From an uncultured Alphaproteobacteria bacterium (GTDB lineage Bacteria > Pseudomonadota > Alphaproteobacteria > CAAHEQ01 > UBA3637): DNA of 54,460 bases. Position 1 is the stretch's first letter; each line of letters starts with the position of its first letter. The stretch is from contig CASDQF010000014.1 of NCBI GenBank assembly GCA_949282845.1, positions 1-54,460 of the forward strand, written 5' to 3'. This document shows positions 1-54,460 of the stretch, piece by piece. The position numbers were made by a program, and so were the translations under genes. The notes under the pieces were generated by a model. The model had not been told where the DNA came from and did no database searches. It saw nothing but the letters and a program-made list of their open reading frames with translations.

Positions 1-628
1 GATCCCCGTCTTCTCCGCATCCCGGCAAATCATAGTTCGCTTTACAACGACCCTGATAACATTCTTGACACTTATTGTTACAGTCCGCATTCGTCTCACA
101 GGCCTTCTCAAAATAAAAACTCATCATCGTGCTTTCCGTCGAAACATCCTTATACGCTTCACATAGCTCTGAATGTCCTGCTGTATATAATATCTTCTCC
201 GTCCCTATCCGTATCTCATCTATGTCCGTCGGTTCCATCTGTAAAATTAAACTACATATCCGTCTCGGAATAGACGGCGCTTCTACCTTGTACACATACC
301 CAAATTCATCCGTCTTTAACGTCTTCATCGTATAACCCATAGAAGACAACTCATCTTGTAAATCCGGAAACTTAAACCCATATCCCGTCGGTCGTATCTG
401 ATAATACTCATCTATCATCGGCACATTCGAGGCACGTAACATCACATCGTGGATTGTCTCGTTCGCTTTATACTTGTTCATCGCATATGTAAATCCAAAC
501 AATGCCGCTATGCTCAATACACCTACAATAACCAGCACCCCCAGCATCTCTATCATGCTGCGACCTGATTGAGAAAAAAGCGAAAATTGTGCTCGAAGAA
601 AAGAAAGGGATTTGCTTATACGAAACAT
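1..628 (-). CDS. Prepilin-like protein with cysteine-bearing C-terminal part (3' end outside window)
   Basis: The reading frame starts at an ATG ending at 628, after a GGAG ribosome site, and stays open to the left edge, giving 209 codons; the C-terminus is missing. After a 22-residue leader the protein has G|RSMIEML, matching a type IV prepilin cleavage site (Gly before the cut, Glu at +5), followed by a hydrophobic helix. The next ~120 residues resemble the N-terminal domain of the protein at 22321-24789, and a cysteine cluster (CNKCQEC) starts just before the edge. The leader is much longer than the 6 residues of that paralog. The coding sequence uses many ATA, CGG, ACG and GAG codons, unlike the neighbours. 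Role is unknown; export and assembly as a pseudopilin is inferred from the motif only. Confidence 0.8.
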   Translation of the reverse strand, partial: MFRISKSLSFLRAQFSLFSQSGRSMIEMLGVLVIVGVLSIAALFGFTYAMNKYKANETIHDVMLRASNVPMIDEYYQIRPTGYGFKFPDLQDELSSMGYTMKTLKTDEFGYVYKVEAPSIPRRICSLILQMEPTDIDEIRIGTEKILYTAGHSELCEAYKDVSTESTMMSFYFEKACETNADCNNKCQECYQGRCKANYDLPGCGEDGD

Positions 629-709
629 CTATATCTCCTTATTTTATTGGTAAAATAATCATACCTTATTCATAGTTGATTTGTCTAGATATTTTTTTAG
701 ATAAATATT

Positions 710-1984
710 TTATTGAGAAGAGAACAAATCACCTTGTGTGGAAGGGGAAGATTTTTTCTTTTGATGATTTGGCGTAACAATAACGCGTCCATCTTTAAAT
801 GTTAATGAGAGTTGTGATTTTTTTTGAGCTTCATTTGCCGAGGTTACCAATCGTCCGGTATTATCTGCTACTAAGGCAAAGCCTTTATCTAAAGTTCGTT
901 CATAGCTGTTGGCTTCTAACAATCTGGCGGCTAAATCAAATCGGTCTTTTTGTTTCTCAAAAAGGGTTTTCCAAGCTTGCGAAAGCCGCTCTGTTTTGTC
1001 ATCTAAACGCTGCGCATACATTAAAGTTAAATCTGTTAAATTGGGTAAACCTCGAACCAATCCCTCTATTTTCATATTCTTCTCAATTAATAATCGCCTC
1101 AAGGCATCTATCAGGCGATTTTTTGTACCATCAAGGGCTGTTTTTATGTCAGCGCGGACAGGGACAGCTTTTTCTGCAGCACCTGTGGGTGTCGGGGCTC
1201 TTAAATCCGAAGCATAATCAATTAAAGTGGTGTCTGTTTCGTGTCCGACGGCTGAGATAAGAGGAATTTGACTATCTGCTGCGGCGCGAACAACGATTTC
1301 TTCATTAAAAGGCCATAAATCTTCTAAACTGCCGCCTCCTCTTGCGACGATTAGAACGTCTGGTCGAGGAATGTGTCCTGAGGCCGTTTCTATTCCTTCC
1401 AGAGGAATAGCATTAAATCCTTGAATTGCTTTTGCAATTTGTTGAGCTGCACCTTCTCCTTGGACTAAGACAGGCCACAAGTAAACTTGACGGCCAAATC
1501 TGTCACGGATGCGATGCATAATATCTCGGATAACGGCGCCGGTTGGAGAAGTTACAACACCAATGACTTCAGGCAAAAAAGGGATTTTCTTTTTGCGAGA
1601 AGCGTCAAAAAGTCCTTCTGAGGCTAACTTGCGACGTCTTTCTTCCAAGAGCTTTAATAAAGCACCTTCTCCGGCAGCTTCAGCGGTTTGCACAATCATT
1701 TGGTAATTCGATCGACCGGGATAAGTTGATAGATGTCCCGTGCAAACAACCTCCAATCCATCTGTTAAAGCGCGGCTGGTTTCAACAGAGCATCCGCGCC
1801 AACAAATCGCATTTAAGACAGATTGCTCATCTTTTAAAGAAAAATAAATATGTCCTGAAGCAGCTCTTTTCACACCGGAAACTTCTCCTTTAACGCGCAC
1901 ATGCTCAAAAGCTGTTTCAACGACATCTTTTAAGGTGGTCGAAATTTGTGTGACGGTGAGTAAGGGTGCTTCTGGGAGCATCAT
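710..1984 (-). CDS. xseA: Exodeoxyribonuclease VII large subunit
   Basis: The 424-residue protein has the family architecture: an N-terminal OB-fold (about residues 8-105, with VRVKGEVSGVKRAASGHIYFSLKD split over the usual strands), then the catalytic domain with GVVTSPTGAVIRDI and the RGGGSLEDLWPFNEE motif, and a coiled-coil C-terminal half. Exo VII degrades single-stranded DNA in both directions and works as a complex with XseB, which is not encoded nearby. The ATG overlaps the tadA stop by 4 nt (ATGA), so the two genes are probably translationally coupled. Length is normal for the family. Confidence 0.95.
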   Translation of the reverse strand: MMLPEAPLLTVTQISTTLKDVVETAFEHVRVKGEVSGVKRAASGHIYFSLKDEQSVLNAICWRGCSVETSRALTDGLEVVCTGHLSTYPGRSNYQMIVQTAEAAGEGALLKLLEERRRKLASEGLFDASRKKKIPFLPEVIGVVTSPTGAVIRDIMHRIRDRFGRQVYLWPVLVQGEGAAQQIAKAIQGFNAIPLEGIETASGHIPRPDVLIVARGGGSLEDLWPFNEEIVVRAAADSQIPLISAVGHETDTTLIDYASDLRAPTPTGAAEKAVPVRADIKTALDGTKNRLIDALRRLLIEKNMKIEGLVRGLPNLTDLTLMYAQRLDDKTERLSQAWKTLFEKQKDRFDLAARLLEANSYERTLDKGFALVADNTGRLVTSANEAQKKSQLSLTFKDGRVIVTPNHQKKKSSPSTQGDLFSSQ

Positions 1985-2436
1985 TTTTGACGTAAATCCT
2001 TATAAAAATCTTTCATGAGTTTTTGACATTCTTTTTCATGCAGACCACCGACAACTTCCGGTTTGTGGTGACATGTTGAACAATCATAAAGTCGAGGGCC
2101 ATGCTCGACGGCGCCTGATTTTGGGTCATAAGCACCGAAATAGACTTTATCCAGTTGAGCCCAAGAAATAGCGCAAGCGCACATAGCGCACGGTTCTAAG
2201 GTTGAGAAGATGGAAAAACCGGTCAGATTATATTTTTCTAATAATTTTCCGGCTTTTCGTACAGCAAGGACTTCAGCATGAGCCGTTGGGTCGTTTCCGG
2301 AGACGACTTCATTACGAGCACAAGTCAAAATTTCATCCGTTGTTGTGTTGAAAATAACGGCGCCAACAGGTGTTTCACCGGTTTGGAAAGCTTCTTTGGC
2401 CAGTGTTAAAGCAAGATTGACAATATCTTCGTTCAT
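1981..2436 (-). CDS. tadA: tRNA-specific adenosine deaminase family protein (TadA-like)
   Basis: A 151-residue cytidine-deaminase-fold enzyme. The zinc and proton-shuttle residues are visible as H53-A-E55 and P-C83-A-M-C86. TadA converts the wobble adenosine A34 of tRNA-Arg(ACG) to inosine. The TLEPCAMC motif and the downstream FGAYDPKSGA motif favour TadA over free-base deaminases. The usual AGA after PCxMC is ACA here, a small deviation. It lies head to head with rluB-rsmD, an order common in Alphaproteobacteria, and shares an ATGA overlap with xseA. Confidence 0.88.
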   Translation of the reverse strand: MNEDIVNLALTLAKEAFQTGETPVGAVIFNTTTDEILTCARNEVVSGNDPTAHAEVLAVRKAGKLLEKYNLTGFSIFSTLEPCAMCACAISWAQLDKVYFGAYDPKSGAVEHGPRLYDCSTCHHKPEVVGGLHEKECQKLMKDFYKDLRQK

Positions 2437-2481
2437 TTTTTACTTCCTTTCTAGTGGTCCTGGCAGTATACTAACATAATC

Positions 2482-3210
2482 ATGGAAAAAGGAAAAGAAC
2501 GAATCGCAAAAAGAATAGCTTCTGCAGGGTTATGTTCTCGTCGAGAAGCAGAGACCTGGATTTTAGCTGGTCGTGTTGTCGTTAACGGTCAAAAGTTGTT
2601 GACGCCCGCCTATTTGGTTAGCGATACAGATAAAATAGAGGTAGATGGTCATCCTTTGCCTCAGCCGCAAGAGGAGAGATTGTGGTGTTATCATAAACCA
2701 GCTGGATTAGTGACGACACATCATGATCCAAATGGACGTCCGACGGTCTTTGAACATCTTCCGAGACATCTGCCGAGAGTGATTTCTGTCGGACGCTTAG
2801 ATTTAAATTCAGAGGGTCTGTTATTGTTAACGACTTCCGGTGAGTTAGCTCGACAGCTGGAGCACCCAAAGCATGGTTGGAAACGGAAGTATCGTGTTCG
2901 TGTGCATGGAATGGTGACTGAGGACATCATTCGGCGTATTTCTAAAGGTGTGACGGTAAAAGGTGTAAAATATGCACCTGCTTTTGTGGAAATAGAGCCT
3001 CAACAAAGCGGTGGAAAAAATCAATGGATTACGATTACCTTAACAGAGGGGAAAAATCGGGAAATTCGGAAGATGATGGCTTCTTTCGGTTTGGAGGTCA
3101 GTCGTTTGATACGCGTTTCTTATGGACCATTTCAGTTAGGATCATTACCACAAGGAGCAACGCGTGAAATTCCTAAAAAAGTTATTAAAGAGCAATTATC
3201 ATGCGAATAG
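2482..3210 (+). CDS. rluB: 23S rRNA pseudouridine synthase, RluB/RsuA family
   Basis: The 242-residue protein begins with an S4 RNA-binding domain (about residues 6-65, ASAGLCSRREAE) followed by the RsuA-type synthase domain. Catalytic Asp107 lies in GRLDLNSEGLLLLT, and the NREIRKM motif is near the C-terminus. RluB-type enzymes isomerise a uridine in helix 89 of 23S rRNA; RsuA or RluE specificity cannot be excluded from sequence alone. It overlaps rsmD by 10 nt, so they form a ribosome-modification operon divergent from tadA. Confidence 0.88.
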   Translation: MEKGKERIAKRIASAGLCSRREAETWILAGRVVVNGQKLLTPAYLVSDTDKIEVDGHPLPQPQEERLWCYHKPAGLVTTHHDPNGRPTVFEHLPRHLPRVISVGRLDLNSEGLLLLTTSGELARQLEHPKHGWKRKYRVRVHGMVTEDIIRRISKGVTVKGVKYAPAFVEIEPQQSGGKNQWITITLTEGKNREIRKMMASFGLEVSRLIRVSYGPFQLGSLPQGATREIPKKVIKEQLSCE

Positions 3211-3755
3211 TCGGAGGAAATTTACGTGGTAAAAAGCTAATGGGGCCGCTTGACACTAAGACACGACCGACTTCTGATCGTGCTCGAGAAGCATTATTTA
3301 ATATTTTAAGCTCTTTTTTATTGAAAAAAGGACGTCTTTGGTCGGAAATTTCTTTCTTAGATGTATTTGCGGGGACGGGTGCCGTTGGCTTAGAGGCTTT
3401 ATCTCGAGGAGCTCGTAAGGTTTATTTGATTGAAAATCATTCCGAAGCTTTAAAAGTTATTCGACATAATATTGCCGGTTTAGATAAAATAATCGTTTTG
3501 GCGGTAAATGCGTTGCAGCCGGCTTTTACGACAGAACCGGTTGATGTGATTTTTATGGATGCACCGTATCGAGAAGAGCTGTGGGAAAAAGCGTTAACGT
3601 CTTTAGCTCAAAAAGGGTGGGTGAGTTCGAAAACTTTAATCGTTATTGAAATAGAAGATACAGAAGAAGGCCTTTTACCCTCTGGTTTCGTAAAGATAGA
3701 TGATCGGCAATATGGTCGCGGTCGTTTTTTGTTTTGTCAGATGAAAAAGAGATAG
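3201..3755 (+). CDS. rsmD: 16S rRNA (guanine-N2)-methyltransferase RsmD
   Basis: A 184-residue class I SAM methyltransferase. It starts with the family signature MRIVGGNLRGKKL and contains R-P-T-S-D-R-A-R-E-A-L, SAM motif I DVFAGTGAVGLEALSRGA (about 54-71), and motif IV at 120-123. RsmD methylates G966 of 16S rRNA. Motif IV reads DAPY instead of the canonical DPPY that contacts the target base. The gene overlaps rluB by 10 nt. Length is normal. Confidence 0.92.
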   Translation: MRIVGGNLRGKKLMGPLDTKTRPTSDRAREALFNILSSFLLKKGRLWSEISFLDVFAGTGAVGLEALSRGARKVYLIENHSEALKVIRHNIAGLDKIIVLAVNALQPAFTTEPVDVIFMDAPYREELWEKALTSLAQKGWVSSKTLIVIEIEDTEEGLLPSGFVKIDDRQYGRGRFLFCQMKKR

Positions 3756-3804
3756 TGCTTGCATTTTTTCTTTTTTAAGGCTAGGCTTTTCTTATGGAGG
3801 AGGA

Positions 3805-5037
3805 ATGGACGGTTTAAAAGGACGTTTTTCATCACTTTCTCAGGCAGCCCTGTCGGCTTTTGCCGGTCGTCCATCTGAATTGCAAGAGTCAGTGTCTTTG
3901 CCAGCTCCTTTTCGATTTGCGCAAGATATGTCAAATGCGGAGCAACGCACTTTTTTAAAATTATTAAATGATGGATTGCAAGATCCCGCGGCAAAAGAGG
4001 CTTTTCAATTTGTTGCTCATCGAGCCCGACAGGTTGTTTTAGGTTTTTCTCGAAACAATAAAACCTCTTTTTATGGAGCTCAAGCTGTGACGCCGGTCGT
4101 ACAAGATGATGGTTATTATGGTTTTTTTATTCAGGCTGGCGGTGAACGAGCTTATTTAGTTCAAAGTATTGCGCGCGAGCTCGTAAATTTTAAAATGGAT
4201 GTTAGCTTTTTACAAAAAAAGAATGATGCTCAAAAGATCAATGACGATGAAGTTAAAATAGCGGATATGACGCTTCATGTGCCTGTTTTGCGTCATGTTT
4301 TGGCATCGGATTCACGGCTGCGCGGTATTCGGCTTTTGACTGCAGAAGGAGTCGGTTTGGAGATACCTGAAGGAAGGGGGTTGTATCAAATAACATTACA
4401 TCGGTTAAATCAATCCAATATGCAAAAGGGGATACCGTGCCTGCGGTGGATGGTTAAGGATGAAAAAGATTCAGAAGCTCGTTTAATGACGCGTGCGGAT
4501 TTTGATAAAGTTGCGGATAAGTTGACAGAGGCGATGAGAATTTTAGATAAAAGCGGAGCTGTTCCCTTAACACAATATATGCAGGAAAAAGGCAATCGAA
4601 AAGGATTGGCTGCCATGAAGTCGGATGTTTTGTTAAAAGCGGGATTAACTTTTTTGTTTGATGAGACACGTCAATTTGCGCCGCTGTTGTGCTCTGTTCC
4701 TGTTATTCAAGGAACGCCGGCATCTTTGAAGGTGTCGCCACGGTTAATTCCGGCTGATGAGCGATTGGAAAGGCCGAAGCGCATAGTCGGGTATACTTTA
4801 GACGTGAACGGCGTGCCAATGCGCGGAGACGGAACACATGGTTTTGAAGTTCTTCGCGTGAAAGGGGTTTGGGCAGAAATGAATAAAGATGAGTTAGCGT
4901 TTTTTCATCATACGTTGTCTCGCTTAATACCTGCCGAAGAAAAGCAACAAGCTCCTGCTTTTTGGGCGGCTCTTGAAACAAAGTTGATGGGGAAAGCGGC
5001 GCCTCATGTCAGATTAGGCTCAGAACGATTTATTTAA
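3805..5037 (+). CDS. Hypothetical protein, 410 aa, unrecognised
   Basis: I do not recognise this protein. The ATG follows a strong GGAGGA ribosome site. There is no signal peptide or transmembrane segment, so it is probably cytoplasmic. Composition is mixed alpha/beta with charged stretches and no obvious nucleotide-binding or metal-binding motif. It follows rsmD by 49 bp and overlaps the convergent dehydrogenase gene by 8 bp. Base composition and codon use look like the neighbours, so it seems to be a resident gene rather than recent import. Confidence 0.75.
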   Translation: MDGLKGRFSSLSQAALSAFAGRPSELQESVSLPAPFRFAQDMSNAEQRTFLKLLNDGLQDPAAKEAFQFVAHRARQVVLGFSRNNKTSFYGAQAVTPVVQDDGYYGFFIQAGGERAYLVQSIARELVNFKMDVSFLQKKNDAQKINDDEVKIADMTLHVPVLRHVLASDSRLRGIRLLTAEGVGLEIPEGRGLYQITLHRLNQSNMQKGIPCLRWMVKDEKDSEARLMTRADFDKVADKLTEAMRILDKSGAVPLTQYMQEKGNRKGLAAMKSDVLLKAGLTFLFDETRQFAPLLCSVPVIQGTPASLKVSPRLIPADERLERPKRIVGYTLDVNGVPMRGDGTHGFEVLRVKGVWAEMNKDELAFFHHTLSRLIPAEEKQQAPAFWAALETKLMGKAAPHVRLGSERFI

Positions 5038-6049
5038 GAACATTATTTTCAATTCGACCGTTCATAAAAGCTTCTATATTGTCTAAGGTTGTCTTTAAAA
5101 TGCGGTGAACCGCATCAATGGAATTAAAAGCCACATGAGGTGTAATAATCGTTGTATCTAATTGCATCATTTTAAAATTGATGACGGAAACAATTAAAAA
5201 ATCATGATTTTGTGCATCTATTTCTGTTGAAATTTCACGATGTGTAATAATATCTTCATTTTCTAGCACATCTAATGCAGCTCCGCCGACTTGACCGGAT
5301 TTAAGTGCGTTATACAAAGCTTCTGTTTCGATTAAACTGCCTCGAGCCGTATTGACAATTAACACGCCTTTTTTCATTTGAGCAAAGGCGTTTTTGTCAA
5401 GTAAATGAAGGTTTTCAGCAGTAGCGGGGCAGTGTAAAGTGATAATGTCGGCCTTTTGATAGAGCTCTTCCAGTTCAACATAAGGAACACCGGCTTCTTT
5501 TAATTTGGGATTTGGAAAAGGGTCATAGGCTAATATCTTCATGCCGAAAGCGTTTGCCAGGCGAATAACGTGTCGACCAATAGCGCCGGTTCCGATAACG
5601 CCTAAAGTGCGTCCGAATAAATCAATGCCGATGTAATCATTCATGTGAACTTTGTTTGCTTTCATTTCGGATTTTGCTTTATAAATTTTGCGCGCAAGTC
5701 CAATCATCGTTCCCATTGTGAATTCTGCAACGGTAATTTCGCCATAATTTGGAACATTTTCCACAACAATTTGACGGTTGGTCGTGTAATCAAGGTCTAT
5801 ATGGTTAAAGCCTGTTGATCGAGTGGCAATGAGCTTTAAGTTTTTGAAGTGATCTAAGACGTTATTTTTGATGATGTCGGAATGTGGAAAAATGGAAATA
5901 ATTTCAGCATCAAAATTTTGTTCTAACGTCTCAACGGCAGGATTGTTAAGGTCAAAATCATATAAATGATACTCCACTCCGGACAAAGGATGTTCATTTA
6001 AATAGTTTCGCGTGATATCATCGACATCAAAAAATAAAATTTTAGACAT
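5030..6049 (-). CDS. D-lactate dehydrogenase-type 2-hydroxyacid dehydrogenase
   Basis: A 339-residue NAD-dependent D-isomer-specific 2-hydroxyacid dehydrogenase. The Rossmann motif GTGAIG is at 153-158, the substrate-binding/catalytic Arg in NTARGSL is R236, a Glu lies in DVLENED (about 263-265), and the catalytic His is H305 in TPHVAFNS. The TRSTGFNHIDLD stretch and the DYTT region are typical of the fermentative D-lactate dehydrogenase branch, which reduces pyruvate to D-lactate and regenerates NAD+. A related 2-hydroxyacid substrate is possible. It is encoded downstream of the HAD phosphatase gene on the same strand. Confidence 0.85.
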   Translation of the reverse strand: MSKILFFDVDDITRNYLNEHPLSGVEYHLYDFDLNNPAVETLEQNFDAEIISIFPHSDIIKNNVLDHFKNLKLIATRSTGFNHIDLDYTTNRQIVVENVPNYGEITVAEFTMGTMIGLARKIYKAKSEMKANKVHMNDYIGIDLFGRTLGVIGTGAIGRHVIRLANAFGMKILAYDPFPNPKLKEAGVPYVELEELYQKADIITLHCPATAENLHLLDKNAFAQMKKGVLIVNTARGSLIETEALYNALKSGQVGGAALDVLENEDIITHREISTEIDAQNHDFLIVSVINFKMMQLDTTIITPHVAFNSIDAVHRILKTTLDNIEAFMNGRIENNVLK

Positions 6050-6117
6050 GTTTCCCCCTCTTTAAAAGTTTTTTTAATAAGATGGGATATCTTGTGCCTC
6101 TTTGCAAGAGCAAAAGG

Positions 6118-6954
6118 CTATTTTTGAAGACGTAATAAAGTTTCTTCAGCTGCTAATTTGTCAATAACGGTCTTTAAGAAAAATTCCATTACCGAACCTT
6201 CACTGTAATCGGCAGGAGCAATAATATTTACGCGTTTATCTCGAATAAGACTCTTTGCCGTTTCATGGCTTGCGGGCTCTTCCGGTCTGTAAACAGCGGC
6301 TGAATATCCGCCGGAAGCTTGAACTAAACGCATGCAAGGAATATCTGTTGCTCCGTCACCGACATAAATCATCCGTCTGAAAGGCAAAGGCCTGCTTTCC
6401 ATCGGTAAAAAAGCATTGATACCAGCGTTATCATTGATGTCAAGACATCCTTTATTTATTCGAAATAAAAACTGTGTTTTCGTCGTGTAATTTAAAGCCA
6501 TGGCCGGCCATTGCGCAACACCGTTTGCGTCATACATGAATGAAGAAGCGTAAATACGATGAAATACATGAGCAATGCTTGTTCCTTCAATCATTTCTTT
6601 TAAGCCTGATGAAATAATATAATGTTCAACTTCAAACCCTTTTTGTTGACCATAGGTGTTTATTCTGTCAAACCAAGTCTCTACTCCTTTAAAAAGAGCG
6701 ACATGTCGACCATAATTTTGGAAATCGGAACGTGTAAAAGGAATATCTCGAATTTGGGATTCTTTAATCATAAGATACATATATGCTAAGACATCATCCA
6801 TGTCTTTTTGTTCCGCAAGCTCTTTTGATTTTTGCCAAAATTCTTTTGGGGAAATACCCAGCTTTTTCATAAAGTCATATTCTTGCATATTGCCGGGAGA
6901 AAGTGTTCCGTCAAAATCATAACATACGGCAATTTTTAGATTGAGTTCGGACAT
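6118..6954 (-). CDS. HAD-superfamily phosphatase, phosphoserine-phosphatase-like
   Basis: The 278-residue protein carries all four HAD motifs: D13-F-D15-G-T (nucleophile and acid/base Asp), the Ser of IISSG near 115-116, Lys159 in TTKTQF, and VGDGATDIPC with D200 and D204 (Mg2+ binding). The large insert between motifs I and II is a C1-type cap of mainly alpha-helical character. This fits a small-molecule phosphatase; the substrate cannot be read from sequence. The preceding gene (85-aa membrane protein) ends only 3 nt upstream of its start, so they are co-transcribed. Confidence 0.82.
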   Translation of the reverse strand: MSELNLKIAVCYDFDGTLSPGNMQEYDFMKKLGISPKEFWQKSKELAEQKDMDDVLAYMYLMIKESQIRDIPFTRSDFQNYGRHVALFKGVETWFDRINTYGQQKGFEVEHYIISSGLKEMIEGTSIAHVFHRIYASSFMYDANGVAQWPAMALNYTTKTQFLFRINKGCLDINDNAGINAFLPMESRPLPFRRMIYVGDGATDIPCMRLVQASGGYSAAVYRPEEPASHETAKSLIRDKRVNIIAPADYSEGSVMEFFLKTVIDKLAAEETLLRLQK

Positions 6955-6957
6955 GAT

Positions 6958-7215
6958 TTAAGAATCCAGTTCTTCATAATCTGCATCAATGATATTTTCA
7001 TCTGTCACTTTTCTACGATGATTGTTTTGCTTTGTTTGTGCAGATGTATGGAATAAATTTTCCCAATTTTTGCGAATTTGTTGAGCTCGAAACCAGGAGA
7101 CAATAAAGAAAAGCAATAAAAGAGGCAGTGCAATATACCAAGCAATGATTAGCAAAGCTAATAAACCAAGAAATACAAGAACAGGGGCTAACAAAGTTAT
7201 TAATTTTTGAAACAT
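6958..7215 (-). CDS. Small membrane protein, 85 aa
   Basis: One long hydrophobic region (about residues 8-41, probably two closely spaced helices) is followed by a basic stretch and an acidic tail ending in IIDADYEELDS. Such DADYEE-type tails are frequent on small alphaproteobacterial inner-membrane proteins, but no function is known to me. A ribosome site (AAGGAGAT) precedes the ATG. It is the first gene of a likely three-gene unit with the HAD phosphatase and the D-2-hydroxyacid dehydrogenase. Confidence 0.7.
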   Translation of the reverse strand: MFQKLITLLAPVLVFLGLLALLIIAWYIALPLLLLFFIVSWFRAQQIRKNWENLFHTSAQTKQNNHRRKVTDENIIDADYEELDS

Positions 7216-7284
7216 TCTATCTCCTTTTTATCTTTTAAGATAAGAAAAATATGTTCAAAAATCAAGAGCTAAGTAAAGAAAGGT

Positions 7285-7308
7285 ATAAGCCCCTGTTAAG
7301 GGGCTTAT
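7285..7308 (-). terminator. Rho-independent terminator
   Basis: A perfect 10-bp stem (ATAAGCCCCT / AGGGGCTTAT) closes a GTTA loop. T-rich tracts follow on both strands. It lies 11 bp past the stop of the glutaredoxin-like lipoprotein gene and isolates it from the 85-aa membrane protein gene. Confidence 0.75.
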
Positions 7309-7319
7309 TGAATTGTTTT

Positions 7320-7715
7320 TTACTTAAGAAACGATTTTAGTAGGTCGTCTAATTTTTTTTCTTCATCAGGAGACCATCCTAAAATATATTGCTGTCCAAC
7401 CACAATTAAAGGTGTTCCGAGTCGTTGTGTATTTAATTGTAAAGCGTCCACGGTTTCTAAAAAACGTTCCCATCCATCAGATGTTTCAATATCAATAAAA
7501 GAGACGGAGACATCAGGATACTGTGTTGATAAATAGGCAGCAGCGTGATTGCAATAAGGACACATATTTTTTGTAAAGAAAAGAACTTCAGGAGTTTGTT
7601 GCAGATCGACAGTTTCTGTTTGCTCTGATACAGCAAGATTTGTTTCATCATTTTTCTTCTCTTCACATGCTGTTATGAAGCCACAAATCAGTAAAAGGAC
7701 TAAAAGTTTTTTCAT
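7320..7715 (-). CDS. Glutaredoxin/thioredoxin-fold lipoprotein
   Basis: A 131-residue protein with a lipoprotein signal peptide; the lipobox FITAC puts the lipidated Cys at 17. The mature part has a redox motif C52-P-Y-C55 right after the first beta strand and a cis-proline segment RLGTPLIVVG (P102). This is the glutaredoxin-type arrangement, but lipid anchoring places it in the periplasm, where glutathione-linked or disulfide chemistry is possible. Its ATG is 9 bp after the stop of the upstream 186-aa gene, which indicates an operon. Confidence 0.82.
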   Translation of the reverse strand: MKKLLVLLLICGFITACEEKKNDETNLAVSEQTETVDLQQTPEVLFFTKNMCPYCNHAAAYLSTQYPDVSVSFIDIETSDGWERFLETVDALQLNTQRLGTPLIVVGQQYILGWSPDEEKKLDDLLKSFLK

Positions 7716-7724
7716 TTTTTCCTC

Positions 7725-8285
7725 CTATTCAATACAACAATCGACAGCTTTACGGACAAAACTTTTTATTTTGGTAAAAGCCCCTTCTTTTGCCGGAGCT
7801 TCGGCAGAGGAGGCTTTATCAATCGAGGTTGTTTTCGTTGGGATGCTTTTATCCTCAATCCATTTTATGTCTTTTGTGTCGATTAAATTCATGTTTAGCC
7901 CCCAAAAGAGACAATACAGTTCATAAGATTGATTAAATAAAGTGTATGCTTCTTCTGGATGTCCTAAGCTTTGTTGCTTTGTCCCAACTTCCATGAGCCT
8001 TTCAGCAGATGCCAGTAAATGTTTTGAAATACACCACACTTCACCTTCATAAGCCGGAATTACTTTTTGCATCAGGTTTTTGCGAAGCTCTCGAATATCT
8101 TGAACTAAGTCATAAAAATGGGTTTTTCCTGTCTTTGCTCCGGAAAAGACAAGATGCTCCTCAATGGAAATTAAATTCATAAGTGCAATCGTTAAATCTT
8201 GATCTGACGATAAATCCTTTGGATTTAATTTTTTTGTTGAATCTATTTTTTCAACATATTCTTTGACATTTTCAATTTTTTTCAT
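7725..8285 (-). CDS. Hypothetical helical protein, 186 aa
   Basis: I do not recognise the family. The protein is soluble and strongly alpha-helical. The central region (about 35-125) contains a block rich in aromatic residues and His/Cys: SIEEHLVFSGAKTGKTHFYD, then a helix with W-C, and a tail with adjacent cysteines (DCCIE). A ribosome site (AAGGAGG) and a good promoter at 8330-8358 precede it. The next gene, 9 bp downstream, is a periplasmic glutaredoxin-like lipoprotein, so the two are co-expressed, but no export signal is seen here. Confidence 0.7.
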   Translation of the reverse strand: MKKIENVKEYVEKIDSTKKLNPKDLSSDQDLTIALMNLISIEEHLVFSGAKTGKTHFYDLVQDIRELRKNLMQKVIPAYEGEVWCISKHLLASAERLMEVGTKQQSLGHPEEAYTLFNQSYELYCLFWGLNMNLIDTKDIKWIEDKSIPTKTTSIDKASSAEAPAKEGAFTKIKSFVRKAVDCCIE

Positions 8286-8329
8286 GTTTCCTCCTTTTAA
8301 AAGTTGTCATATATTGTTTTATATATATT

Positions 8330-8358
8330 ATGATAAAACTATATATAGAAAGTGTCAA
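8330..8358 (-). promoter_or_regulatory. Sigma70-type promoter of the 186-aa gene operon
   Basis: Read on the minus strand: TTGACA (8353-8358), a 17-bp spacer, then TATCAT (8330-8335). It lies 45 bp upstream of the start codon. Confidence 0.7.
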
Positions 8359-8368
8359 CAATTAAATT

Positions 8369-8914
8369 TTATAAAGAGGATTGTACTTGAAAAGGAATTT
8401 TAAAATATCGGAATAAACTTTGAAAAGCACTATCTCGTTCTGCAAAAGAGGGATCATTTTTTTCATAAGAATTTTTAAGCTCGGTTATTGTTGCCGTTTT
8501 TAAAGCGTCGATTTCTTCGTTTTGATGAGAGAGTTTTTGTGATAAAAAATCTGTTTCATATAAATAAATATAAATAATTTCTCTATTTTTCCCTTCATGA
8601 GAAAAACGCTGAGCAACGCCGAGAAAATGTAATTTTTGAGGTTGAATAATTAAATTTAATTCTTCTTTTGCTTCTCGTAGAACAGCCTGTTCAGGTGTTT
8701 CAAGGTTGATGCAATGTCCTCCGAAAGAGACATCCCATTTTCCCGGAGCGTTTTGTTTCGTTTGTGCGCGTTGTTGTAGTAGGACATTTTGTTGCGAATC
8801 GACCACCCAACACTGGACAGTTTTATGTAAATCGCCGTTCAGATGAACTTGCTTGCGGCTTTTCAGACCGATGGGGCGACCGCTATTATCATAAGTCATC
8901 AGTTGCTCATCCAT
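8369..8914 (-). CDS. Nudix hydrolase
   Basis: A 181-residue Nudix-fold protein. The Nudix box is intact at 66-88: G-H-C-I-N-L-E-T, then V-L-R-E-A-K-E-E-L-N-L, with the Glu residues that bind Mg2+. The N-terminal part (GRPIGLKSRKQVHLNGDLHKTVQCWVVD, split) resembles the IPP-isomerase-like / YfcD subgroup of Nudix proteins. The diphosphate substrate cannot be predicted. It is a single gene with a likely promoter at 8945-8972. Confidence 0.88.
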   Translation of the reverse strand: MDEQLMTYDNSGRPIGLKSRKQVHLNGDLHKTVQCWVVDSQQNVLLQQRAQTKQNAPGKWDVSFGGHCINLETPEQAVLREAKEELNLIIQPQKLHFLGVAQRFSHEGKNREIIYIYLYETDFLSQKLSHQNEEIDALKTATITELKNSYEKNDPSFAERDSAFQSLFRYFKIPFQVQSSL

Positions 8915-8944
8915 TTGAAACTCCTTGATTTTTATTGTATTTTG

Positions 8945-8972
8945 AAGATAGCAAAAAAACTTTTTTCAGCAA
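8945..8972 (-). promoter_or_regulatory. Candidate promoter of the Nudix gene
   Basis: Minus strand: TTGCTG (8967-8972), 16-bp spacer, TATCTT (8945-8950), 31 bp upstream of the start. The -35 element is imperfect. Confidence 0.4.
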
Positions 8973-8994
8973 TAAAAAATTTTTGACAAAAATG

Positions 8995-9023
8995 TTTACA
9001 AAATACAAAAAATGATGTAAAAT
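8995..9023 (+). promoter_or_regulatory. Promoter of the small lipoprotein cluster
   Basis: TTTACA (8995-9000), 17-bp spacer, TAAAAT (9018-9023), 31 bp upstream of the first ATG. A second TTGACA at 8983 has no well-spaced -10. Confidence 0.6.
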
Positions 9024-9053
9024 GATTCTATTCAAAGACAAAAGGAGGAGAAA

Positions 9054-9263
9054 ATGGATTTTAAAAAAGAACATTTTAAAGCTTTGGTTTTGGCAGGATT
9101 AACAGGTGCAATAGCTGTTGCATGTAGCGGTTGTATGTCTGGTCCTTTTATCTATGAAGGGGGATATGGTGGATATGGATATCCTGTTCCGGCTCAAGCG
9201 ATTGATATTCCGGCTCCGTCTTATCCGACATATATTCCTCAACCGGCCGGATATAGTTATTAA
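9054..9263 (+). CDS. Small lipoprotein, Gly/Tyr/Pro-rich, 69 aa
   Basis: The signal peptide with lipobox (VACSGC, Cys 27) is followed by a short low-complexity tail of GGYGGYGYP and proline-rich repeats. The signal segment F-K-A-L-V-L-A-G-L-T-G resembles those of the next two genes, so the three are paralogous or share an exported leader. A GGAGGAG ribosome site precedes the ATG. Likely lipid-anchored in the envelope; function unknown. Confidence 0.75.
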   Translation: MDFKKEHFKALVLAGLTGAIAVACSGCMSGPFIYEGGYGGYGYPVPAQAIDIPAPSYPTYIPQPAGYSY

Positions 9264-9274
9264 AAGGTAAAAGA

Positions 9275-9679
9275 ATGGAACTAAATAACCAAAAGATGAA
9301 AGCCTTGGTTTTGACGGGCATTATGGGTTCTTTATTAGCGATGACCGGAGGTTGTCATACCTCGAAAGACATTTATATTCCTGGTCAGGAGCCTGTTATG
9401 TTCGAGCCGATACCTTATTCAGGAGGTTATTATGGACCTTATTTTGGACCTTCTTTCGGCGTGTTTTGGGGACCGGGTTATCAGTCTCATCCGCCTTTTC
9501 ATCCTGGTCCGATAGGACCTCATCCGGGATTTCGCCCGGGGCCAAGGCCGATCGGACCTCATCCGGGATTTCGCCCGGGGCCAAGGCCAATCGGACCTCA
9601 TCCGGGGCCAGTAAGGCCGATCGGGCCTCATCCGGGGGGTCGACCACCTCATCCGGGTTTCGGACCGCATGTTCGTTAA
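9275..9679 (+). CDS. Repeat-containing lipoprotein, His/Pro/Gly-rich, 134 aa
   Basis: A lipoprotein signal (MTGGC, Cys 27) precedes a Gly/Tyr/Phe segment and then tandem 13-residue repeats of the type PIGPHPGFRPGPR, followed by shortened copies. The regularly spaced His residues could bind metal, but that is speculation. It starts 12 bp after the previous lipoprotein gene and has the same KALVLTGIMG-like signal segment. The C-terminal part is much richer in G+C than its surroundings because of the repeats. Confidence 0.75.
   Translation: MELNNQKMKALVLTGIMGSLLAMTGGCHTSKDIYIPGQEPVMFEPIPYSGGYYGPYFGPSFGVFWGPGYQSHPPFHPGPIGPHPGFRPGPRPIGPHPGFRPGPRPIGPHPGPVRPIGPHPGGRPPHPGFGPHVR
9509..9650 (+). repeat. 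In-frame 39-bp tandem repeats
   Basis: Two near-identical 39-bp units (coding PIGPHPGFRPGPR) are followed by truncated copies within the lipoprotein gene at 9275-9679. The unit length is a multiple of 3, so copy-number change would alter protein length without a frameshift. Confidence 0.8.
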
Positions 9680-9721
9680 TATTGTCTTTATGACACCTGG
9701 TTTTCTTTAAAATAAATTATT

Positions 9722-9751
9722 TTGTTTACTTTTTTGGAAAAATGCTATTAT
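9722..9751 (+). promoter_or_regulatory. Candidate promoter of the third lipoprotein gene
   Basis: TTGTTT (9722-9727), 18-bp spacer, TATTAT (9746-9751), 29 bp before the ATG at 9781. It would allow expression independent of the upstream pair. Confidence 0.4.
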
Positions 9752-9780
9752 CTATTTATTAAAAATTGGAGGAGAATAAA

Positions 9781-10110
9781 ATGAATTTAAAAAACAATAA
9801 ATTTAAAGCTTTAGCTTTAACTGCCATTACTGGAGCTATTGCAGCTTTGGGATCAGGCTGCGCTGCAACGAATGAATGGGCTATGCAGAATCAAGGAAAT
9901 TTGACGTTGCTTAACAGTTTAACAAATCTGGCAAATGCAACCGGATCTATGATGAGCGGTATTACAGGAATTACAGGTAGTGTTCAAGATAAAAAGACAG
10001 CAGATGCATTAGAAGAACAAAATAAAATTTTACAACAACAACAACGTAATAATTATCGTCAGCCAAATTACAGACCGGCTCGACCGAGCCGTGGCGGACG
10101 TGGACGTTAA
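9781..10110 (+). CDS. Small lipoprotein, Gln/Arg-rich tail, 109 aa
   Basis: Start chosen at 9781 because the TTG at 9766 belongs to the TTGGAGGAG ribosome site. The leader NNKFKALALTAITGAIAALGSGC again resembles those of the two upstream lipoproteins, with the lipidated Cys in SGC. The mature region has a helical Asn/Thr/Gly-rich segment, a predicted helix ending in Q-rich sequence (LQQQQRN), and a basic Arg/Gly/Pro tail. Function unknown. Confidence 0.75.
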   Translation: MNLKNNKFKALALTAITGAIAALGSGCAATNEWAMQNQGNLTLLNSLTNLANATGSMMSGITGITGSVQDKKTADALEEQNKILQQQQRNNYRQPNYRPARPSRGGRGR

Positions 10111-10120
10111 GTTCATTCAT

Positions 10121-10155
10121 AAAAAAAGAGCCTTTTTAAAAGGCTCTTTTTTTTT
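10121..10155. terminator. Bidirectional Rho-independent terminator
   Basis: The stem GAGCCTTTT / AAAAGGCTC with a very small loop is flanked by an A-run and a T-run. It serves the lipoprotein gene on the plus strand and the HTH gene on the minus strand, whose stop codon it touches. Confidence 0.8.
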
Positions 10156-10366
10156 ATGCTTTTTCTAGGAATTGCAGGACTTGATATAAAGAATAAGCGT
10201 TGACATTTCCTTTTGCTTCTTCTAAATGAGACAAAATTTCGGCAGAGATTGGAACTTGTTTTTGAACTTCTTGACGCGTTAAGCCTTTTTTTTCACGAAG
10301 AGAAACGATATAGTGTGCCATAGATTGCTTGATTTTTTGAATTTGTTCTTGTTGCACGGAAGTCAT
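10154..10366 (-). CDS. Small XRE-type helix-turn-helix protein, 70 aa
   Basis: The compact helical protein has LREKKGLTRQEVQKQVPIS followed by AEILSHLEEAKGN, the two-helix pattern of Cro/C1-type DNA-binding domains, with nothing else attached. It is preceded by AAGGAGAT. It is divergent from the RND efflux operon, with about 225 bp between the start codons. It might regulate that operon or itself; nothing in the sequence proves this. Confidence 0.65.
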   Translation of the reverse strand: MTSVQQEQIQKIKQSMAHYIVSLREKKGLTRQEVQKQVPISAEILSHLEEAKGNVNAYSLYQVLQFLEKA

Positions 10367-10591
10367 ATCTCCTTTGATAAAAATTTATAAAACAACAAAG
10401 TTATCACATATATTATTATATGCATTTATTCCAATAAAAGTAAATATATTTTTTTAAAAATACCTATTTAATTATGAATATTAGATAAGATATATATGTT
10501 TATTTTCATAGGAATATATGCAAATTTTACACATGGGTTGAAAACAATTTTTTTTGCTCTATCTCTCCTGGGGAAAAAGGGAGAAAAACAG

Positions 10592-11767
10592 ATGAAAATC
10601 ATTCTGAAAGGGCTGGGTTGGTGTATTGTTCTCATAGTAGCATTAAGCTTTATTTATTTTTTTTGGTATCGAGGGAAACCAAAAGAAGGTTTAGAACATT
10701 TTGTTTCTGAAGAGCCGACGGTTGTTGTTCAACGTGTGGAAGCTGCTCCATTAGTTTTGACGCGAAGCTATATTGGAACGGTTATTCCGATTCATTCAGT
10801 TGATATTTTACCATTTATCAGCGGCTTTGTGGAGGATGTTAAGGTTAATAGCGGACAGAGTGTTTCTGCCGGTGATGTGATGTTTGTTTTGCAGCAACAA
10901 GAATATAAAGCAGCGTTAGATGCACGATATGCGGATATTTTGCAAGCGGCAGCGACTTATCAGAATGCGGAAACTTATTATCAACGCATGAAAAAAGCTG
11001 GAGTTAAAGCGATATCTCCGTCTGATTTGGATCAGGCTCAAGCGAACTATTTATCATCTAAAGCGGCTTTAGCTTTGGCGATTGCGAATTGGGAACAAGC
11101 GAAAGTCAATTATAATTACACGGTTATTAAAGCACCGATTTCCGGTCTTTTAGGGAATGTTCCCGTGACGAAAGGAGATTATGTCAGTCCATCTGGTCAA
11201 GCTTTAGCACGGTTAATACAAATGTCTCCGATACGGGTTGTTTTTTCAATTACGGATAAAGAGTATTTAGAAGAGAAGCGTTCAGGGACTTCCGGCTTAT
11301 TCCAAAAAGATGCTGTTCGGTTGCGTTTGGCTGACGGTTTGTTGTTTGATATTCCCGGAACGGTTCAGTTTTTGGACAATCAAGTTTCAGAGTCAACCAG
11401 TTCTGTTCAAGTTTTTGCAGATTTTCAGAATCCGAACAAAGAATTACTATCGAATGCATATGTAGATGTTTTAGTGGAAAAACAATTACCTGATGGCATT
11501 TTAATTTCTCAAAACGCTGTTAATTTAAAGCAAGACGGTAGCTATGTTCGAGTTGTTGATGAAAGCAATCATGTTGTCTCTCGTCGCATAGAGGTGGGTC
11601 CTGTTATGGAGGGTAATTATGTTGTTCTGTCAGGATTAGAAGAAGGTGAGTTTGTTGTATTGGAAGCTCCCTCTCGTTTGTCTCCGCAAGAGACGGTTAA
11701 AATCAAGTTGAAAGCAGTATCACGACCACCGGCGATGAGTTATTCCAAGAGAGAGGTCAGACGATGA
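10592..11767 (+). CDS. RND efflux periplasmic adaptor (AcrA/MexA type)
   Basis: Start placed at 10592, after GGGAG, rather than at an upstream ATG, because it gives a 391-residue protein beginning with a normal N-terminal membrane anchor (residues 7-25). The lipoyl/hairpin region is visible ([43 protein letters not shown]), with the coiled-coil hairpin between its halves, then beta-barrel and membrane-proximal domains. It links the inner-membrane pump to the outer-membrane channel encoded downstream. It overlaps the pump gene by 4 nt (ATGA). Confidence 0.92.
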
Positions 11768-14700
11768 ATTTTTCAGCTTTTTTTATTCGTCGTCCTCGTT
11801 TTGCGATTGTTATTTCAATCGTGATGATTTTATTGGGGATAATGAGTATTCTTGTTTTGCCTGTCGCGCAGTATCCGAATATTACGCCGCCTCAAATTAT
11901 CGTTCAGGCCAGTTACCCCGGAGCTTCGGCTCAAGTTTTGGTCGATACGGTAGCGGTTCCGATAGAAAATGAAATAAACGGGGTTGAAGGTATGTTGTAT
12001 ATGAATTCGACCTCAGACGATGCCGGAGATTATAAACTCACGATTACTTTTGATATCGGTGTTGACCCGGATATGGCTCAAGTTAAAGTTGAAAATCGCT
12101 TACAACAAGTAATGGCGGATTTACCGGCTATTGTGACACAAGAGGGTTTGAGCGTTAACACACAGTCTGCGAATATTTTGGCAATGTTGGTTTTGCGTTC
12201 GCCGGGAGGAAGCCAAAATGAGTTGTTTTTAAGCAATTATGCTTACACTCAAATTTTAAATCCGCTCAGTCGAGTTCCTGGGATAGGGGATGTTCAAATT
12301 TATGGTCCGCAGTATAGCATTCGAGTGTGGCTTAATCCTCAAAAAATGACAAGTCTCGGTTTGTCTGTTTCTGATGTCATACAAGCTATAGAAAGCCAAA
12401 ATACGGAAGCATCCATAGGAGAAATCGGTTCTGCGCCGAGTCCTAAAAGTAATGAACTTGTTTTATCGCTGACAGCAAAAGGGCTGTTAAATTCGGTTGA
12501 AGATTTTAATCAAATCGTTATAGCGACGAGCAAAGGCGGCGGCATTGTTCGTTTAAAAGATATTGCGCGTATAGAAATAGGGGCGGATTCTTATAATGTG
12601 ACGGCTGCTTACGATGATGTTCCGGCTGTGATTATCGGTTTGTCACAAACACCGGGGTCTAATTCGTTGAGAATTATGAAGGCTGTTCGTCAAGAAATTC
12701 AAAAGCTCTCGAAAAGTTTTCCGGAAGATATGGAACTGGCGCCAGTTTATGATTCGACGACATTTGTGCGAGCATCAATCGAAAGTATCGTTGAAACCTT
12801 GTTTATTACCTTCTTTTTAGTGATAGCGGTTGTTTTTATTTTTCTGCAAGATCCAAAATCAACTTTAATTCCGACCATTACCATACCAGTTTCTTTGATT
12901 GCGACTTTTGCTGTTATTTATGTTTTAGGGTATAATATTAACATTTTAACTTTGTTTGCGATGATTTTAGCCATCGGATTGGTTGTGGATGATGCGATTA
13001 TCGTTGTGGAACGGTCTCAGTATTTAATGCTGAATGAGGGATTGGATGCAGAGGCTGCTTCGATTAAAGCGATGCAACAAATCAGTAGTGCAATTATCGC
13101 CACAACATTTGTTTTGTTGTCGATTTTTATTCCGGTTGGCTTAATGGCCGGAATTACGGGTAAAATTTATCAACAATTTGCGGTTACGATTGCAACAGCG
13201 GTTGTTTTTTCCGCGTTTAATGCGTTAACATTATCGCCGGCGTTGTGTGCGATTTTTTTGAAATCAACAGAGGGGAAAACAACATCCTCCCAAAAAGGAT
13301 TTTTTGATTATTTTAATCGAGTATTGGAATGGGGGCGTGAACAATACTTGAAAGCTGTTCGTTTTTTGTCAGCTCGATTGGCTGTTTTATCCGTTTTGAT
13401 TTTCAGCGTTATTTGTTGCATTGCCGGCATGTTTTGGATAACGCCGACCTCTTTTTTACCTCAAGAAGATCAAGGAATTATTTTTGCAAACATTCAATTA
13501 CCTGAAACGGCGAGCATCAATCAAACAGAGGCTCTTTTAGGACAGATGAGTTCAAAAATTCGTCAAATAGACGGTGTTTCTTATTTTATGTCTGTTGCCG
13601 GAGCCAGTTTATTGGGGGGAAATGGTGAAAATATAGCTTTGGGTGTTGTCGGTTTGGAAGATTGGTCTCAAAGAAAAAGTCCTTCGTTATCGTTGGATAG
13701 TATTTTAGAGCGGCTGAACAAAACTTTTGGCGAAGAAAATAATGCTCAAATAGATTTTTTTGCTCTGCCGGCCATACCCGGGGTTGGAAACAGTGATGGA
13801 TTGTCTTTTGAAGTTTTGGAGCTGAATCAGAATTTATCGGCTGAAGAGTTTTTTAAAGTTTTAGGACCATTTTTAGAGAAATTAAATCAAAACCCGAATT
13901 TGTCTTATGCCTTTACGACATTTAGTTCCGGGACACCGCATTTATTTTTAGATATTGATCGCACGAAGTTAGAGAGTTATGGTATTCCTGTTTCAACATT
14001 ATTTACGGTTTTGTCGACTAATTTAGGTTCTCGATATGTCAATAACATTACATTGGAAGGCCAGATTAACCGAGTTATTCTTCAGGCGGATTATACACAT
14101 CGCAAAAGTATTCAGGATGTGTTAGATTTACATGTGCCGACCTCAGATGGTAAATATGTTCCCGTCCGTAGTTTTGCTCGTGTAGAGACTGTATTGTCAC
14201 CAAAGATTATTTACCGTTATAATCAATACTTATCGGCATCCGTGACAGCTCAAACAGCTACCTCTGTCAGTACCGGAACAGCGATTAAGACTGTTGAACA
14301 AGAGGCGGCGACTGCTTTAACCAACCAAAATGAAATCGCATGGACCGGGTTGTCATTACAAGAGGTCGAAACACAAGGGCTTGCAGCGATATTGATTGGG
14401 TTAGCCGTTATTTTTGGTTATTTATTTTTGGTTGCGCTTTATGAAAGCTGGTTAATTGCGCTCGCAGTTATGTTTTCGAATGTTTTTGCGATATTAGGCG
14501 CTTTGTTGGGTTTACATCTCATGAGACATCCTCTAAGCATTTACGCACAGTTGGGATTGGTTCTTTTAATTGGCTTGGCCAGTAAAAATGCTATTTTAAT
14601 CGTTGAGTTTACATTAGACTTCAGACGCCAGGGATTGAGTATTTTAGATGCCGCCGTTAAAGGGGCTTCGGAACGTTTTCGAGCGGTATTGATGACGGCA

Positions 14701-14904
14701 CTCACTTTTATATTGGGTGTTTTTCCGATGGTGATTGCGACGGGTGCAGGCGCTGCCAGTCAGCGAGCGATTGGAACTTCCGTCTTTTTTGGCATGATAG
14801 CGGCGACTTTAGTCGGAATTGTCTTTATTCCGGCGTTATTTGCGTTGTTTGATACAATCGCTTCTCGTGGTGAGAAGGATACTTCTCAAGGAGAAAACAA
14901 ATGA
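11764..14904 (+). CDS. RND-family multidrug efflux pump (AcrB/MexB, HAE1 type)
   Basis: The 1046-residue protein has the full RND layout: TM1 at the N-terminus ([16 protein letters not shown]), two large periplasmic loops, and TM helices 2-6 and 8-12. The proton-relay pair is in [15 protein letters not shown] (TM4), and the second-half equivalent [13 protein letters not shown] is present. Length equals that of AcrB-like drug pumps. It uses proton motive force to expel drugs or other amphiphiles as a trimer. It overlaps both neighbours by 4 nt (ATGA), so the tripartite operon is translationally coupled. Confidence 0.96.
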
Positions 14905-16286
14905 AATTTTGGTTTTTAGTTTGTTTTTTATGTGTGACAGCTTGTACCGTTGGTCCGGATTATGAACAGCCTCAATTTTTTAAAGATAAAGAAATAGAAA
15001 AAGTTTTAAATTTAAAACCTGTTTCTCATAAAGCCAGCGCTATTTCTTATAAAGCTTTTCAAGATAAGACATTAAATAGTTTGTTGGAACAAGCTCGGCA
15101 AAACGCGCCGACGGTTCGGGTTGCTTTAACACGTTTGAAGCAAGCACGGGCAAGTTTATCTATTCAAAAGGTCGCCGGATTGCCGATGTTAGATGCTACC
15201 GGTAAATATAATTATGTAAAAGAAAGTCGTAATTTAGGCCTTGTTTATGATGAAGACACTTATCAAGTTGGCGTAGATGCTTCGTGGGAGATAGATATTT
15301 TCGGCTCGGTTCGCCGACAGACGGAAGCTGCTGTGGCTCAAGCAAAAGCAGCTATGGCAAATTTACAGAATGTTTATGTGTCTTTATCGGCAGAGGTTGC
15401 CGGTCAATATATTTCATATCGATTAGCGGAACAATTATTAAAAAACAGCATTGAAAATTTAAAATTAGAGCAAGATATTTATCAAACGGTCCAACAAAAG
15501 TTTCAAGCCGGATTAGCAGATGAAATGGCCTTAAATCAAGCTGAGTATGCTGTTCAAACGACGCAAATGCAAATACCTGAATTTGAGAATCAAAAAGAAG
15601 AAAGCGCCAATGCGTTGGCTCTTCTTTTAGGCCAGCTGCCCGGGAGTTTAAAAGAGCAATTAAAAACGGAGCAAAATTTAACAGCTAAACCATTTCAATA
15701 TAATCTGGTGCATTTGTTTGAATTGCCTGTTTCTTTAATACGGGAAAGACCGGATGTTAAAGTCGCCGAAGAAAATTTAATTGCTCAAAATGCTTTGGTC
15801 GGAGCCGCTATTGCCGAGATGTATCCGAGTATTTCTTTAAGTGGTTTATTGGGGTTTGAATCTTTTCATCTGAACGATTTGTTGAAAAAAAGAAGTTGGA
15901 CTTATTCTTATGTTCCAAGCGTAGAATTGCCGATTTTTCATTGGGGGGCTTTAAAAAATAATGTTGAATTGCAAAAAGCGAAGAAAGACGAAGAGCTTGT
16001 TGTCTATGAACAAACGGTTTTGCAAGCGGTTCATGATATTAAAAACGCTATGACGGGTATTCAAAAAGAATATCAGCGCAATCAATCGGCGGAACAAGCT
16101 TTTGTTCAAATGGATCAGGCTTTTTCTTTGATGAGAGATAAATATAAACAAGGATTGGTCGAAATGAGTGACCTTTTAAATGCGGAACTCAATCGTCTTT
16201 CAGCTCAAAATGCTTGGGTAAACAGTAATGCATCTATTTATCAAAATATTATTCAATTTTATAAAGCAACGGGGACCATTCAGTAG
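14901..16286 (+). CDS. Outer-membrane efflux lipoprotein (OprM/NodT family)
   Basis: A 461-residue TolC-like channel. The lipobox is CVTAC (Cys 15), followed by TVGPDYEQP, the typical start of OprM/NodT proteins. Two repeats of long alpha-helical hairpins are evident ([19 protein letters not shown] and the second half [17 protein letters not shown]). The RERPDV motif is the conserved half-site of the family. It completes the tripartite pump with the two upstream genes. Confidence 0.94.
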
Positions 16287-16344
16287 AAGAAGATGTCTTG
16301 CGTTTCTTGAAAAGGCGTGTTAAGGTGCCTTTTCAGGAGAAAAA

Positions 16345-17715
16345 ATGAAAGCGGCACAGTTAGAATTAATGGAAAATACGCCGGTGGCAAGCGCTATTTT
16401 GCGTCTTGCGCTTCCGTCTATGCTGGCAATGTTGGTTCAAGTTATTTATGGCTTAACCGATACTTTTTTTATCGGTCAAACCGGGAATGCAAATATGGTG
16501 GCATCTATTGCTTTGGCTATGCCGTTTGCCATGTTGATACAAGCATTCGGAAATATATTTGCCATCGGTGGCGCATCATATATTTCTCGGCAGTTGGGCG
16601 CTAAGAATTATGATGAAGCGAAAAGGACGACAGCGACCGTTTTTTATTTGTCTATTTTGTCGGGTGTCATCATCACAATTGTTGTTTTCTTTTTGATGAA
16701 GCCTGTTTTGACGATTTTAGGAACGTCTCCTGCGACACGAGACTATACACAATCTTATTTATCTATTTTGACAATGTTTAGCTTTGTTCAAATATTACAA
16801 GTCGTATTGGCGGGGCTCATTCGTTCTGAAGGTGCTACTCGTCAAGCAATGAATGGTATTTTTATCGGAACGGGTTTGAATATTGTTTTGGATTACTTGT
16901 TTATTCTAAGATGGGGTTGGGGCGTAGAAGGAGCGGCTTGGGCGACACTTGCGGGCAATGCTTGTGGTGTTTTATATTATTTATTTTACTTTGTCGGGAA
17001 AAGAAGTTTATTAACGCTGTCAATTCATTATTGGGGTCCGGATAAACGAATGATGTTTGAGGTTTTAGCCATTGGATTGCCGGCAGCATTAAACGCGCTT
17101 GTGATGAGTGTTTCACACGTTCTGACAAATAATATAGCTGTGCAATACGGAGACGAAACAATTGCGGCGAATGGGATTATGATGCGTATTGTTGGGATTG
17201 TTTTATTTTTGATTATGGGGATTTCTCAAGGGTATCAGCCTTTCGCCGGATATAATTACGGAGCGGGGAATTTTGAAAGATTGAAAAAGGCTTTTCATGT
17301 GACTTTAGGGTATGCGTCCGGTCTTGCATTGATTTTTTGTGGTTTATTTTATCTCTATCGAAATCAGTTATTTTTATGGTTTTTGCCAAATCAGGAAGTG
17401 GCTCATATCGGCTCACAAATGTTAAGCGCGTTTTTAATCGCTATTCCTTTGTTCGGTCTTCATTTTACAATTGCGATGACTTTCCAGGCAACGGGAAAAG
17501 CATTATTGGCATTTTTAATCGTTCTGGCTCGGCAATGTTTACTTTTTATCCCATTTTTGTTTTTGTTTAATGCGTGGTGGGGGTTCGAAGGATATATTTG
17601 GGCTCAACCCATTGCAGATGTTGCAACGGTTATTTTGTCCGTTTGCTTCTTTATTTATTTCTTACATCATTTGCCTAATTCGCATACTGCAGCCGAGTCG
17701 TTCCGTCCGTCGTAA
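16345..17715 (+). CDS. MATE-family efflux transporter
   Basis: A 456-residue inner-membrane protein with twelve hydrophobic segments in two related halves. ENTPVASAILRLALPSML and YGLTDTFFIGQTGNANMVAS match the MATE N-terminal signature. Cation-coupled export of drugs or metabolites is inferred from the family. The ATG follows CAGGAG. It lies 58 bp after the RND operon on the same strand, so the block 10592-17715 encodes two exporter systems. Its 3' end overlaps a convergent lipoprotein gene by 41 bp. Confidence 0.92.
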   Translation: MKAAQLELMENTPVASAILRLALPSMLAMLVQVIYGLTDTFFIGQTGNANMVASIALAMPFAMLIQAFGNIFAIGGASYISRQLGAKNYDEAKRTTATVFYLSILSGVIITIVVFFLMKPVLTILGTSPATRDYTQSYLSILTMFSFVQILQVVLAGLIRSEGATRQAMNGIFIGTGLNIVLDYLFILRWGWGVEGAAWATLAGNACGVLYYLFYFVGKRSLLTLSIHYWGPDKRMMFEVLAIGLPAALNALVMSVSHVLTNNIAVQYGDETIAANGIMMRIVGIVLFLIMGISQGYQPFAGYNYGAGNFERLKKAFHVTLGYASGLALIFCGLFYLYRNQLFLWFLPNQEVAHIGSQMLSAFLIAIPLFGLHFTIAMTFQATGKALLAFLIVLARQCLLFIPFLFLFNAWWGFEGYIWAQPIADVATVILSVCFFIYFLHHLPNSHTAAESFRPS

Positions 17716-18127
17716 TCAGAAGGACTTTGTCTCCCACTCTGAAATGCAATTCATTGGACTGCACAACCGCCGTTGTTTGACCATTCGAGAGTTGAACAAT
17801 AAACTGCATGGCCGTATCTTTTGTTATTTCGCTTTCAACGGCGCTTCCGATTATTCCCCCTAACAGAGCGCCTGCCGTTCCTCCGATAATATTTACGGCT
17901 GTATTGCCGCCTATCATAGAGCCGGCTGCTCCGCCGGCGACAGCGCCTCCAATAGCGCCAATTGTGCCTGTTCCTTCTATGTTAACCGGCTTCATTGACA
18001 GAATAATGCCTTCTCGAACAATCGCGGCTTGGCCGATGTCTTCTCGAGAATAGGTTGTGTTTGTTTCTCCGACTCCGCAAGCCATTAAGGCGAAACAGAG
18101 ACATAAAATAACGCTCTTTCTTTTCAC
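17675..18127 (-). CDS. Glycine-zipper outer-membrane lipoprotein (SlyB/Pcp-like)
   Basis: A 150-residue lipoprotein with lipobox ALMAC (Cys 17). Residues about 55-95 contain two glycine-zipper hairpins (GAIGGAVAGGAAGSMIGG, then GGTAGALLGGIIG), and a C-terminal beta domain ends in VGDKVLLITTDG. This is the SlyB/Pcp (17-kDa antigen-like) layout. It probably inserts in or stabilises the outer membrane. It overlaps the 3' end of the convergent MATE gene by 41 bp. Confidence 0.82.
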   Translation of the reverse strand: MKRKSVILCLCFALMACGVGETNTTYSREDIGQAAIVREGIILSMKPVNIEGTGTIGAIGGAVAGGAAGSMIGGNTAVNIIGGTAGALLGGIIGSAVESEITKDTAMQFIVQLSNGQTTAVVQSNELHFRVGDKVLLITTDGTTRLQYAN

Positions 18128-18215
18128 TTTCCCCTCCCTTATGAAAAAAGCTTTTGCCTTTTGCTTTTTTTTCCGCTATAACAAACATATTCCCTCATGA
18201 CAAAAGAACGGAAGA

Positions 18216-18818
18216 ATGTTTGTAAAACTATATAATAAAACGATTAAAAGAATATATGATTGGGCTTTACATATTTCAAGTAAGCCTAATGCTGTTTGGT
18301 TGTTAATTGCTATTTCTTTTATGGAGAGTTCTTTTTTTCCAATTCCGCCTGATGTTGTGTTAATTCCGCTCGTGTTGGCGCAACGAGAAAAGGCGTTCCG
18401 GTTAGCGATGTATTGCACGGTTGCAAGTGTTTTTGGGGGTTATTTTGGATATTTTATCGGCTGGGTTTTGGACGAGTCGGTCTTAAATCCGATTTTGGTG
18501 CGTTATGGTATGATGGATGCCTTTAACACATTTAAAGGTTGGTATCATGAATTCGGTGCTTGGATTGTCTTTACGGCCGGATTAACGCCATTTCCGTATA
18601 AAGTTGTTACGATTGCATCAGGGGCAGTCGATTTAAATTTAGGTGTTTTTACGATTGCTTCGGTTTTATCTCGCGGCGGTCGTTTCTTTTTGGTGGCTTG
18701 GTTGCTCTGGAAATGGGGCGCGCCGATGAAAGCGTATATTGAAAAGAATTTAGGATGGTTATCTATCCTGTTTGTTGTTCTTCTCATCGGTAGCTTCTTT
18801 TTAATTAAACTTATGTAA
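18216..18818 (+). CDS. YqaA-type VTT/DedA-family membrane protein
   Basis: A 200-residue membrane protein with about five hydrophobic segments. The SNARE-associated (VTT/DedA) signature is visible: FMESSFFPIPPDVVLIPLVLA near the start, GYFIGWVLDE, and FTAGLTPFPYKVVTIASGA with the G-x-x-P-x-P re-entrant motif. DedA relatives are implicated in lipid flipping or membrane homeostasis; the role of the shorter YqaA branch is not established. It lies just upstream of rpmB, on the same strand. Confidence 0.85.
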   Translation: MFVKLYNKTIKRIYDWALHISSKPNAVWLLIAISFMESSFFPIPPDVVLIPLVLAQREKAFRLAMYCTVASVFGGYFGYFIGWVLDESVLNPILVRYGMMDAFNTFKGWYHEFGAWIVFTAGLTPFPYKVVTIASGAVDLNLGVFTIASVLSRGGRFFLVAWLLWKWGAPMKAYIEKNLGWLSILFVVLLIGSFFLIKLM

Positions 18819-18837
18819 AGAATTTTTAACTTTTTTG

Positions 18838-18866
18838 TTGACATTTTGTTTAAAAGCGTGTAAAAG
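18838..18866 (+). promoter_or_regulatory. Promoter of rpmB
   Basis: TTGACA (18838-18843), 17-bp spacer, TAAAAG (18861-18866), about 36 bp before the start codon. The -35 is perfect; the -10 has one poor base. Confidence 0.6.
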
Positions 18867-18902
18867 GAACGCCTAGGTTTTATTTAATGAAAGGATTTCA
18901 TG

Positions 18903-19196
18903 ATGGCAAAACGTTGCCTCGTCACCGGGAAGGGTGTACAAACTGGAAATACGGTTAGTCATGCAAAAAACAGAAAAAGACGCCGTTTTATGCCGAATTT
19001 ACAAAATGTTTCTTTAATGAGCGAAACTTTGGGAAACGTTATTCGCCTTCGGATTTCAACCCGTGGTTTGCGGACGCTGGAACACAACGGCGGATTAGAT
19101 GCTTATTTGTTGTCGACACCAAATAGCCGTTTAACAAAAGAAGCTAAAGAAATCAAACAACGTATTCAAAATGCTTCTGCTCAAGAAACAGCGTAG
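18903..19196 (+). CDS. rpmB: 50S ribosomal protein bL28
   Basis: MAKRCLVTGKGVQTGN, HAKNRKRRRFMPNLQ and RISTRGLRTLEHNGGLD are diagnostic of bL28. The protein is 97 residues, with the longer C-terminal extension typical of Alphaproteobacteria. Of two adjacent ATGs, the second (18903) is preferred because bL28 proteins start Met-Ala. Single-gene unit with its own promoter and terminator. Confidence 0.97.
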   Translation: MAKRCLVTGKGVQTGNTVSHAKNRKRRRFMPNLQNVSLMSETLGNVIRLRISTRGLRTLEHNGGLDAYLLSTPNSRLTKEAKEIKQRIQNASAQETA

Positions 19197-19216
19197 TCTG
19201 TTGCAGATTTAATTTT

Positions 19217-19245
19217 AAAAGGCCTTCCTACGGGAAGGTCTTTTT
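19217..19245 (+). terminator. Rho-independent terminator after rpmB
   Basis: A 9-bp stem (AGGCCTTCC / GGAAGGTCT, one G-U pair) with TACG loop, followed by TTTTT. Confidence 0.85.
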
Positions 19246-19260
19246 GTATTTGTACTAAAT

Positions 19261-19289
19261 TTGATAAAAGTTAAATTTTATGATATAAT
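19261..19289 (+). promoter_or_regulatory. Promoter of the 221-aa hypothetical gene
   Basis: TTGATA (19261-19266), 17-bp spacer, perfect TATAAT (19284-19289). It lies 40 bp upstream of the ATG at 19330 and shows that the open frame before 19330 is not coding. Confidence 0.75.
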
Positions 19290-19329
19290 AACTAAGTTCA
19301 CTATTAGTAAGACAACAAAGGAGTTTTCT

Positions 19330-19995
19330 ATGACGGATTTAGAACGAGCTCAGATGAAAATGAGTAGCGAAGATTGTGAAACAATAACAAAAAAAATATT
19401 GTCTAAAAGAAAATCAACATCAGTTGATTTAACAATCTTTGATGCTATGAAAACAGCTTCTGAATATTGCTATGGCGGCGATACTCTTTTTGTTCGCGAT
19501 TTTAGAAGAGGGCTTTATGAAAACTGTCTTCGGTATGTGAATGCCGGCGCGGATGATTTTAATTCTGAAACACAAAAAGCTTCATTAGATTCTGTTTCTC
19601 TTTGTCCATCCATTATGGTTGCTCATCAATATGAAGATATTTTATCTCGCATTCGACAAATTAAGCAAAAATATCCCAAAATAGATTCTATGATGGATGA
19701 TAAAACAATTTCACAAAAAGGCGTTTGTGCTGAATATGGGGATTGTTGTGAAAGATTGAATGACTTTTTATATATTTATAGGAAATTGAAAACATCTCCT
19801 AAAGGTTTAAATATGAAATGTATTGAAAATTGGTGTAAAGCTTATCCCGAACAAGCTGTGCAAGTTGAAAAAGGTTTAAAAGAAATGGAAAAAATGCTCC
19901 CAATTTCAGAACAAGAACGGTGGAAAAGGACAACCGAAAAGAAGATTGCTCCTTCTTTTTTTCAAAAAATTTTAGGAAAGGGATTGAAGCGATAA
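19330..19995 (+). CDS. Hypothetical protein, 221 aa
   Basis: I do not recognise it. The start was chosen at 19330 because it follows AAAGGAG and because the upstream open frame contains the promoter. The protein is soluble, Lys/Glu-rich and cysteine-containing (about nine Cys scattered through it), predicted mostly helical, with no signal peptide. It is a stand-alone gene between two clear terminators. Confidence 0.7.
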   Translation: MTDLERAQMKMSSEDCETITKKILSKRKSTSVDLTIFDAMKTASEYCYGGDTLFVRDFRRGLYENCLRYVNAGADDFNSETQKASLDSVSLCPSIMVAHQYEDILSRIRQIKQKYPKIDSMMDDKTISQKGVCAEYGDCCERLNDFLYIYRKLKTSPKGLNMKCIENWCKAYPEQAVQVEKGLKEMEKMLPISEQERWKRTTEKKIAPSFFQKILGKGLKR

Positions 19996-20020
19996 AAAGT
20001 TGACGAGCTTTTTATAATAA

Positions 20021-20049
20021 AAAAACACTCTTATTAGAGTGTTTTTTTT
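20021..20049. terminator. Bidirectional Rho-independent terminator
   Basis: The stem ACACTCT / AGAGTGT with TATT loop is extended by an A-run on the left and a T-run on the right. It ends the hypothetical gene on the plus strand and tRNA-Met transcription on the minus strand. Confidence 0.85.
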
Positions 20050-20052
20050 GAT

Positions 20053-20129
20053 TGGTAGCGAGGGGGGGATTCGAACCCTCGACACGCGGATTATGATTCC
20101 GCTGCTCTAGCCAACTGAGCTACCCCGCC
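20053..20129 (-). tRNA. tRNA-Met (CAU), elongator
   Basis: A 77-nt cloverleaf read on the minus strand: acceptor GGCGGGG pairs with the 3' CCUCGCU (two G-U pairs), the D-arm has GCTCAG, the anticodon loop is ATCATAA with CAT at 20093-20095, and the T-loop is TTCGAAT. CCA is encoded. The acceptor and D-arm match the alphaproteobacterial elongator tRNA-Met rather than the initiator; a lysidine-modified tRNA-Ile2 is less likely. The T-stem has one A-C mismatch. Confidence 0.92.
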
Positions 20130-20144
20130 ATAAGAACAACCGCT

Positions 20145-20173
20145 TTTATACCTTTTCTTTTCTAAAAAGTCAA
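20145..20173 (-). promoter_or_regulatory. Promoter of tRNA-Met
   Basis: Minus strand: TTGACT (20168-20173), 17-bp spacer, TATAAA (20145-20150), 15 bp upstream of the mature 5' end. Confidence 0.7.
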
Positions 20174-20360
20174 TACTTATTTTAAATTAGGCAATAATAT
20201 CATTCTTCTTGTTTAAGTCTTTGTCTCTTTTGGATAAGAGAAAAAGGGAAGTATTTTTTGTTTTCTTTTTAAAATCAATAACTTGTTAGATTTTTCTTGA
20301 TTTTCTCTCCTGCTTTTATGTTATTATAAAAAACAACAATATGAGAATAAAGGAAAAAAA

Positions 20361-21038
20361 ATGACAGAACTTTTTTTAACCGGACCAGCTGGACGATTGG
20401 AGGCCAGATATCATGCTGCGGAAAAACCAGATGCTCCAATCGCTTTGATTTTACATCCCAATCCACAATTAGGCGGAACAATGAACAATAAGGTTGTTTA
20501 TACGCTTTATCAGGCTTTTGTTCAGTTAGGCTTTTCTGTTTTAAGGTTCAATTTTCGAGGTGTTGGTAAATCTCAAGGGATTTTCGATGGAGATTCTAAC
20601 AATGAATTAGCAGATACTCTAGCCGCATTGGACTTTTTGAAATCAATGCATCCTGAGTCTTTGCACACATGGATAGCGGGCTATTCTTTTGGCGCTTTGG
20701 TTGGATTATCTGTTTTAATGCGTCGTCCGGATATAAATGGTTTTGTCGCAGTTTCTCCGCCGGCAAATGTTTGTGACTTTTCATTTTTAACACCTTGTCC
20801 CTCATCCGGGTTGATTATTCAAGGTGGGGCGGATACGGTTGTTTCTGAACCAGCTGTTGCAACTTTGGCTGAGCGTTTGGATAGTTCACGAAAAGTTCAA
20901 GTTGATTATGTTCTATTGCCAGATGCAGATCATTTGTATACAGGACAATTAAAAGCTGTTTATGATGCCGTTTTAACGCATGTTCCTGAACTATTGATTT
21001 CTAAGAAGAAATCCATAAAGAAGAAAAAGTCAGTCTAA
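20361..21038 (+). CDS. Alpha/beta hydrolase
   Basis: A 225-residue cytoplasmic alpha/beta-hydrolase-fold protein. The nucleophile elbow reads GYSFG, where the Ser is the expected nucleophile, an Asp lies in IIQGGADTVV, and the His is in LLPDADHLY. The oxyanion region is ILHPNPQLGGTMNN, and FNFRGVGKSQG marks the cap-proximal loop. This matches a widespread bacterial family annotated only as alpha/beta hydrolase; substrate unknown. The Lys-rich tail (about the last 13 residues) is unusual. It converges on rpsI. Confidence 0.85.
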   Translation: MTELFLTGPAGRLEARYHAAEKPDAPIALILHPNPQLGGTMNNKVVYTLYQAFVQLGFSVLRFNFRGVGKSQGIFDGDSNNELADTLAALDFLKSMHPESLHTWIAGYSFGALVGLSVLMRRPDINGFVAVSPPANVCDFSFLTPCPSSGLIIQGGADTVVSEPAVATLAERLDSSRKVQVDYVLLPDADHLYTGQLKAVYDAVLTHVPELLISKKKSIKKKKSV

Positions 21039-21050
21039 AAAGAAATAAAA

Positions 21051-21080
21051 AAGGAACTGCAGTGCAGTTCCTTTTTTTTT
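21051..21080. terminator. Bidirectional Rho-independent terminator
   Basis: A 10-bp perfect stem (AAGGAACTGC / GCAGTTCCTT) with AGT loop is followed by T-runs. It separates the alpha/beta hydrolase gene from the convergent rplM-rpsI operon. Confidence 0.88.
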
Positions 21081-21091
21081 GTATATTCTCA

Positions 21092-21559
21092 TTAACGTTT
21101 AGAGAATTGATAAGAACGGCGAGCTTTAGCTTTACCGTATTTTTTACGTTCAACAGCACGACTATCACGTGTTAAGAATCCACCACGACGTAAAATGGTG
21201 TGTAAGTCTGGCTCGAACAGATCTAAACAGCGAGAAATACCGTGACGCACAGCACCTGCTTGTCCGGATAAACCACCTCCTGCAACGGTGCAAACAACAT
21301 CGAATTGTCCGACGCGTTCAGTCGCAACGAAGGGTTGATTGATAATCATTTGAAGAACAGGACGAGAGAAATAATCTTTCATATCACGTCCATTAACGGT
21401 GATAACACCTTTTCCTAATTTTAACCATACACGAGCAATCGCATCTTTTCTTTTTCCTGTTGCATAAGAGCGGCCTTGTTTATCTTTTTTTGGCTCGCGT
21501 TTTGCGGCTTCTTCAGGAGCAGCAGTTTGAGTCTTTTTTAAATCATCCAATGTTGTCAT
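21092..21559 (-). CDS. rpsI: 30S ribosomal protein uS9
   Basis: The C-terminal 130 residues match uS9: [33 protein letters not shown], and the basic tail [11 protein letters not shown] that reaches the P-site tRNA. An N-terminal extension of about 28 residues is usual in Alphaproteobacteria. Its ATG overlaps the rplM stop by 4 nt. Confidence 0.97.
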
Positions 21560-22026
21560 TCTTCAATGCTCCTTTTGTTCTTTCTGTTTTTTGTAGCAAT
21601 ATCTAAAGCGATCGGGCTTTGAGCCGTATGAGGATGTTCAGCACCTGCATAGATGCGCAACTTTGTCATTTGAGCTCTTCCCAATTTATTTCGAGAAATC
21701 ATACGTTCTACAGCTTTATAGATTAAATCTTCCGGATGTTTTTCCATCAATTTAGCAGCATTGACGGATTTTATACCGCCGATATAACCCGTATGATGAT
21801 GATACATCTTTTTTTCCATTTTGTTGCCGGTCAGCGCTACTTTTTCAGCGTTGATGACAACGACATAGTCACCACAATCCATGTGTGGTGTATAGCTTGG
21901 TTTGTGTTTGCCGCGTAGGATAGTTGCGATTTGGCTGGCAAGACGACCTAAAACCAAGTCTGTTGCATCGACTAAATACCAATTTTTTTTGATATCAGCC
22001 GGTTTTGCACTAGTTGTTGTTTTCAT
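21556..22026 (-). CDS. rplM: 50S ribosomal protein uL13
   Basis: [28 protein letters not shown] and the central [16 protein letters not shown] stretch are diagnostic (positions about 14-70). The start at 22026 follows AAGGAT and gives 156 residues; an earlier in-frame ATG would lie in the promoter/leader. First gene of the rplM-rpsI operon, with the promoter at 22059-22086. Confidence 0.97.
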
Positions 22027-22058
22027 CTCTATATCCTTTTCTTTTTTTAAACGAAGAA

Positions 22059-22086
22059 AATATATCACAAATTTTAACTTTGTCAA
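22059..22086 (-). promoter_or_regulatory. Promoter of rplM-rpsI
   Basis: Minus strand: perfect TTGACA (22081-22086), 16-bp spacer, TATATT (22059-22064), 32 bp before the start. The rest of 22087-22320 is AT-rich and holds no gene that I can see; a TATAAT at 22221 may belong to the plus-strand gene downstream. Confidence 0.75.
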
Positions 22087-22320
22087 TGGCTTTTTTAGCC
22101 TATCTCAAAGACGGTATTATTATACCTTATTTTGTAAATAGCTTTTAAAAAGGAAATGAATAAAGTAAATAAGAAAAGAGATAAAAAACAAAGAAAACTT
22201 CGAAAAATAATATCAAAATATATAATATAGTGTTATTAACTCTATGTTAATAAATGATATGATTAAATAACATAAAAAGAAGTAATAGAAATAAACATTA
22301 AATTATAAAAAGAGGTTTTA

Positions 22321-24789
22321 ATGAAAAAGCAGTCTGGTCGAAGCATGATAGAGATGCTGGGTGTATTGGTTTTAATAGGGGTATTAAGCGTAGCAGCGTT
22401 ATTTGGATTTACCTATGCGATGAATAGGCATAAAGCGAACGAGACAATCCATGATGTAATGCTGCGTGCGACGAATGTCCCGATGATAGATGAGTATTAT
22501 GTTGAGAGGACGGGAGATTACGAGTGGAAGTTTGCCGGTTTGCCAGAAGATGGACAGTTAGGTAGTTTTTATACGATGCATACTCTGGTATCGGATTTAA
22601 ATGAGTATGTTTATCGCGTTGTTGTTTCTGATGTTCCGAAGCGTGTTTGTCGACAAGTATTAAGTTTAAATCCGACGGACATAGATGCGATATATGTTGA
22701 AGGGGATAAGCCATCAGATGAAGAATGCCCCAATGAGTTAAACACAATGACTTTTTATTTTGATGAATTTGGAATTGGCGGTAATCCACCGGAACCACCC
22801 CTTCCTATACCAGATAATGATTGTGTGTCGAAGGCGACTTATTTCTATGGAGATAATTGTGAATATAAGGCGGAATGTTGTCTTGATCCTCTAGTAGACG
22901 GGTGTCCTCCTGAATGTACGCCAAAAAATTGTCCAACAGCGCCGGTTTGTGGTGAATGTGAAGAATATACGTATGATACAAAAGGTTGTCCTGTAGGATG
23001 TGAGAAAAAAACTTGTAATTCTTGTATGGAAGGTAAAATAGAGGTAGGGACAGATGCCTGTGGTTGTCCAATATGTCAATCTGAAGATTGTCCGGATATA
23101 GGTCCAAATCCTGGATGCTCGGAATTGATAGAAGATACGACATCTCTTCCTGGTGAAGTATGTTATACATGGGGGCCTACACAATTAACAACAAAGCAAA
23201 CGGGAGCGTGTTGTGATGAAGGCACGGTTGATTGTTGTCCGTTAACGGAAGATTGTTCTTGTAATCCAGAAGAAAATTGTGTGGAATGTTTTTGTCCGGA
23301 TCCGGGAGAAAGTCCTTGTGAGGGAGCTACTTTAGAGGATTATGATTATTTTTGTCCGGATGGTCGGGTCAAAACATGTCAAAAATGGGATTCTGAGGGA
23401 TGTTCATGTATAGATAACAACGATTGTAGCGGTTGTTCTCAATGTGTGAATGGTGTATGTGGACCGGATGAGATGACAACGGCTCAAACAGGAGAATGTT
23501 GTGATATGACAATTAATTGTTGTCCCTGGAAGGGAGAATGTCCCCAAAAATGTGATCCTTTGAGCTGTGATGCTGTTGTTGATACAGTTCCTCCGGGAGA
23601 AGAAGCTTGTTATGAACCAGTAGAGCCTGGTGCGGAGTTGTGTGGAGAGGTATGTCCTGGAGGGTATAAGAAGAAGGAATGTAAGCCTTGTGATGGAGGA
23701 TCTCGCCAAATAGGGACAGATGAGTGTGGTTGTCCAATATGCGAGCCTTGTGCACAGGATGAATTTTCTTGTGGACAAGAATGCTGTGTAGCAGCTAATC
23801 AGTTTTGTTGTGGTGAAAGCTGTTGTTCGGTAGGACACGCATGTTGTGACGGTGTTTGTTGCGGAGAAGATCAAACCTGTGGCAATAATGGTACTTGTTG
23901 CTCTCCGGCGGCTCCTTGTGGAGAATGTGAAGTTGAAGCAACGGATGCAAACGGATGTCCTATTTGTGAACCAGATCCAAATTGTTGTGCCTGTCCAGAT
24001 CCGGGGGAAAGTCCTTGTGAAGAAGCTGTTTTAGAGGATTATGATTATTCTTGTACAACAGGAGAGACTTTGACCTGTCAACGTTGGAATGTAGACGAAT
24101 GTTCTTGTACAACAGACGAAGATTGTGGTGCTTGTTATGAATGTATTGGTGGGGCATGTGTTTATCAAGAAGGGGGATTAGTTTGTGGAGAAGCTTGTTG
24201 TGATACATCAACACATTCTTGTTGTGGAGAGACATGCTGTCCTCTAGGACAAGAATGCTGCGGAGAAACGTGTTGTGGTGTCGGTGAGACTTGCAATAAT
24301 GGAGGTTGTGAACCTAAAGAAAGTCCTTGTCCTGAAGGGTCTTCCCCTGTTCGTCCCGGAGCAGCAAATGCTTTTGATTCTGGAGAAGTAGCAGATGATA
24401 CAAAGAAGCCTATTTGGTGCTGTAATGAAGGTTATGTTTCCGTTCATAAGTGTAGAGGAGTTTTATCTGATTGTTTAATTTCTTTTACCTGGAGAGGCAG
24501 CAATAAATGGTTAGAAGAAGAAAAATGTTGTAGGGATACTACAGATTATGGTGAAGCGTTTAGTTTTGGCAATATTGTTTTAGGTTATCAAGCAACAGAG
24601 CCAGACTGTTGTTATAGCAGTGATCATCCTGATGTTATTGGTTGGCCGAATCATGAGTATTGTTGTCCTGATCGAGGGTATCCATATTATGCTGGCGGTG
24701 GTGGAATTTCTTGTCATCCGGTGAAAGCTGAAATTAAACTGGTTAAAGGATATCCTAAGGATCCGTTTGAGTGGGATGATTGGTTATAA
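22321..24789 (+). CDS. Giant cysteine-rich prepilin-like protein, 822 aa
   Basis: The first 30 residues form a class III (type IV prepilin) signal: short leader MKKQSG, then RSMIEMLGVLVLIGVLSVAALF with Glu at +5 of the predicted cut. Residues about 30-165 form a pilin-like globular domain resembling that of the gene at 1-628. From about residue 185 to the end the protein is an array of cysteine-rich modules; I count 110 Cys in total. Recurrent modules include CGCPIC, CCGETCCPLGQECC (granulin-like spacing) and two copies of CPDPGESPCE...LEDYDY. Such a domain would need oxidative folding outside the cytoplasm. Function unknown; surface appendage tip, adhesin or cell-wall structure are possible. 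Stand-alone gene. Confidence 0.85.
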   Translation: MKKQSGRSMIEMLGVLVLIGVLSVAALFGFTYAMNRHKANETIHDVMLRATNVPMIDEYYVERTGDYEWKFAGLPEDGQLGSFYTMHTLVSDLNEYVYRVVVSDVPKRVCRQVLSLNPTDIDAIYVEGDKPSDEECPNELNTMTFYFDEFGIGGNPPEPPLPIPDNDCVSKATYFYGDNCEYKAECCLDPLVDGCPPECTPKNCPTAPVCGECEEYTYDTKGCPVGCEKKTCNSCMEGKIEVGTDACGCPICQSEDCPDIGPNPGCSELIEDTTSLPGEVCYTWGPTQLTTKQTGACCDEGTVDCCPLTEDCSCNPEENCVECFCPDPGESPCEGATLEDYDYFCPDGRVKTCQKWDSEGCSCIDNNDCSGCSQCVNGVCGPDEMTTAQTGECCDMTINCCPWKGECPQKCDPLSCDAVVDTVPPGEEACYEPVEPGAELCGEVCPGGYKKKECKPCDGGSRQIGTDECGCPICEPCAQDEFSCGQECCVAANQFCCGESCCSVGHACCDGVCCGEDQTCGNNGTCCSPAAPCGECEVEATDANGCPICEPDPNCCACPDPGESPCEEAVLEDYDYSCTTGETLTCQRWNVDECSCTTDEDCGACYECIGGACVYQEGGLVCGEACCDTSTHSCCGETCCPLGQECCGETCCGVGETCNNGGCEPKESPCPEGSSPVRPGAANAFDSGEVADDTKKPIWCCNEGYVSVHKCRGVLSDCLISFTWRGSNKWLEEEKCCRDTTDYGEAFSFGNIVLGYQATEPDCCYSSDHPDVIGWPNHEYCCPDRGYPYYAGGGGISCHPVKAEIKLVKGYPKDPFEWDDWL
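23293..23355 (+). repeat. 63-bp cysteine-module repeat, copy 1
   Basis: Encodes CPDPGESPCEGATLEDYDYF-C. The second copy is at 23992-24054. Both lie in the same frame of the 822-aa protein and are followed by related C-x-W/C-S-C stretches, which shows internal duplication of a larger module (about 700 bp apart). Confidence 0.8.
23992..24054 (+). repeat. 63-bp cysteine-module repeat, copy 2
   Basis: Encodes CPDPGESPCEEAVLEDYDYS-C, nearly identical to 23293-23355 with mostly conservative changes. Confidence 0.8.
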
Positions 24790-24811
24790 TGCTCATGAGG
24801 AATAATGATTT

Positions 24812-24838
24812 AAAAAGCTCCTTTTAAAGGAGCTTTTT
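24812..24838 (+). terminator. Rho-independent terminator after the cysteine-rich gene
   Basis: A near-perfect palindrome (AAAAAGCTCCTTT / AAAGGAGCTTTTT) ends in a T-run, 23 bp after the stop codon. Confidence 0.85.
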
Positions 24839-24867
24839 AATTATTTTTTCTTTGAGAATAGAAAAAT

Positions 24868-24972
24868 ATGCTCGTAAGAGATTTTTTAATGAAAATTCAT
24901 TATATTTTTGGGCCTATTATAGGGATTGTAGTCCCAATTTATGCTATTTTTATTATGTATGCAGAGTTTTAG
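24868..24972 (+). CDS. Possible 34-aa single-span membrane peptide
   Basis: A short frame between the cysteine-rich gene's terminator and rnpB encodes a peptide with a hydrophobic helix (IFGPIIGIVVPIYAIFIMY). An internal ATG would give 27 residues. The ribosome site is weak (GAGAAT or AAGAG) and no promoter is evident, so this could be a chance frame. No other gene is seen in 24839-25070. Confidence 0.25.
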   Translation: MLVRDFLMKIHYIFGPIIGIVVPIYAIFIMYAEF

Positions 24973-25029
24973 ATTATCGGAAAAGGTTATTTGCGTGATT
25001 TTATATTGTTATACAGAAAGCTTTTTAGA

Positions 25030-25060
25030 TTGACTGGACTTTTAGAGAAAAATCTGTTAT
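25030..25060 (+). promoter_or_regulatory. Candidate promoter of rnpB
   Basis: TTGACT (25030-25035), 19-bp spacer, TGTTAT (25055-25060), about 11 bp before the predicted 5' end of the RNA. The spacer is long. Confidence 0.45.
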
Positions 25061-25070
25061 CTTCTGTTTG

Positions 25071-25427
25071 TCAGAAGGTCAGGCAATCGCTGGGCTGTAT
25101 AAAGCCTGGAGGAAAGTCCGGACTTCTTGGGAATAGGGTGACGGCTAACGGCCGCCCGAGGTGACTCGAGGGAAAGTGCCACAGAAAATAGACCGCCTAC
25201 CTGTTGGTAGGTAAGGATGAAACGGCGAGGTAAGAGCTCACCGCTTTTCTGGTGACAGGAAAGGCATGGTAAACCCCACCTGAAGCAAGACCAAGAAAGA
25301 GGCGCTGATTAAATTCAGAAGGGAGTGTTCCCATCCCGCCCAATAGGTAGGTCGCAAGAGGCGTTCAGTAATGGACGTCCGAGATGAATGATTGCCCGAG
25401 ACAAAATCCGGCTTATCGATCTTCTGA
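25071..25427 (+). ncRNA. rnpB: RNase P RNA (type A)
   Basis: This is the catalytic RNA of RNase P, which matures tRNA 5' ends. Conserved blocks are readable in order: the P4 5' strand region GAGGAAAGTCCGGACTTC (about 25109-25126), GGTGACGGCTAACGGC-type P7-P10 region, GAAACGGCGAGG, the CCCCACCTGAAGCAAGACC region, and the 3' P4 strand near AGATGAATGATTGCCCG with ACAAAATCCGGCTTA before the end. The 5' TCAGAAGGTC pairs with the 3' GATCTTCTGA to form P1, which fixes both ends. It converges on gpsA with one base between them. Confidence 0.96.
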
Positions 25428-25428
25428 C

Positions 25429-26424
25429 TTAAAATCCTTCGTCTTTAAAGGGGCGACTGAGTAAGTCTTCCATTGCTTGTTGAATATTCATTCCGTGGAA
25501 CAAAACAGAGCAAACGGTTTCACATATTGGCATATCAATTTTAACTTCGGAAGCGCGCTTAAGAACGGCTGGGCAAGTTGACAATCCTTCTACGGTGCGA
25601 GTGTTTGTCTCTATGAGAGCTTGTGCTTTACCGGCCATACCGACTTCATACCCAAAGCTAAAATTACGTGATTGCGTACAGTTGGCGGTTAGAATTAAAT
25701 CGCCAAGACCGCACATGCCCATCATGGTTCTGGCATGACCGCCAAGAGCTTTAGAAAGGCGGATCATTTCGTTCAATCCTCGTGTGATTAAAGCGGCACG
25801 AGCATTATCTCCCAAACCGGCTCCTTCTGCGATACCTGCTGCGATGGCAAGAACATTTTTAACAGCTCCTCCGATTTGTGGGGAAATGATATCGGTGGTA
25901 GAATAGGGGCGGAAAAATTTTGTGCCAAGCATTTCTGTTAAAGCTTGAGCGATTGTTAAATCTGTGCACGCGATTGTTGTTGCTGTTGGTTTCATGAGAG
26001 CAACTTCATGTGCAAAGCCCGGGCCTGATAAAATAGCTGTTTGAGTGTCGGGAAGAATTTCAGCGGCGACTTCGCTTAACAACTGTCCTGTTTTATCTTC
26101 TATACCTTTAGCGCACAAGACCAAGAGAGTTTCTGGGCGAACAAAGGGCTTCATTTGTTCGAAGACAGAGCGATTAAATTGAGCTTTAATAGAAACCAGA
26201 ACAATATCAGCAAATTCAAGAACGTCTTTTAGATTTTGGGTTGCTCGGATTGTGTCCGGAAGAGGTAAATCCGGCATGTATAGTCGATTAACATGCGAAG
26301 CATTGATATCTCTAACGACATCCTCTTCACGAGCCCAAGCTAAAACATGGCATCCAGCACGAGCTGCTGTAATTGCTAAAGCTGTTCCCCATACACCAGC
26401 TCCGATGAGACCGATTTTTTTCAT
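25429..26424 (-). CDS. gpsA: Glycerol-3-phosphate dehydrogenase [NAD(P)+]
   Basis: The 331-residue enzyme opens with the Rossmann motif GLIGAGVWGTALA. Further markers are SIKAQFNR, LSGPGFAHEV and the catalytic-Lys segment GGAVKNVLAIAAGIAEG, followed by GLGDNARAALITRGLNEM. It reduces dihydroxyacetone phosphate to sn-glycerol-3-phosphate, the backbone precursor for phospholipids. Length and motifs are complete. Monocistronic on the minus strand, divergent from lgt. Confidence 0.96.
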   Translation of the reverse strand: MKKIGLIGAGVWGTALAITAARAGCHVLAWAREEDVVRDINASHVNRLYMPDLPLPDTIRATQNLKDVLEFADIVLVSIKAQFNRSVFEQMKPFVRPETLLVLCAKGIEDKTGQLLSEVAAEILPDTQTAILSGPGFAHEVALMKPTATTIACTDLTIAQALTEMLGTKFFRPYSTTDIISPQIGGAVKNVLAIAAGIAEGAGLGDNARAALITRGLNEMIRLSKALGGHARTMMGMCGLGDLILTANCTQSRNFSFGYEVGMAGKAQALIETNTRTVEGLSTCPAVLKRASEVKIDMPICETVCSVLFHGMNIQQAMEDLLSRPFKDEGF

Positions 26425-26484
26425 AACGCCTCCTTTTTTTTCTTTTATAAAACAATTTTATTCGGAAAGCAAACGAGAAAATAC

Positions 26485-26512
26485 TTGCGACTCAAAAGAA
26501 GTCCGTTATAAT
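26485..26512 (+). promoter_or_regulatory. Promoter of the lgt operon
   Basis: TTGCGA (26485-26490), 16-bp spacer, perfect TATAAT (26507-26512), 22 bp upstream of the lgt ATG. Confidence 0.6.
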
Positions 26513-26534
26513 GAGGCTAAAGAGGTTTTAAAAG

Positions 26535-27362
26535 ATGTATCCAGGTATTCCGTTTCCAAATTTTGATCCTGTTTTGTTTCAAATAGGTTTTTTTGCCGTT
26601 CGGTGGTACTCACTAGCTTATATTGTAGGTCTTTTATTGGCCTGGGCATTAGTTAGACGAATGAGTCGTTTTACCAATTCAACTTTTACGGTTTTAAAAG
26701 TTGATGATTTTTTGGTCTGGGCAACAATAGGTATCGTAGCCGGTGGGCGTTTGGGATATGTTTTATTTTATCAATTGCCATATTTTTGTGAATATCCTTT
26801 GCAAATTTTTGCGTTGTGGAAAGGGGGTATGTCATTCCATGGCGGTTTAATAGGGATGATTATCGCAACTTTGTGGTTTTGTCGAAAAAAAGACATCAAT
26901 GTGTGGATGGTTGGTGATATGTTGGCTGCGGTGGCGCCGATAGGATTGTTTTTAGGACGGTTAGCGAATTTTATTAACGGAGAATTGTGGGGGCGCGTAA
27001 CCACTTCAGTTCCTTGGGCAATGATTTTTCCGGAAGCCGGAGATTTGCCTCGACATCCGTCTCAACTGTATGAAGCATTGACGGAAGGTTTATTATTATT
27101 TGTTATTTTAAATTTAGTTTGGTGGAAATCGGAAAAGTATCGTCGACGGTATGGTTTTACTTGTGGTTTATTCTTTTTGCTGTATGGTTCTTTCCGTTTT
27201 TGTATGGAGTGTTTCCGCGAGCCGGATCCATTTTTAGGATATTTTGCTGATTATTTAACAATGGGGCAGTTGTTATGTCTTCCTATGATTTTATTCGGTC
27301 TGTGGTGTATTGCTTTTTCATCACCAAAATTTCGCTTTAAAAAGCTGATGGGGGGAAAATGA
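26535..27362 (+). CDS. lgt: Prolipoprotein diacylglyceryl transferase
   Basis: A 275-residue inner-membrane enzyme with seven hydrophobic segments. H102 lies in MSFHGGLIG, and the Lgt signature GRLANFINGELWGR sits at about 141-154. It transfers diacylglycerol from phosphatidylglycerol to the lipobox Cys of prolipoproteins, such as the several lipoproteins encoded in this window. It overlaps the DUF2062 gene by 4 nt. Confidence 0.96.
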   Translation: MYPGIPFPNFDPVLFQIGFFAVRWYSLAYIVGLLLAWALVRRMSRFTNSTFTVLKVDDFLVWATIGIVAGGRLGYVLFYQLPYFCEYPLQIFALWKGGMSFHGGLIGMIIATLWFCRKKDINVWMVGDMLAAVAPIGLFLGRLANFINGELWGRVTTSVPWAMIFPEAGDLPRHPSQLYEALTEGLLLFVILNLVWWKSEKYRRRYGFTCGLFFLLYGSFRFCMECFREPDPFLGYFADYLTMGQLLCLPMILFGLWCIAFSSPKFRFKKLMGGK

Positions 27363-27997
27363 AAAAGAAAAGTTTATGGGAGGGATTTATTCGTTTATTA
27401 AACATGCGGTTGATTGTTCCGCTGAAGCGAAGTCCTCATCCGCCGGAGTATACGGCTCGGGGTGTCCTGGTCGGAATGATGTGGGCGATGACACCATTGG
27501 TTGGGATACAAATGACGACGGTTCTTTTAACTTGGATTGCGGCTAAGAAGATCTTTAAATGGCATTTTTCTCTTCCCATTGCAATTGCTTACACTTGGGT
27601 GACAAATGTTTTTACCATGGGACCCGTCTATTATGTCTTTTATGTAACGGGCAAGGTGATGATGGGGGATTGGGGAAATATTAGCGCTTTTGCTAGCTTC
27701 TCTCACATTATGCACGAGGCTTTTTCAGATGTTGGCTCTTTTTGGGAAATTACAAAAGCATTATTGATATTTGGGAAAGTTTTGTTACAAGAATGGGGAT
27801 TAGCAATGTCTTTGGGCTGCATTCCCTGGTCTATTTTCTCGGGATGGATTTCATATCGATTGACAATGAAGTGGCTTTTAAAAAGACAAGCCAAAAAAAA
27901 CAAATCAGCAGAAAAGCGCAAATATTGGCGTGATAGATTACATTCAGTCGTGCATCCGATTTCGGCGCATCAGGAAAAAAAGAATGAAAAAAAGTAA
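27359..27997 (+). CDS. DUF2062-domain membrane protein
   Basis: A 212-residue protein with SPHPPEYTARGVLVGMMWAM near the N-terminus, the Asn-rich DUF2062 pattern (YTWVTNVFTMGPVYYVFY), and three to four hydrophobic segments, ending in a basic Lys-rich tail. DUF2062 proteins are common in Alphaproteobacteria; their biochemical role is unknown. It overlaps lgt (ATGA) and pgeF, so it sits in the middle of a coupled operon. Confidence 0.85.
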   Translation: MKKKSLWEGFIRLLNMRLIVPLKRSPHPPEYTARGVLVGMMWAMTPLVGIQMTTVLLTWIAAKKIFKWHFSLPIAIAYTWVTNVFTMGPVYYVFYVTGKVMMGDWGNISAFASFSHIMHEAFSDVGSFWEITKALLIFGKVLLQEWGLAMSLGCIPWSIFSGWISYRLTMKWLLKRQAKKNKSAEKRKYWRDRLHSVVHPISAHQEKKNEKK

Positions 27998-28616
27998 ATT
28001 ACTTACAAAAATTGATTATATTGGTCATGCTTTTTACGATAAAGATGATTCAATTAAATTAAAAAAGCCTATTCTTTTAAAACAAATACACTCTTTTGAG
28101 GTCGTTCGTGTCAAAAAAAACACAGATGCTTTGAAACCAGCTGATGCACTGGTGACATGTGTTCCAGGATTAAAATTAACCCTTAAAACGGCAGATTGTG
28201 CGCCTGTTTTGTTGGCGGATAAAAAAAGAGGCGTTATTGGAGCGGCACATGCCGGTTGGAAGGGCGCTCTTACAGGAGTTTTGGAAACAACGATTTTGGA
28301 AATGGTGCGTTTGGGAGCATGGCTAAGTAATATTGTAGCCGCTATTGGTCCATGCATTCATGTCGATAGTTATCCCATTGATATGGATATGAAACGACTT
28401 TTTACAGAAAATGTTCAACCATTTTTTGTTTCGTATCCGGATGGAACGACACATTTTAATTTACCGGATTATGTTGCTTATCGGTTGCGTCGTGCCGGTG
28501 TTCAAAATGTTGATTTAATTGATATCGATACTTATACAGACAAGCACTATAATAGTTATCGTCGTTCTCCGTCTGATCCTGCTCGTCAATTCAGTAGTAT
28601 TTGGCTAAAAGACTAG
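27984..28616 (+). CDS. pgeF: YfiH/PgeF family protein (multicopper polyphenol oxidase-like)
   Basis: Start placed at 27984 inside the end of the DUF2062 gene, giving 210 residues. The metal/catalytic triad of the family is visible as H36 (QIHSF), C72 (TADCAPV) and H89 (AAHAGWKG), with IGPCIHVDSYPID near 121-133. Members are reported as peptidoglycan editing factors or purine-nucleoside enzymes. The N-terminus is shorter than the usual ~240-260 residues but keeps the essential motifs. Confidence 0.88.
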   Translation: MKKSKLLTKIDYIGHAFYDKDDSIKLKKPILLKQIHSFEVVRVKKNTDALKPADALVTCVPGLKLTLKTADCAPVLLADKKRGVIGAAHAGWKGALTGVLETTILEMVRLGAWLSNIVAAIGPCIHVDSYPIDMDMKRLFTENVQPFFVSYPDGTTHFNLPDYVAYRLRRAGVQNVDLIDIDTYTDKHYNSYRRSPSDPARQFSSIWLKD

Positions 28617-28627
28617 AAGAATTTCTC

Positions 28628-28667
28628 AAAAAAGACGGGGAGTCTTTGTACTTCCCGTCTTTTTTTT
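28628..28667 (+). terminator. Rho-independent terminator after pgeF
   Basis: The stem AGACGGGGAG / CTTCCCGTCT with an 8-nt loop is followed by seven T. Confidence 0.88.
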
Positions 28668-28729
28668 ATACAATATTTATTTTCTTTTTTGTTTTGTTTT
28701 TTCGAATTTTATAAAAATAGATAAAAATA

Positions 28730-28758
28730 TTGACAAAATTATTGCTTTGAGATATACT
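28730..28758 (+). promoter_or_regulatory. Promoter of the 354-aa ankyrin gene
   Basis: Perfect TTGACA (28730-28735), 17-bp spacer, TATACT (28753-28758), 25 bp upstream of the ATG at 28784. Confidence 0.8.
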
Positions 28759-28783
28759 CTCTTCAAAAATGAAAGGGGTAAAA

Positions 28784-29848
28784 ATGGATTTATCAAGTAT
28801 TGAAAATGAACTTTTTATGGCGATTGACCGTGGAAATGCTTTAGAAGTCGAAAAATGTTTGAAAGCAGGAGCTGATTTGACGGTTGTCAATAATCAGAGA
28901 GATAATGTTTTACATGCGTATTTTAAATCACTTTTAAACGCTCGGAGACCCTTTGATGTCAGGCAAAGTTATTATGAAGCTAATCAAGGAACACCTCGAG
29001 AGCTTGAACGCTTAAATCAGGATTGGCAACGTGAATTAAATCGTCGTCGTCAGACATTCGAACTTTTAATAGAACATATTCCATCTGATTTATTAAATAC
29101 ACAAGATAAAGAAGGTTTTACCCCTCTTGTTCGTTCCGTGGAAATGTCTTTGCCTTACGAAGCAAAAAAGCTTTATAGCTATGGTTCTGATTTACATTTT
29201 CGAACCCGTGATTATCATTTTGGTGTCTTAGATATGGCCGTATATCAAAATAACATTTCATTATTGGATTTTTTCTATCAAGAAATGCATCAGCCGTCTG
29301 TTTCTAAAACTTCATCATCTGCTAGAGGGACGAAAGAAGAGTCTTTTTATCGTCATCGGAATTTAATGATGATTGCCTGTATGAAAGGGAATTTAGAGGC
29401 GTTGAAGTATCTCTATCAAAAAGAACCGGAGAAATTGAATGAGCAAGATACGCATGGTGATACAGCTGCTTTAATTTGCGTTCGTGTAGATAGCTACGGT
29501 CTTGGAAAACGATCAAGAGGTGTATTGTTGGAACCAATCGTGAGCTATGGACAGTTGCTCTGTTTGAACTTTTTATTAGACAAGGGAGCACGTGTTGATA
29601 TCATTAATTTAGAAGGGCGTACACTTGTAGATTGTGTTCGTTCTCAACAACTTTCTTGTCTGGGACGAGTCGAGGAACTTTATCAGGCACAAACAGGGAA
29701 AAAACCTCAAATTGATGATGCAATTGAAAAGAAGCGGCTCCAGCTGAGAGAAAAACGCTTGGAAGCGATTAAACAAAATGAAGAAGCCGCTCGTCGTCGT
29801 AAAGCAATTATGGCTCTTGTGCGTCAATACGAACGAGCCGATGATTGA
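28784..29848 (+). CDS. Ankyrin-repeat protein, 354 aa
   Basis: Start at 28784 chosen because the ATG at 28769 is directly followed by the AAGGGG ribosome site. Ankyrin-like units are visible: AIDRGNALEVEKCLKAGADLTVVN at the N-terminus, TPLVRSVEMSLPYEAKKLYSYGSDL, MMIACMKGNLEALKYLYQ, and LCLNFLLDKGARVDIINLEGRTLVD near the C-terminus. A basic coiled-coil tail of about 40 residues follows. No signal peptide. Ankyrin proteins bind partner proteins and are frequent in host-associated Alphaproteobacteria; a role as effector is unproven. Confidence 0.85.
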   Translation: MDLSSIENELFMAIDRGNALEVEKCLKAGADLTVVNNQRDNVLHAYFKSLLNARRPFDVRQSYYEANQGTPRELERLNQDWQRELNRRRQTFELLIEHIPSDLLNTQDKEGFTPLVRSVEMSLPYEAKKLYSYGSDLHFRTRDYHFGVLDMAVYQNNISLLDFFYQEMHQPSVSKTSSSARGTKEESFYRHRNLMMIACMKGNLEALKYLYQKEPEKLNEQDTHGDTAALICVRVDSYGLGKRSRGVLLEPIVSYGQLLCLNFLLDKGARVDIINLEGRTLVDCVRSQQLSCLGRVEELYQAQTGKKPQIDDAIEKKRLQLREKRLEAIKQNEEAARRRKAIMALVRQYERADD

Positions 29849-29859
29849 AAAACTTAAGA

Positions 29860-29889
29860 AACCAGCTCAAGGTTGTCCTTGAGCTGGTT
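29860..29889 (-). terminator. Rho-independent terminator of the OMP gene
   Basis: A 13-bp perfect stem (AACCAGCTCAAGG / CCTTGAGCTGGTT) with TTGT loop. A U-rich tract follows on the minus strand only, so it mainly serves the beta-barrel gene; the ankyrin gene may also stop here. Confidence 0.75.
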
Positions 29890-29924
29890 CTTACAGAGGA
29901 ATGAGAATACGATAAAATTAGATG

Positions 29925-30524
29925 TTAAAAGTAGTATTGCATACCGATTTTAACATCGCTGTATTTGACGTTTTCTTCCAATTTGGCGCCAGAGGCTGTA
30001 TTTTCAGCTTTTGCTTTACCCAAATCAGAGAAGCGGTATCCCAAATCTAATGTGACGCAAGGTGTCAAAGCATATTCTACACCGGCACCGACGTTCCAAG
30101 CAAAATTGCTTCTGCCTTTTCCTTTATATACACCTCTGAAGCTGTCAGCTTTGTTATAGGAATATCCGACACCACCGGTTGCATATACAGAGAATTTGTC
30201 GTAAACAGGATAACTAGCATAAACGTTTGCCATAGCTCCCATTGTCCACATATCAGCTTTACCGACTTTTGCGCCAGCTTCTTTAAATTCTTGTTTACCC
30301 CATGGACGCCATTGAGCTGTGACATCAGCTTTGAAATATTCATTCAGACGGAAACCAACACCAGCATCAAAAACGGCAGCTTGTTCAGTGTTTTTCATGC
30401 CGATAGCATAACCACCATCGACACGAACATACATATCATCAAAATATGTTGTTTGTGCGTTGGCTGATGAGGCCATCGTTATTGCTGCAACAGCAGCTAA
30501 AGTTGATAAAAGATACTTCTTCAT
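29925..30524 (-). CDS. Outer-membrane beta-barrel protein (opacity/OmpW-like)
   Basis: Start at 30524 chosen for its AAGGAG site. A classical signal peptide (residues 1-23, ending ANA before Q) precedes about 175 residues of alternating strands, with VRVDGGYAIGMK, GVGFRLNEYFKADVT, GAMANVYASYPV and a C-terminal aromatic ending in Phe (QYYF), the Bam recognition signal. This fits the eight-strand porin-like family common in Alphaproteobacteria. Function unknown; probably an abundant surface protein. Confidence 0.86.
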   Translation of the reverse strand: MKKYLLSTLAAVAAITMASSANAQTTYFDDMYVRVDGGYAIGMKNTEQAAVFDAGVGFRLNEYFKADVTAQWRPWGKQEFKEAGAKVGKADMWTMGAMANVYASYPVYDKFSVYATGGVGYSYNKADSFRGVYKGKGRSNFAWNVGAGVEYALTPCVTLDLGYRFSDLGKAKAENTASGAKLEENVKYSDVKIGMQYYF

Positions 30525-30741
30525 TTTTAACTCCTTTTTCAAATAAGATATGAAGTACAACACGGATTACTTTAACAATAAAAAAAAGAGCTTGTCTACT
30601 ACAAAAAGTTGAAATATTAAAAAATAATAGAAACTTATGCGTGTTGTCATGCGCAGATATGAATTTTCTTTTTTTTCTTGCAGTTTTAGGGCTTTTTACA
30701 TAAACTAGAAGGTGACATCGAGACAAAATAAGGAAATAAAA

Positions 30742-31191
30742 ATGAAAAATGAAGAAATTTTACGTCAGATGCTCGAATCTCAAGAGCAATTTTATTGGCA
30801 AGTAACAGGCTCTATTGCTGATTGGAAATATAACCCTTTTTATCTAATTTTGACGATTGCGACATTGGGGTTATTTTTAATTCCATTACATTTGTATCGG
30901 ACATATCGATATTATGTTTTAACTTCTACTCGGCTGATTGTTATTTCTGGGATTTTAGGTCGCACTGTTGATGAGATAGAATTATTTCGTATTGTTGACT
31001 CGAAAACAATTCAGTCATTAACAGATCGATGGGCTAATCTGGGAACGATTATTGTTTCTTCAACGGATAAGACGGGCATTGCCGTTATGAAAAAAATACC
31101 TTTTCCGCACGATGTTCGAGATTCTTTGCGAGCTATTTATTATGAGGCTCGAATGAAACAAGGCACAGTCTTATTAGAGCCGGCGAAATAG
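30742..31191 (+). CDS. PH-like (bPH2/YdbS-type) membrane-associated protein
   Basis: Start at 30742, after AAGGAAA, gives 149 residues. Two adjacent hydrophobic segments (NPFYLILTIATLGLFLIPLHLY) are followed by YYVLTSTRLIVISGILGRTVDEIELFRIVD, the bacterial PH-domain type 2 pattern. Such proteins often lie in the inner membrane with the PH-like domain in the cytoplasm; role unknown. It converges on the transglutaminase-like gene with 2 bp between stops. Confidence 0.75.
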   Translation: MKNEEILRQMLESQEQFYWQVTGSIADWKYNPFYLILTIATLGLFLIPLHLYRTYRYYVLTSTRLIVISGILGRTVDEIELFRIVDSKTIQSLTDRWANLGTIIVSSTDKTGIAVMKKIPFPHDVRDSLRAIYYEARMKQGTVLLEPAK

Positions 31192-31193
31192 AA

Positions 31194-31937
31194 TTAAGAT
31201 TGGCGATTTAACCAACTACCGATAGTAATTGGCGTTGGCAATAATTGAAATCGACTGTCATCGGGATAGTGAGTTTCGACGAAATCACGAGGCTCGCTCA
31301 TAAACCAACGTTCATCAATACTACGATTACGGCGTTTACGGGTTGCTTCACGACTTCCGGCCTCTCTTTTTTTAATTTCGCGCTGATGTTGACGATCGGA
31401 GCCGACATCTTGCAGAGCATTGATGTCTCCGCGCATTGCCCATACAGGATCGACCAGTTCCCATTTTCCATTGATTTTTATAACATTCCAGTCATGACGG
31501 TATTCTTCCATGTTGCGAGAAGAAATACCTCGTCCGGCATAACCAGAAACAGTCATAGAATCTAAACCAGCCATGCTTGCCATTCTTTGATATAACTCGG
31601 CAAAATCTTTTGCGACACCGATACGAGTCACAAAGATATCACCTGTTGTTAAGTTCAGTTTGCGAGCCGCACGAGGGGTATAAGCATGTTCAATAATTGC
31701 TTTACTTTTGTATGCATCATAATCAACATTATAAACAATCCAAGCCAACAAGATGCGCGCTTTATCCTCATCAGAGGTCAAATCTTTTGTTAAATAACTG
31801 ACTAATTGAGGTAAAGTTTTTTCATATTGAGCGGGAACAGATTGTGCTTTTCTATCAATGTTTCTGTAATTTTTTGCATAAGCAGGTATTGAGCTCAAGA
31901 AAATCAAAGAAAGTAGGACAAGAATATACTTTTTCAT
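31194..31937 (-). CDS. Secreted transglutaminase-like protein with missing catalytic Cys
   Basis: A 247-residue protein with a signal peptide (residues 1-21, ending AYA). The transglutaminase-core layout is clear: DKARILLAWIVYNVDYDA, then GVAKDFAELYQRMASMAGL, then HDWNVIKINGKWELVDPVWA. The His (148) and Asp (163) of the triad are present, but the position normally Cys (GVC) is Ala109, codon GCA at 31611-31613. So it is probably not a classic thiol enzyme; a binding role is more likely. It overlaps corC by 4 nt (ATGA), in the place where lnt often lies. Confidence 0.82.
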   Translation of the reverse strand: MKKYILVLLSLIFLSSIPAYAKNYRNIDRKAQSVPAQYEKTLPQLVSYLTKDLTSDEDKARILLAWIVYNVDYDAYKSKAIIEHAYTPRAARKLNLTTGDIFVTRIGVAKDFAELYQRMASMAGLDSMTVSGYAGRGISSRNMEEYRHDWNVIKINGKWELVDPVWAMRGDINALQDVGSDRQHQREIKKREAGSREATRKRRNRSIDERWFMSEPRDFVETHYPDDSRFQLLPTPITIGSWLNRQS

Positions 31938-32797
31938 AAATTTTCCTCTTGTTTTTTGGGTGTTCCGGTAATACGAATCCGGCGAATATGAGAAGGATCT
32001 GAACTGAGTATTGTAAATTTAAGGCCGCTGGCTTGATGATGAATAACTTCTCCTTTTGCGGGGACGCGTCCGGCTAAATTAGCAACCCACCCACCGATTG
32101 TATCAATATCTGGATTTTCTCGTTCCTCTGAAGTCGCAATAGGTCCTAAAAGCTCTTCCACGTCTTCCAAGCGAGCTTTGGCATCAGCTTCAATGACACC
32201 TTTTTTGATTTCTTCGATAAGTGTTTCTGTCGGTTCATCATGTTCGTCATCTATTTCTCCTACAATCAGTTCCAATAAATCTTCCATGGAGACAAGACCA
32301 TCTGCTCCACCATGTTCATCAATCACAATAGCCATTTGGATTTGGTGGTTTTGCATTTCTTTTAATAAATCCAAAGCTCTCATCGCCGGAGAAATAAATA
32401 GAATATCTGATTGTATCAATTCTTTGACGGATGCTTTCTTCTTTTGCATCAGCGAAAATAAAACATCTTTTACATTTAAGATACCAACAATATTGTCTAA
32501 AGAGCCTTCGAAAACAGGATAGCGTGTAAACTTTTCTTTTAAGATGTATTTGTCAAGCTGAGCTCTGGTAATATTCGAAGGGACAGCAGCAATATCAACG
32601 CGCGGTGTCATAATGTCGTGGACGCGAACATCTCGTAAGCGAAAGATATTCTTCAACATTGGGATTTCACGTTGATCAATCAGTTGTTGTTCGCCTCTTT
32701 CTTCTCGTTCATCAATGATTTGTTCTAAAGCGTCCAAAACAGAATCTTCTTCTTGTTTATGACGTCTATTTTCTCTCATTTTTTCAATAAATGACAT
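31934..32797 (-). CDS. corC: CorC/HlyC-type CBS-domain protein
   Basis: The 287-residue protein has no membrane segment. It contains two CBS domains (VHDIMTPRVDIAAVPSN about 57-73, and FISPAMRALDLLKEMQNHQ about 133-151) with IDEHGGADGLVSMEDLLE, followed by the CorC_HlyC C-terminal domain (GEVIHHQASGLKFTIL). Members are linked to magnesium/cobalt homeostasis. It overlaps ybeY by 14 nt; miaB-ybeZ-ybeY-corC is a well-known proteobacterial order. Confidence 0.92.
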   Translation of the reverse strand: MSFIEKMRENRRHKQEEDSVLDALEQIIDEREERGEQQLIDQREIPMLKNIFRLRDVRVHDIMTPRVDIAAVPSNITRAQLDKYILKEKFTRYPVFEGSLDNIVGILNVKDVLFSLMQKKKASVKELIQSDILFISPAMRALDLLKEMQNHQIQMAIVIDEHGGADGLVSMEDLLELIVGEIDDEHDEPTETLIEEIKKGVIEADAKARLEDVEELLGPIATSEERENPDIDTIGGWVANLAGRVPAKGEVIHHQASGLKFTILSSDPSHIRRIRITGTPKKQEENL

Positions 32798-33257
32798 TTT
32801 TTTCCTCTTGATATGGATCGTTAAATCCCAGTTCCAACATTTTCAGACTTTCAAGTTGCTCCATTTTAACAGCTTCTTCTTCTAAGATATGGTCATATCC
32901 TAATAAATGCAAGCCGCCATGCAAGATTAAATGGGCTGTGTGAGCCTCTAAAGTTAAGTTTTGTGTTTTCGCTTCTTTCTGACAGGTTTCTAAAGCGAGG
33001 ATAATATCTCCTAAAGGCGCCATTGGTACATCTGTCGGAGGTAAAGGGAAACTCAGCACATTTGTTGGTTTATCAACATGACGATAAGTTCGATTAAGCG
33101 TATGTACAAAATCATCATCCGCCAGAACAACACTGACCTCATGTTGAGATAAGTCAATAATCGAGCCGAGAACACGGCGTACTAATGCTCGCACATGAGG
33201 TAATTTTTGTCGCCATGTTTTTTCTCGGAGTTGTATCATCAAACCATTATTCGGCAT
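32784..33257 (-). CDS. ybeY: Endoribonuclease YbeY
   Basis: Start set at 33257, 11 nt inside the end of ybeZ, giving about 157 residues; longer in-frame starts would run through ybeZ coding sequence. The zinc site is clear in HLILHGGLHLLGYDH, and the substrate region has RHVDKPTNVLSFP. YbeY is a single-strand RNase involved in 16S rRNA 3' maturation and ribosome quality control. The alternative ATG at 33239 has no ribosome site. Confidence 0.92.
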   Translation of the reverse strand: MPNNGLMIQLREKTWRQKLPHVRALVRRVLGSIIDLSQHEVSVVLADDDFVHTLNRTYRHVDKPTNVLSFPLPPTDVPMAPLGDIILALETCQKEAKTQNLTLEAHTAHLILHGGLHLLGYDHILEEEAVKMEQLESLKMLELGFNDPYQEEKNVIY

Positions 33258-34197
33258 TTTGATTTTTGTTCCTAGCATCGTAAGCTTTAACAATTTTAGA
33301 GACGAGGCCGTGTCTGACCACATCTTTTTCAGTAAATTCGATGACTTTAATTTCCGGGATATCACGGACAACTTGGACAGCATCTGCTAAGCCGGAAGTG
33401 ACCCCTCGCGGTAAATCGGTTTGAGATAAGTCACCGTTAATAACCATCCGAGAACCTTCCCCCAAACGAGTTAAGAACATTTTCATCTGCATAGGGGTTG
33501 TATTTTGGGCTTCATCTAAGATAACGACGGCATGAGCTAAAGTTCGTCCGCGCATATAAGCTAAAGGTGCGACCTCAATTTCACCACTTTCAAGTTTTTT
33601 ATCGACTTGATCTGCCGGCAACATATCATATAAAGCATCATAAAGCGGGCGTAGATATGGGTCGATTTTTTCTTTTAAATCCCCCGGAAGGAAGCCTAAA
33701 TTTTCTCCGGCTTCTACGGCAGGACGCGTTAAAATAATTTTTTCGGCGCGGCCTTCCAACATCATAGATACAGCTTTTGCTACGGCTAAGAAGGTTTTAC
33801 CGGTTCCGGCCGGTCCTAAGCCGAAAACCATTTCATATTGATTCATCGCTTCGATAAAATCAGCTTGCGTTTGTGTACGAGGATTGATGTGGCGTTTTTT
33901 CGTTCGGAGTGTTAAATCCCCGGAACCGGAAGAAGGAGTACCTCCCATAATTTTTTGAAGAGATCTTCCGATGTCTTCATTTGTGATATCTCCGGCTGTT
34001 CGAGCTCGTTCATATAATAAGTCCAACAAATCGGATACCATAGGGACATCACGAGAAGAACCTTCAATTGTCACTTGATTGCCACGCATGTGCATGGTGA
34101 CACCCATGTCGGATTCTATTTGTTTTAAGTGACTGTTTTGTGGTCCTACAAGGCCTGAAAACGCTCGATTGTCTTGAAATTCTTTAGTAATTTGCAT
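33247..34197 (-). CDS. ybeZ: PhoH-family ATPase YbeZ
   Basis: A 316-residue protein: an N-terminal KH-like segment (DMGVTMHMRGNQVTIEGSSRD) and then the PhoH ATPase domain. Walker A is GPAGTGKT (128-135), Walker B is VVILDEAQNTTP, and the arginine region has TRLGEGSRMVINGDLSQTDL. YbeZ partners YbeY in RNA metabolism. It lies between miaB and ybeY on the same strand. Confidence 0.95.
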   Translation of the reverse strand: MQITKEFQDNRAFSGLVGPQNSHLKQIESDMGVTMHMRGNQVTIEGSSRDVPMVSDLLDLLYERARTAGDITNEDIGRSLQKIMGGTPSSGSGDLTLRTKKRHINPRTQTQADFIEAMNQYEMVFGLGPAGTGKTFLAVAKAVSMMLEGRAEKIILTRPAVEAGENLGFLPGDLKEKIDPYLRPLYDALYDMLPADQVDKKLESGEIEVAPLAYMRGRTLAHAVVILDEAQNTTPMQMKMFLTRLGEGSRMVINGDLSQTDLPRGVTSGLADAVQVVRDIPEIKVIEFTEKDVVRHGLVSKIVKAYDARNKNQNAE

Positions 34198-34218
34198 GAT
34201 ATTTCCCTTTTTATATTG

Positions 34219-35547
34219 TCAAATGAGTTCTCCGGATAAGCTGCTGGCTGTGGCAGCAGAAATGTGTAGTGTGACAATATCTCCCAGCCGTTCTTCGGGC
34301 AAAGAGACATGTACATTCTGAAGATAAGGACTATACCCGTTGAGTTGTCCTTTTTGTTTGCCGCGTTCTGTAAGCAGAACAGGCAAATTTTTGCCGATAA
34401 AAGTTTGATTATAGCTTTTTTGTAATTCTAAAAGTTTCGCCTGTAAAATGGAAAGGCGTTCTGTTTTGATAGCTTCTGGGACTTGATTTTTCATGAGGCT
34501 GGCGGGAGTTCCGGGTCTCGGAGAATATTTAAAAGAATAACTTTGAGCATAGCGAACTTTATCTACTACAGCCAATGTTTGTTCAAAATCTGAATCGGTC
34601 TCACCCGGGAAACCGACGATAAAATCGGAAGAAATAGCGATATCCGGTTTGGCCTTGCGTAATTTATCCACGACCTCCAGATATTGTGCGACACAATAGC
34701 GGCGGTTCATCTCTTTGAGGACTTTATCACTTCCGGCTTGAATAGGTAAATGAATGTAAGGCATTAACTTTGGAATATCTCGATGAGCCGCGATCATTTC
34801 ATCCGTGATATCGACCGGATAACTGGTTGTATAGCGAATTCGTAGCAGGCCGTCCATCTCAGCCAAACGTTCAATAAGTTGAGCTAAATGCCAAGTTTTA
34901 CCATCAAGACCTTCGCCATGCCAGCAGTCCACATTTTGTCCGAGAAGCATAATTTCTTTAGCTCCCGTGTCAACTAATGCTCGTGCCTCATTTAAGATAG
35001 CCTTGGCGGAGCGGGAGTATTCACATCCTCGCGTATAGGGAACAACACAGTAAGAGCAAAAATTGTCACATCCTTCTTGAATAGCTAAGAACGCCGTGCA
35101 TCCATGAGAAGTTGGTTGAGCTAAAGCATCAAATTTTTCAATACTGGTAAATTCGGCGATGGTTTTACGACCATTTTTACGATTGAATTGAGTAATAAGT
35201 TCGGGCAATTTATGATATGACTGAGGTCCAACGGCAATATCGACACCGTGTGCTTTTTTTAAAACAGCGTCTCCTAACGCTTGTACGACACATCCGGCGA
35301 CAGCAATCAATGTTTCTTGACCTTTCTTTTTGCGTTCTTGTTTGATTTCCTGAAAGCGTCCGAGGCAAGAAAACACTTTATCAGCTGCTTTTTCTCGAAT
35401 ATAGCAAGTGTTGACCATCAGCAAATCTGCTTCTTCTGGTGTTTGAGTTTCTTCATAGCCTAAGACGGCTAACGCATCCAGCATTCGTGTACTGTCGTAG
35501 ACATTCATTTGACAGCCCATGGTATTCATGAAAACTTTTTTAGTCAT
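34219..35547 (-). CDS. miaB: tRNA-2-methylthio-N6-dimethylallyladenosine synthase
   Basis: A 442-residue radical SAM methylthiotransferase. The auxiliary cluster is formed by C12, C48 and C86, and the radical SAM cluster by C160-x3-C164-x2-C167 (GCDNFCSYCVVPYTRG). A C-terminal TRAM domain starts near residue 375. It adds the methylthio group to i6A37 of tRNAs after MiaA (encoded at 48919-49773) acts. It overlaps the Sel1 gene by 8 nt. Confidence 0.96.
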   Translation of the reverse strand: MTKKVFMNTMGCQMNVYDSTRMLDALAVLGYEETQTPEEADLLMVNTCYIREKAADKVFSCLGRFQEIKQERKKKGQETLIAVAGCVVQALGDAVLKKAHGVDIAVGPQSYHKLPELITQFNRKNGRKTIAEFTSIEKFDALAQPTSHGCTAFLAIQEGCDNFCSYCVVPYTRGCEYSRSAKAILNEARALVDTGAKEIMLLGQNVDCWHGEGLDGKTWHLAQLIERLAEMDGLLRIRYTTSYPVDITDEMIAAHRDIPKLMPYIHLPIQAGSDKVLKEMNRRYCVAQYLEVVDKLRKAKPDIAISSDFIVGFPGETDSDFEQTLAVVDKVRYAQSYSFKYSPRPGTPASLMKNQVPEAIKTERLSILQAKLLELQKSYNQTFIGKNLPVLLTERGKQKGQLNGYSPYLQNVHVSLPEERLGDIVTLHISAATASSLSGELI

Positions 35548-36292
35548 TCGTTTGCCCTTCGCCTGTTATGCGTTGTTTTAATTTACTGACTTCCAGCAAT
35601 CGACGAGCAGGATCTGGCTTGCGTCCGCGAGGATAAAGCGTATCGGAAAAAGAAGCGTATTCAGTATCAGAAAGGACAGCTTTAGCTGTTTGCATCAGTT
35701 TATCTTCTTTCCAAGCGGAAGCTTGTCGAACAGCTTGTTCTCGCGCTGATTTTCCATAGCGGCTTTCCAAGGTAGGTAAAAGACGAACGGCTTCAGGGTC
35801 TTGTGTCGCACCGGCAGGATAGAACCATTTATTATCAGCTTTTTCAGCGGCTAACAACATCCAAGCATACGCAGACATTTCTCTTTTCTTGGGTGGTAGA
35901 ACGGTATCAGAGCTTTGTGCTTTTTTTAAATCTTGAATTTTATCTTCGTATTCTTTTAAAGCGGCTTGTCCTGGCGCCCCCATGCGTTCTACTTCCATCA
36001 TCAATTGAGCTAATGCTCGCTGGGCAGATGCCAAGCCGTTTTCAGCTGCAAAGCGATAGTAGAATAGGGCTAACATGATATTTTGTTGTGCGCCTGTTCC
36101 TCTTTGATACATCTGTCCCAAAGCATATTGAGCACTTGGATCATTTTGTTCTTTGGCGCAATTTTCGTAAACTTGACGTGCTTGTTTATGATGTCCGCGT
36201 TTTAAATAAGCATCTCCGAATAGACAAGCAGCATTCACTGTGACAGACAGTACTGTAAAAGTTAAAAGGAATAAAAGAATTCTTTTTTTCAT
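35540..36292 (-). CDS. Periplasmic Sel1/TPR-repeat protein
   Basis: A 250-residue protein with a signal peptide (1-21, ending VNA). About three Sel1-like units follow: AYLKRGHHKQARQVYENCA, AQYALGQMYQRGTGAQQNIM, ALFYYRFAAENGLASAQRALAQLM. The C-terminal half (AYAWMLLAAEKADNKWFYPA and a region ending in basic residues) is helical. Sel1 proteins are protein-interaction scaffolds. It overlaps miaB by 8 nt and the zinc-ribbon gene by 4 nt, so it belongs to that operon. Confidence 0.8.
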   Translation of the reverse strand: MKKRILLFLLTFTVLSVTVNAACLFGDAYLKRGHHKQARQVYENCAKEQNDPSAQYALGQMYQRGTGAQQNIMLALFYYRFAAENGLASAQRALAQLMMEVERMGAPGQAALKEYEDKIQDLKKAQSSDTVLPPKKREMSAYAWMLLAAEKADNKWFYPAGATQDPEAVRLLPTLESRYGKSAREQAVRQASAWKEDKLMQTAKAVLSDTEYASFSDTLYPRGRKPDPARRLLEVSKLKQRITGEGQTND

Positions 36293-37092
36293 GATGACTC
36301 AGCCTTTTTAAAAGTAATATCAATTCGACGTGTTTGTAAGTTCATGGGTTTGATTTTTGTTTCAAAAGGCAAAACTTCTCCGGGAGAAACGATTTCTTTC
36401 ACGGGAGCGAGTGTTTGTTCACCCGTTGTTTTCCCGTTTTTGTCTGTTAAAATTAAGTGGATAAAAGGCATTTTTTTATCTGAGTTTGAAATATTAACGA
36501 TAGTTCCTTTGACCAACAGTGTAGGAACCTCATCTTCTTTCATCACATCAAAGAAGGTATCTTGAAAGTCTAATCCGGTTCCCAGTGGTTCCGTTTCTAA
36601 TCCCAAGACACGATAAAAAGATTGTGTTTGTGGAAAACGACGCACTAAGTAAAAACGGCTTGTCGTCAAGAGGGATAAAATCATAAAAAATATAAGGGTA
36701 ACGATAGTCAAGAGAAGAAAATATTTTTTCTTCTTGGGCGTTTCTTCAATCGGCATAAACGCGTCCGGTGTTTCTGATAATGGCTCCGATAAGGGATTGT
36801 CTGTTAAGAAAGAAGGAACTTTTTCAGTAAAATCAGGCCTTGGTTCTTCATCAAAAACAGTCGTTGCCTCAGTTCGTTCTTGTTCATCCAGTTGATTTTG
36901 ATTAACCGTTAATGTGTCCGGAGTCAGGTTTTCAGCTAAAGCTGATTGTGTTATATCCGGTTCTTCTTCGGATTGAGTTGTTTGCTCAAAAGTGTAATCA
37001 CAAGCAGCACAATGAAAAACCTGTTTCCCCGGCTTGATTTTATCAGCTGGGACATCATAAATACGATGGCAATTTGGACACATTGTGAACAT
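36289..37092 (-). CDS. MJ0042-type zinc-ribbon membrane protein (DUF3426-like)
   Basis: A 267-residue protein. The N-terminal zinc ribbon has C5-x2-C8 and C28-x2-C31 (MCPNCHRIYDV, FHCAACDYTF), then an acidic linker, one TM helix near 127-147, and a C-terminal extracytoplasmic domain with VKGTIVNISNSDKKMPFIHLILTD, as in DUF3426. This domain pair is typical of Alphaproteobacteria and often lies next to ftsE, as here (divergent). Function unknown. Confidence 0.85.
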   Translation of the reverse strand: MFTMCPNCHRIYDVPADKIKPGKQVFHCAACDYTFEQTTQSEEEPDITQSALAENLTPDTLTVNQNQLDEQERTEATTVFDEEPRPDFTEKVPSFLTDNPLSEPLSETPDAFMPIEETPKKKKYFLLLTIVTLIFFMILSLLTTSRFYLVRRFPQTQSFYRVLGLETEPLGTGLDFQDTFFDVMKEDEVPTLLVKGTIVNISNSDKKMPFIHLILTDKNGKTTGEQTLAPVKEIVSPGEVLPFETKIKPMNLQTRRIDITFKKAESS

Positions 37093-37198
37093 TAAAGTAT
37101 TGCTCTTTTTTTTAAAATGTTTTACTGTCTTTATACGATAAATGAAAATAAAGCGTTTGACAAGGATGAAATAGAAAATGTTAACAAGGTCCTCTTTG

Positions 37199-37906
37199 AT
37201 GCCGATTGTGGACTTTCATCGGGTCTTTTTAAAGTATGATAATGGTCCTGAAGTGTTAAAGAATATTCAATTTTCACTTGAACGTGGTTCGTTTCACTTT
37301 GTCACGGGGGAAAGTGGCGCGGGTAAAACCAGTTTATTAAGCTTAATGTATTTGGATCAGCGTCCTACCTCGGGGCGAATCCAGCTTTTCGGGCAGGATT
37401 TATCTGAGGTCAAACGTCGAAAAATGCCTCTTTTGCGACGGAGAATCGGTGTTGTTTTTCAAGATTTCAGATTATTGGATTATTTAACTACTTTTGATAA
37501 TGTTGCATTACCTCTTCGAATTATCGGCATGCGAGAGGCGGAAATAAAGAAACGCGTTTTAGAGCTGTTGGCATGGGTTGGTCTTGAAAAATGTGTTGAT
37601 AAATTACCCGTGACACTTTCCGGCGGAGAGAAACAACGGATTGCGATAGCACGAGCCGTTATTAACCAGCCGGATTTATTGTTGGCGGATGAGCCGACAG
37701 GCAATGTTGATGATGCAATGGCCAGTAGGATTTTACGGTTGTTTTTAGAGCTAAATCGTCAAGGAACGACCCTTTTGATAGCAACACACAATCAAGCTTT
37801 GATTCGTCAGTTTGGTATGCCACAATTACATTTAGCGCAGGGGCATTTAGAGTTAATTCCCCCGGCTTTGAGTTATCCAACGGAGGAAAATGATGTTCAG
37901 CCGTAA
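37199..37906 (+). CDS. ftsE: Cell-division ABC ATPase FtsE
   Basis: Start preferred at 37199, which follows AAGG at good spacing and gives the normal N-terminus (235 residues); 37178 is possible. Walker A is GESGAGKTS, the Q-loop is VVFQDFRLLDYLT, the signature is LSGGEKQRIAIARA, and Walker B is LLLADEPTGNVDD. FtsEX couples ATP hydrolysis to peptidoglycan hydrolase activation at the septum. It overlaps ftsX by 17 nt. Confidence 0.93.
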   Translation: MPIVDFHRVFLKYDNGPEVLKNIQFSLERGSFHFVTGESGAGKTSLLSLMYLDQRPTSGRIQLFGQDLSEVKRRKMPLLRRRIGVVFQDFRLLDYLTTFDNVALPLRIIGMREAEIKKRVLELLAWVGLEKCVDKLPVTLSGGEKQRIAIARAVINQPDLLLADEPTGNVDDAMASRILRLFLELNRQGTTLLIATHNQALIRQFGMPQLHLAQGHLELIPPALSYPTEENDVQP

Positions 37907-38786
37907 ACGAGCTTTACCTTTTCATGAAAAATCAAGTTTCTTTTTGTCATGGATGACGATGCTGATGGTTTTTATTGCATCATTAACATTATTTGGTAGT
38001 TTGAGTTTAACCAATATTATCCAAACATGGAACAGAGCAGTCGTTGGTTCTTTGACAATACAAGTTCCGACTTATGAAATTTCAGGAGAACCCAGAGAAG
38101 AAGCAGTTCAAACTGATTTAGAAGCTATTATCTCTCTTTTGGAAACAACGCCAGGTGTAGCCTCTTTTCATGTTCTGACGGATACAGAAATGGCTACTTT
38201 GATGGAACCATGGTTGGGAGTGCTTGACAAAGTTGAGGATTTACCTCTGCCTAAGCTTGTTGACATCCGTTTGTCAAAAGAGCAGCATTTTGATTTTGCC
38301 GCATTTCAGCAAGCTTTAGAAACATCAGTTCCTGGCGCACAGGTGGATTCGCATCGTATGTGGTTGACTCATTTGATTGAGATGGCTCGAGGCATTCAAA
38401 ACATGATTTTATTTGTTTTAATTTTGTTAATTTTAACAACTTCTTTTACGGTTGTTTACACGACATTGTCGAGTCTGGCCGTTCAAGGGAGTGTTTTAAA
38501 GTTGCTTCATATGATGGGGGCTAGAGACACGGCAATTGCTTTACAATATGCGTCTCGGAGCTTTATGAAAGCTTTTATCGGGGGGTGTTTTGGTTTTGTT
38601 TTAGCCTTACCCATCGTGTGGGTTGTGTCAAGTATGATCAATCCCTTACAAGAGCCGCTTTTAGCTTCAGGTCGGTTTGAAGCCATACAATGGTTAATCG
38701 TGGCATCTGTTCCGATTTTAGCTGCTGTTTTATCTTTTATAACCGCATTTATAACTGTGCTGAAAAATTTAAAGGCTGCAATATGA
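37890..38786 (+). CDS. ftsX: Cell-division membrane protein FtsX
   Basis: The 298-residue protein has TM1 near the N-terminus, an extracytoplasmic domain (about 50-165, with TPGVASFHVLTD), and three more TM helices in the C-terminal half, the FtsX/MacB-like permease pattern (LKLLHMMGARDTAIALQY). It partners FtsE. Two adjacent ATGs follow GGAGGAAA. It overlaps the next gene by 4 nt. Confidence 0.93.
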   Translation: MMFSRKRALPFHEKSSFFLSWMTMLMVFIASLTLFGSLSLTNIIQTWNRAVVGSLTIQVPTYEISGEPREEAVQTDLEAIISLLETTPGVASFHVLTDTEMATLMEPWLGVLDKVEDLPLPKLVDIRLSKEQHFDFAAFQQALETSVPGAQVDSHRMWLTHLIEMARGIQNMILFVLILLILTTSFTVVYTTLSSLAVQGSVLKLLHMMGARDTAIALQYASRSFMKAFIGGCFGFVLALPIVWVVSSMINPLQEPLLASGRFEAIQWLIVASVPILAAVLSFITAFITVLKNLKAAI

Positions 38787-39358
38787 AGCTTAAGTCGTAT
38801 GTTTTTTACGGAGGAGTTGTCGCATTAACCAGTTGGATTCTTGGCTTTTGTTTATTTTGCGTATATGCCTTTAGTTTAAAATATACAGCTGTTCCTAATG
38901 TGGATGCGATTGTGGTTTTGACCGGCGGAGCAGATCGTATCAGTCGAGCAGTTGATTTACTTCGAGAAGGTAAAGCAGAAATGCTGTTTATTTCCGGAGT
39001 CAATGCTAAAGTCTCGTTAGGCGCCCTGTTTTCCGAAGCCGATGATGATTTAATTCCACGAATACATCTTGGATATTTAGCAGATAATACATATGAGAAT
39101 GCCATGGAAACAGATATGTGGATACAAAAGAACAATGTTCAATCGGTTCTATTGGTGACCAGCTTTTATCATATGCCTCGGAGTTTGTTTGAAATTGAGA
39201 CGCGAATACCTCGGCTTGTCGTTTACCCATATCCTGTTTTTCCAAAAGAAATTGGGCCTCAATTTGTGCGTACGCGTAGTTTTTGGCTGTTATTTGTTGA
39301 ATATAACAAATTTTTGGTTGTTGTAATGCGATCATTTTTAAGGAGCTTATTTATATGA
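38783..39358 (+). CDS. DUF218 (YdcF/SanA-like) envelope protein
   Basis: The start overlaps the ftsX stop (ATGA) and gives 191 residues. One N-terminal TM helix precedes the DUF218 domain: NVDAIVVLTGGADRISRAVDLL, ADNTYENAMET and LLVTSFYHMPRSLFE. Proteins of this family (SanA, ElyC, YdcF) act in envelope maintenance, some in undecaprenyl-lipid supply. Its place between ftsX and plsC is a recurrent alphaproteobacterial order. Confidence 0.88.
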   Translation: MKLKSYVFYGGVVALTSWILGFCLFCVYAFSLKYTAVPNVDAIVVLTGGADRISRAVDLLREGKAEMLFISGVNAKVSLGALFSEADDDLIPRIHLGYLADNTYENAMETDMWIQKNNVQSVLLVTSFYHMPRSLFEIETRIPRLVVYPYPVFPKEIGPQFVRTRSFWLLFVEYNKFLVVVMRSFLRSLFI

Positions 39359-40074
39359 AAAAAGGCATTGTTGTTGTTCGTTCATTGATTTTTATGGTGT
39401 TGTTTTATAGCTATACTTTGTTATGGGGCGTTGCGTGTGTAGCGGCTTTTTTTGGTACTGCGAAAGCAGCTAATTGGGTTCCTCGGAGTTGGGCACATAT
39501 GAATCGATTGATGCTTCGTTGGGTGTGCGGAATACGGGTAGAAATCAAGGGATTGGAAAATTTACCTTCTCAAGACGGATATATTGTCGCATCCAAGCAC
39601 GAGTCGGCGATGGAAACAGTTTTGTTTCATATGATGGTTCCGAACGGTATTTATGTTTTAAAGAGAATATTACTTTGGATACCCATTGCCGGATGGTATT
39701 TTTTTAAAACGGGGAGCATTGCTATAGATCGTAAAGCGGGAACAAAGGCGATGAGAGATTTATTGGAGAAATCCAAAGCAAGGTTAAAGGACGGATTTAA
39801 TATTATGATTTTCCCTGAGGGGACTCGTATGAAGCCGCGTGTTCCTACACATTATAATCCAGGAGTTGCTCTGATTTATGATGAATGCCATGTTCCGGTT
39901 ATTCCCGTTGCGTTGAATACAGGATATTTTTGGCCCAAAAATTCATTTTGGCGTTATCCGGGGGTGTGTACTTTCGAATTTTTACCTCCGATAGAGCCGG
40001 GACTGCCGCGGAGAGAATTTTTGACTAAACTGGAAAAACAAATAGAAGATGCGTGTGCAGCGCTAAATCCTTGA
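39355..40074 (+). CDS. plsC: 1-acyl-sn-glycerol-3-phosphate acyltransferase
   Basis: The 239-residue protein has an N-terminal TM segment and the acyltransferase motifs: motif I as H82-E-S-A-M-E87 (HX4E rather than HX4D, known in a proteobacterial PlsC branch), GSIAIDRKAGT, and FPEGTRM at 153-159. It makes phosphatidic acid from lysophosphatidate, downstream of the gpsA product pathway. It overlaps the DUF218 gene by 4 nt; last gene of the ftsE operon. Confidence 0.93.
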   Translation: MKKGIVVVRSLIFMVLFYSYTLLWGVACVAAFFGTAKAANWVPRSWAHMNRLMLRWVCGIRVEIKGLENLPSQDGYIVASKHESAMETVLFHMMVPNGIYVLKRILLWIPIAGWYFFKTGSIAIDRKAGTKAMRDLLEKSKARLKDGFNIMIFPEGTRMKPRVPTHYNPGVALIYDECHVPVIPVALNTGYFWPKNSFWRYPGVCTFEFLPPIEPGLPRREFLTKLEKQIEDACAALNP

Positions 40075-40099
40075 CAGTTTTTTAAAAGCTTTTTATCAT
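40071..40099 (+). promoter_or_regulatory. Promoter of the 290-aa protein gene
   Basis: TTGACA (40071-40076, overlapping the plsC stop), 17-bp spacer, TATCAT (40094-40099), 29 bp before the ATG. Confidence 0.65.
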
Positions 40100-40128
40100 A
40101 AAAAAATCTACATGAAAGGGAGGTTCTT

Positions 40129-41001
40129 ATGGTTCAAAAGAAAAATGAAAAGAAAGCAGTAGAAAAAGAACAAACACAAGTATGTGAGCCCTCTTATAAA
40201 GGGTTGGCTTATTTGTTGGTTATTTTTCTATTATTCGAATTTATTGTATTGTGTGTCGTTGCATTTAAGTATGATGTCTCATTTAAGCCTAAAAATGAAT
40301 GTCGTTCATATGTGACGCAGGCTCTTCGTCGAGAACAAATGCGTCGTATGCGTCCTCCGGCACCGATGTATCGTCATGAAAGACATGAAAAGGTTCGCTC
40401 CGTGCCCGGTGTCCGTCCGGGTGTTCATCATGGTCGTCCAGCGCCGGCACCGCATGGCGTGCAACCAAAGGTAAAAAAGGCAGCTCGTCCTGTTCCACCT
40501 CAAAAAGCCGTGAAGAAACCTTTTACTGAAAAAGATATGCCGGCTGTTACAAGAAAAGCGCCGGCTTGTCCTCCGCCAGTTCCTCGTAAAGCAAAATATA
40601 ATCCGGAGGAATATGCCCCATATGCTCAAAAGGGAAATGCCTCCATTCAAGGAAAATTATGCTTTCCTTTAGCTGATGGTTCAGAAAAATGTTTTGCTAA
40701 TACAACAGTCTTTATTAATCCTGTGACGACTTATTCTGATGAATGGTATAATCGTGGCTGGGCCGGACGTGAATATTTGGCAACAGCGGATAAACGCGTT
40801 ATTCCATTTAATAAAATGGTCAAAACAGATAAAGATGGAAACTTTGCTTTTAAAGATTTAGCTCCGGGTTCTTATTATGTGGGAACGATGGTCTGTTTAC
40901 CAAAGACAAAGGATGCTAAGGCTTGCGCTTATACGCGTTGGGCAGCAAAAGTGACAATGAAGCGTATGGTAAAGCCTACTTTCAAAAAGGTTTATCCGTA
41001 A
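40129..41001 (+). CDS. Membrane-anchored Pro-rich protein with a transthyretin-like beta domain, 290 aa
   Basis: A charged 24-residue N-terminus, one TM helix (about 25-48), and a His/Arg/Pro-rich linker (about 63-165) are followed by a beta-rich domain: ASIQGKLCFPLADG, TVFINPVTTYSD, VKTDKDGNFAFKDLAPGSYYVGT. The last motif is the carboxypeptidase-regulatory / transthyretin-like pattern seen in many bacterial surface proteins. Four cysteines lie in this domain. Probable inner-membrane anchor with a long periplasmic spacer; function unknown. Confidence 0.75.
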   Translation: MVQKKNEKKAVEKEQTQVCEPSYKGLAYLLVIFLLFEFIVLCVVAFKYDVSFKPKNECRSYVTQALRREQMRRMRPPAPMYRHERHEKVRSVPGVRPGVHHGRPAPAPHGVQPKVKKAARPVPPQKAVKKPFTEKDMPAVTRKAPACPPPVPRKAKYNPEEYAPYAQKGNASIQGKLCFPLADGSEKCFANTTVFINPVTTYSDEWYNRGWAGREYLATADKRVIPFNKMVKTDKDGNFAFKDLAPGSYYVGTMVCLPKTKDAKACAYTRWAAKVTMKRMVKPTFKKVYP

Positions 41002-41020
41002 GTTTCTAGAACTTAAAAAA

Positions 41021-41058
41021 AAGAAAGGCCTTGTTCATCAAGGCCTTTTTTCTTTTAT
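41021..41058 (+). terminator. Rho-independent terminator
   Basis: The stem AAAGGCCTTG / CAAGGCCTTT with TTCAT loop is flanked by A- and T-runs. Confidence 0.88.
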
Positions 41059-41129
41059 AAAAAAATTGACTTATTGTTTTTTTTGTGCTTACAAGAAAAT
41101 AGGGTCGTTTTTTTTGTAAGGAGGCATCT

Positions 41130-41606
41130 ATGAAAAAATCTTTTTCTTCCGCACGTCTAGATAATGCTTTAATTTTTGATTTATTTCAAAAGAAGATGCG
41201 CCGTGTTTGGAAACAAGTTCGGACCAGCGTAAATTTGCAATCAACAGATTGTCAAGGCTATTCACTGCTGCATATGTCTGTTTTTTTGGGCTTGCGACCT
41301 TTAACGGAGTTTTTGATACGTCAAGGAGCTGATGTTAATGCTCAAAGCAAGACAAAATTTACCCCTCTTCATTTAGCGGCTCATCAAGCCAATGAAGAAA
41401 TGGTTAAATTATTATTGGCGTATGGTGCTCGAACAGATTTAAAAGACCACCTCCATCGAACACCTTTAGAGTATATGAAAACATTGGATTTCTCGAATAA
41501 GAGAAATGCTGCGCGATCCTGTATGGACTTGTTAAAAAAGCCGATTCGAGTTCAAACTCACGTGCCGGTTGATTTTAAAGACAGCTTACTAGGTCATATG
41601 CGTTAA
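41130..41606 (+). CDS. Small ankyrin-repeat protein, 158 aa
   Basis: Two clear ankyrin units: SLLHMSVFLGLRPLTEFLIRQGADVNAQ and TPLHLAAHQANEEMVKLLLAYGARTDLK (consensus TPLH, G-A-D positions kept), plus a partial third (TPLEYMKTLD). No signal peptide or TM. A TTGACT at 41067 may be its -35. It follows GTAAGGAGG. Its stop overlaps the convergent gene by 4 nt. Protein-binding role inferred from the repeat only. Confidence 0.87.
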   Translation: MKKSFSSARLDNALIFDLFQKKMRRVWKQVRTSVNLQSTDCQGYSLLHMSVFLGLRPLTEFLIRQGADVNAQSKTKFTPLHLAAHQANEEMVKLLLAYGARTDLKDHLHRTPLEYMKTLDFSNKRNAARSCMDLLKKPIRVQTHVPVDFKDSLLGHMR

Positions 41607-42049
41607 AAACGGATATGTTCTTCTAGTAATCTTAATCCTTTTTGCGTCCATTTTTGTAAAAAAGATGGAGCTGTTTTTTGAGGATAATTTTTTAATTCTA
41701 GCAACAGTTTAGCATGTAAATATCGTTCTTGATATAGTTTTCGCCAAGCGGCCATTTCTGATAAACTTTTTTGTGTCAGATCAAAAGAACGAATAGGATT
41801 ATTATACATTTTTTGAACAAGAGCTAAGACATTTTCTTCTGATATTCGCAAACGAGGATTTTCTCCTTTTTTTTCGAATTCTTCAGCTTTTCTTGTCGAA
41901 ATCTGAGCTTTTAAACGTTTGTTTTGAAGTTGAAGTGTTTGAATCTCTTTTTGAATATCAACAAAAGACATATTCTCTATTTGGGAAAAACTTTTTTTTA
42001 CCGTCGTCACAGTTTCCCCTGCCGTGGGCGGTTTATTATCATGTTTCAT
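41603..42049 (-). CDS. Hypothetical coiled-coil protein, 148 aa
   Basis: I do not recognise it. The protein has a coiled-coil segment (about 28-62: FVDIQKEIQTLQLQNKRLK and following heptads) and a helical C-terminal half rich in Leu, Lys and aromatic residues. Soluble, no signal. Promoter at 42071-42099. A 12-nt palindrome CTCCTTTAGGAG (42055-42066) contains its ribosome-binding site. Confidence 0.7.
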   Translation of the reverse strand: MKHDNKPPTAGETVTTVKKSFSQIENMSFVDIQKEIQTLQLQNKRLKAQISTRKAEEFEKKGENPRLRISEENVLALVQKMYNNPIRSFDLTQKSLSEMAAWRKLYQERYLHAKLLLELKNYPQKTAPSFLQKWTQKGLRLLEEHIRF

Positions 42050-42070
42050 AAAAACTCCTTTAGGAGAAAA

Positions 42071-42099
42071 AATATATCATAATCTCTCTTAAGAATCAA
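42071..42099 (-). promoter_or_regulatory. Promoter of the 148-aa coiled-coil gene
   Basis: Minus strand: TTGATT (42094-42099), 17-bp spacer, TATATT (42071-42076), 21 bp upstream of the start codon. Confidence 0.65.
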
Positions 42100-42143
42100 G
42101 GGGGTTCATCAGAAATTCTCGTTTTGAGAGAGTTTTCTAATAA

Positions 42144-42722
42144 TTATTCTTGACGAGAGACAATAACTAAAGCTTCTCGTAAAACACGATTTCCGCCGAT
42201 GGTATATCCTTTTTGCCATTCTTGGACAACGGTTCCGCTTGGTTTATCGGAATCGGGAATTTCTTGAATGGCTTTTTGGAAATTGGGATCGAATGGCTTA
42301 CCGATCGATTCGATTTCTTTGACTCCATTTTTTTCAAGAGCGGTTCGTAGCTCTTTTTGTGTCATGACAATTCCTTCAAAGAGGCTTTTTAAGTAAGCGT
42401 TATCTTCCAGTTCTGTCGGGATAGGTAAGGCTAAAGCTCTTGCGAGGTTATCAGCGACCGGTAAGAGAGCTAAAGCAAAGTCGGCGATAGCAACTTTAGC
42501 ATTTTTTTCAATTTCAGCTTGGCATCGTTTTTTAATATTTTCCATTTCGGCATAAGTACGCATGAACTTATCCCGCAGTTCAACCGTCTCTTTTTCCAGC
42601 TTTTTAATTGTTTCCGCTTGATTGAATGAGGCGTTTTCCATTTTTTCTGGCTGTTTTTTTTCAGGCTGTTCTAGTTTTTTTTCTTCTTTTTTAATGTGTT
42701 TTTCTTGATTTTTCTGTGTCAT
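42144..42722 (-). CDS. grpE: Nucleotide exchange factor GrpE
   Basis: A 192-residue protein with a charged N-terminal region, the long dimerising helix (about 35-85, LRDKFMRTYAEMENIKKRC), LLPVADNLARAL, and the beta domain with GKPFDPNFQKAIQE and VVQEWQKGYTIGGNRVLREALVIV. It releases ADP from DnaK. No hrcA, dnaK or dnaJ lies alongside. It is divergent from rph. Confidence 0.95.
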   Translation of the reverse strand: MTQKNQEKHIKKEEKKLEQPEKKQPEKMENASFNQAETIKKLEKETVELRDKFMRTYAEMENIKKRCQAEIEKNAKVAIADFALALLPVADNLARALALPIPTELEDNAYLKSLFEGIVMTQKELRTALEKNGVKEIESIGKPFDPNFQKAIQEIPDSDKPSGTVVQEWQKGYTIGGNRVLREALVIVSRQE

Positions 42723-42754
42723 GGTTTATCCTTTTTAAAAAACGACTTAAGACT

Positions 42755-42785
42755 ATATGTAGGAAAAGTTTTCACATTTTGCAAG
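42755..42785 (-). promoter_or_regulatory. Candidate sigma32-type promoter of grpE
   Basis: Minus strand: CTTG (42782-42785), 18-bp spacer, CCTACATAT (42755-42763), resembling the alphaproteobacterial heat-shock pattern CTTG-N17/18-CYTAT. No CIRCE element was found here. Confidence 0.4.
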
Positions 42786-42808
42786 ATTTATTATTAAAAG
42801 GATAAAAA

Positions 42809-43525
42809 ATGAGAGCAAATAATCGAAAATCAGATGAGTTGCGTTCTGTCACACTAACTCCGCATGTTAATTGTTATGCAGAAGGCTCTTGTTTAATTAA
42901 GTGCGGGCGGACGCATGTTTTATGTACAGCGTCATTAGAAGACCGTGTTCCCGCTTGGGTGAAGGGGACCGGAACGGGATGGGTGACGGCTGAGTATGGA
43001 ATGTTGCCGCGAGCGACAGGTACACGGACAGATCGTGAAGCTAAAAAAGGACAAACCGGTCGAACCCATGAGATACAAAGGTTGATAGGCCGTGCATTGC
43101 GTTCAGCTGTTGATTTAAAGGCTATGGGCGAGGTATCTATTAAGGTTGATTGTGATGTGCTGCAAGCAGATGGTGGGACGCGAACAGCTTCTATTACGGG
43201 GGGCTTTGTGGCGTTGGCGTTAGCTTGTCATCAGCTTGTTCAAAAAGGGATCTTAAAACAAAATCCGTTAATAACAACTGTGTCTGCGATTTCATGCGGT
43301 ATCTATGGCGGAGAGGCTCTTTTAGATTTAGATTATGAAGAGGATTCGCATGCGGATACAGATGCTAATTTTGTTATCACGGGACAAGGAGGAATTGTTG
43401 AGATTCAAGGAACGGCAGAAGGGAAACCTTTTTCTGAAACGGATTTTTTGAGATTGTTGGAATTAGCTAAAAAAGGCACGTCTGAATTGGCTCGATTGCA
43501 GCAAGAAATTTTGGAGGGCAAATAA
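42809..43525 (+). CDS. rph: Ribonuclease PH
   Basis: A 238-residue phosphorolytic exoribonuclease. Motifs: [35 protein letters not shown], and the catalytic region [18 protein letters not shown] with [16 protein letters not shown]. It trims tRNA 3' ends using phosphate. Its stop and the rdgB start share bases (TAATG). rph-rdgB next to divergent grpE is a standard alphaproteobacterial order. Confidence 0.96.
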
Positions 43526-44115
43526 TGACAAAACAGCTGATTTTTGCTTCTCGGAACGCGGGTAAGATTAAAGAAATTCGTTCTTTGTTGAAGCCGTTAG
43601 GTGTTGAAGTTCTATCGGCAATTGAAGCCGACTTACCAGAGGTTGAAGAAACAGGAGAAACTTTTGCAGAAAATGCCTCATTAAAAGCATCTTCTGCCGC
43701 TTTATCAGCAGGCCTTCCGGCATTAGCGGATGATTCTGGATTATGTATTCATGCCTTAAAGAATGCGCCTGGCGTTTTGACAGCCAGATATGCTCAGAAA
43801 TGTGGCGGTTATGAAGCTGCTTTTGCTGATATATTCAAGAAGTTGGAAGGGAAGTCAGATTGGACGGCTCATTTTTCGTGTGTCATTGCCTTAGCGTTTC
43901 CGAATGGAACGATAAAGACTTATGAAGGAAAATGTGAAGGGCGTATTGTTCAACCCAAAGGGATAGACGGTTTTGGATTTGATCCGATTTTTGAGCCGAA
44001 AGGATATACGCAAACTTTTGCTGAATTACCGGAAGAGGTTAAAAACCAAATTTCTCATCGTGGCTGTGCGATGAGAGTCTTTTTGGCTGATTTTGAAAAT
44101 CTTATTGAAATGTGA
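43525..44115 (+). CDS. rdgB: dITP/XTP pyrophosphatase (Ham1 family)
   Basis: A 196-residue protein with FASRNAGKIKEIRSLL, the family block ETGETFAENASLKA, ADDSGLCIHAL, GFGFDPIFEPKGY (after Lys-Gly-Ile) and SHRGCAMRVF at the C-terminus. It hydrolyses non-canonical purine nucleoside triphosphates (dITP, XTP) and so protects DNA. It is coupled to rph by the TAATG overlap. Its 3' end overlaps the convergent pilin-like gene by 14 bp. Confidence 0.95.
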   Translation: MTKQLIFASRNAGKIKEIRSLLKPLGVEVLSAIEADLPEVEETGETFAENASLKASSAALSAGLPALADDSGLCIHALKNAPGVLTARYAQKCGGYEAAFADIFKKLEGKSDWTAHFSCVIALAFPNGTIKTYEGKCEGRIVQPKGIDGFGFDPIFEPKGYTQTFAELPEEVKNQISHRGCAMRVFLADFENLIEM

Positions 44116-44569
44116 TGGTTAAGGTTTTGTTTTCCCCGCTGGACGTGCAATTACCACTTCCAGTTCCACAAGTGACGCTTGTTGCATAAGGCCAATCACG
44201 CGCAGTCAAAAGGGTGCACTCATCGGCGGGTATTTCAGACGCACTGACAGTTAAAGAGTCTGGGGTGCTGCTGAGACAATAAGAACCATCAAAAGGATTT
44301 GCGTTCGGAACATTATCAGTACATCCTTCTGGGAAAATATCATTTTCGCAAAGTTGTTTTAAGTTGATGGCGGGATAAGAGCGTCTCCAAGAATAAAGTT
44401 TTGCGGTTTCGTCACCTATATAAGAGATGGAATCATGCAACTGACTGCTTTTAAATTTCAATCGAGCTTGACCGAAGCCGGCTAAAGCGCCAATAGAAAT
44501 AATACCGATAATCATCAAAACGGCCAGCATTTCAATCATGCTTCGTCCATATTGTGTCGCTTGTGTCAT
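44102..44569 (-). CDS. Prepilin-like (pseudopilin) protein, 155 aa
   Basis: A short leader MTQATQYG is followed by RSMIEMLAVLMIIGIISIGALAGF, a type IV prepilin signal with Glu at +5 and a hydrophobic helix. The mature domain (about 120 residues) contains six Cys, likely in disulfides, and ends with a strand (NKTLTITFQ). It resembles the protein at 48417-48830 in layout, less so the two larger paralogs. An AAGGAG site precedes the ATG. It is inserted between rdgB and cca; no secretion or pilus genes are nearby. Confidence 0.82.
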   Translation of the reverse strand: MTQATQYGRSMIEMLAVLMIIGIISIGALAGFGQARLKFKSSQLHDSISYIGDETAKLYSWRRSYPAINLKQLCENDIFPEGCTDNVPNANPFDGSYCLSSTPDSLTVSASEIPADECTLLTARDWPYATSVTCGTGSGNCTSSGENKTLTITFQ

Positions 44570-44593
44570 ATTTTTTCTCCTTTTTTAGCCAGT

Positions 44594-45730
44594 CTAACGC
44601 GAAAGCGCTTGAAATACAACTTCTTTTTCAGCGGGGCACCCTAAATTTAACCATGTTTCTTTATAGTATTTAAAGGCCTGCTTTAAGTCTTTTTCCGTTG
44701 TTTTTCCTTGTCGAAGCATGTCTTCTACCCTAAAGGGGAACTTAGGTTCTTTCCATTTTTGAATATCTTGAAAGCTTTTTTGTGTCATGTGACGGCGACA
44801 GATGAGTTCTTTTCGCTGAACGGCTTGAGCTCCATAAAGAAAAAGGGCTTTTTGTCTGTTTGGTTCTTGTAACGCTTTTCTGAGAGCTGTTAAAGCTCGT
44901 CGTTCTTTGTTTTGGAGCCATGTCGGTGCGGGACTTTGAGGGATAAAAGCACACAAACGTGCAATGATGTCCGGTTTGTTTAATAAATTTAATCGTCTTT
45001 CTCGTGCAATCACTCGACGTAAAACTTTAAAATTCCAAGGTCCGCTAATCATTTCTTTTAAAACGCCTGTTCGAGCCATATAACGTAAAACGATATCCGC
45101 TCGTGGTAAAGCGAAGATTTTCATCATTTCATCATGTAGCCTTTGCAAAGAAAGGATACTTATTTTTTTGCGTGCTGTGTGACAAGCGTGTAAGGCTTTT
45201 TGGTCTGGTTTTCCTTTTCCAAAGCGCCCCCAAAATCTGAAAAAGCGCAAAATACGCAAATAGTCTTCTTCGATACGTTTTGTTGGTTCACCGATAAAAC
45301 GAACATGTCCTTTTTTTAAATCTCGCAATCCATGAAAAAAATCTAAAATATCACCAGTCTGATTCATATAGAGAGCGTTTATTGTAAAATCTCGACGAGC
45401 TGCATCTTCCTTGATTGAAGTGCCAAAGATAACTTCAGCATGTCGACCATCGGTGTGAATGTCTTTCCGAAAAGTTGTTAATTCCACATGATGCTTTTTA
45501 TAAATAACCGTTACGGTTCCAAAAGCTAAACCTGTTGGAACCACACAACAACCGGTAGCTTTTAACTTTTTAGTCGCTTCCTCGGGTAAAAGAGGCGTTG
45601 CCATATCAATATCATTTCCGGGGATATCAAGAATTTTGTCTCGAACAATCCCACCGACAAAGTAAGCTTGATTGTTAAGTGTCTCTAAAATTTTTTTTGC
45701 AGCGTTATTTTCAAAAAAATTTGTGTTCAT
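44594..45730 (-). CDS. cca: CCA tRNA nucleotidyltransferase / poly(A) polymerase family
   Basis: A 378-residue class II nucleotidyltransferase. The catalytic head has FVGGIVRDKILDIPGNDIDMATPL with D40 and D42 as metal ligands, then VELTTFRKD, RRDFTINALYM and RIEEDYLRILRFFRFWGRFG. It adds or repairs the tRNA 3' CCA; a poly(A) polymerase role is less likely in this clade. No ribosome site is seen; a 17-nt hairpin (45731-45747) directly abuts the start codon. Confidence 0.92.
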   Translation of the reverse strand: MNTNFFENNAAKKILETLNNQAYFVGGIVRDKILDIPGNDIDMATPLLPEEATKKLKATGCCVVPTGLAFGTVTVIYKKHHVELTTFRKDIHTDGRHAEVIFGTSIKEDAARRDFTINALYMNQTGDILDFFHGLRDLKKGHVRFIGEPTKRIEEDYLRILRFFRFWGRFGKGKPDQKALHACHTARKKISILSLQRLHDEMMKIFALPRADIVLRYMARTGVLKEMISGPWNFKVLRRVIARERRLNLLNKPDIIARLCAFIPQSPAPTWLQNKERRALTALRKALQEPNRQKALFLYGAQAVQRKELICRRHMTQKSFQDIQKWKEPKFPFRVEDMLRQGKTTEKDLKQAFKYYKETWLNLGCPAEKEVVFQALSR

Positions 45731-45747
45731 GACTCTATTTTAGAGTC
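45731..45747 (-). promoter_or_regulatory. Hairpin abutting the cca start codon
   Basis: GACTCTA-AAA-TAGAGTC on the minus strand is a perfect 7-bp stem with a 3-nt loop, ending one base before the ATG. On the plus strand it is followed by a T-run and would look like an intrinsic terminator, but no plus-strand gene precedes it. Confidence 0.5.
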
Positions 45748-45897
45748 TTTTTTTGTAAAAGCCGAGTCGTTTTTTATATTTTGATTTAATTTTATGTGAA
45801 AATGAAAATTTATCTTCTTTTAATGAGTCCTTTTAACTTAAAACAGCTGTTTTTAAATACTATAGGTTGTGGTTTATTGTTTCTAAAGATACTAAAT

Positions 45898-45926
45898 TTG
45901 ACTTTTGGTTAAAAATGTGTTAATAA
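45898..45926 (+). promoter_or_regulatory. Promoter of the 245-aa Nudix-like gene
   Basis: TTGACT (45898-45903), 17-bp spacer, TAATAA (45921-45926), 47 bp before the ATG. The rest of 45748-45897 shows nothing else recognisable. Confidence 0.65.
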
Positions 45927-45973
45927 ATAATTCCATGTTATGTATACCTCTAAATTTCTAGAAAGGCCATACC

Positions 45974-46711
45974 ATGATTTCTATCCAGAAACTATCTCCT
46001 GAATTTCAACTTCTACAACATGACACCTCACTTTTTTCCTCCGAGACGGAGGCTCGCGTTAACGAGTTATGGCAGGCGGCTCTTTCGACATCGAATAGCC
46101 GCCTTTTTAATGGTCTTGTTTTTTCGGCGGATACAGTGAAGCCAGACTGTATTTCCGGTTCTTTTGTCGAATATCGTTATTTAATTGCGCAGAGAATGGA
46201 TCCTCGATTAAAACAAGTTTTAAATATCAATCCTGTTTCAGTGATGGGTTTTTTAAGCTGTAAAGATGGTGTTTTGTTCGGAAAACGTCCTGAATGGGTT
46301 GCGACACGTCCGAATGAATGGGGGTTTTTGCCATCCAGTTATATAAAGCCGGATGTTTTTTCTCATGACGGTTGCCTTGATTATGTTAAGTCCTTTTTGG
46401 TTGAGTTGAAAAACGAGTTGAATATTGAAGCACAAGACTTAAATGATTTTTCTCATCATTCATTGGTTGTGGAGAGGACTTTGGAAGGAGATCACTACGC
46501 CTTAGTGATGAAAGCAGATGTGGCATTGTCCGTCTTTAGCATTAAAAATGCACATTTAAATGCTTCAGAAGACGAATATGCAGATGTTGTCGCGGTTCAT
46601 CCGTATGAGCTGGACACGTTTATGGCAGATAAAACCGGTCGCGACATATCTATTGCTGCCAGTTTATTAGCGGATGAGGGATATTTAGCTCTTGAATCTG
46701 ATTGCGCATAA
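45974..46711 (+). CDS. Nudix-fold-like protein lacking an intact Nudix box, 245 aa
   Basis: The protein has the preamble seen in some Nudix-superfamily proteins (SRLFNGLVFSADTV, then EYRYLIAQRMDPRL, then VSVMGFLSCKDGVLFGKRPEWVATRPNEWGFLPSSYI, split). The position of the catalytic helix reads YVKSFLVELKNELNI, where the canonical REUxEExGU is degraded (Arg and one Glu lost). So the fold assignment is inference and metal-dependent hydrolysis is doubtful. It is followed by rnd 15 bp later on the same strand. Confidence 0.65.
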   Translation: MISIQKLSPEFQLLQHDTSLFSSETEARVNELWQAALSTSNSRLFNGLVFSADTVKPDCISGSFVEYRYLIAQRMDPRLKQVLNINPVSVMGFLSCKDGVLFGKRPEWVATRPNEWGFLPSSYIKPDVFSHDGCLDYVKSFLVELKNELNIEAQDLNDFSHHSLVVERTLEGDHYALVMKADVALSVFSIKNAHLNASEDEYADVVAVHPYELDTFMADKTGRDISIAASLLADEGYLALESDCA

Positions 46712-46726
46712 GCGTATAACAAAAAT

Positions 46727-47884
46727 ATGATGATTGATACAAATGAAAAACTGGCGGCTTTGTGCGCTCGTTTGGAGCGTTCGCCTTTTATTACAGTTGA
46801 CACGGAATTTATTCGTGAAAAGACATATTGGCCTGAATTATGTCTGATTCAAATTGCCGATGAAAAAGAAGCAGCGTGTGTTGATCCGTTAGCTTCGGGA
46901 TTAGACTTATCCCCTCTTTTGTCATTGATGCAAAATCCTCGTGTTTTGAAGGTTTTTCACTCCGGTCGACAAGATATTGAAATTTTTTATCATTTAATGC
47001 ATGCGGTTCCGGCTCCTGTGTTTGACACACAAATCGGTGCGATGGTTTTAGGGTTAGGCGAAAGTGTGTCATATCAGGCTTTAGTTCACTCTTTTTTAAA
47101 AATAGAGCTTGATAAATCTGCTCGATTTACGGATTGGTCGCATCGTCCGCTGACAAAAAAGCAGGTGGAATATGCTCTGTCTGATGTGACTCATTTAGTT
47201 CCCATTTATCAAAAAATGATACAGCGTTTAGATGAGCAAAAAAGAACTTCGTGGGTACAAAATGAAATGGATCATTTGATTGATCCGAGTTTATATGATG
47301 TGGATCCCATGGAGGTTTATAAACGCGTTAAACGCACAACGGATCAGCCTCTTTTTGTTGCGTTATTGCAGGCGTTGTGTGCTTGGAGAGAGCGATTAGC
47401 ACAAAGTTTAAATCGTCCTCGTAGATTGATTTTGAAGGATGAAGCTTTGTTAGAATTGGCAGCTTCTCGACCTCAGAGTTTGGAAGATTTATCCCAGATG
47501 CGTCAAATGCCCTCGGGCATCATTAAAAAGCACGGGGAGGAAATTTTAACGGTAATAAAAGAGGTTTTATCTTCGCCTTCAGAAACATGGCCTCATCTCA
47601 TTAAAGTAAAGCCATTAAGCTCTGCTCAAAAGAATATTAAAGAAATGCTGCGGCTTTTGTTGACAATTGTGTGTGAGCAAGCCGGAGTTGCTCCTAAAGT
47701 TGTGGCTTCAAATGAGGATTTGGAAGCATTGGCTCGTTCTGAAAATCCGGATATTCCGGCGATGAAAGGTTTTCGATATGAGCTTTTTGGTCGTTCGGCA
47801 CAGGCTTTTAAAGCGGGACAACTCGCACTGGTGTTTGATCCTAAAAGTCATAAAATGCTTTTTATGGAGCGGCAGAAAATATAA
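46727..47884 (+). CDS. rnd: Ribonuclease D
   Basis: A 385-residue DEDD exonuclease. ExoI: TVDTEFIREKTYWPELCLIQIA; ExoII: KVFHSGRQDIEIFYHLM; ExoIII: EYALSDVTHLVPIY with the Tyr and Asp. An HRDC domain follows (about 205-285, ALCAWRERLAQSLNRPR). It trims tRNA 3' ends. Two adjacent ATGs at 46727; the ribosome site is poor, so translation may depend on the upstream gene. Confidence 0.95.
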   Translation: MMIDTNEKLAALCARLERSPFITVDTEFIREKTYWPELCLIQIADEKEAACVDPLASGLDLSPLLSLMQNPRVLKVFHSGRQDIEIFYHLMHAVPAPVFDTQIGAMVLGLGESVSYQALVHSFLKIELDKSARFTDWSHRPLTKKQVEYALSDVTHLVPIYQKMIQRLDEQKRTSWVQNEMDHLIDPSLYDVDPMEVYKRVKRTTDQPLFVALLQALCAWRERLAQSLNRPRRLILKDEALLELAASRPQSLEDLSQMRQMPSGIIKKHGEEILTVIKEVLSSPSETWPHLIKVKPLSSAQKNIKEMLRLLLTIVCEQAGVAPKVVASNEDLEALARSENPDIPAMKGFRYELFGRSAQAFKAGQLALVFDPKSHKMLFMERQKI

Positions 47885-47901
47885 TAAAAAGGAGAAAAAC
47901 T

Positions 47902-48414
47902 ATGGATGCTATGACAAATTTACTGACCCGTCGTTCAGTTCGAGCCTATTGTTCCGGTCAAAAAGTCTCAAAAGAAAAGTTGGAGAGTATTTTAAAAGCA
48001 GGTATGTATGCTCCATCAGCAATGCATAAAAGTCCTTGGGCTTTCGTTGTTATTCAAGATCCTCAAAAATTGGAAGAAATAACACATATTCATCCGCATG
48101 CACATTTTGTGACGGAGGCGGGATGTGCAATTGTTGTTTGTGCCGATAAATCTGCCGCTTATGAAGATTATTGGTGTGTAGATCCTTTGTTGGCCGCTCA
48201 AAATATTTTGTTAGCAGCGCATGCAGAAGGTTTGGGAGCGTGCTGGTGTGGCGTATATCCGACTAAAGAACGAATGGCCGCTTTTTCAATATTGCTTTCA
48301 TTGCCGGCTCATATTCAACCGATGGCTTTGATAGCTCTTGGTGTTCCGAAAGATGAAGCAGCTCAACCAAAGGATCAATTTAATCCGACGCTTATTCACC
48401 AGGAACAGTGGTAA
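47902..48414 (+). CDS. Nitroreductase-family flavoprotein
   Basis: A 170-residue FMN-dependent oxidoreductase: RRSVRAYCSGQKVSKEKLE (FMN phosphate Arg pair), AGMYAPSAMHKSPWAFVV, and a C-terminal G-x-C-W-C-G stretch (GLGACWCGVYP) with LIALGVPKDE. Members reduce nitro compounds, quinones or other acceptors with NAD(P)H. The shorter length places it in the small-subunit-like branch. The ATG follows AAAAGGAG, 17 bp after rnd. Confidence 0.9.
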   Translation: MDAMTNLLTRRSVRAYCSGQKVSKEKLESILKAGMYAPSAMHKSPWAFVVIQDPQKLEEITHIHPHAHFVTEAGCAIVVCADKSAAYEDYWCVDPLLAAQNILLAAHAEGLGACWCGVYPTKERMAAFSILLSLPAHIQPMALIALGVPKDEAAQPKDQFNPTLIHQEQW

Positions 48415-48416
48415 GC

Positions 48417-48830
48417 TTATTCTGTGTAAGTGAAAGATACTGTAACGTCTTCTTGATTTCCGCAGATATCTGTACTTCCAGTAAACAGAGCGTCGTTAGC
48501 ATGGATTGTATGTGTTTTTTCAAGCTTGGGTAAGACGGCTCGACAAACCTTCCATGGAACTTGGGTTGTCATGGTGAAGCGATAAGGTGTTTCTATTGTG
48601 ATATTCAGGATATCTACATCGGATAGCTTATAAGAGCTGCCGGCAGAGAGGCCTCGCCAATCATCGCGCAGGACCATTTCTTTTGTCGCATAGCTGACTT
48701 CTGAGGCAATATGAATAGCTTGTCCACTGGTTCTTGCTTGAACTAATCCCCATAGGCCGCCGATTGATAAAGCTCCCATGATGGCTAGGACAGCTAACAT
48801 TTCCAGCATTGAACGTCCGAGTTGTGTCAT
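48417..48830 (-). CDS. Prepilin-like (pseudopilin) protein, 137 aa
   Basis: The leader MTQLG is cut before RSMLEMLAVLAIMGALSIGGLWGL, with Glu at +5, followed by a small domain of about 100 residues with two Cys (WKVCRAVL and DICGNQ) and a terminal strand (VTVSFTYTE). The same layout as 44102-44569, and likewise inserted between unrelated housekeeping genes, converging on the nitroreductase gene with 2 bp between. Function unknown. Confidence 0.82.
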   Translation of the reverse strand: MTQLGRSMLEMLAVLAIMGALSIGGLWGLVQARTSGQAIHIASEVSYATKEMVLRDDWRGLSAGSSYKLSDVDILNITIETPYRFTMTTQVPWKVCRAVLPKLEKTHTIHANDALFTGSTDICGNQEDVTVSFTYTE

Positions 48831-48847
48831 TTTTTCTCCTTTAAAAT

Positions 48848-48876
48848 AAAATAAGATATTTCTAGGGTTGTTTCAA
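48848..48876 (-). promoter_or_regulatory. Promoter of the 137-aa pilin-like gene
   Basis: Minus strand: TTGAAA (48871-48876), 17-bp spacer, TATTTT (48848-48853), 17 bp upstream of the ATG, with an AAAGGAG site in between. Confidence 0.55.
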
Positions 48877-48918
48877 GAGCAAAGATAATTTTGCAAGAAA
48901 AAAGTAATTACTTTGTTA

Positions 48919-49773
48919 TTACTTTTTGATTAGATTTTCAGAAAAATCAGCAGCTTCTAAGGTTATATCAGGCTGCATTTGATGTCTAAACCATGTCGAT
49001 TGTCGTTTAGCATAATTGCGGGTCATTTGTTGAGCGTGTTCAATCGCTTTGCTTTCAGATAAAGAACCTTCCAGAACTTGTGTTAATTCGGCTACGCCGA
49101 TAGCTTGAAACACACCGCCGGTTTTATTTGGATTTTTATTTAACAATTCGGCGACTTGTTGTAAGGCACCTGCGGCCATCATCTGTGTGAAACGGTAATT
49201 ACATTGTGTATACAGTTTTTCTCTTGGAGGAAGAATGAGAAAGGTGTAAAAATCTCCTGAAATCAATGGCTTTGATGGAATTGATTGCCATTCGAATATT
49301 GTTTTTCCTGTTGTTAGTTCAACTTCTAAGGCACGACGCAATCGTTGTGGGTCTGAAAAACGTTTATCTCTGACTTTCGCTTGCACCTCATCAATAGGCA
49401 TTTGACGAACGGAACGGCGAATTTCTTCAGGAATGTCGGGAAGAGAAGTTAAACCTTTCGTCAGAGCCTTGATATAAAGTCCTGTTCCTCCAACAAAAAT
49501 AGGCGTTTCAATCTCTGAAATAATTTGTTTGACCTTTTCCAGCCATAAGGCGACGGAACTTTTTTCAAAAGCATTTAAAAAACCATAGAGTAAATGAGGA
49601 ACATTCTCTTGCTCTTCTGGCGTGGGGCGAGCCGTTAAAATGGGAACGTCTTCATAGACTTGTAAAGAATCTGCATTGATGATTGTCCCGTTGACGGCTT
49701 TGGCTAAACGGAGACTGAAAGCAGATTTACCGGAAGCGGTTGGTCCGGCGACCACATACATTTTTCTTTTCAT
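48919..49773 (-). CDS. miaA: tRNA dimethylallyltransferase
   Basis: A 284-residue enzyme: P-loop GPTASGKSAFSLRLA (about 9-23), INADSLQVYED with the catalytic Asp, VGGTGLYIKALTKG, and the RRALEVELTTGKTIFEWQ block. It adds the isopentenyl-type group to A37 of tRNAs, the substrate of MiaB. It is slightly shorter than the usual ~300-310 residues. Divergent from the LeuRS-like gene. Confidence 0.95.
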   Translation of the reverse strand: MKRKMYVVAGPTASGKSAFSLRLAKAVNGTIINADSLQVYEDVPILTARPTPEEQENVPHLLYGFLNAFEKSSVALWLEKVKQIISEIETPIFVGGTGLYIKALTKGLTSLPDIPEEIRRSVRQMPIDEVQAKVRDKRFSDPQRLRRALEVELTTGKTIFEWQSIPSKPLISGDFYTFLILPPREKLYTQCNYRFTQMMAAGALQQVAELLNKNPNKTGGVFQAIGVAELTQVLEGSLSESKAIEHAQQMTRNYAKRQSTWFRHQMQPDITLEAADFSENLIKK

Positions 49774-49819
49774 GATGTTATTTTATGTTCTTTTTATTTA
49801 AAAAATCATTAAAATGAAT

Positions 49820-49825
49820 TATACT
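49820..49825 (+). promoter_or_regulatory. -10 element of a near-leaderless LeuRS-like transcript
   Basis: TATACT sits 7 bp before the ATG at 49833, so transcription would start at or next to the start codon. A weak -35 (TTTAAA) lies 17 bp upstream. No ribosome site precedes the ATG. Confidence 0.35.
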
Positions 49826-49832
49826 CATCGAC

Positions 49833-50579
49833 ATGACAGATAGATATGCTTTTAGATATGTTGAAACAACTGTTCAGTCGTCTTGGCGGAACAGCTTTTG
49901 GGCTGAGGGGACAAACCTTTTGGATGACGTGTCCGCACGATTTAAAGGGGAAAAAGTTATTTTCAAAGATATATCCGCACCGGCCCTTTACTGGGGTGTT
50001 TTAACGCCTGTCTGCGAAGAAAAACCAGCCTTTGAACTGGTTGATAGCTATGGTGCCGATGCGGTTCGATTAGCAATGCTTCAACCGGGAGGTCTGTCCG
50101 AACAGACATTGACGGGAGCTTGGCGACTGATGAATGCATTGTGGTTAGGACTTCGGGATAAGACGGAAATAGCGCCTGATTGGAAAGATAAGGAATTGGT
50201 TCCGGCTTTGCATGCTTTACAGAAAGAGGACTTTTCTGATTTATTGATACACCTAAAAAGTCTTTTTCACAGAGGTCCAAGAGCATCTTTGCTTCCGTTA
50301 TTATATCCGTTTATACCACACTTAATAACGCATTTGATTCCGGATATACAGACTCGTATGTCTTCTTTTTATCAAAGATGGAAAACTCAACAGTTGCCGC
50401 CCGTTTTATTTATTGAGATAAACGGAGAACGTATTGCTGATTTTGTACCGAATAGTTTAGAAAACGAGGAAATAAAAAAAGAAGCCTTGTCTTTTCCTGT
50501 TGTTCAACATAAAATAAACGGACGTCCAGTGTGTGATGTTAAAATAATACCGTTAAAGGGAGTCAATTTTGTCATTTAA
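49833..50579 (+). CDS. Leucyl-tRNA synthetase-derived protein lacking the catalytic core, 248 aa
   Basis: The protein aligns by eye to the two ends of LeuRS. Residues 5-27 (YAFRYVETTVQSSWRNSFW) match the N-terminal YxxxxIExxWQxxW start. Residues 67-110 (ELVDSYGADAVRLAML, then TGAWRLMNALWLGLRD) match the region after KMSKS. Residues 112-248 match the anticodon-binding and C-terminal domains, ending in QHKINGRPVCDVKIIPLKGVNFVI-like sequence (LeuRS ends VxxVIVVPxKLVNIVV). The HIGH and KMSKS motifs, Rossmann core and editing domain (about 600 residues) are absent. The frame is intact and the usual leuS-lptE-holA order is kept. It cannot aminoacylate; a full leuS must exist elsewhere. Confidence 0.82.
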   Translation: MTDRYAFRYVETTVQSSWRNSFWAEGTNLLDDVSARFKGEKVIFKDISAPALYWGVLTPVCEEKPAFELVDSYGADAVRLAMLQPGGLSEQTLTGAWRLMNALWLGLRDKTEIAPDWKDKELVPALHALQKEDFSDLLIHLKSLFHRGPRASLLPLLYPFIPHLITHLIPDIQTRMSSFYQRWKTQQLPPVLFIEINGERIADFVPNSLENEEIKKEALSFPVVQHKINGRPVCDVKIIPLKGVNFVI

Positions 50580-51078
50580 GTCTGTTATATGTGTTTGTTT
50601 ATTTATCCTGACGGCTGCTTGCGGATGGACGCCGGTATACATGAAGAATAAACAAGGTGTTTCCGTTGTTGATGAGACGGCGCAAGTTCGAGTTGCAAAA
50701 GTACCTGAAGAAACTGGTCGTATTTTAGTTCGAACACTGAACAGTATGTTAAATCCGGATAATAAGGATGTTTCCAAAAAATATGAATTACAAATTGACT
50801 TATCTGAGACATTAAATACAGACCAAGGTATTTTAGGAGATAATACAGCGACCAGAGCAACAATGAGATTAACGGCTAAATATAAATTAGTGGAGTTGGG
50901 GACAAATCGTATTTTGTTGTCGGATAAGGCATATACTATTTCAAGTTATAATATCTTAACAGCTCCATATGCGACTTTGACGGCAGAGCAAACAACAAGG
51001 CGTCGTTTAGCTGAATTATTGGCAAATTCGATAGCTCTTAGAATGGCAAATTATTTTAAAGGACGGCAGTCGTCATGA
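50569..51078 (+). CDS. lptE: LPS-assembly lipoprotein LptE
   Basis: TTG start at 50569 with GGGAG at good spacing, overlapping the LeuRS-like gene by 11 nt; 169 residues. The lipobox is TAACGWTPVY (Cys 18), as in LptE (GCGFxPLY). The beta/alpha domain has LSETLNTDQGI and ends with TTRRRLAELLANSIALRM. LptE plugs the LptD barrel for LPS export. It overlaps holA by 4 nt (ATGA). Confidence 0.88.
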   Translation: MSFKSVICVCLFILTAACGWTPVYMKNKQGVSVVDETAQVRVAKVPEETGRILVRTLNSMLNPDNKDVSKKYELQIDLSETLNTDQGILGDNTATRATMRLTAKYKLVELGTNRILLSDKAYTISSYNILTAPYATLTAEQTTRRRLAELLANSIALRMANYFKGRQSS

Positions 51079-52103
51079 AAGTTAAAGCGGGTCAACTGAA
51101 AGCATTGGTTTCCGAGATTACGTCTTCTTTTAAAGGATTTTTGATTTATGGAACAGATGTCGGCGCTATAGATGAAGCGGCCACTCGTATTCAAAAGATG
51201 TTATCGGATAAAAAGCCGTTGGCTGTGACAGAATTAACAGTTGAGCGATTGCGAGAAACTCCGACTCTATTCTGGGATGAGGTTGGCGCATTATCTATGT
51301 TCGGCGATCGACATTTGATACGAATGAAAAATCCGACGGATACTTTTGCTAAGGAGTTGGAAACATATTTATCGTCAGATACGGGAGATGTATTTGTTTT
51401 AATCACTGCAGATAATTTGAATACAAAATCAGCCTTGGTTAAGTTATGCGATGAGGCGAAAAGAATAGGTGCTTTGGGATGTTATCCTCAGGAAGAGAAC
51501 GACATTCGAGCGACGATTTCGAGTATTTTATCTGAAAATGGTTTTGTGATTGAACCGGAAGCCTTAGTTTATTTGGCTCAGAATTTAGGAGCAGATAAAG
51601 GTATTACTTTATCTGAAGTGAATAAGTTAATGCTTTATATGGGGGATGAGAAACAAGTGACTTTAGCAGATGCTGAGGCTGTGATTGGAAATGGTTCTGC
51701 GGTTTCTATAGATGATTTAATGATGCATGTTTTATCTGGACAGGCTTCTTTGGTTCAAAGAGACTTTGAATTATTGCAGCAAGAAGGGATTGCGGCGGCA
51801 CAGATGACGCGAGCCTTTGTTTTGAAGTTAAATCAATTGCTTTTGGTTTTATCAAAGATGAAAAAAGGAGAGCCTGCCGATACAGCTATTCGAGGGACGC
51901 CACCATTTATTCCTTTTAAATATAGTTCTTTATGGAAACGTATTGTTTTAAGTTGGCCGGAAAGTTATACAATGGATGCTTTAAATATTATGTTGACGGC
52001 AGAAAAAGAGACAAAGAGTGGTTTGCCGGCTGATTTGATATGTAATCGAGCTTTAACTGGATTAACAGCCGCCGGTAAAAAATTTTTAGCAAGTCGGCGG
52101 TAG
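51075..52103 (+). CDS. holA: DNA polymerase III subunit delta
   Basis: A 342-residue clamp-loader subunit: N-terminal domain (FLIYGTDVGAIDEAATRIQ, about 20-38), LFWDEVGALSMFGDRHLIRMKNP, and the helical C-terminal region with IEPEALVYLAQNLGADKGITLSEVNKLMLY. There is no P-loop, as expected for delta. It opens the beta clamp with the tau/delta-prime complex. Last gene of the operon with the LeuRS-like gene and lptE. Confidence 0.92.
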   Translation: MKVKAGQLKALVSEITSSFKGFLIYGTDVGAIDEAATRIQKMLSDKKPLAVTELTVERLRETPTLFWDEVGALSMFGDRHLIRMKNPTDTFAKELETYLSSDTGDVFVLITADNLNTKSALVKLCDEAKRIGALGCYPQEENDIRATISSILSENGFVIEPEALVYLAQNLGADKGITLSEVNKLMLYMGDEKQVTLADAEAVIGNGSAVSIDDLMMHVLSGQASLVQRDFELLQQEGIAAAQMTRAFVLKLNQLLLVLSKMKKGEPADTAIRGTPPFIPFKYSSLWKRIVLSWPESYTMDALNIMLTAEKETKSGLPADLICNRALTGLTAAGKKFLASRR

Positions 52104-52122
52104 AAAATTGAAAGATATGATC

Positions 52123-52151
52123 AAAAAAAACGCTCCATTCGGAGCGTTTTT
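52123..52151. terminator. Bidirectional Rho-independent terminator
   Basis: The stem AAAACGCTCC / GGAGCGTTTT with ATTC loop is flanked by A- and T-runs; it serves holA and the convergent rpmJ. Confidence 0.85.
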
Positions 52152-52167
52152 ATCTTAACAATCGCGT

Positions 52168-52308
52168 TTATTTTTTTGTCGGCTTACCCTGACGCGCTTT
52201 ATAACGCGGGTTTACTTTGTTAATAATAAAGACACGGCCTTTTCTTTTAACAATTTTGTTGTTTTTATCGCGTTTAAAAGCCGCCTTTAAAGAGTTAACG
52301 ATTTTCAT
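52168..52308 (-). CDS. rpmJ: 50S ribosomal protein bL36 (zinc-free type)
   Basis: A 46-residue basic protein starting [17 protein letters not shown] with [22 protein letters not shown], the bL36 type common in Alphaproteobacteria. The Cys/His zinc ligands of classic bL36 are absent, which marks the C-minus (YkgO-like) paralog. Ribosome site AAGGTGG. Stand-alone gene. Confidence 0.93.
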
Positions 52309-52386
52309 AATACCACCTTACTTCATTTTATCGGAAACTTGAGAGGGTAAAATACAGGATTTTGAAAAGCTTGTCAACAAAAAACT

Positions 52387-53373
52387 TTATTTGTCGAAAA
52401 AACCAACGACTTCGATGTGTTTAGAATAAATAAATTGATCAACAGGGATAACTTGATGAAGTTGCCATCCGCCGTTTACTAAAAGGGCAGCATCTCTTGC
52501 AAAAGTTTGTGGGTTGCATGAGACCATAACAAGATGTTTTAGCTTCATTTCTGCCAAAATTCGACATTGTGCTTCAGCGCCTGCACGAGGAGGATCCAGG
52601 ACAACAGCATCGCTCTTTTGAATTTCTTCCGTAGTTAAAGGGTTTCGAAACAAATCTCGTTCTTCGGCGTCAATATTTTGTCGCCGAAGAGCTTTAATCG
52701 ATTCGCTCGTGGAATCGTAACCTTTAACGATGAAGCCAGCTTGATGCAACGGACGTGTAAAAGTTCCTTGACCACAAAATAAATCTAAGACGCGGTGGCA
52801 ACCTTCTAGTCCTTTTAAGACGAGTTTTATTAAAGTTTCTTCTCCGATTTGCGATGGTTGTAAAAAGACATCTGGAGGAAAGGGCAGCGCATGGAGCTGA
52901 TAAATCGGTTCGTCCTGATAATGAAAACGAGCAATGGCATTATTTTGGCAAAAGGTTGTTAGTGCTTCTAATTTGGTAAGAGGTAAGTTGTGTTCTTTAT
53001 CTTTCCAAACAACATCAATACCCCAAGGTGTATCCGTGACAGCTATATCTCCTGATGCATGTAAGGCTTTAACGACTTCTCTGAGAGGTTGAATCAGTTT
53101 TTCTAGAGAAGGCGTCAGAACTAAACATGACGTGATGGGTACAATAATATGACTTTTAATCGCATTGAAGCCGAATATTCCATTTTTCATGGCAAAAGTT
53201 GCTCGTCGACGTGTTCCTGAAGGAAGAGCAATGACATCATCAACAGGCGGTGTTAGACCTCGATGCCGTAAAGCTTCTATAACGACATTTTTTTTCATGA
53301 TGAGATAATCGGACGACGATAAATCTTGAAATAAACATCCTCCACATTTGCCGAAAAAAGGGCATAGTTTCAT
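52387..53373 (-). CDS. RlmC/RlmD/TrmA-family 5-methyluridine RNA methyltransferase
   Basis: A 328-residue enzyme. The iron-sulfur Cys cluster is at the N-terminus (CPFFGKCGGCLFQDL), and the SAM domain has VLDLFCGQGTFT. The catalytic Cys lies in MVSCNPQTFARDA, after the VVLDPPRAGAE motif. There is no TRAM domain, so it is shorter than RlmD. It methylates C5 of a uridine in rRNA or tRNA; the exact target is uncertain. It overlaps the upstream membrane protein by 4 nt. Confidence 0.88.
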   Translation of the reverse strand: MKLCPFFGKCGGCLFQDLSSSDYLIMKKNVVIEALRHRGLTPPVDDVIALPSGTRRRATFAMKNGIFGFNAIKSHIIVPITSCLVLTPSLEKLIQPLREVVKALHASGDIAVTDTPWGIDVVWKDKEHNLPLTKLEALTTFCQNNAIARFHYQDEPIYQLHALPFPPDVFLQPSQIGEETLIKLVLKGLEGCHRVLDLFCGQGTFTRPLHQAGFIVKGYDSTSESIKALRRQNIDAEERDLFRNPLTTEEIQKSDAVVLDPPRAGAEAQCRILAEMKLKHLVMVSCNPQTFARDAALLVNGGWQLHQVIPVDQFIYSKHIEVVGFFDK

Positions 53374-54104
53374 TTATTGCTCCGAGTTTTGGCAGCAATT
53401 GTTCCAGCAAAATGCAGGAGGATGAAAAACAAATAGATACGTACCAATAAATCAATTGTTAATAGTATTAAGTTAACAGCCCAGAAAAGTGTGGATTGTT
53501 CTAAATTGACTAAAGAAAAAGAAAGCCAATTTAAAAAGCGTCCCCAATAGGAAAAAAATAAACTTAATACAACCGTAGCACCCGTAATATCTAAGACATG
53601 TAGCCAGTTTTTTTTGAAATATTCAAAAGTGTGTCGGAACGCCGGCAATTTATTTTCAGGAAGCCGCTGAATGAATAGGAGATCATACGGAATGACAATA
53701 ATCAGTAAATAAGCCAGTAAAATAAATGCTGCCAGATGAGGAGTTGTCATGCTAAAAGGAAGAATAAGACATGTTCCCAAGACCATTAAACCAGATTGAC
53801 ATGCGACAAAAGAGAAGCCGGCTTTGAATAAACTTTTAAAAGAAATATCCTCCCATGGATTTTTTTTGTTTTCTTGGACATGGACAGCAAACATCAATCC
53901 GTGTCCTATAAAGAAAACAGCAAAGAATAGAAAAATAAACGAACTGATGACATTCTCGAAAAATAATATTTCTATTGATAAATCTTGGAAAAAAGGTCGA
54001 GAGAAAAGGAAAAAAAGGAAAGAATAAACCAACAAAAGACAAGCTGTCCAGCCTAAGACGGGACGACCACAAGTATCTTTTAAGAGTTTTTTTAGAAAAG
54101 ACAT
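53370..54104 (-). CDS. Polytopic membrane protein, 244 aa
   Basis: Six hydrophobic segments with short loops (about 18-36, 49-73, 91-112, 120-145, 172-190, 207-240) and a basic C-terminus (KTRSNK). No catalytic motif is recognised. It follows the partial membrane gene by 9 bp and overlaps the methyltransferase gene by 4 nt, so the three form one unit on the minus strand. Function unknown. Confidence 0.75.
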   Translation of the reverse strand: MSFLKKLLKDTCGRPVLGWTACLLLVYSFLFFLFSRPFFQDLSIEILFFENVISSFIFLFFAVFFIGHGLMFAVHVQENKKNPWEDISFKSLFKAGFSFVACQSGLMVLGTCLILPFSMTTPHLAAFILLAYLLIIVIPYDLLFIQRLPENKLPAFRHTFEYFKKNWLHVLDITGATVVLSLFFSYWGRFLNWLSFSLVNLEQSTLFWAVNLILLTIDLLVRIYLFFILLHFAGTIAAKTRSNK

Positions 54105-54113
54105 TTCGCCTCC

Positions 54114-54460
54114 TTATAATTTATGAAAATAGTTATCTTGATTTTTATTGTTATGAGCATCTAAAAAAGTATTATATTGTTCTTCAATAGGAGCCAAACG
54201 CTCAGGATTTGAAGCTTTAACATCACTTTGAGGTGTTTTTTGTTTTTGATAGACAAAGCCTGTTTGAGCAAATAAATGAGCGATTGTTGCAAAATAAGCG
54301 CTCCATAGGAAGAAAAAGAAAAATAAACCAAAAACATTTATCATCAGAGGAATGATTAAATCGTTTGACCACATAGGTAGATAATGTGTTAATATCAGCC
54401 ATAAAAACGCAAACGGGATTGTCGGCAGGAAAAACCATAATCTGGCCGGAGAAAATAAGA
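54114..54460 (-). CDS. Membrane protein, 5' end outside window
   Basis: The frame is open across the right edge (115 codons visible including the stop), so the ATG at 54374 is internal. Two TM helices are seen (WFFLPTIPFAFLWLILTHYLP region and INVFGLFFFFFLWSAYFATIAHL), with a polar C-terminal tail of about 50 residues. Genes 53370-54104 and this one may encode partners. Function not recognised. Confidence 0.7.
   Translation of the reverse strand, partial: LFSPARLWFFLPTIPFAFLWLILTHYLPMWSNDLIIPLMINVFGLFFFFFLWSAYFATIAHLFAQTGFVYQKQKTPQSDVKASNPERLAPIEEQYNTFLDAHNNKNQDNYFHKL

Follow-up and report, generated by a model that had tools for sequence, protein, structure and literature searches.

A core-deleted leucyl-tRNA synthetase gene under purifying selection in the former leuS position of a family of Alphaproteobacteria

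In one clade of a family of small-genome Alphaproteobacteria, a compact gene derived from leucyl-tRNA synthetase (LeuRS) occupies the position of native leuS, while the full-length leuS, encoded elsewhere in the genome, is of non-native type. This compact gene, termed the remnant here, has lost most of the catalytic core, and codon comparisons show that its protein is under purifying selection. The reading preferred here, which takes origin and function together and is given an even chance of being right, is that a displaced native leuS was retained as a non-catalytic RNA-binding protein. Horizontal transfer frequently supplants essential synthetases, after which the original gene would be expected to disappear; in the remnant's family, what becomes of such a displaced enzyme can be followed directly.

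The remnant and its operon position

The window, that is, the whole stretch of DNA that was analysed, comprises 54,460 nt of contig CASDQF010000014.1 (assembly GCA_949282845.1; UBA3637, Alphaproteobacteria). Near its end, an open reading frame at 49833..50579 on the forward strand starts with ATG and runs for 248 codons with no internal stop. The frame and its surroundings are as follows:

48919..49773, reverse strand: miaA, the divergent neighbour and slot marker across the family (IPP transferase, Pfam E 7e-57; slot survey)
49820..49825, forward strand: candidate -10 element TATACT, 7 bases before the ATG (promoter scan, weak)
49833..50579, forward strand: core-less LeuRS-derived gene, 248 aa (open reading frame, orthologues, profile match to native LeuRS, LeuRS-only confident fold matches)
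50569..51078, forward strand: lptE, overlapping the remnant by 11 bp, with its ribosome-binding site AAAGGGAG inside the remnant's last codons
51075..52103, forward strand: holA, encoding DNA polymerase III delta (TIGR01128, 135.5 bits against a cut-off of 80)

An earlier note on this DNA, made from the sequence alone, had described the gene as coupled by overlap to lptE and holA in the place where leuS is normally found, and both observations hold. The remnant overlaps lptE by 11 bp (11-14 bp in every intact copy) and lptE overlaps holA by 4 bp. Outgroup Alphaproteobacteria have a native leuS upstream of holA, in most cases separated from it by no more than the space for lptE, and the remnant, between miaA and lptE-holA, stands in that same position. 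Since the lptE ribosome-binding site sits in the remnant's last codons, the place that ancestral leuS had in the operon appears to have been kept; the remnant would share with lptE-holA an operon that comes down from leuS and would be expressed together with them.

The spacing of the TATACT element is compatible with a leaderless mRNA for the remnant, which is therefore possible. The promoter call itself is weak because promoter-like sites in the region are no commoner than in shuffled sequence. An Rfam scan of 48500-54460 gave no match.

LeuRS homology and predicted structure

The remnant is almost invisible to single-sequence search. A Pfam search with the protein gave no match, and the NCBIfam model of bacterial LeuRS (leuS_bact, TIGR00396) aligned weakly, at 18.9 bits and E 3e-4, with residues 152-248 covering model positions 738-842 of 843; that whole-protein score does not reach the curated cut-off of 548.4 bits. 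A profile built from the alignment of eight remnant orthologues and searched against the class Alphaproteobacteria recovered full-length native LeuRS throughout the class (best E 4.5e-20, profile columns 71-252). Profile search, alignment and fold search all place the LeuRS anticodon-binding bundle and C-terminal domain in the remnant. The HIGH and KMSKS motifs are absent from the alignment of all eight remnants, as are the CP1 editing domain and the rest of the catalytic core when the remnant is aligned with native LeuRS. The retained pieces, all on the forward strand, are:

49839..49886: N-terminal helix of LeuRS, residues 3-18, RYAFRxxE corresponding to LeuRS RYNFRETEQKW (alignment; helix in the model)
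49914..49949: post-HIGH helix, residues 28-39, xLLxDIxARxxG corresponding to LeuRS YTLGDVVARYKRxxG, with HIGH itself deleted (alignment, invariant residues)
49950..50030: linker with invariant G55, residues 40-66, the junction across the remaining core, CP1 and KMSKS (alignment; G55 present in 18 of 19 native LeuRS)
50031..50162: stem-contact fold with YGADAxR, residues 67-110 (alignments)
50163..50393: shortened anticodon-binding helix bundle with PFxPHL, residues 111-187 (alignments, model)
50394..50576: complete LeuRS C-terminal domain, residues 188-248 (NCBIfam match to model 738-842; regional conservation)

The remnant alignment contains 19 invariant columns. All eight remnants carry D32, R36, G39, G55, G74, D76, R79, P159, P162 and H163, residues that 18-19 of 19 native LeuRS share; E217 and K227 are constant among the remnants only. 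The C-terminal domain, which ends in GKxxNxVV, is the best conserved region among intact orthologues.

Compared with native alphaproteobacterial LeuRS (TIGR00396), the remnant thus shares the slot before lptE-holA, the N-terminal helix, the post-HIGH helix, YGADAxR, the bundle and the C-terminal domain. Unlike native LeuRS, which has 800-930 residues, it has about 250 and lacks HIGH, KMSKS, CP1 and the zinc and leucine-specific insertions. Judged from these losses, it cannot charge tRNA. The open reading frame, profile, alignment and fold matches agree with the earlier description of an intact 248-aa LeuRS-derived frame without HIGH, KMSKS or editing domain. The accompanying statement that no Rossmann core remains is right for HIGH and most of the core but not for the post-HIGH helix, where D32, R36 and G39 are kept; by alignment, the remnant retains some catalytic-domain material and so is not wholly core-free. 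Because this helix survives between two gaps, no fewer than two internal deletions must have occurred, which rules out the single large deletion originally envisaged.

An AlphaFold2 model of the remnant, made from the eight sequences, has a mean pLDDT of 84.7 and a pTM of 0.80, with confidence lowest, apart from the N-terminus, in the linker at residues 40-66. All 27 Foldseek matches in the PDB with E<=0.001 are LeuRS, the best being Agrobacterium AgnB2 (E 1.3e-9), so the structural comparison that the note had proposed came out in favour of LeuRS. TM-scores are low (0.32-0.43 by query length), and the domains therefore match LeuRS in order rather than in one rigid arrangement. The model of the most divergent copy, from G008, is less certain (pLDDT 76.9), and its matches with E<=0.001 are likewise all LeuRS. 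An OB-fold tRNA-binding domain of the Arc1p/Trbp111 type was not among the confident fold matches, which were to LeuRS only.

Replacement of native leuS, distribution and selection

The source genome, G000, has one full leuS, on contig C36 at 23326-25833; it is complete (model positions 1-843) and is the separate full-length gene whose existence had been predicted. A split-LeuRS partner, that is, a subunit without the C-terminal half, was not found, the other leuS of the genome being complete. Outside the family, the nearest relatives of the C36 gene include Bacilli, Victivallales, Lentisphaeria and Spirochaetales, at 54-60% identity, and its relatives within the family (type I) group with Bacilli/Spirochaete-like LeuRS in the tree. 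Other family members, including G008, have a second type of about 810 aa and about 1000 bits that also differs from native alphaproteobacterial LeuRS. Native full-length alphaproteobacterial LeuRS was seen in no family genome, and the family seems to be without it altogether. Because the full leuS is not alphaproteobacterial, the remnant has the appearance of a native gene that was displaced, not of a duplicate degraded within the lineage; the duplicate origin that had been offered as an alternative is unsupported.

Within the family (G000-G066; leuS e.g. L022, L047), genus g2 contains both foreign LeuRS types, and so do the remnant carriers taken together, from which it follows that leuS was exchanged more than once. 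The direction and timing of these transfers we infer. Since the remnant occurs with both types, a partnership with one specific foreign LeuRS is unlikely, and the idea is weakened further by type I LeuRS, which is of full length and has its own C-terminal domain where it accompanies the remnant.

The survey covered 43 genomes of the family. Intact remnants of about 250 aa lie in the same slot in eight of them, the source genome and seven others, from four genera: G000, G001 and G002 (g1), G010 and G019 (g9), G017 and G023 (g8), and G008 (g7). In 32 other family genomes, lptE-holA follows directly after divergent miaA in nearly all slots that were read; G006 differs upstream. The genomes are fragmented drafts, three of the relatives being metagenome-assembled, and an assembly deletion inside a full leuS at the slot would be the kind of error that such drafts can contain. 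One short form with a shared architecture is, however, present in eight strongly diverged assemblies, the miaA-lptE slot contains no full leuS in any family genome where it was read, and full leuS is present elsewhere. The orthologues refute this artefact, which had been named as what would overturn the finding, and it is left with next to no probability.

In the holA tree, the nine carriers, including one with a truncated copy (G009), form one clade (support 0.998) that is sister to the 32 other family genomes, and the whole family has support of 0.986. The remnant proteins likewise form one clade in a tree of the C-terminal region (UFBoot 100), on a long branch that gives no placement among LeuRS groups. 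These gene trees rest on short alignments. The truncated copy in G009 (g8; L082, in the slot upstream of holA) has 205 aa; most of its C-terminal domain has been deleted, and what is left of that domain is out of frame. Over the first 188 residues, its similarity to G017 and G023 is on a par with that between these two. Either the loss is recent or the function of the remnant does not depend on that domain. One family thus shows displaced leuS in three states: erased in nearly all of the sister clade, core-less and under selection in four genera, and truncated in G009.

Selection on the protein is evident from codon comparisons within genera. Between G000 and G001, codon positions 1, 2 and 3 differ at 0.29, 0.17 and 0.54, with dN 0.26, dS 2.2 and dN/dS about 0.12; the corresponding values are dN 0.45, dS 1.07 and dN/dS about 0.42 for G010-G019, and dN 0.47, dS 2.7 and dN/dS about 0.17 for G017-G023, all of these ratios being rough because dS is near saturation. 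In 1000 neutral simulations run to the observed third-position divergence, sequences acquired 14-19 stops on average and fell to 12-22% identity, and the frame remained open in none, whereas the observed genes have no stops and 48-66% identity. Orthologues in four genera, codon bias, dN/dS of roughly 0.1-0.4 and the simulations together uphold the suggestion that the gene survives under selection. Constraint is weaker than on the neighbouring genes, the remnant's dN being about 1.3-3.3 times that of lptE, holA and miaA in the compared pairs.

A slowly decaying pseudogene whose frame is open by coincidence would agree with this faster evolution, with the decaying copy in G009 and with complete loss in the sister clade. 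Neither inactivating mutations nor neutral evolution was found, however: apart from the truncated G009 copy, the frame is free of stops in eight genomes of four genera at identities down to 24-27%, none of the 1000 neutral runs stayed open, and dN/dS below 1 is indicated within genera. Decay is accordingly held to be highly improbable. A translated leader, kept open only to bring ribosomes to lptE-holA and encoding a protein that does little, would explain why all intact copies overlap lptE by 11-14 bp and why its ribosome-binding site lies in their last codons. A leader requires only an open frame, yet here the amino acids are constrained, as seen in the invariant columns and the codon-position bias, and in G009 and the genomes of the sister clade lptE must be expressed with no such overlap. 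The proposal of simply a leader that keeps coupling therefore fits poorly with constraint at the amino-acid level and is considered improbable.

Between G000 and G002 (L078), miaA and the remnant are near-identical (dS 0.03 and 0.12), and lptE and holA have dS of 0.7-1.2 (48919-52103). There seems to be a recent recombination tract between these two species, with an end near the remnant.

Proposed origin, function and relation to known proteins

In the proposed course of events, acquisition of a foreign full-length leuS would have made the native alphaproteobacterial gene no longer essential. Within one of the family's two main branches, this gene would have escaped erasure; instead, two or more internal deletions would have removed its catalytic centre, its editing domain and the KMSKS loop. 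The product would be a compact protein of about 250 aa consisting of the N-terminal helix, one Rossmann helix, the stem-contact fold, the helix bundle and the C-terminal domain. It may act as a non-catalytic RNA-binding protein, most likely for tRNA-Leu or a tRNA-like RNA, as a tRNA chaperone or regulator rather than a synthetase. The earlier note had likewise put forward tRNA-Leu binding, and translational regulation of lptE-holA, as possible roles.

An RNA-binding role, with tRNA-Leu as the first candidate, appears most likely because the non-catalytic, tRNA-contacting half of LeuRS is what remains, and because of published work on the C-terminal domain and on archaeal LeuRS. When taken from human mitochondrial LeuRS, the C-terminal domain by itself binds tRNA-Leu(UUR) (KD about 0.6 uM) and can rescue tRNA mutants (PMC3927953); in Agrobacterium AgnB2, the same domain makes contact with the tRNA-Leu variable loop (PMC5059758). 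The remnant would be a natural counterpart to the laboratory result that the LeuRS C-terminal domain alone binds and stabilises tRNA. A more specific version, in which the left-behind tRNA-binding half acts in trans as a chaperone or regulator of tRNA-Leu and eases the foreign synthetase's use of native tRNAs, is put forward only tentatively and is thought unlikely.

Several observations count against the preferred reading. Net charge varies from -2 to +11 and pI from 6.2 to 9.6 among orthologues, which speaks against RNA binding. The G009 copy has no C-terminal domain, and its first 188 residues do not diverge faster. Constraint is below that of lptE, holA and miaA, and the sister clade does without the gene. 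The main rival to RNA binding is a selected protein with a non-RNA function: it would offer the LeuRS helix bundle as a binding surface and so scaffold or accompany some other protein, perhaps a different synthetase or a product of its own operon. The unconserved charge would suit this, E217 and K227 hint at a new surface, and G009 keeps the helical part after loss of the C-terminal domain. Yet that domain, which contacts RNA in LeuRS, is the best conserved among intact copies, and the occurrence with both foreign types makes one particular LeuRS partner unlikely. A protein-binding role is possible, if doubtful.

The proposed retention of a displaced leuS as an RNA-binding protein can be set beside several known systems. 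In the split LeuRS of Aquifex, the beta subunit carries KMSKS and joins alpha to make a working enzyme. The remnant differs from Aquifex beta in having no KMSKS, and the working LeuRS here is complete by itself. AlaX corresponds to an editing domain, and Arc1p and Trbp111 use an OB-fold. Like these three, Glu-Q-RS is a synthetase piece or associate acting as a stand-alone protein. In Glu-Q-RS the core is retained and the anticodon domain is missing (PMC9437257), the converse of the remnant. LeuRS-I of Sulfolobaceae and LeuRS2 of Halobacteria reportedly bind tRNA-Leu with little or no charging, and their functions are unknown (PMC9437257). Each is, like the remnant, an extra LeuRS-derived protein, but they are second LeuRS with residual catalysis (LeuRS-I still makes leucyl-adenylate; PMC9437257), whereas the remnant is core-deleted and looks like a displaced native copy. 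The human mitochondrial C-terminal construct is likewise a non-catalytic part of LeuRS that acts alone, stabilising mutant tRNAs, but it is a 67-residue laboratory piece without the helix bundle (PMC3927953), whereas the remnant is a natural gene.

With its descent from a synthetase, its lost catalytic motifs, the full synthetase alongside it and selection across species, the remnant has the features of an aaRS-like protein, and we call it a member of the aaRS-derived non-catalytic proteins. To our knowledge, no such protein has been described earlier, and a literature search restricted to open-licence papers returned no description of one.

Two minor observations concern other genes. The class-wide profile search gave further short LeuRS frames, of which one was read: in another alphaproteobacterium (G414, 97% complete; L163, C3:8800-15500), native leuS is not core-less but split over several frames, through either sequencing error or a recent pseudogene. 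In the window itself, open reading frames at 22321-24789 (forward strand) and 48417-48830 (reverse strand) have a common prepilin-like start, GRSM(I/L)EMLxVLxxxGxLS; one of them, at 822 aa, is unusually large for a pilin-like protein.
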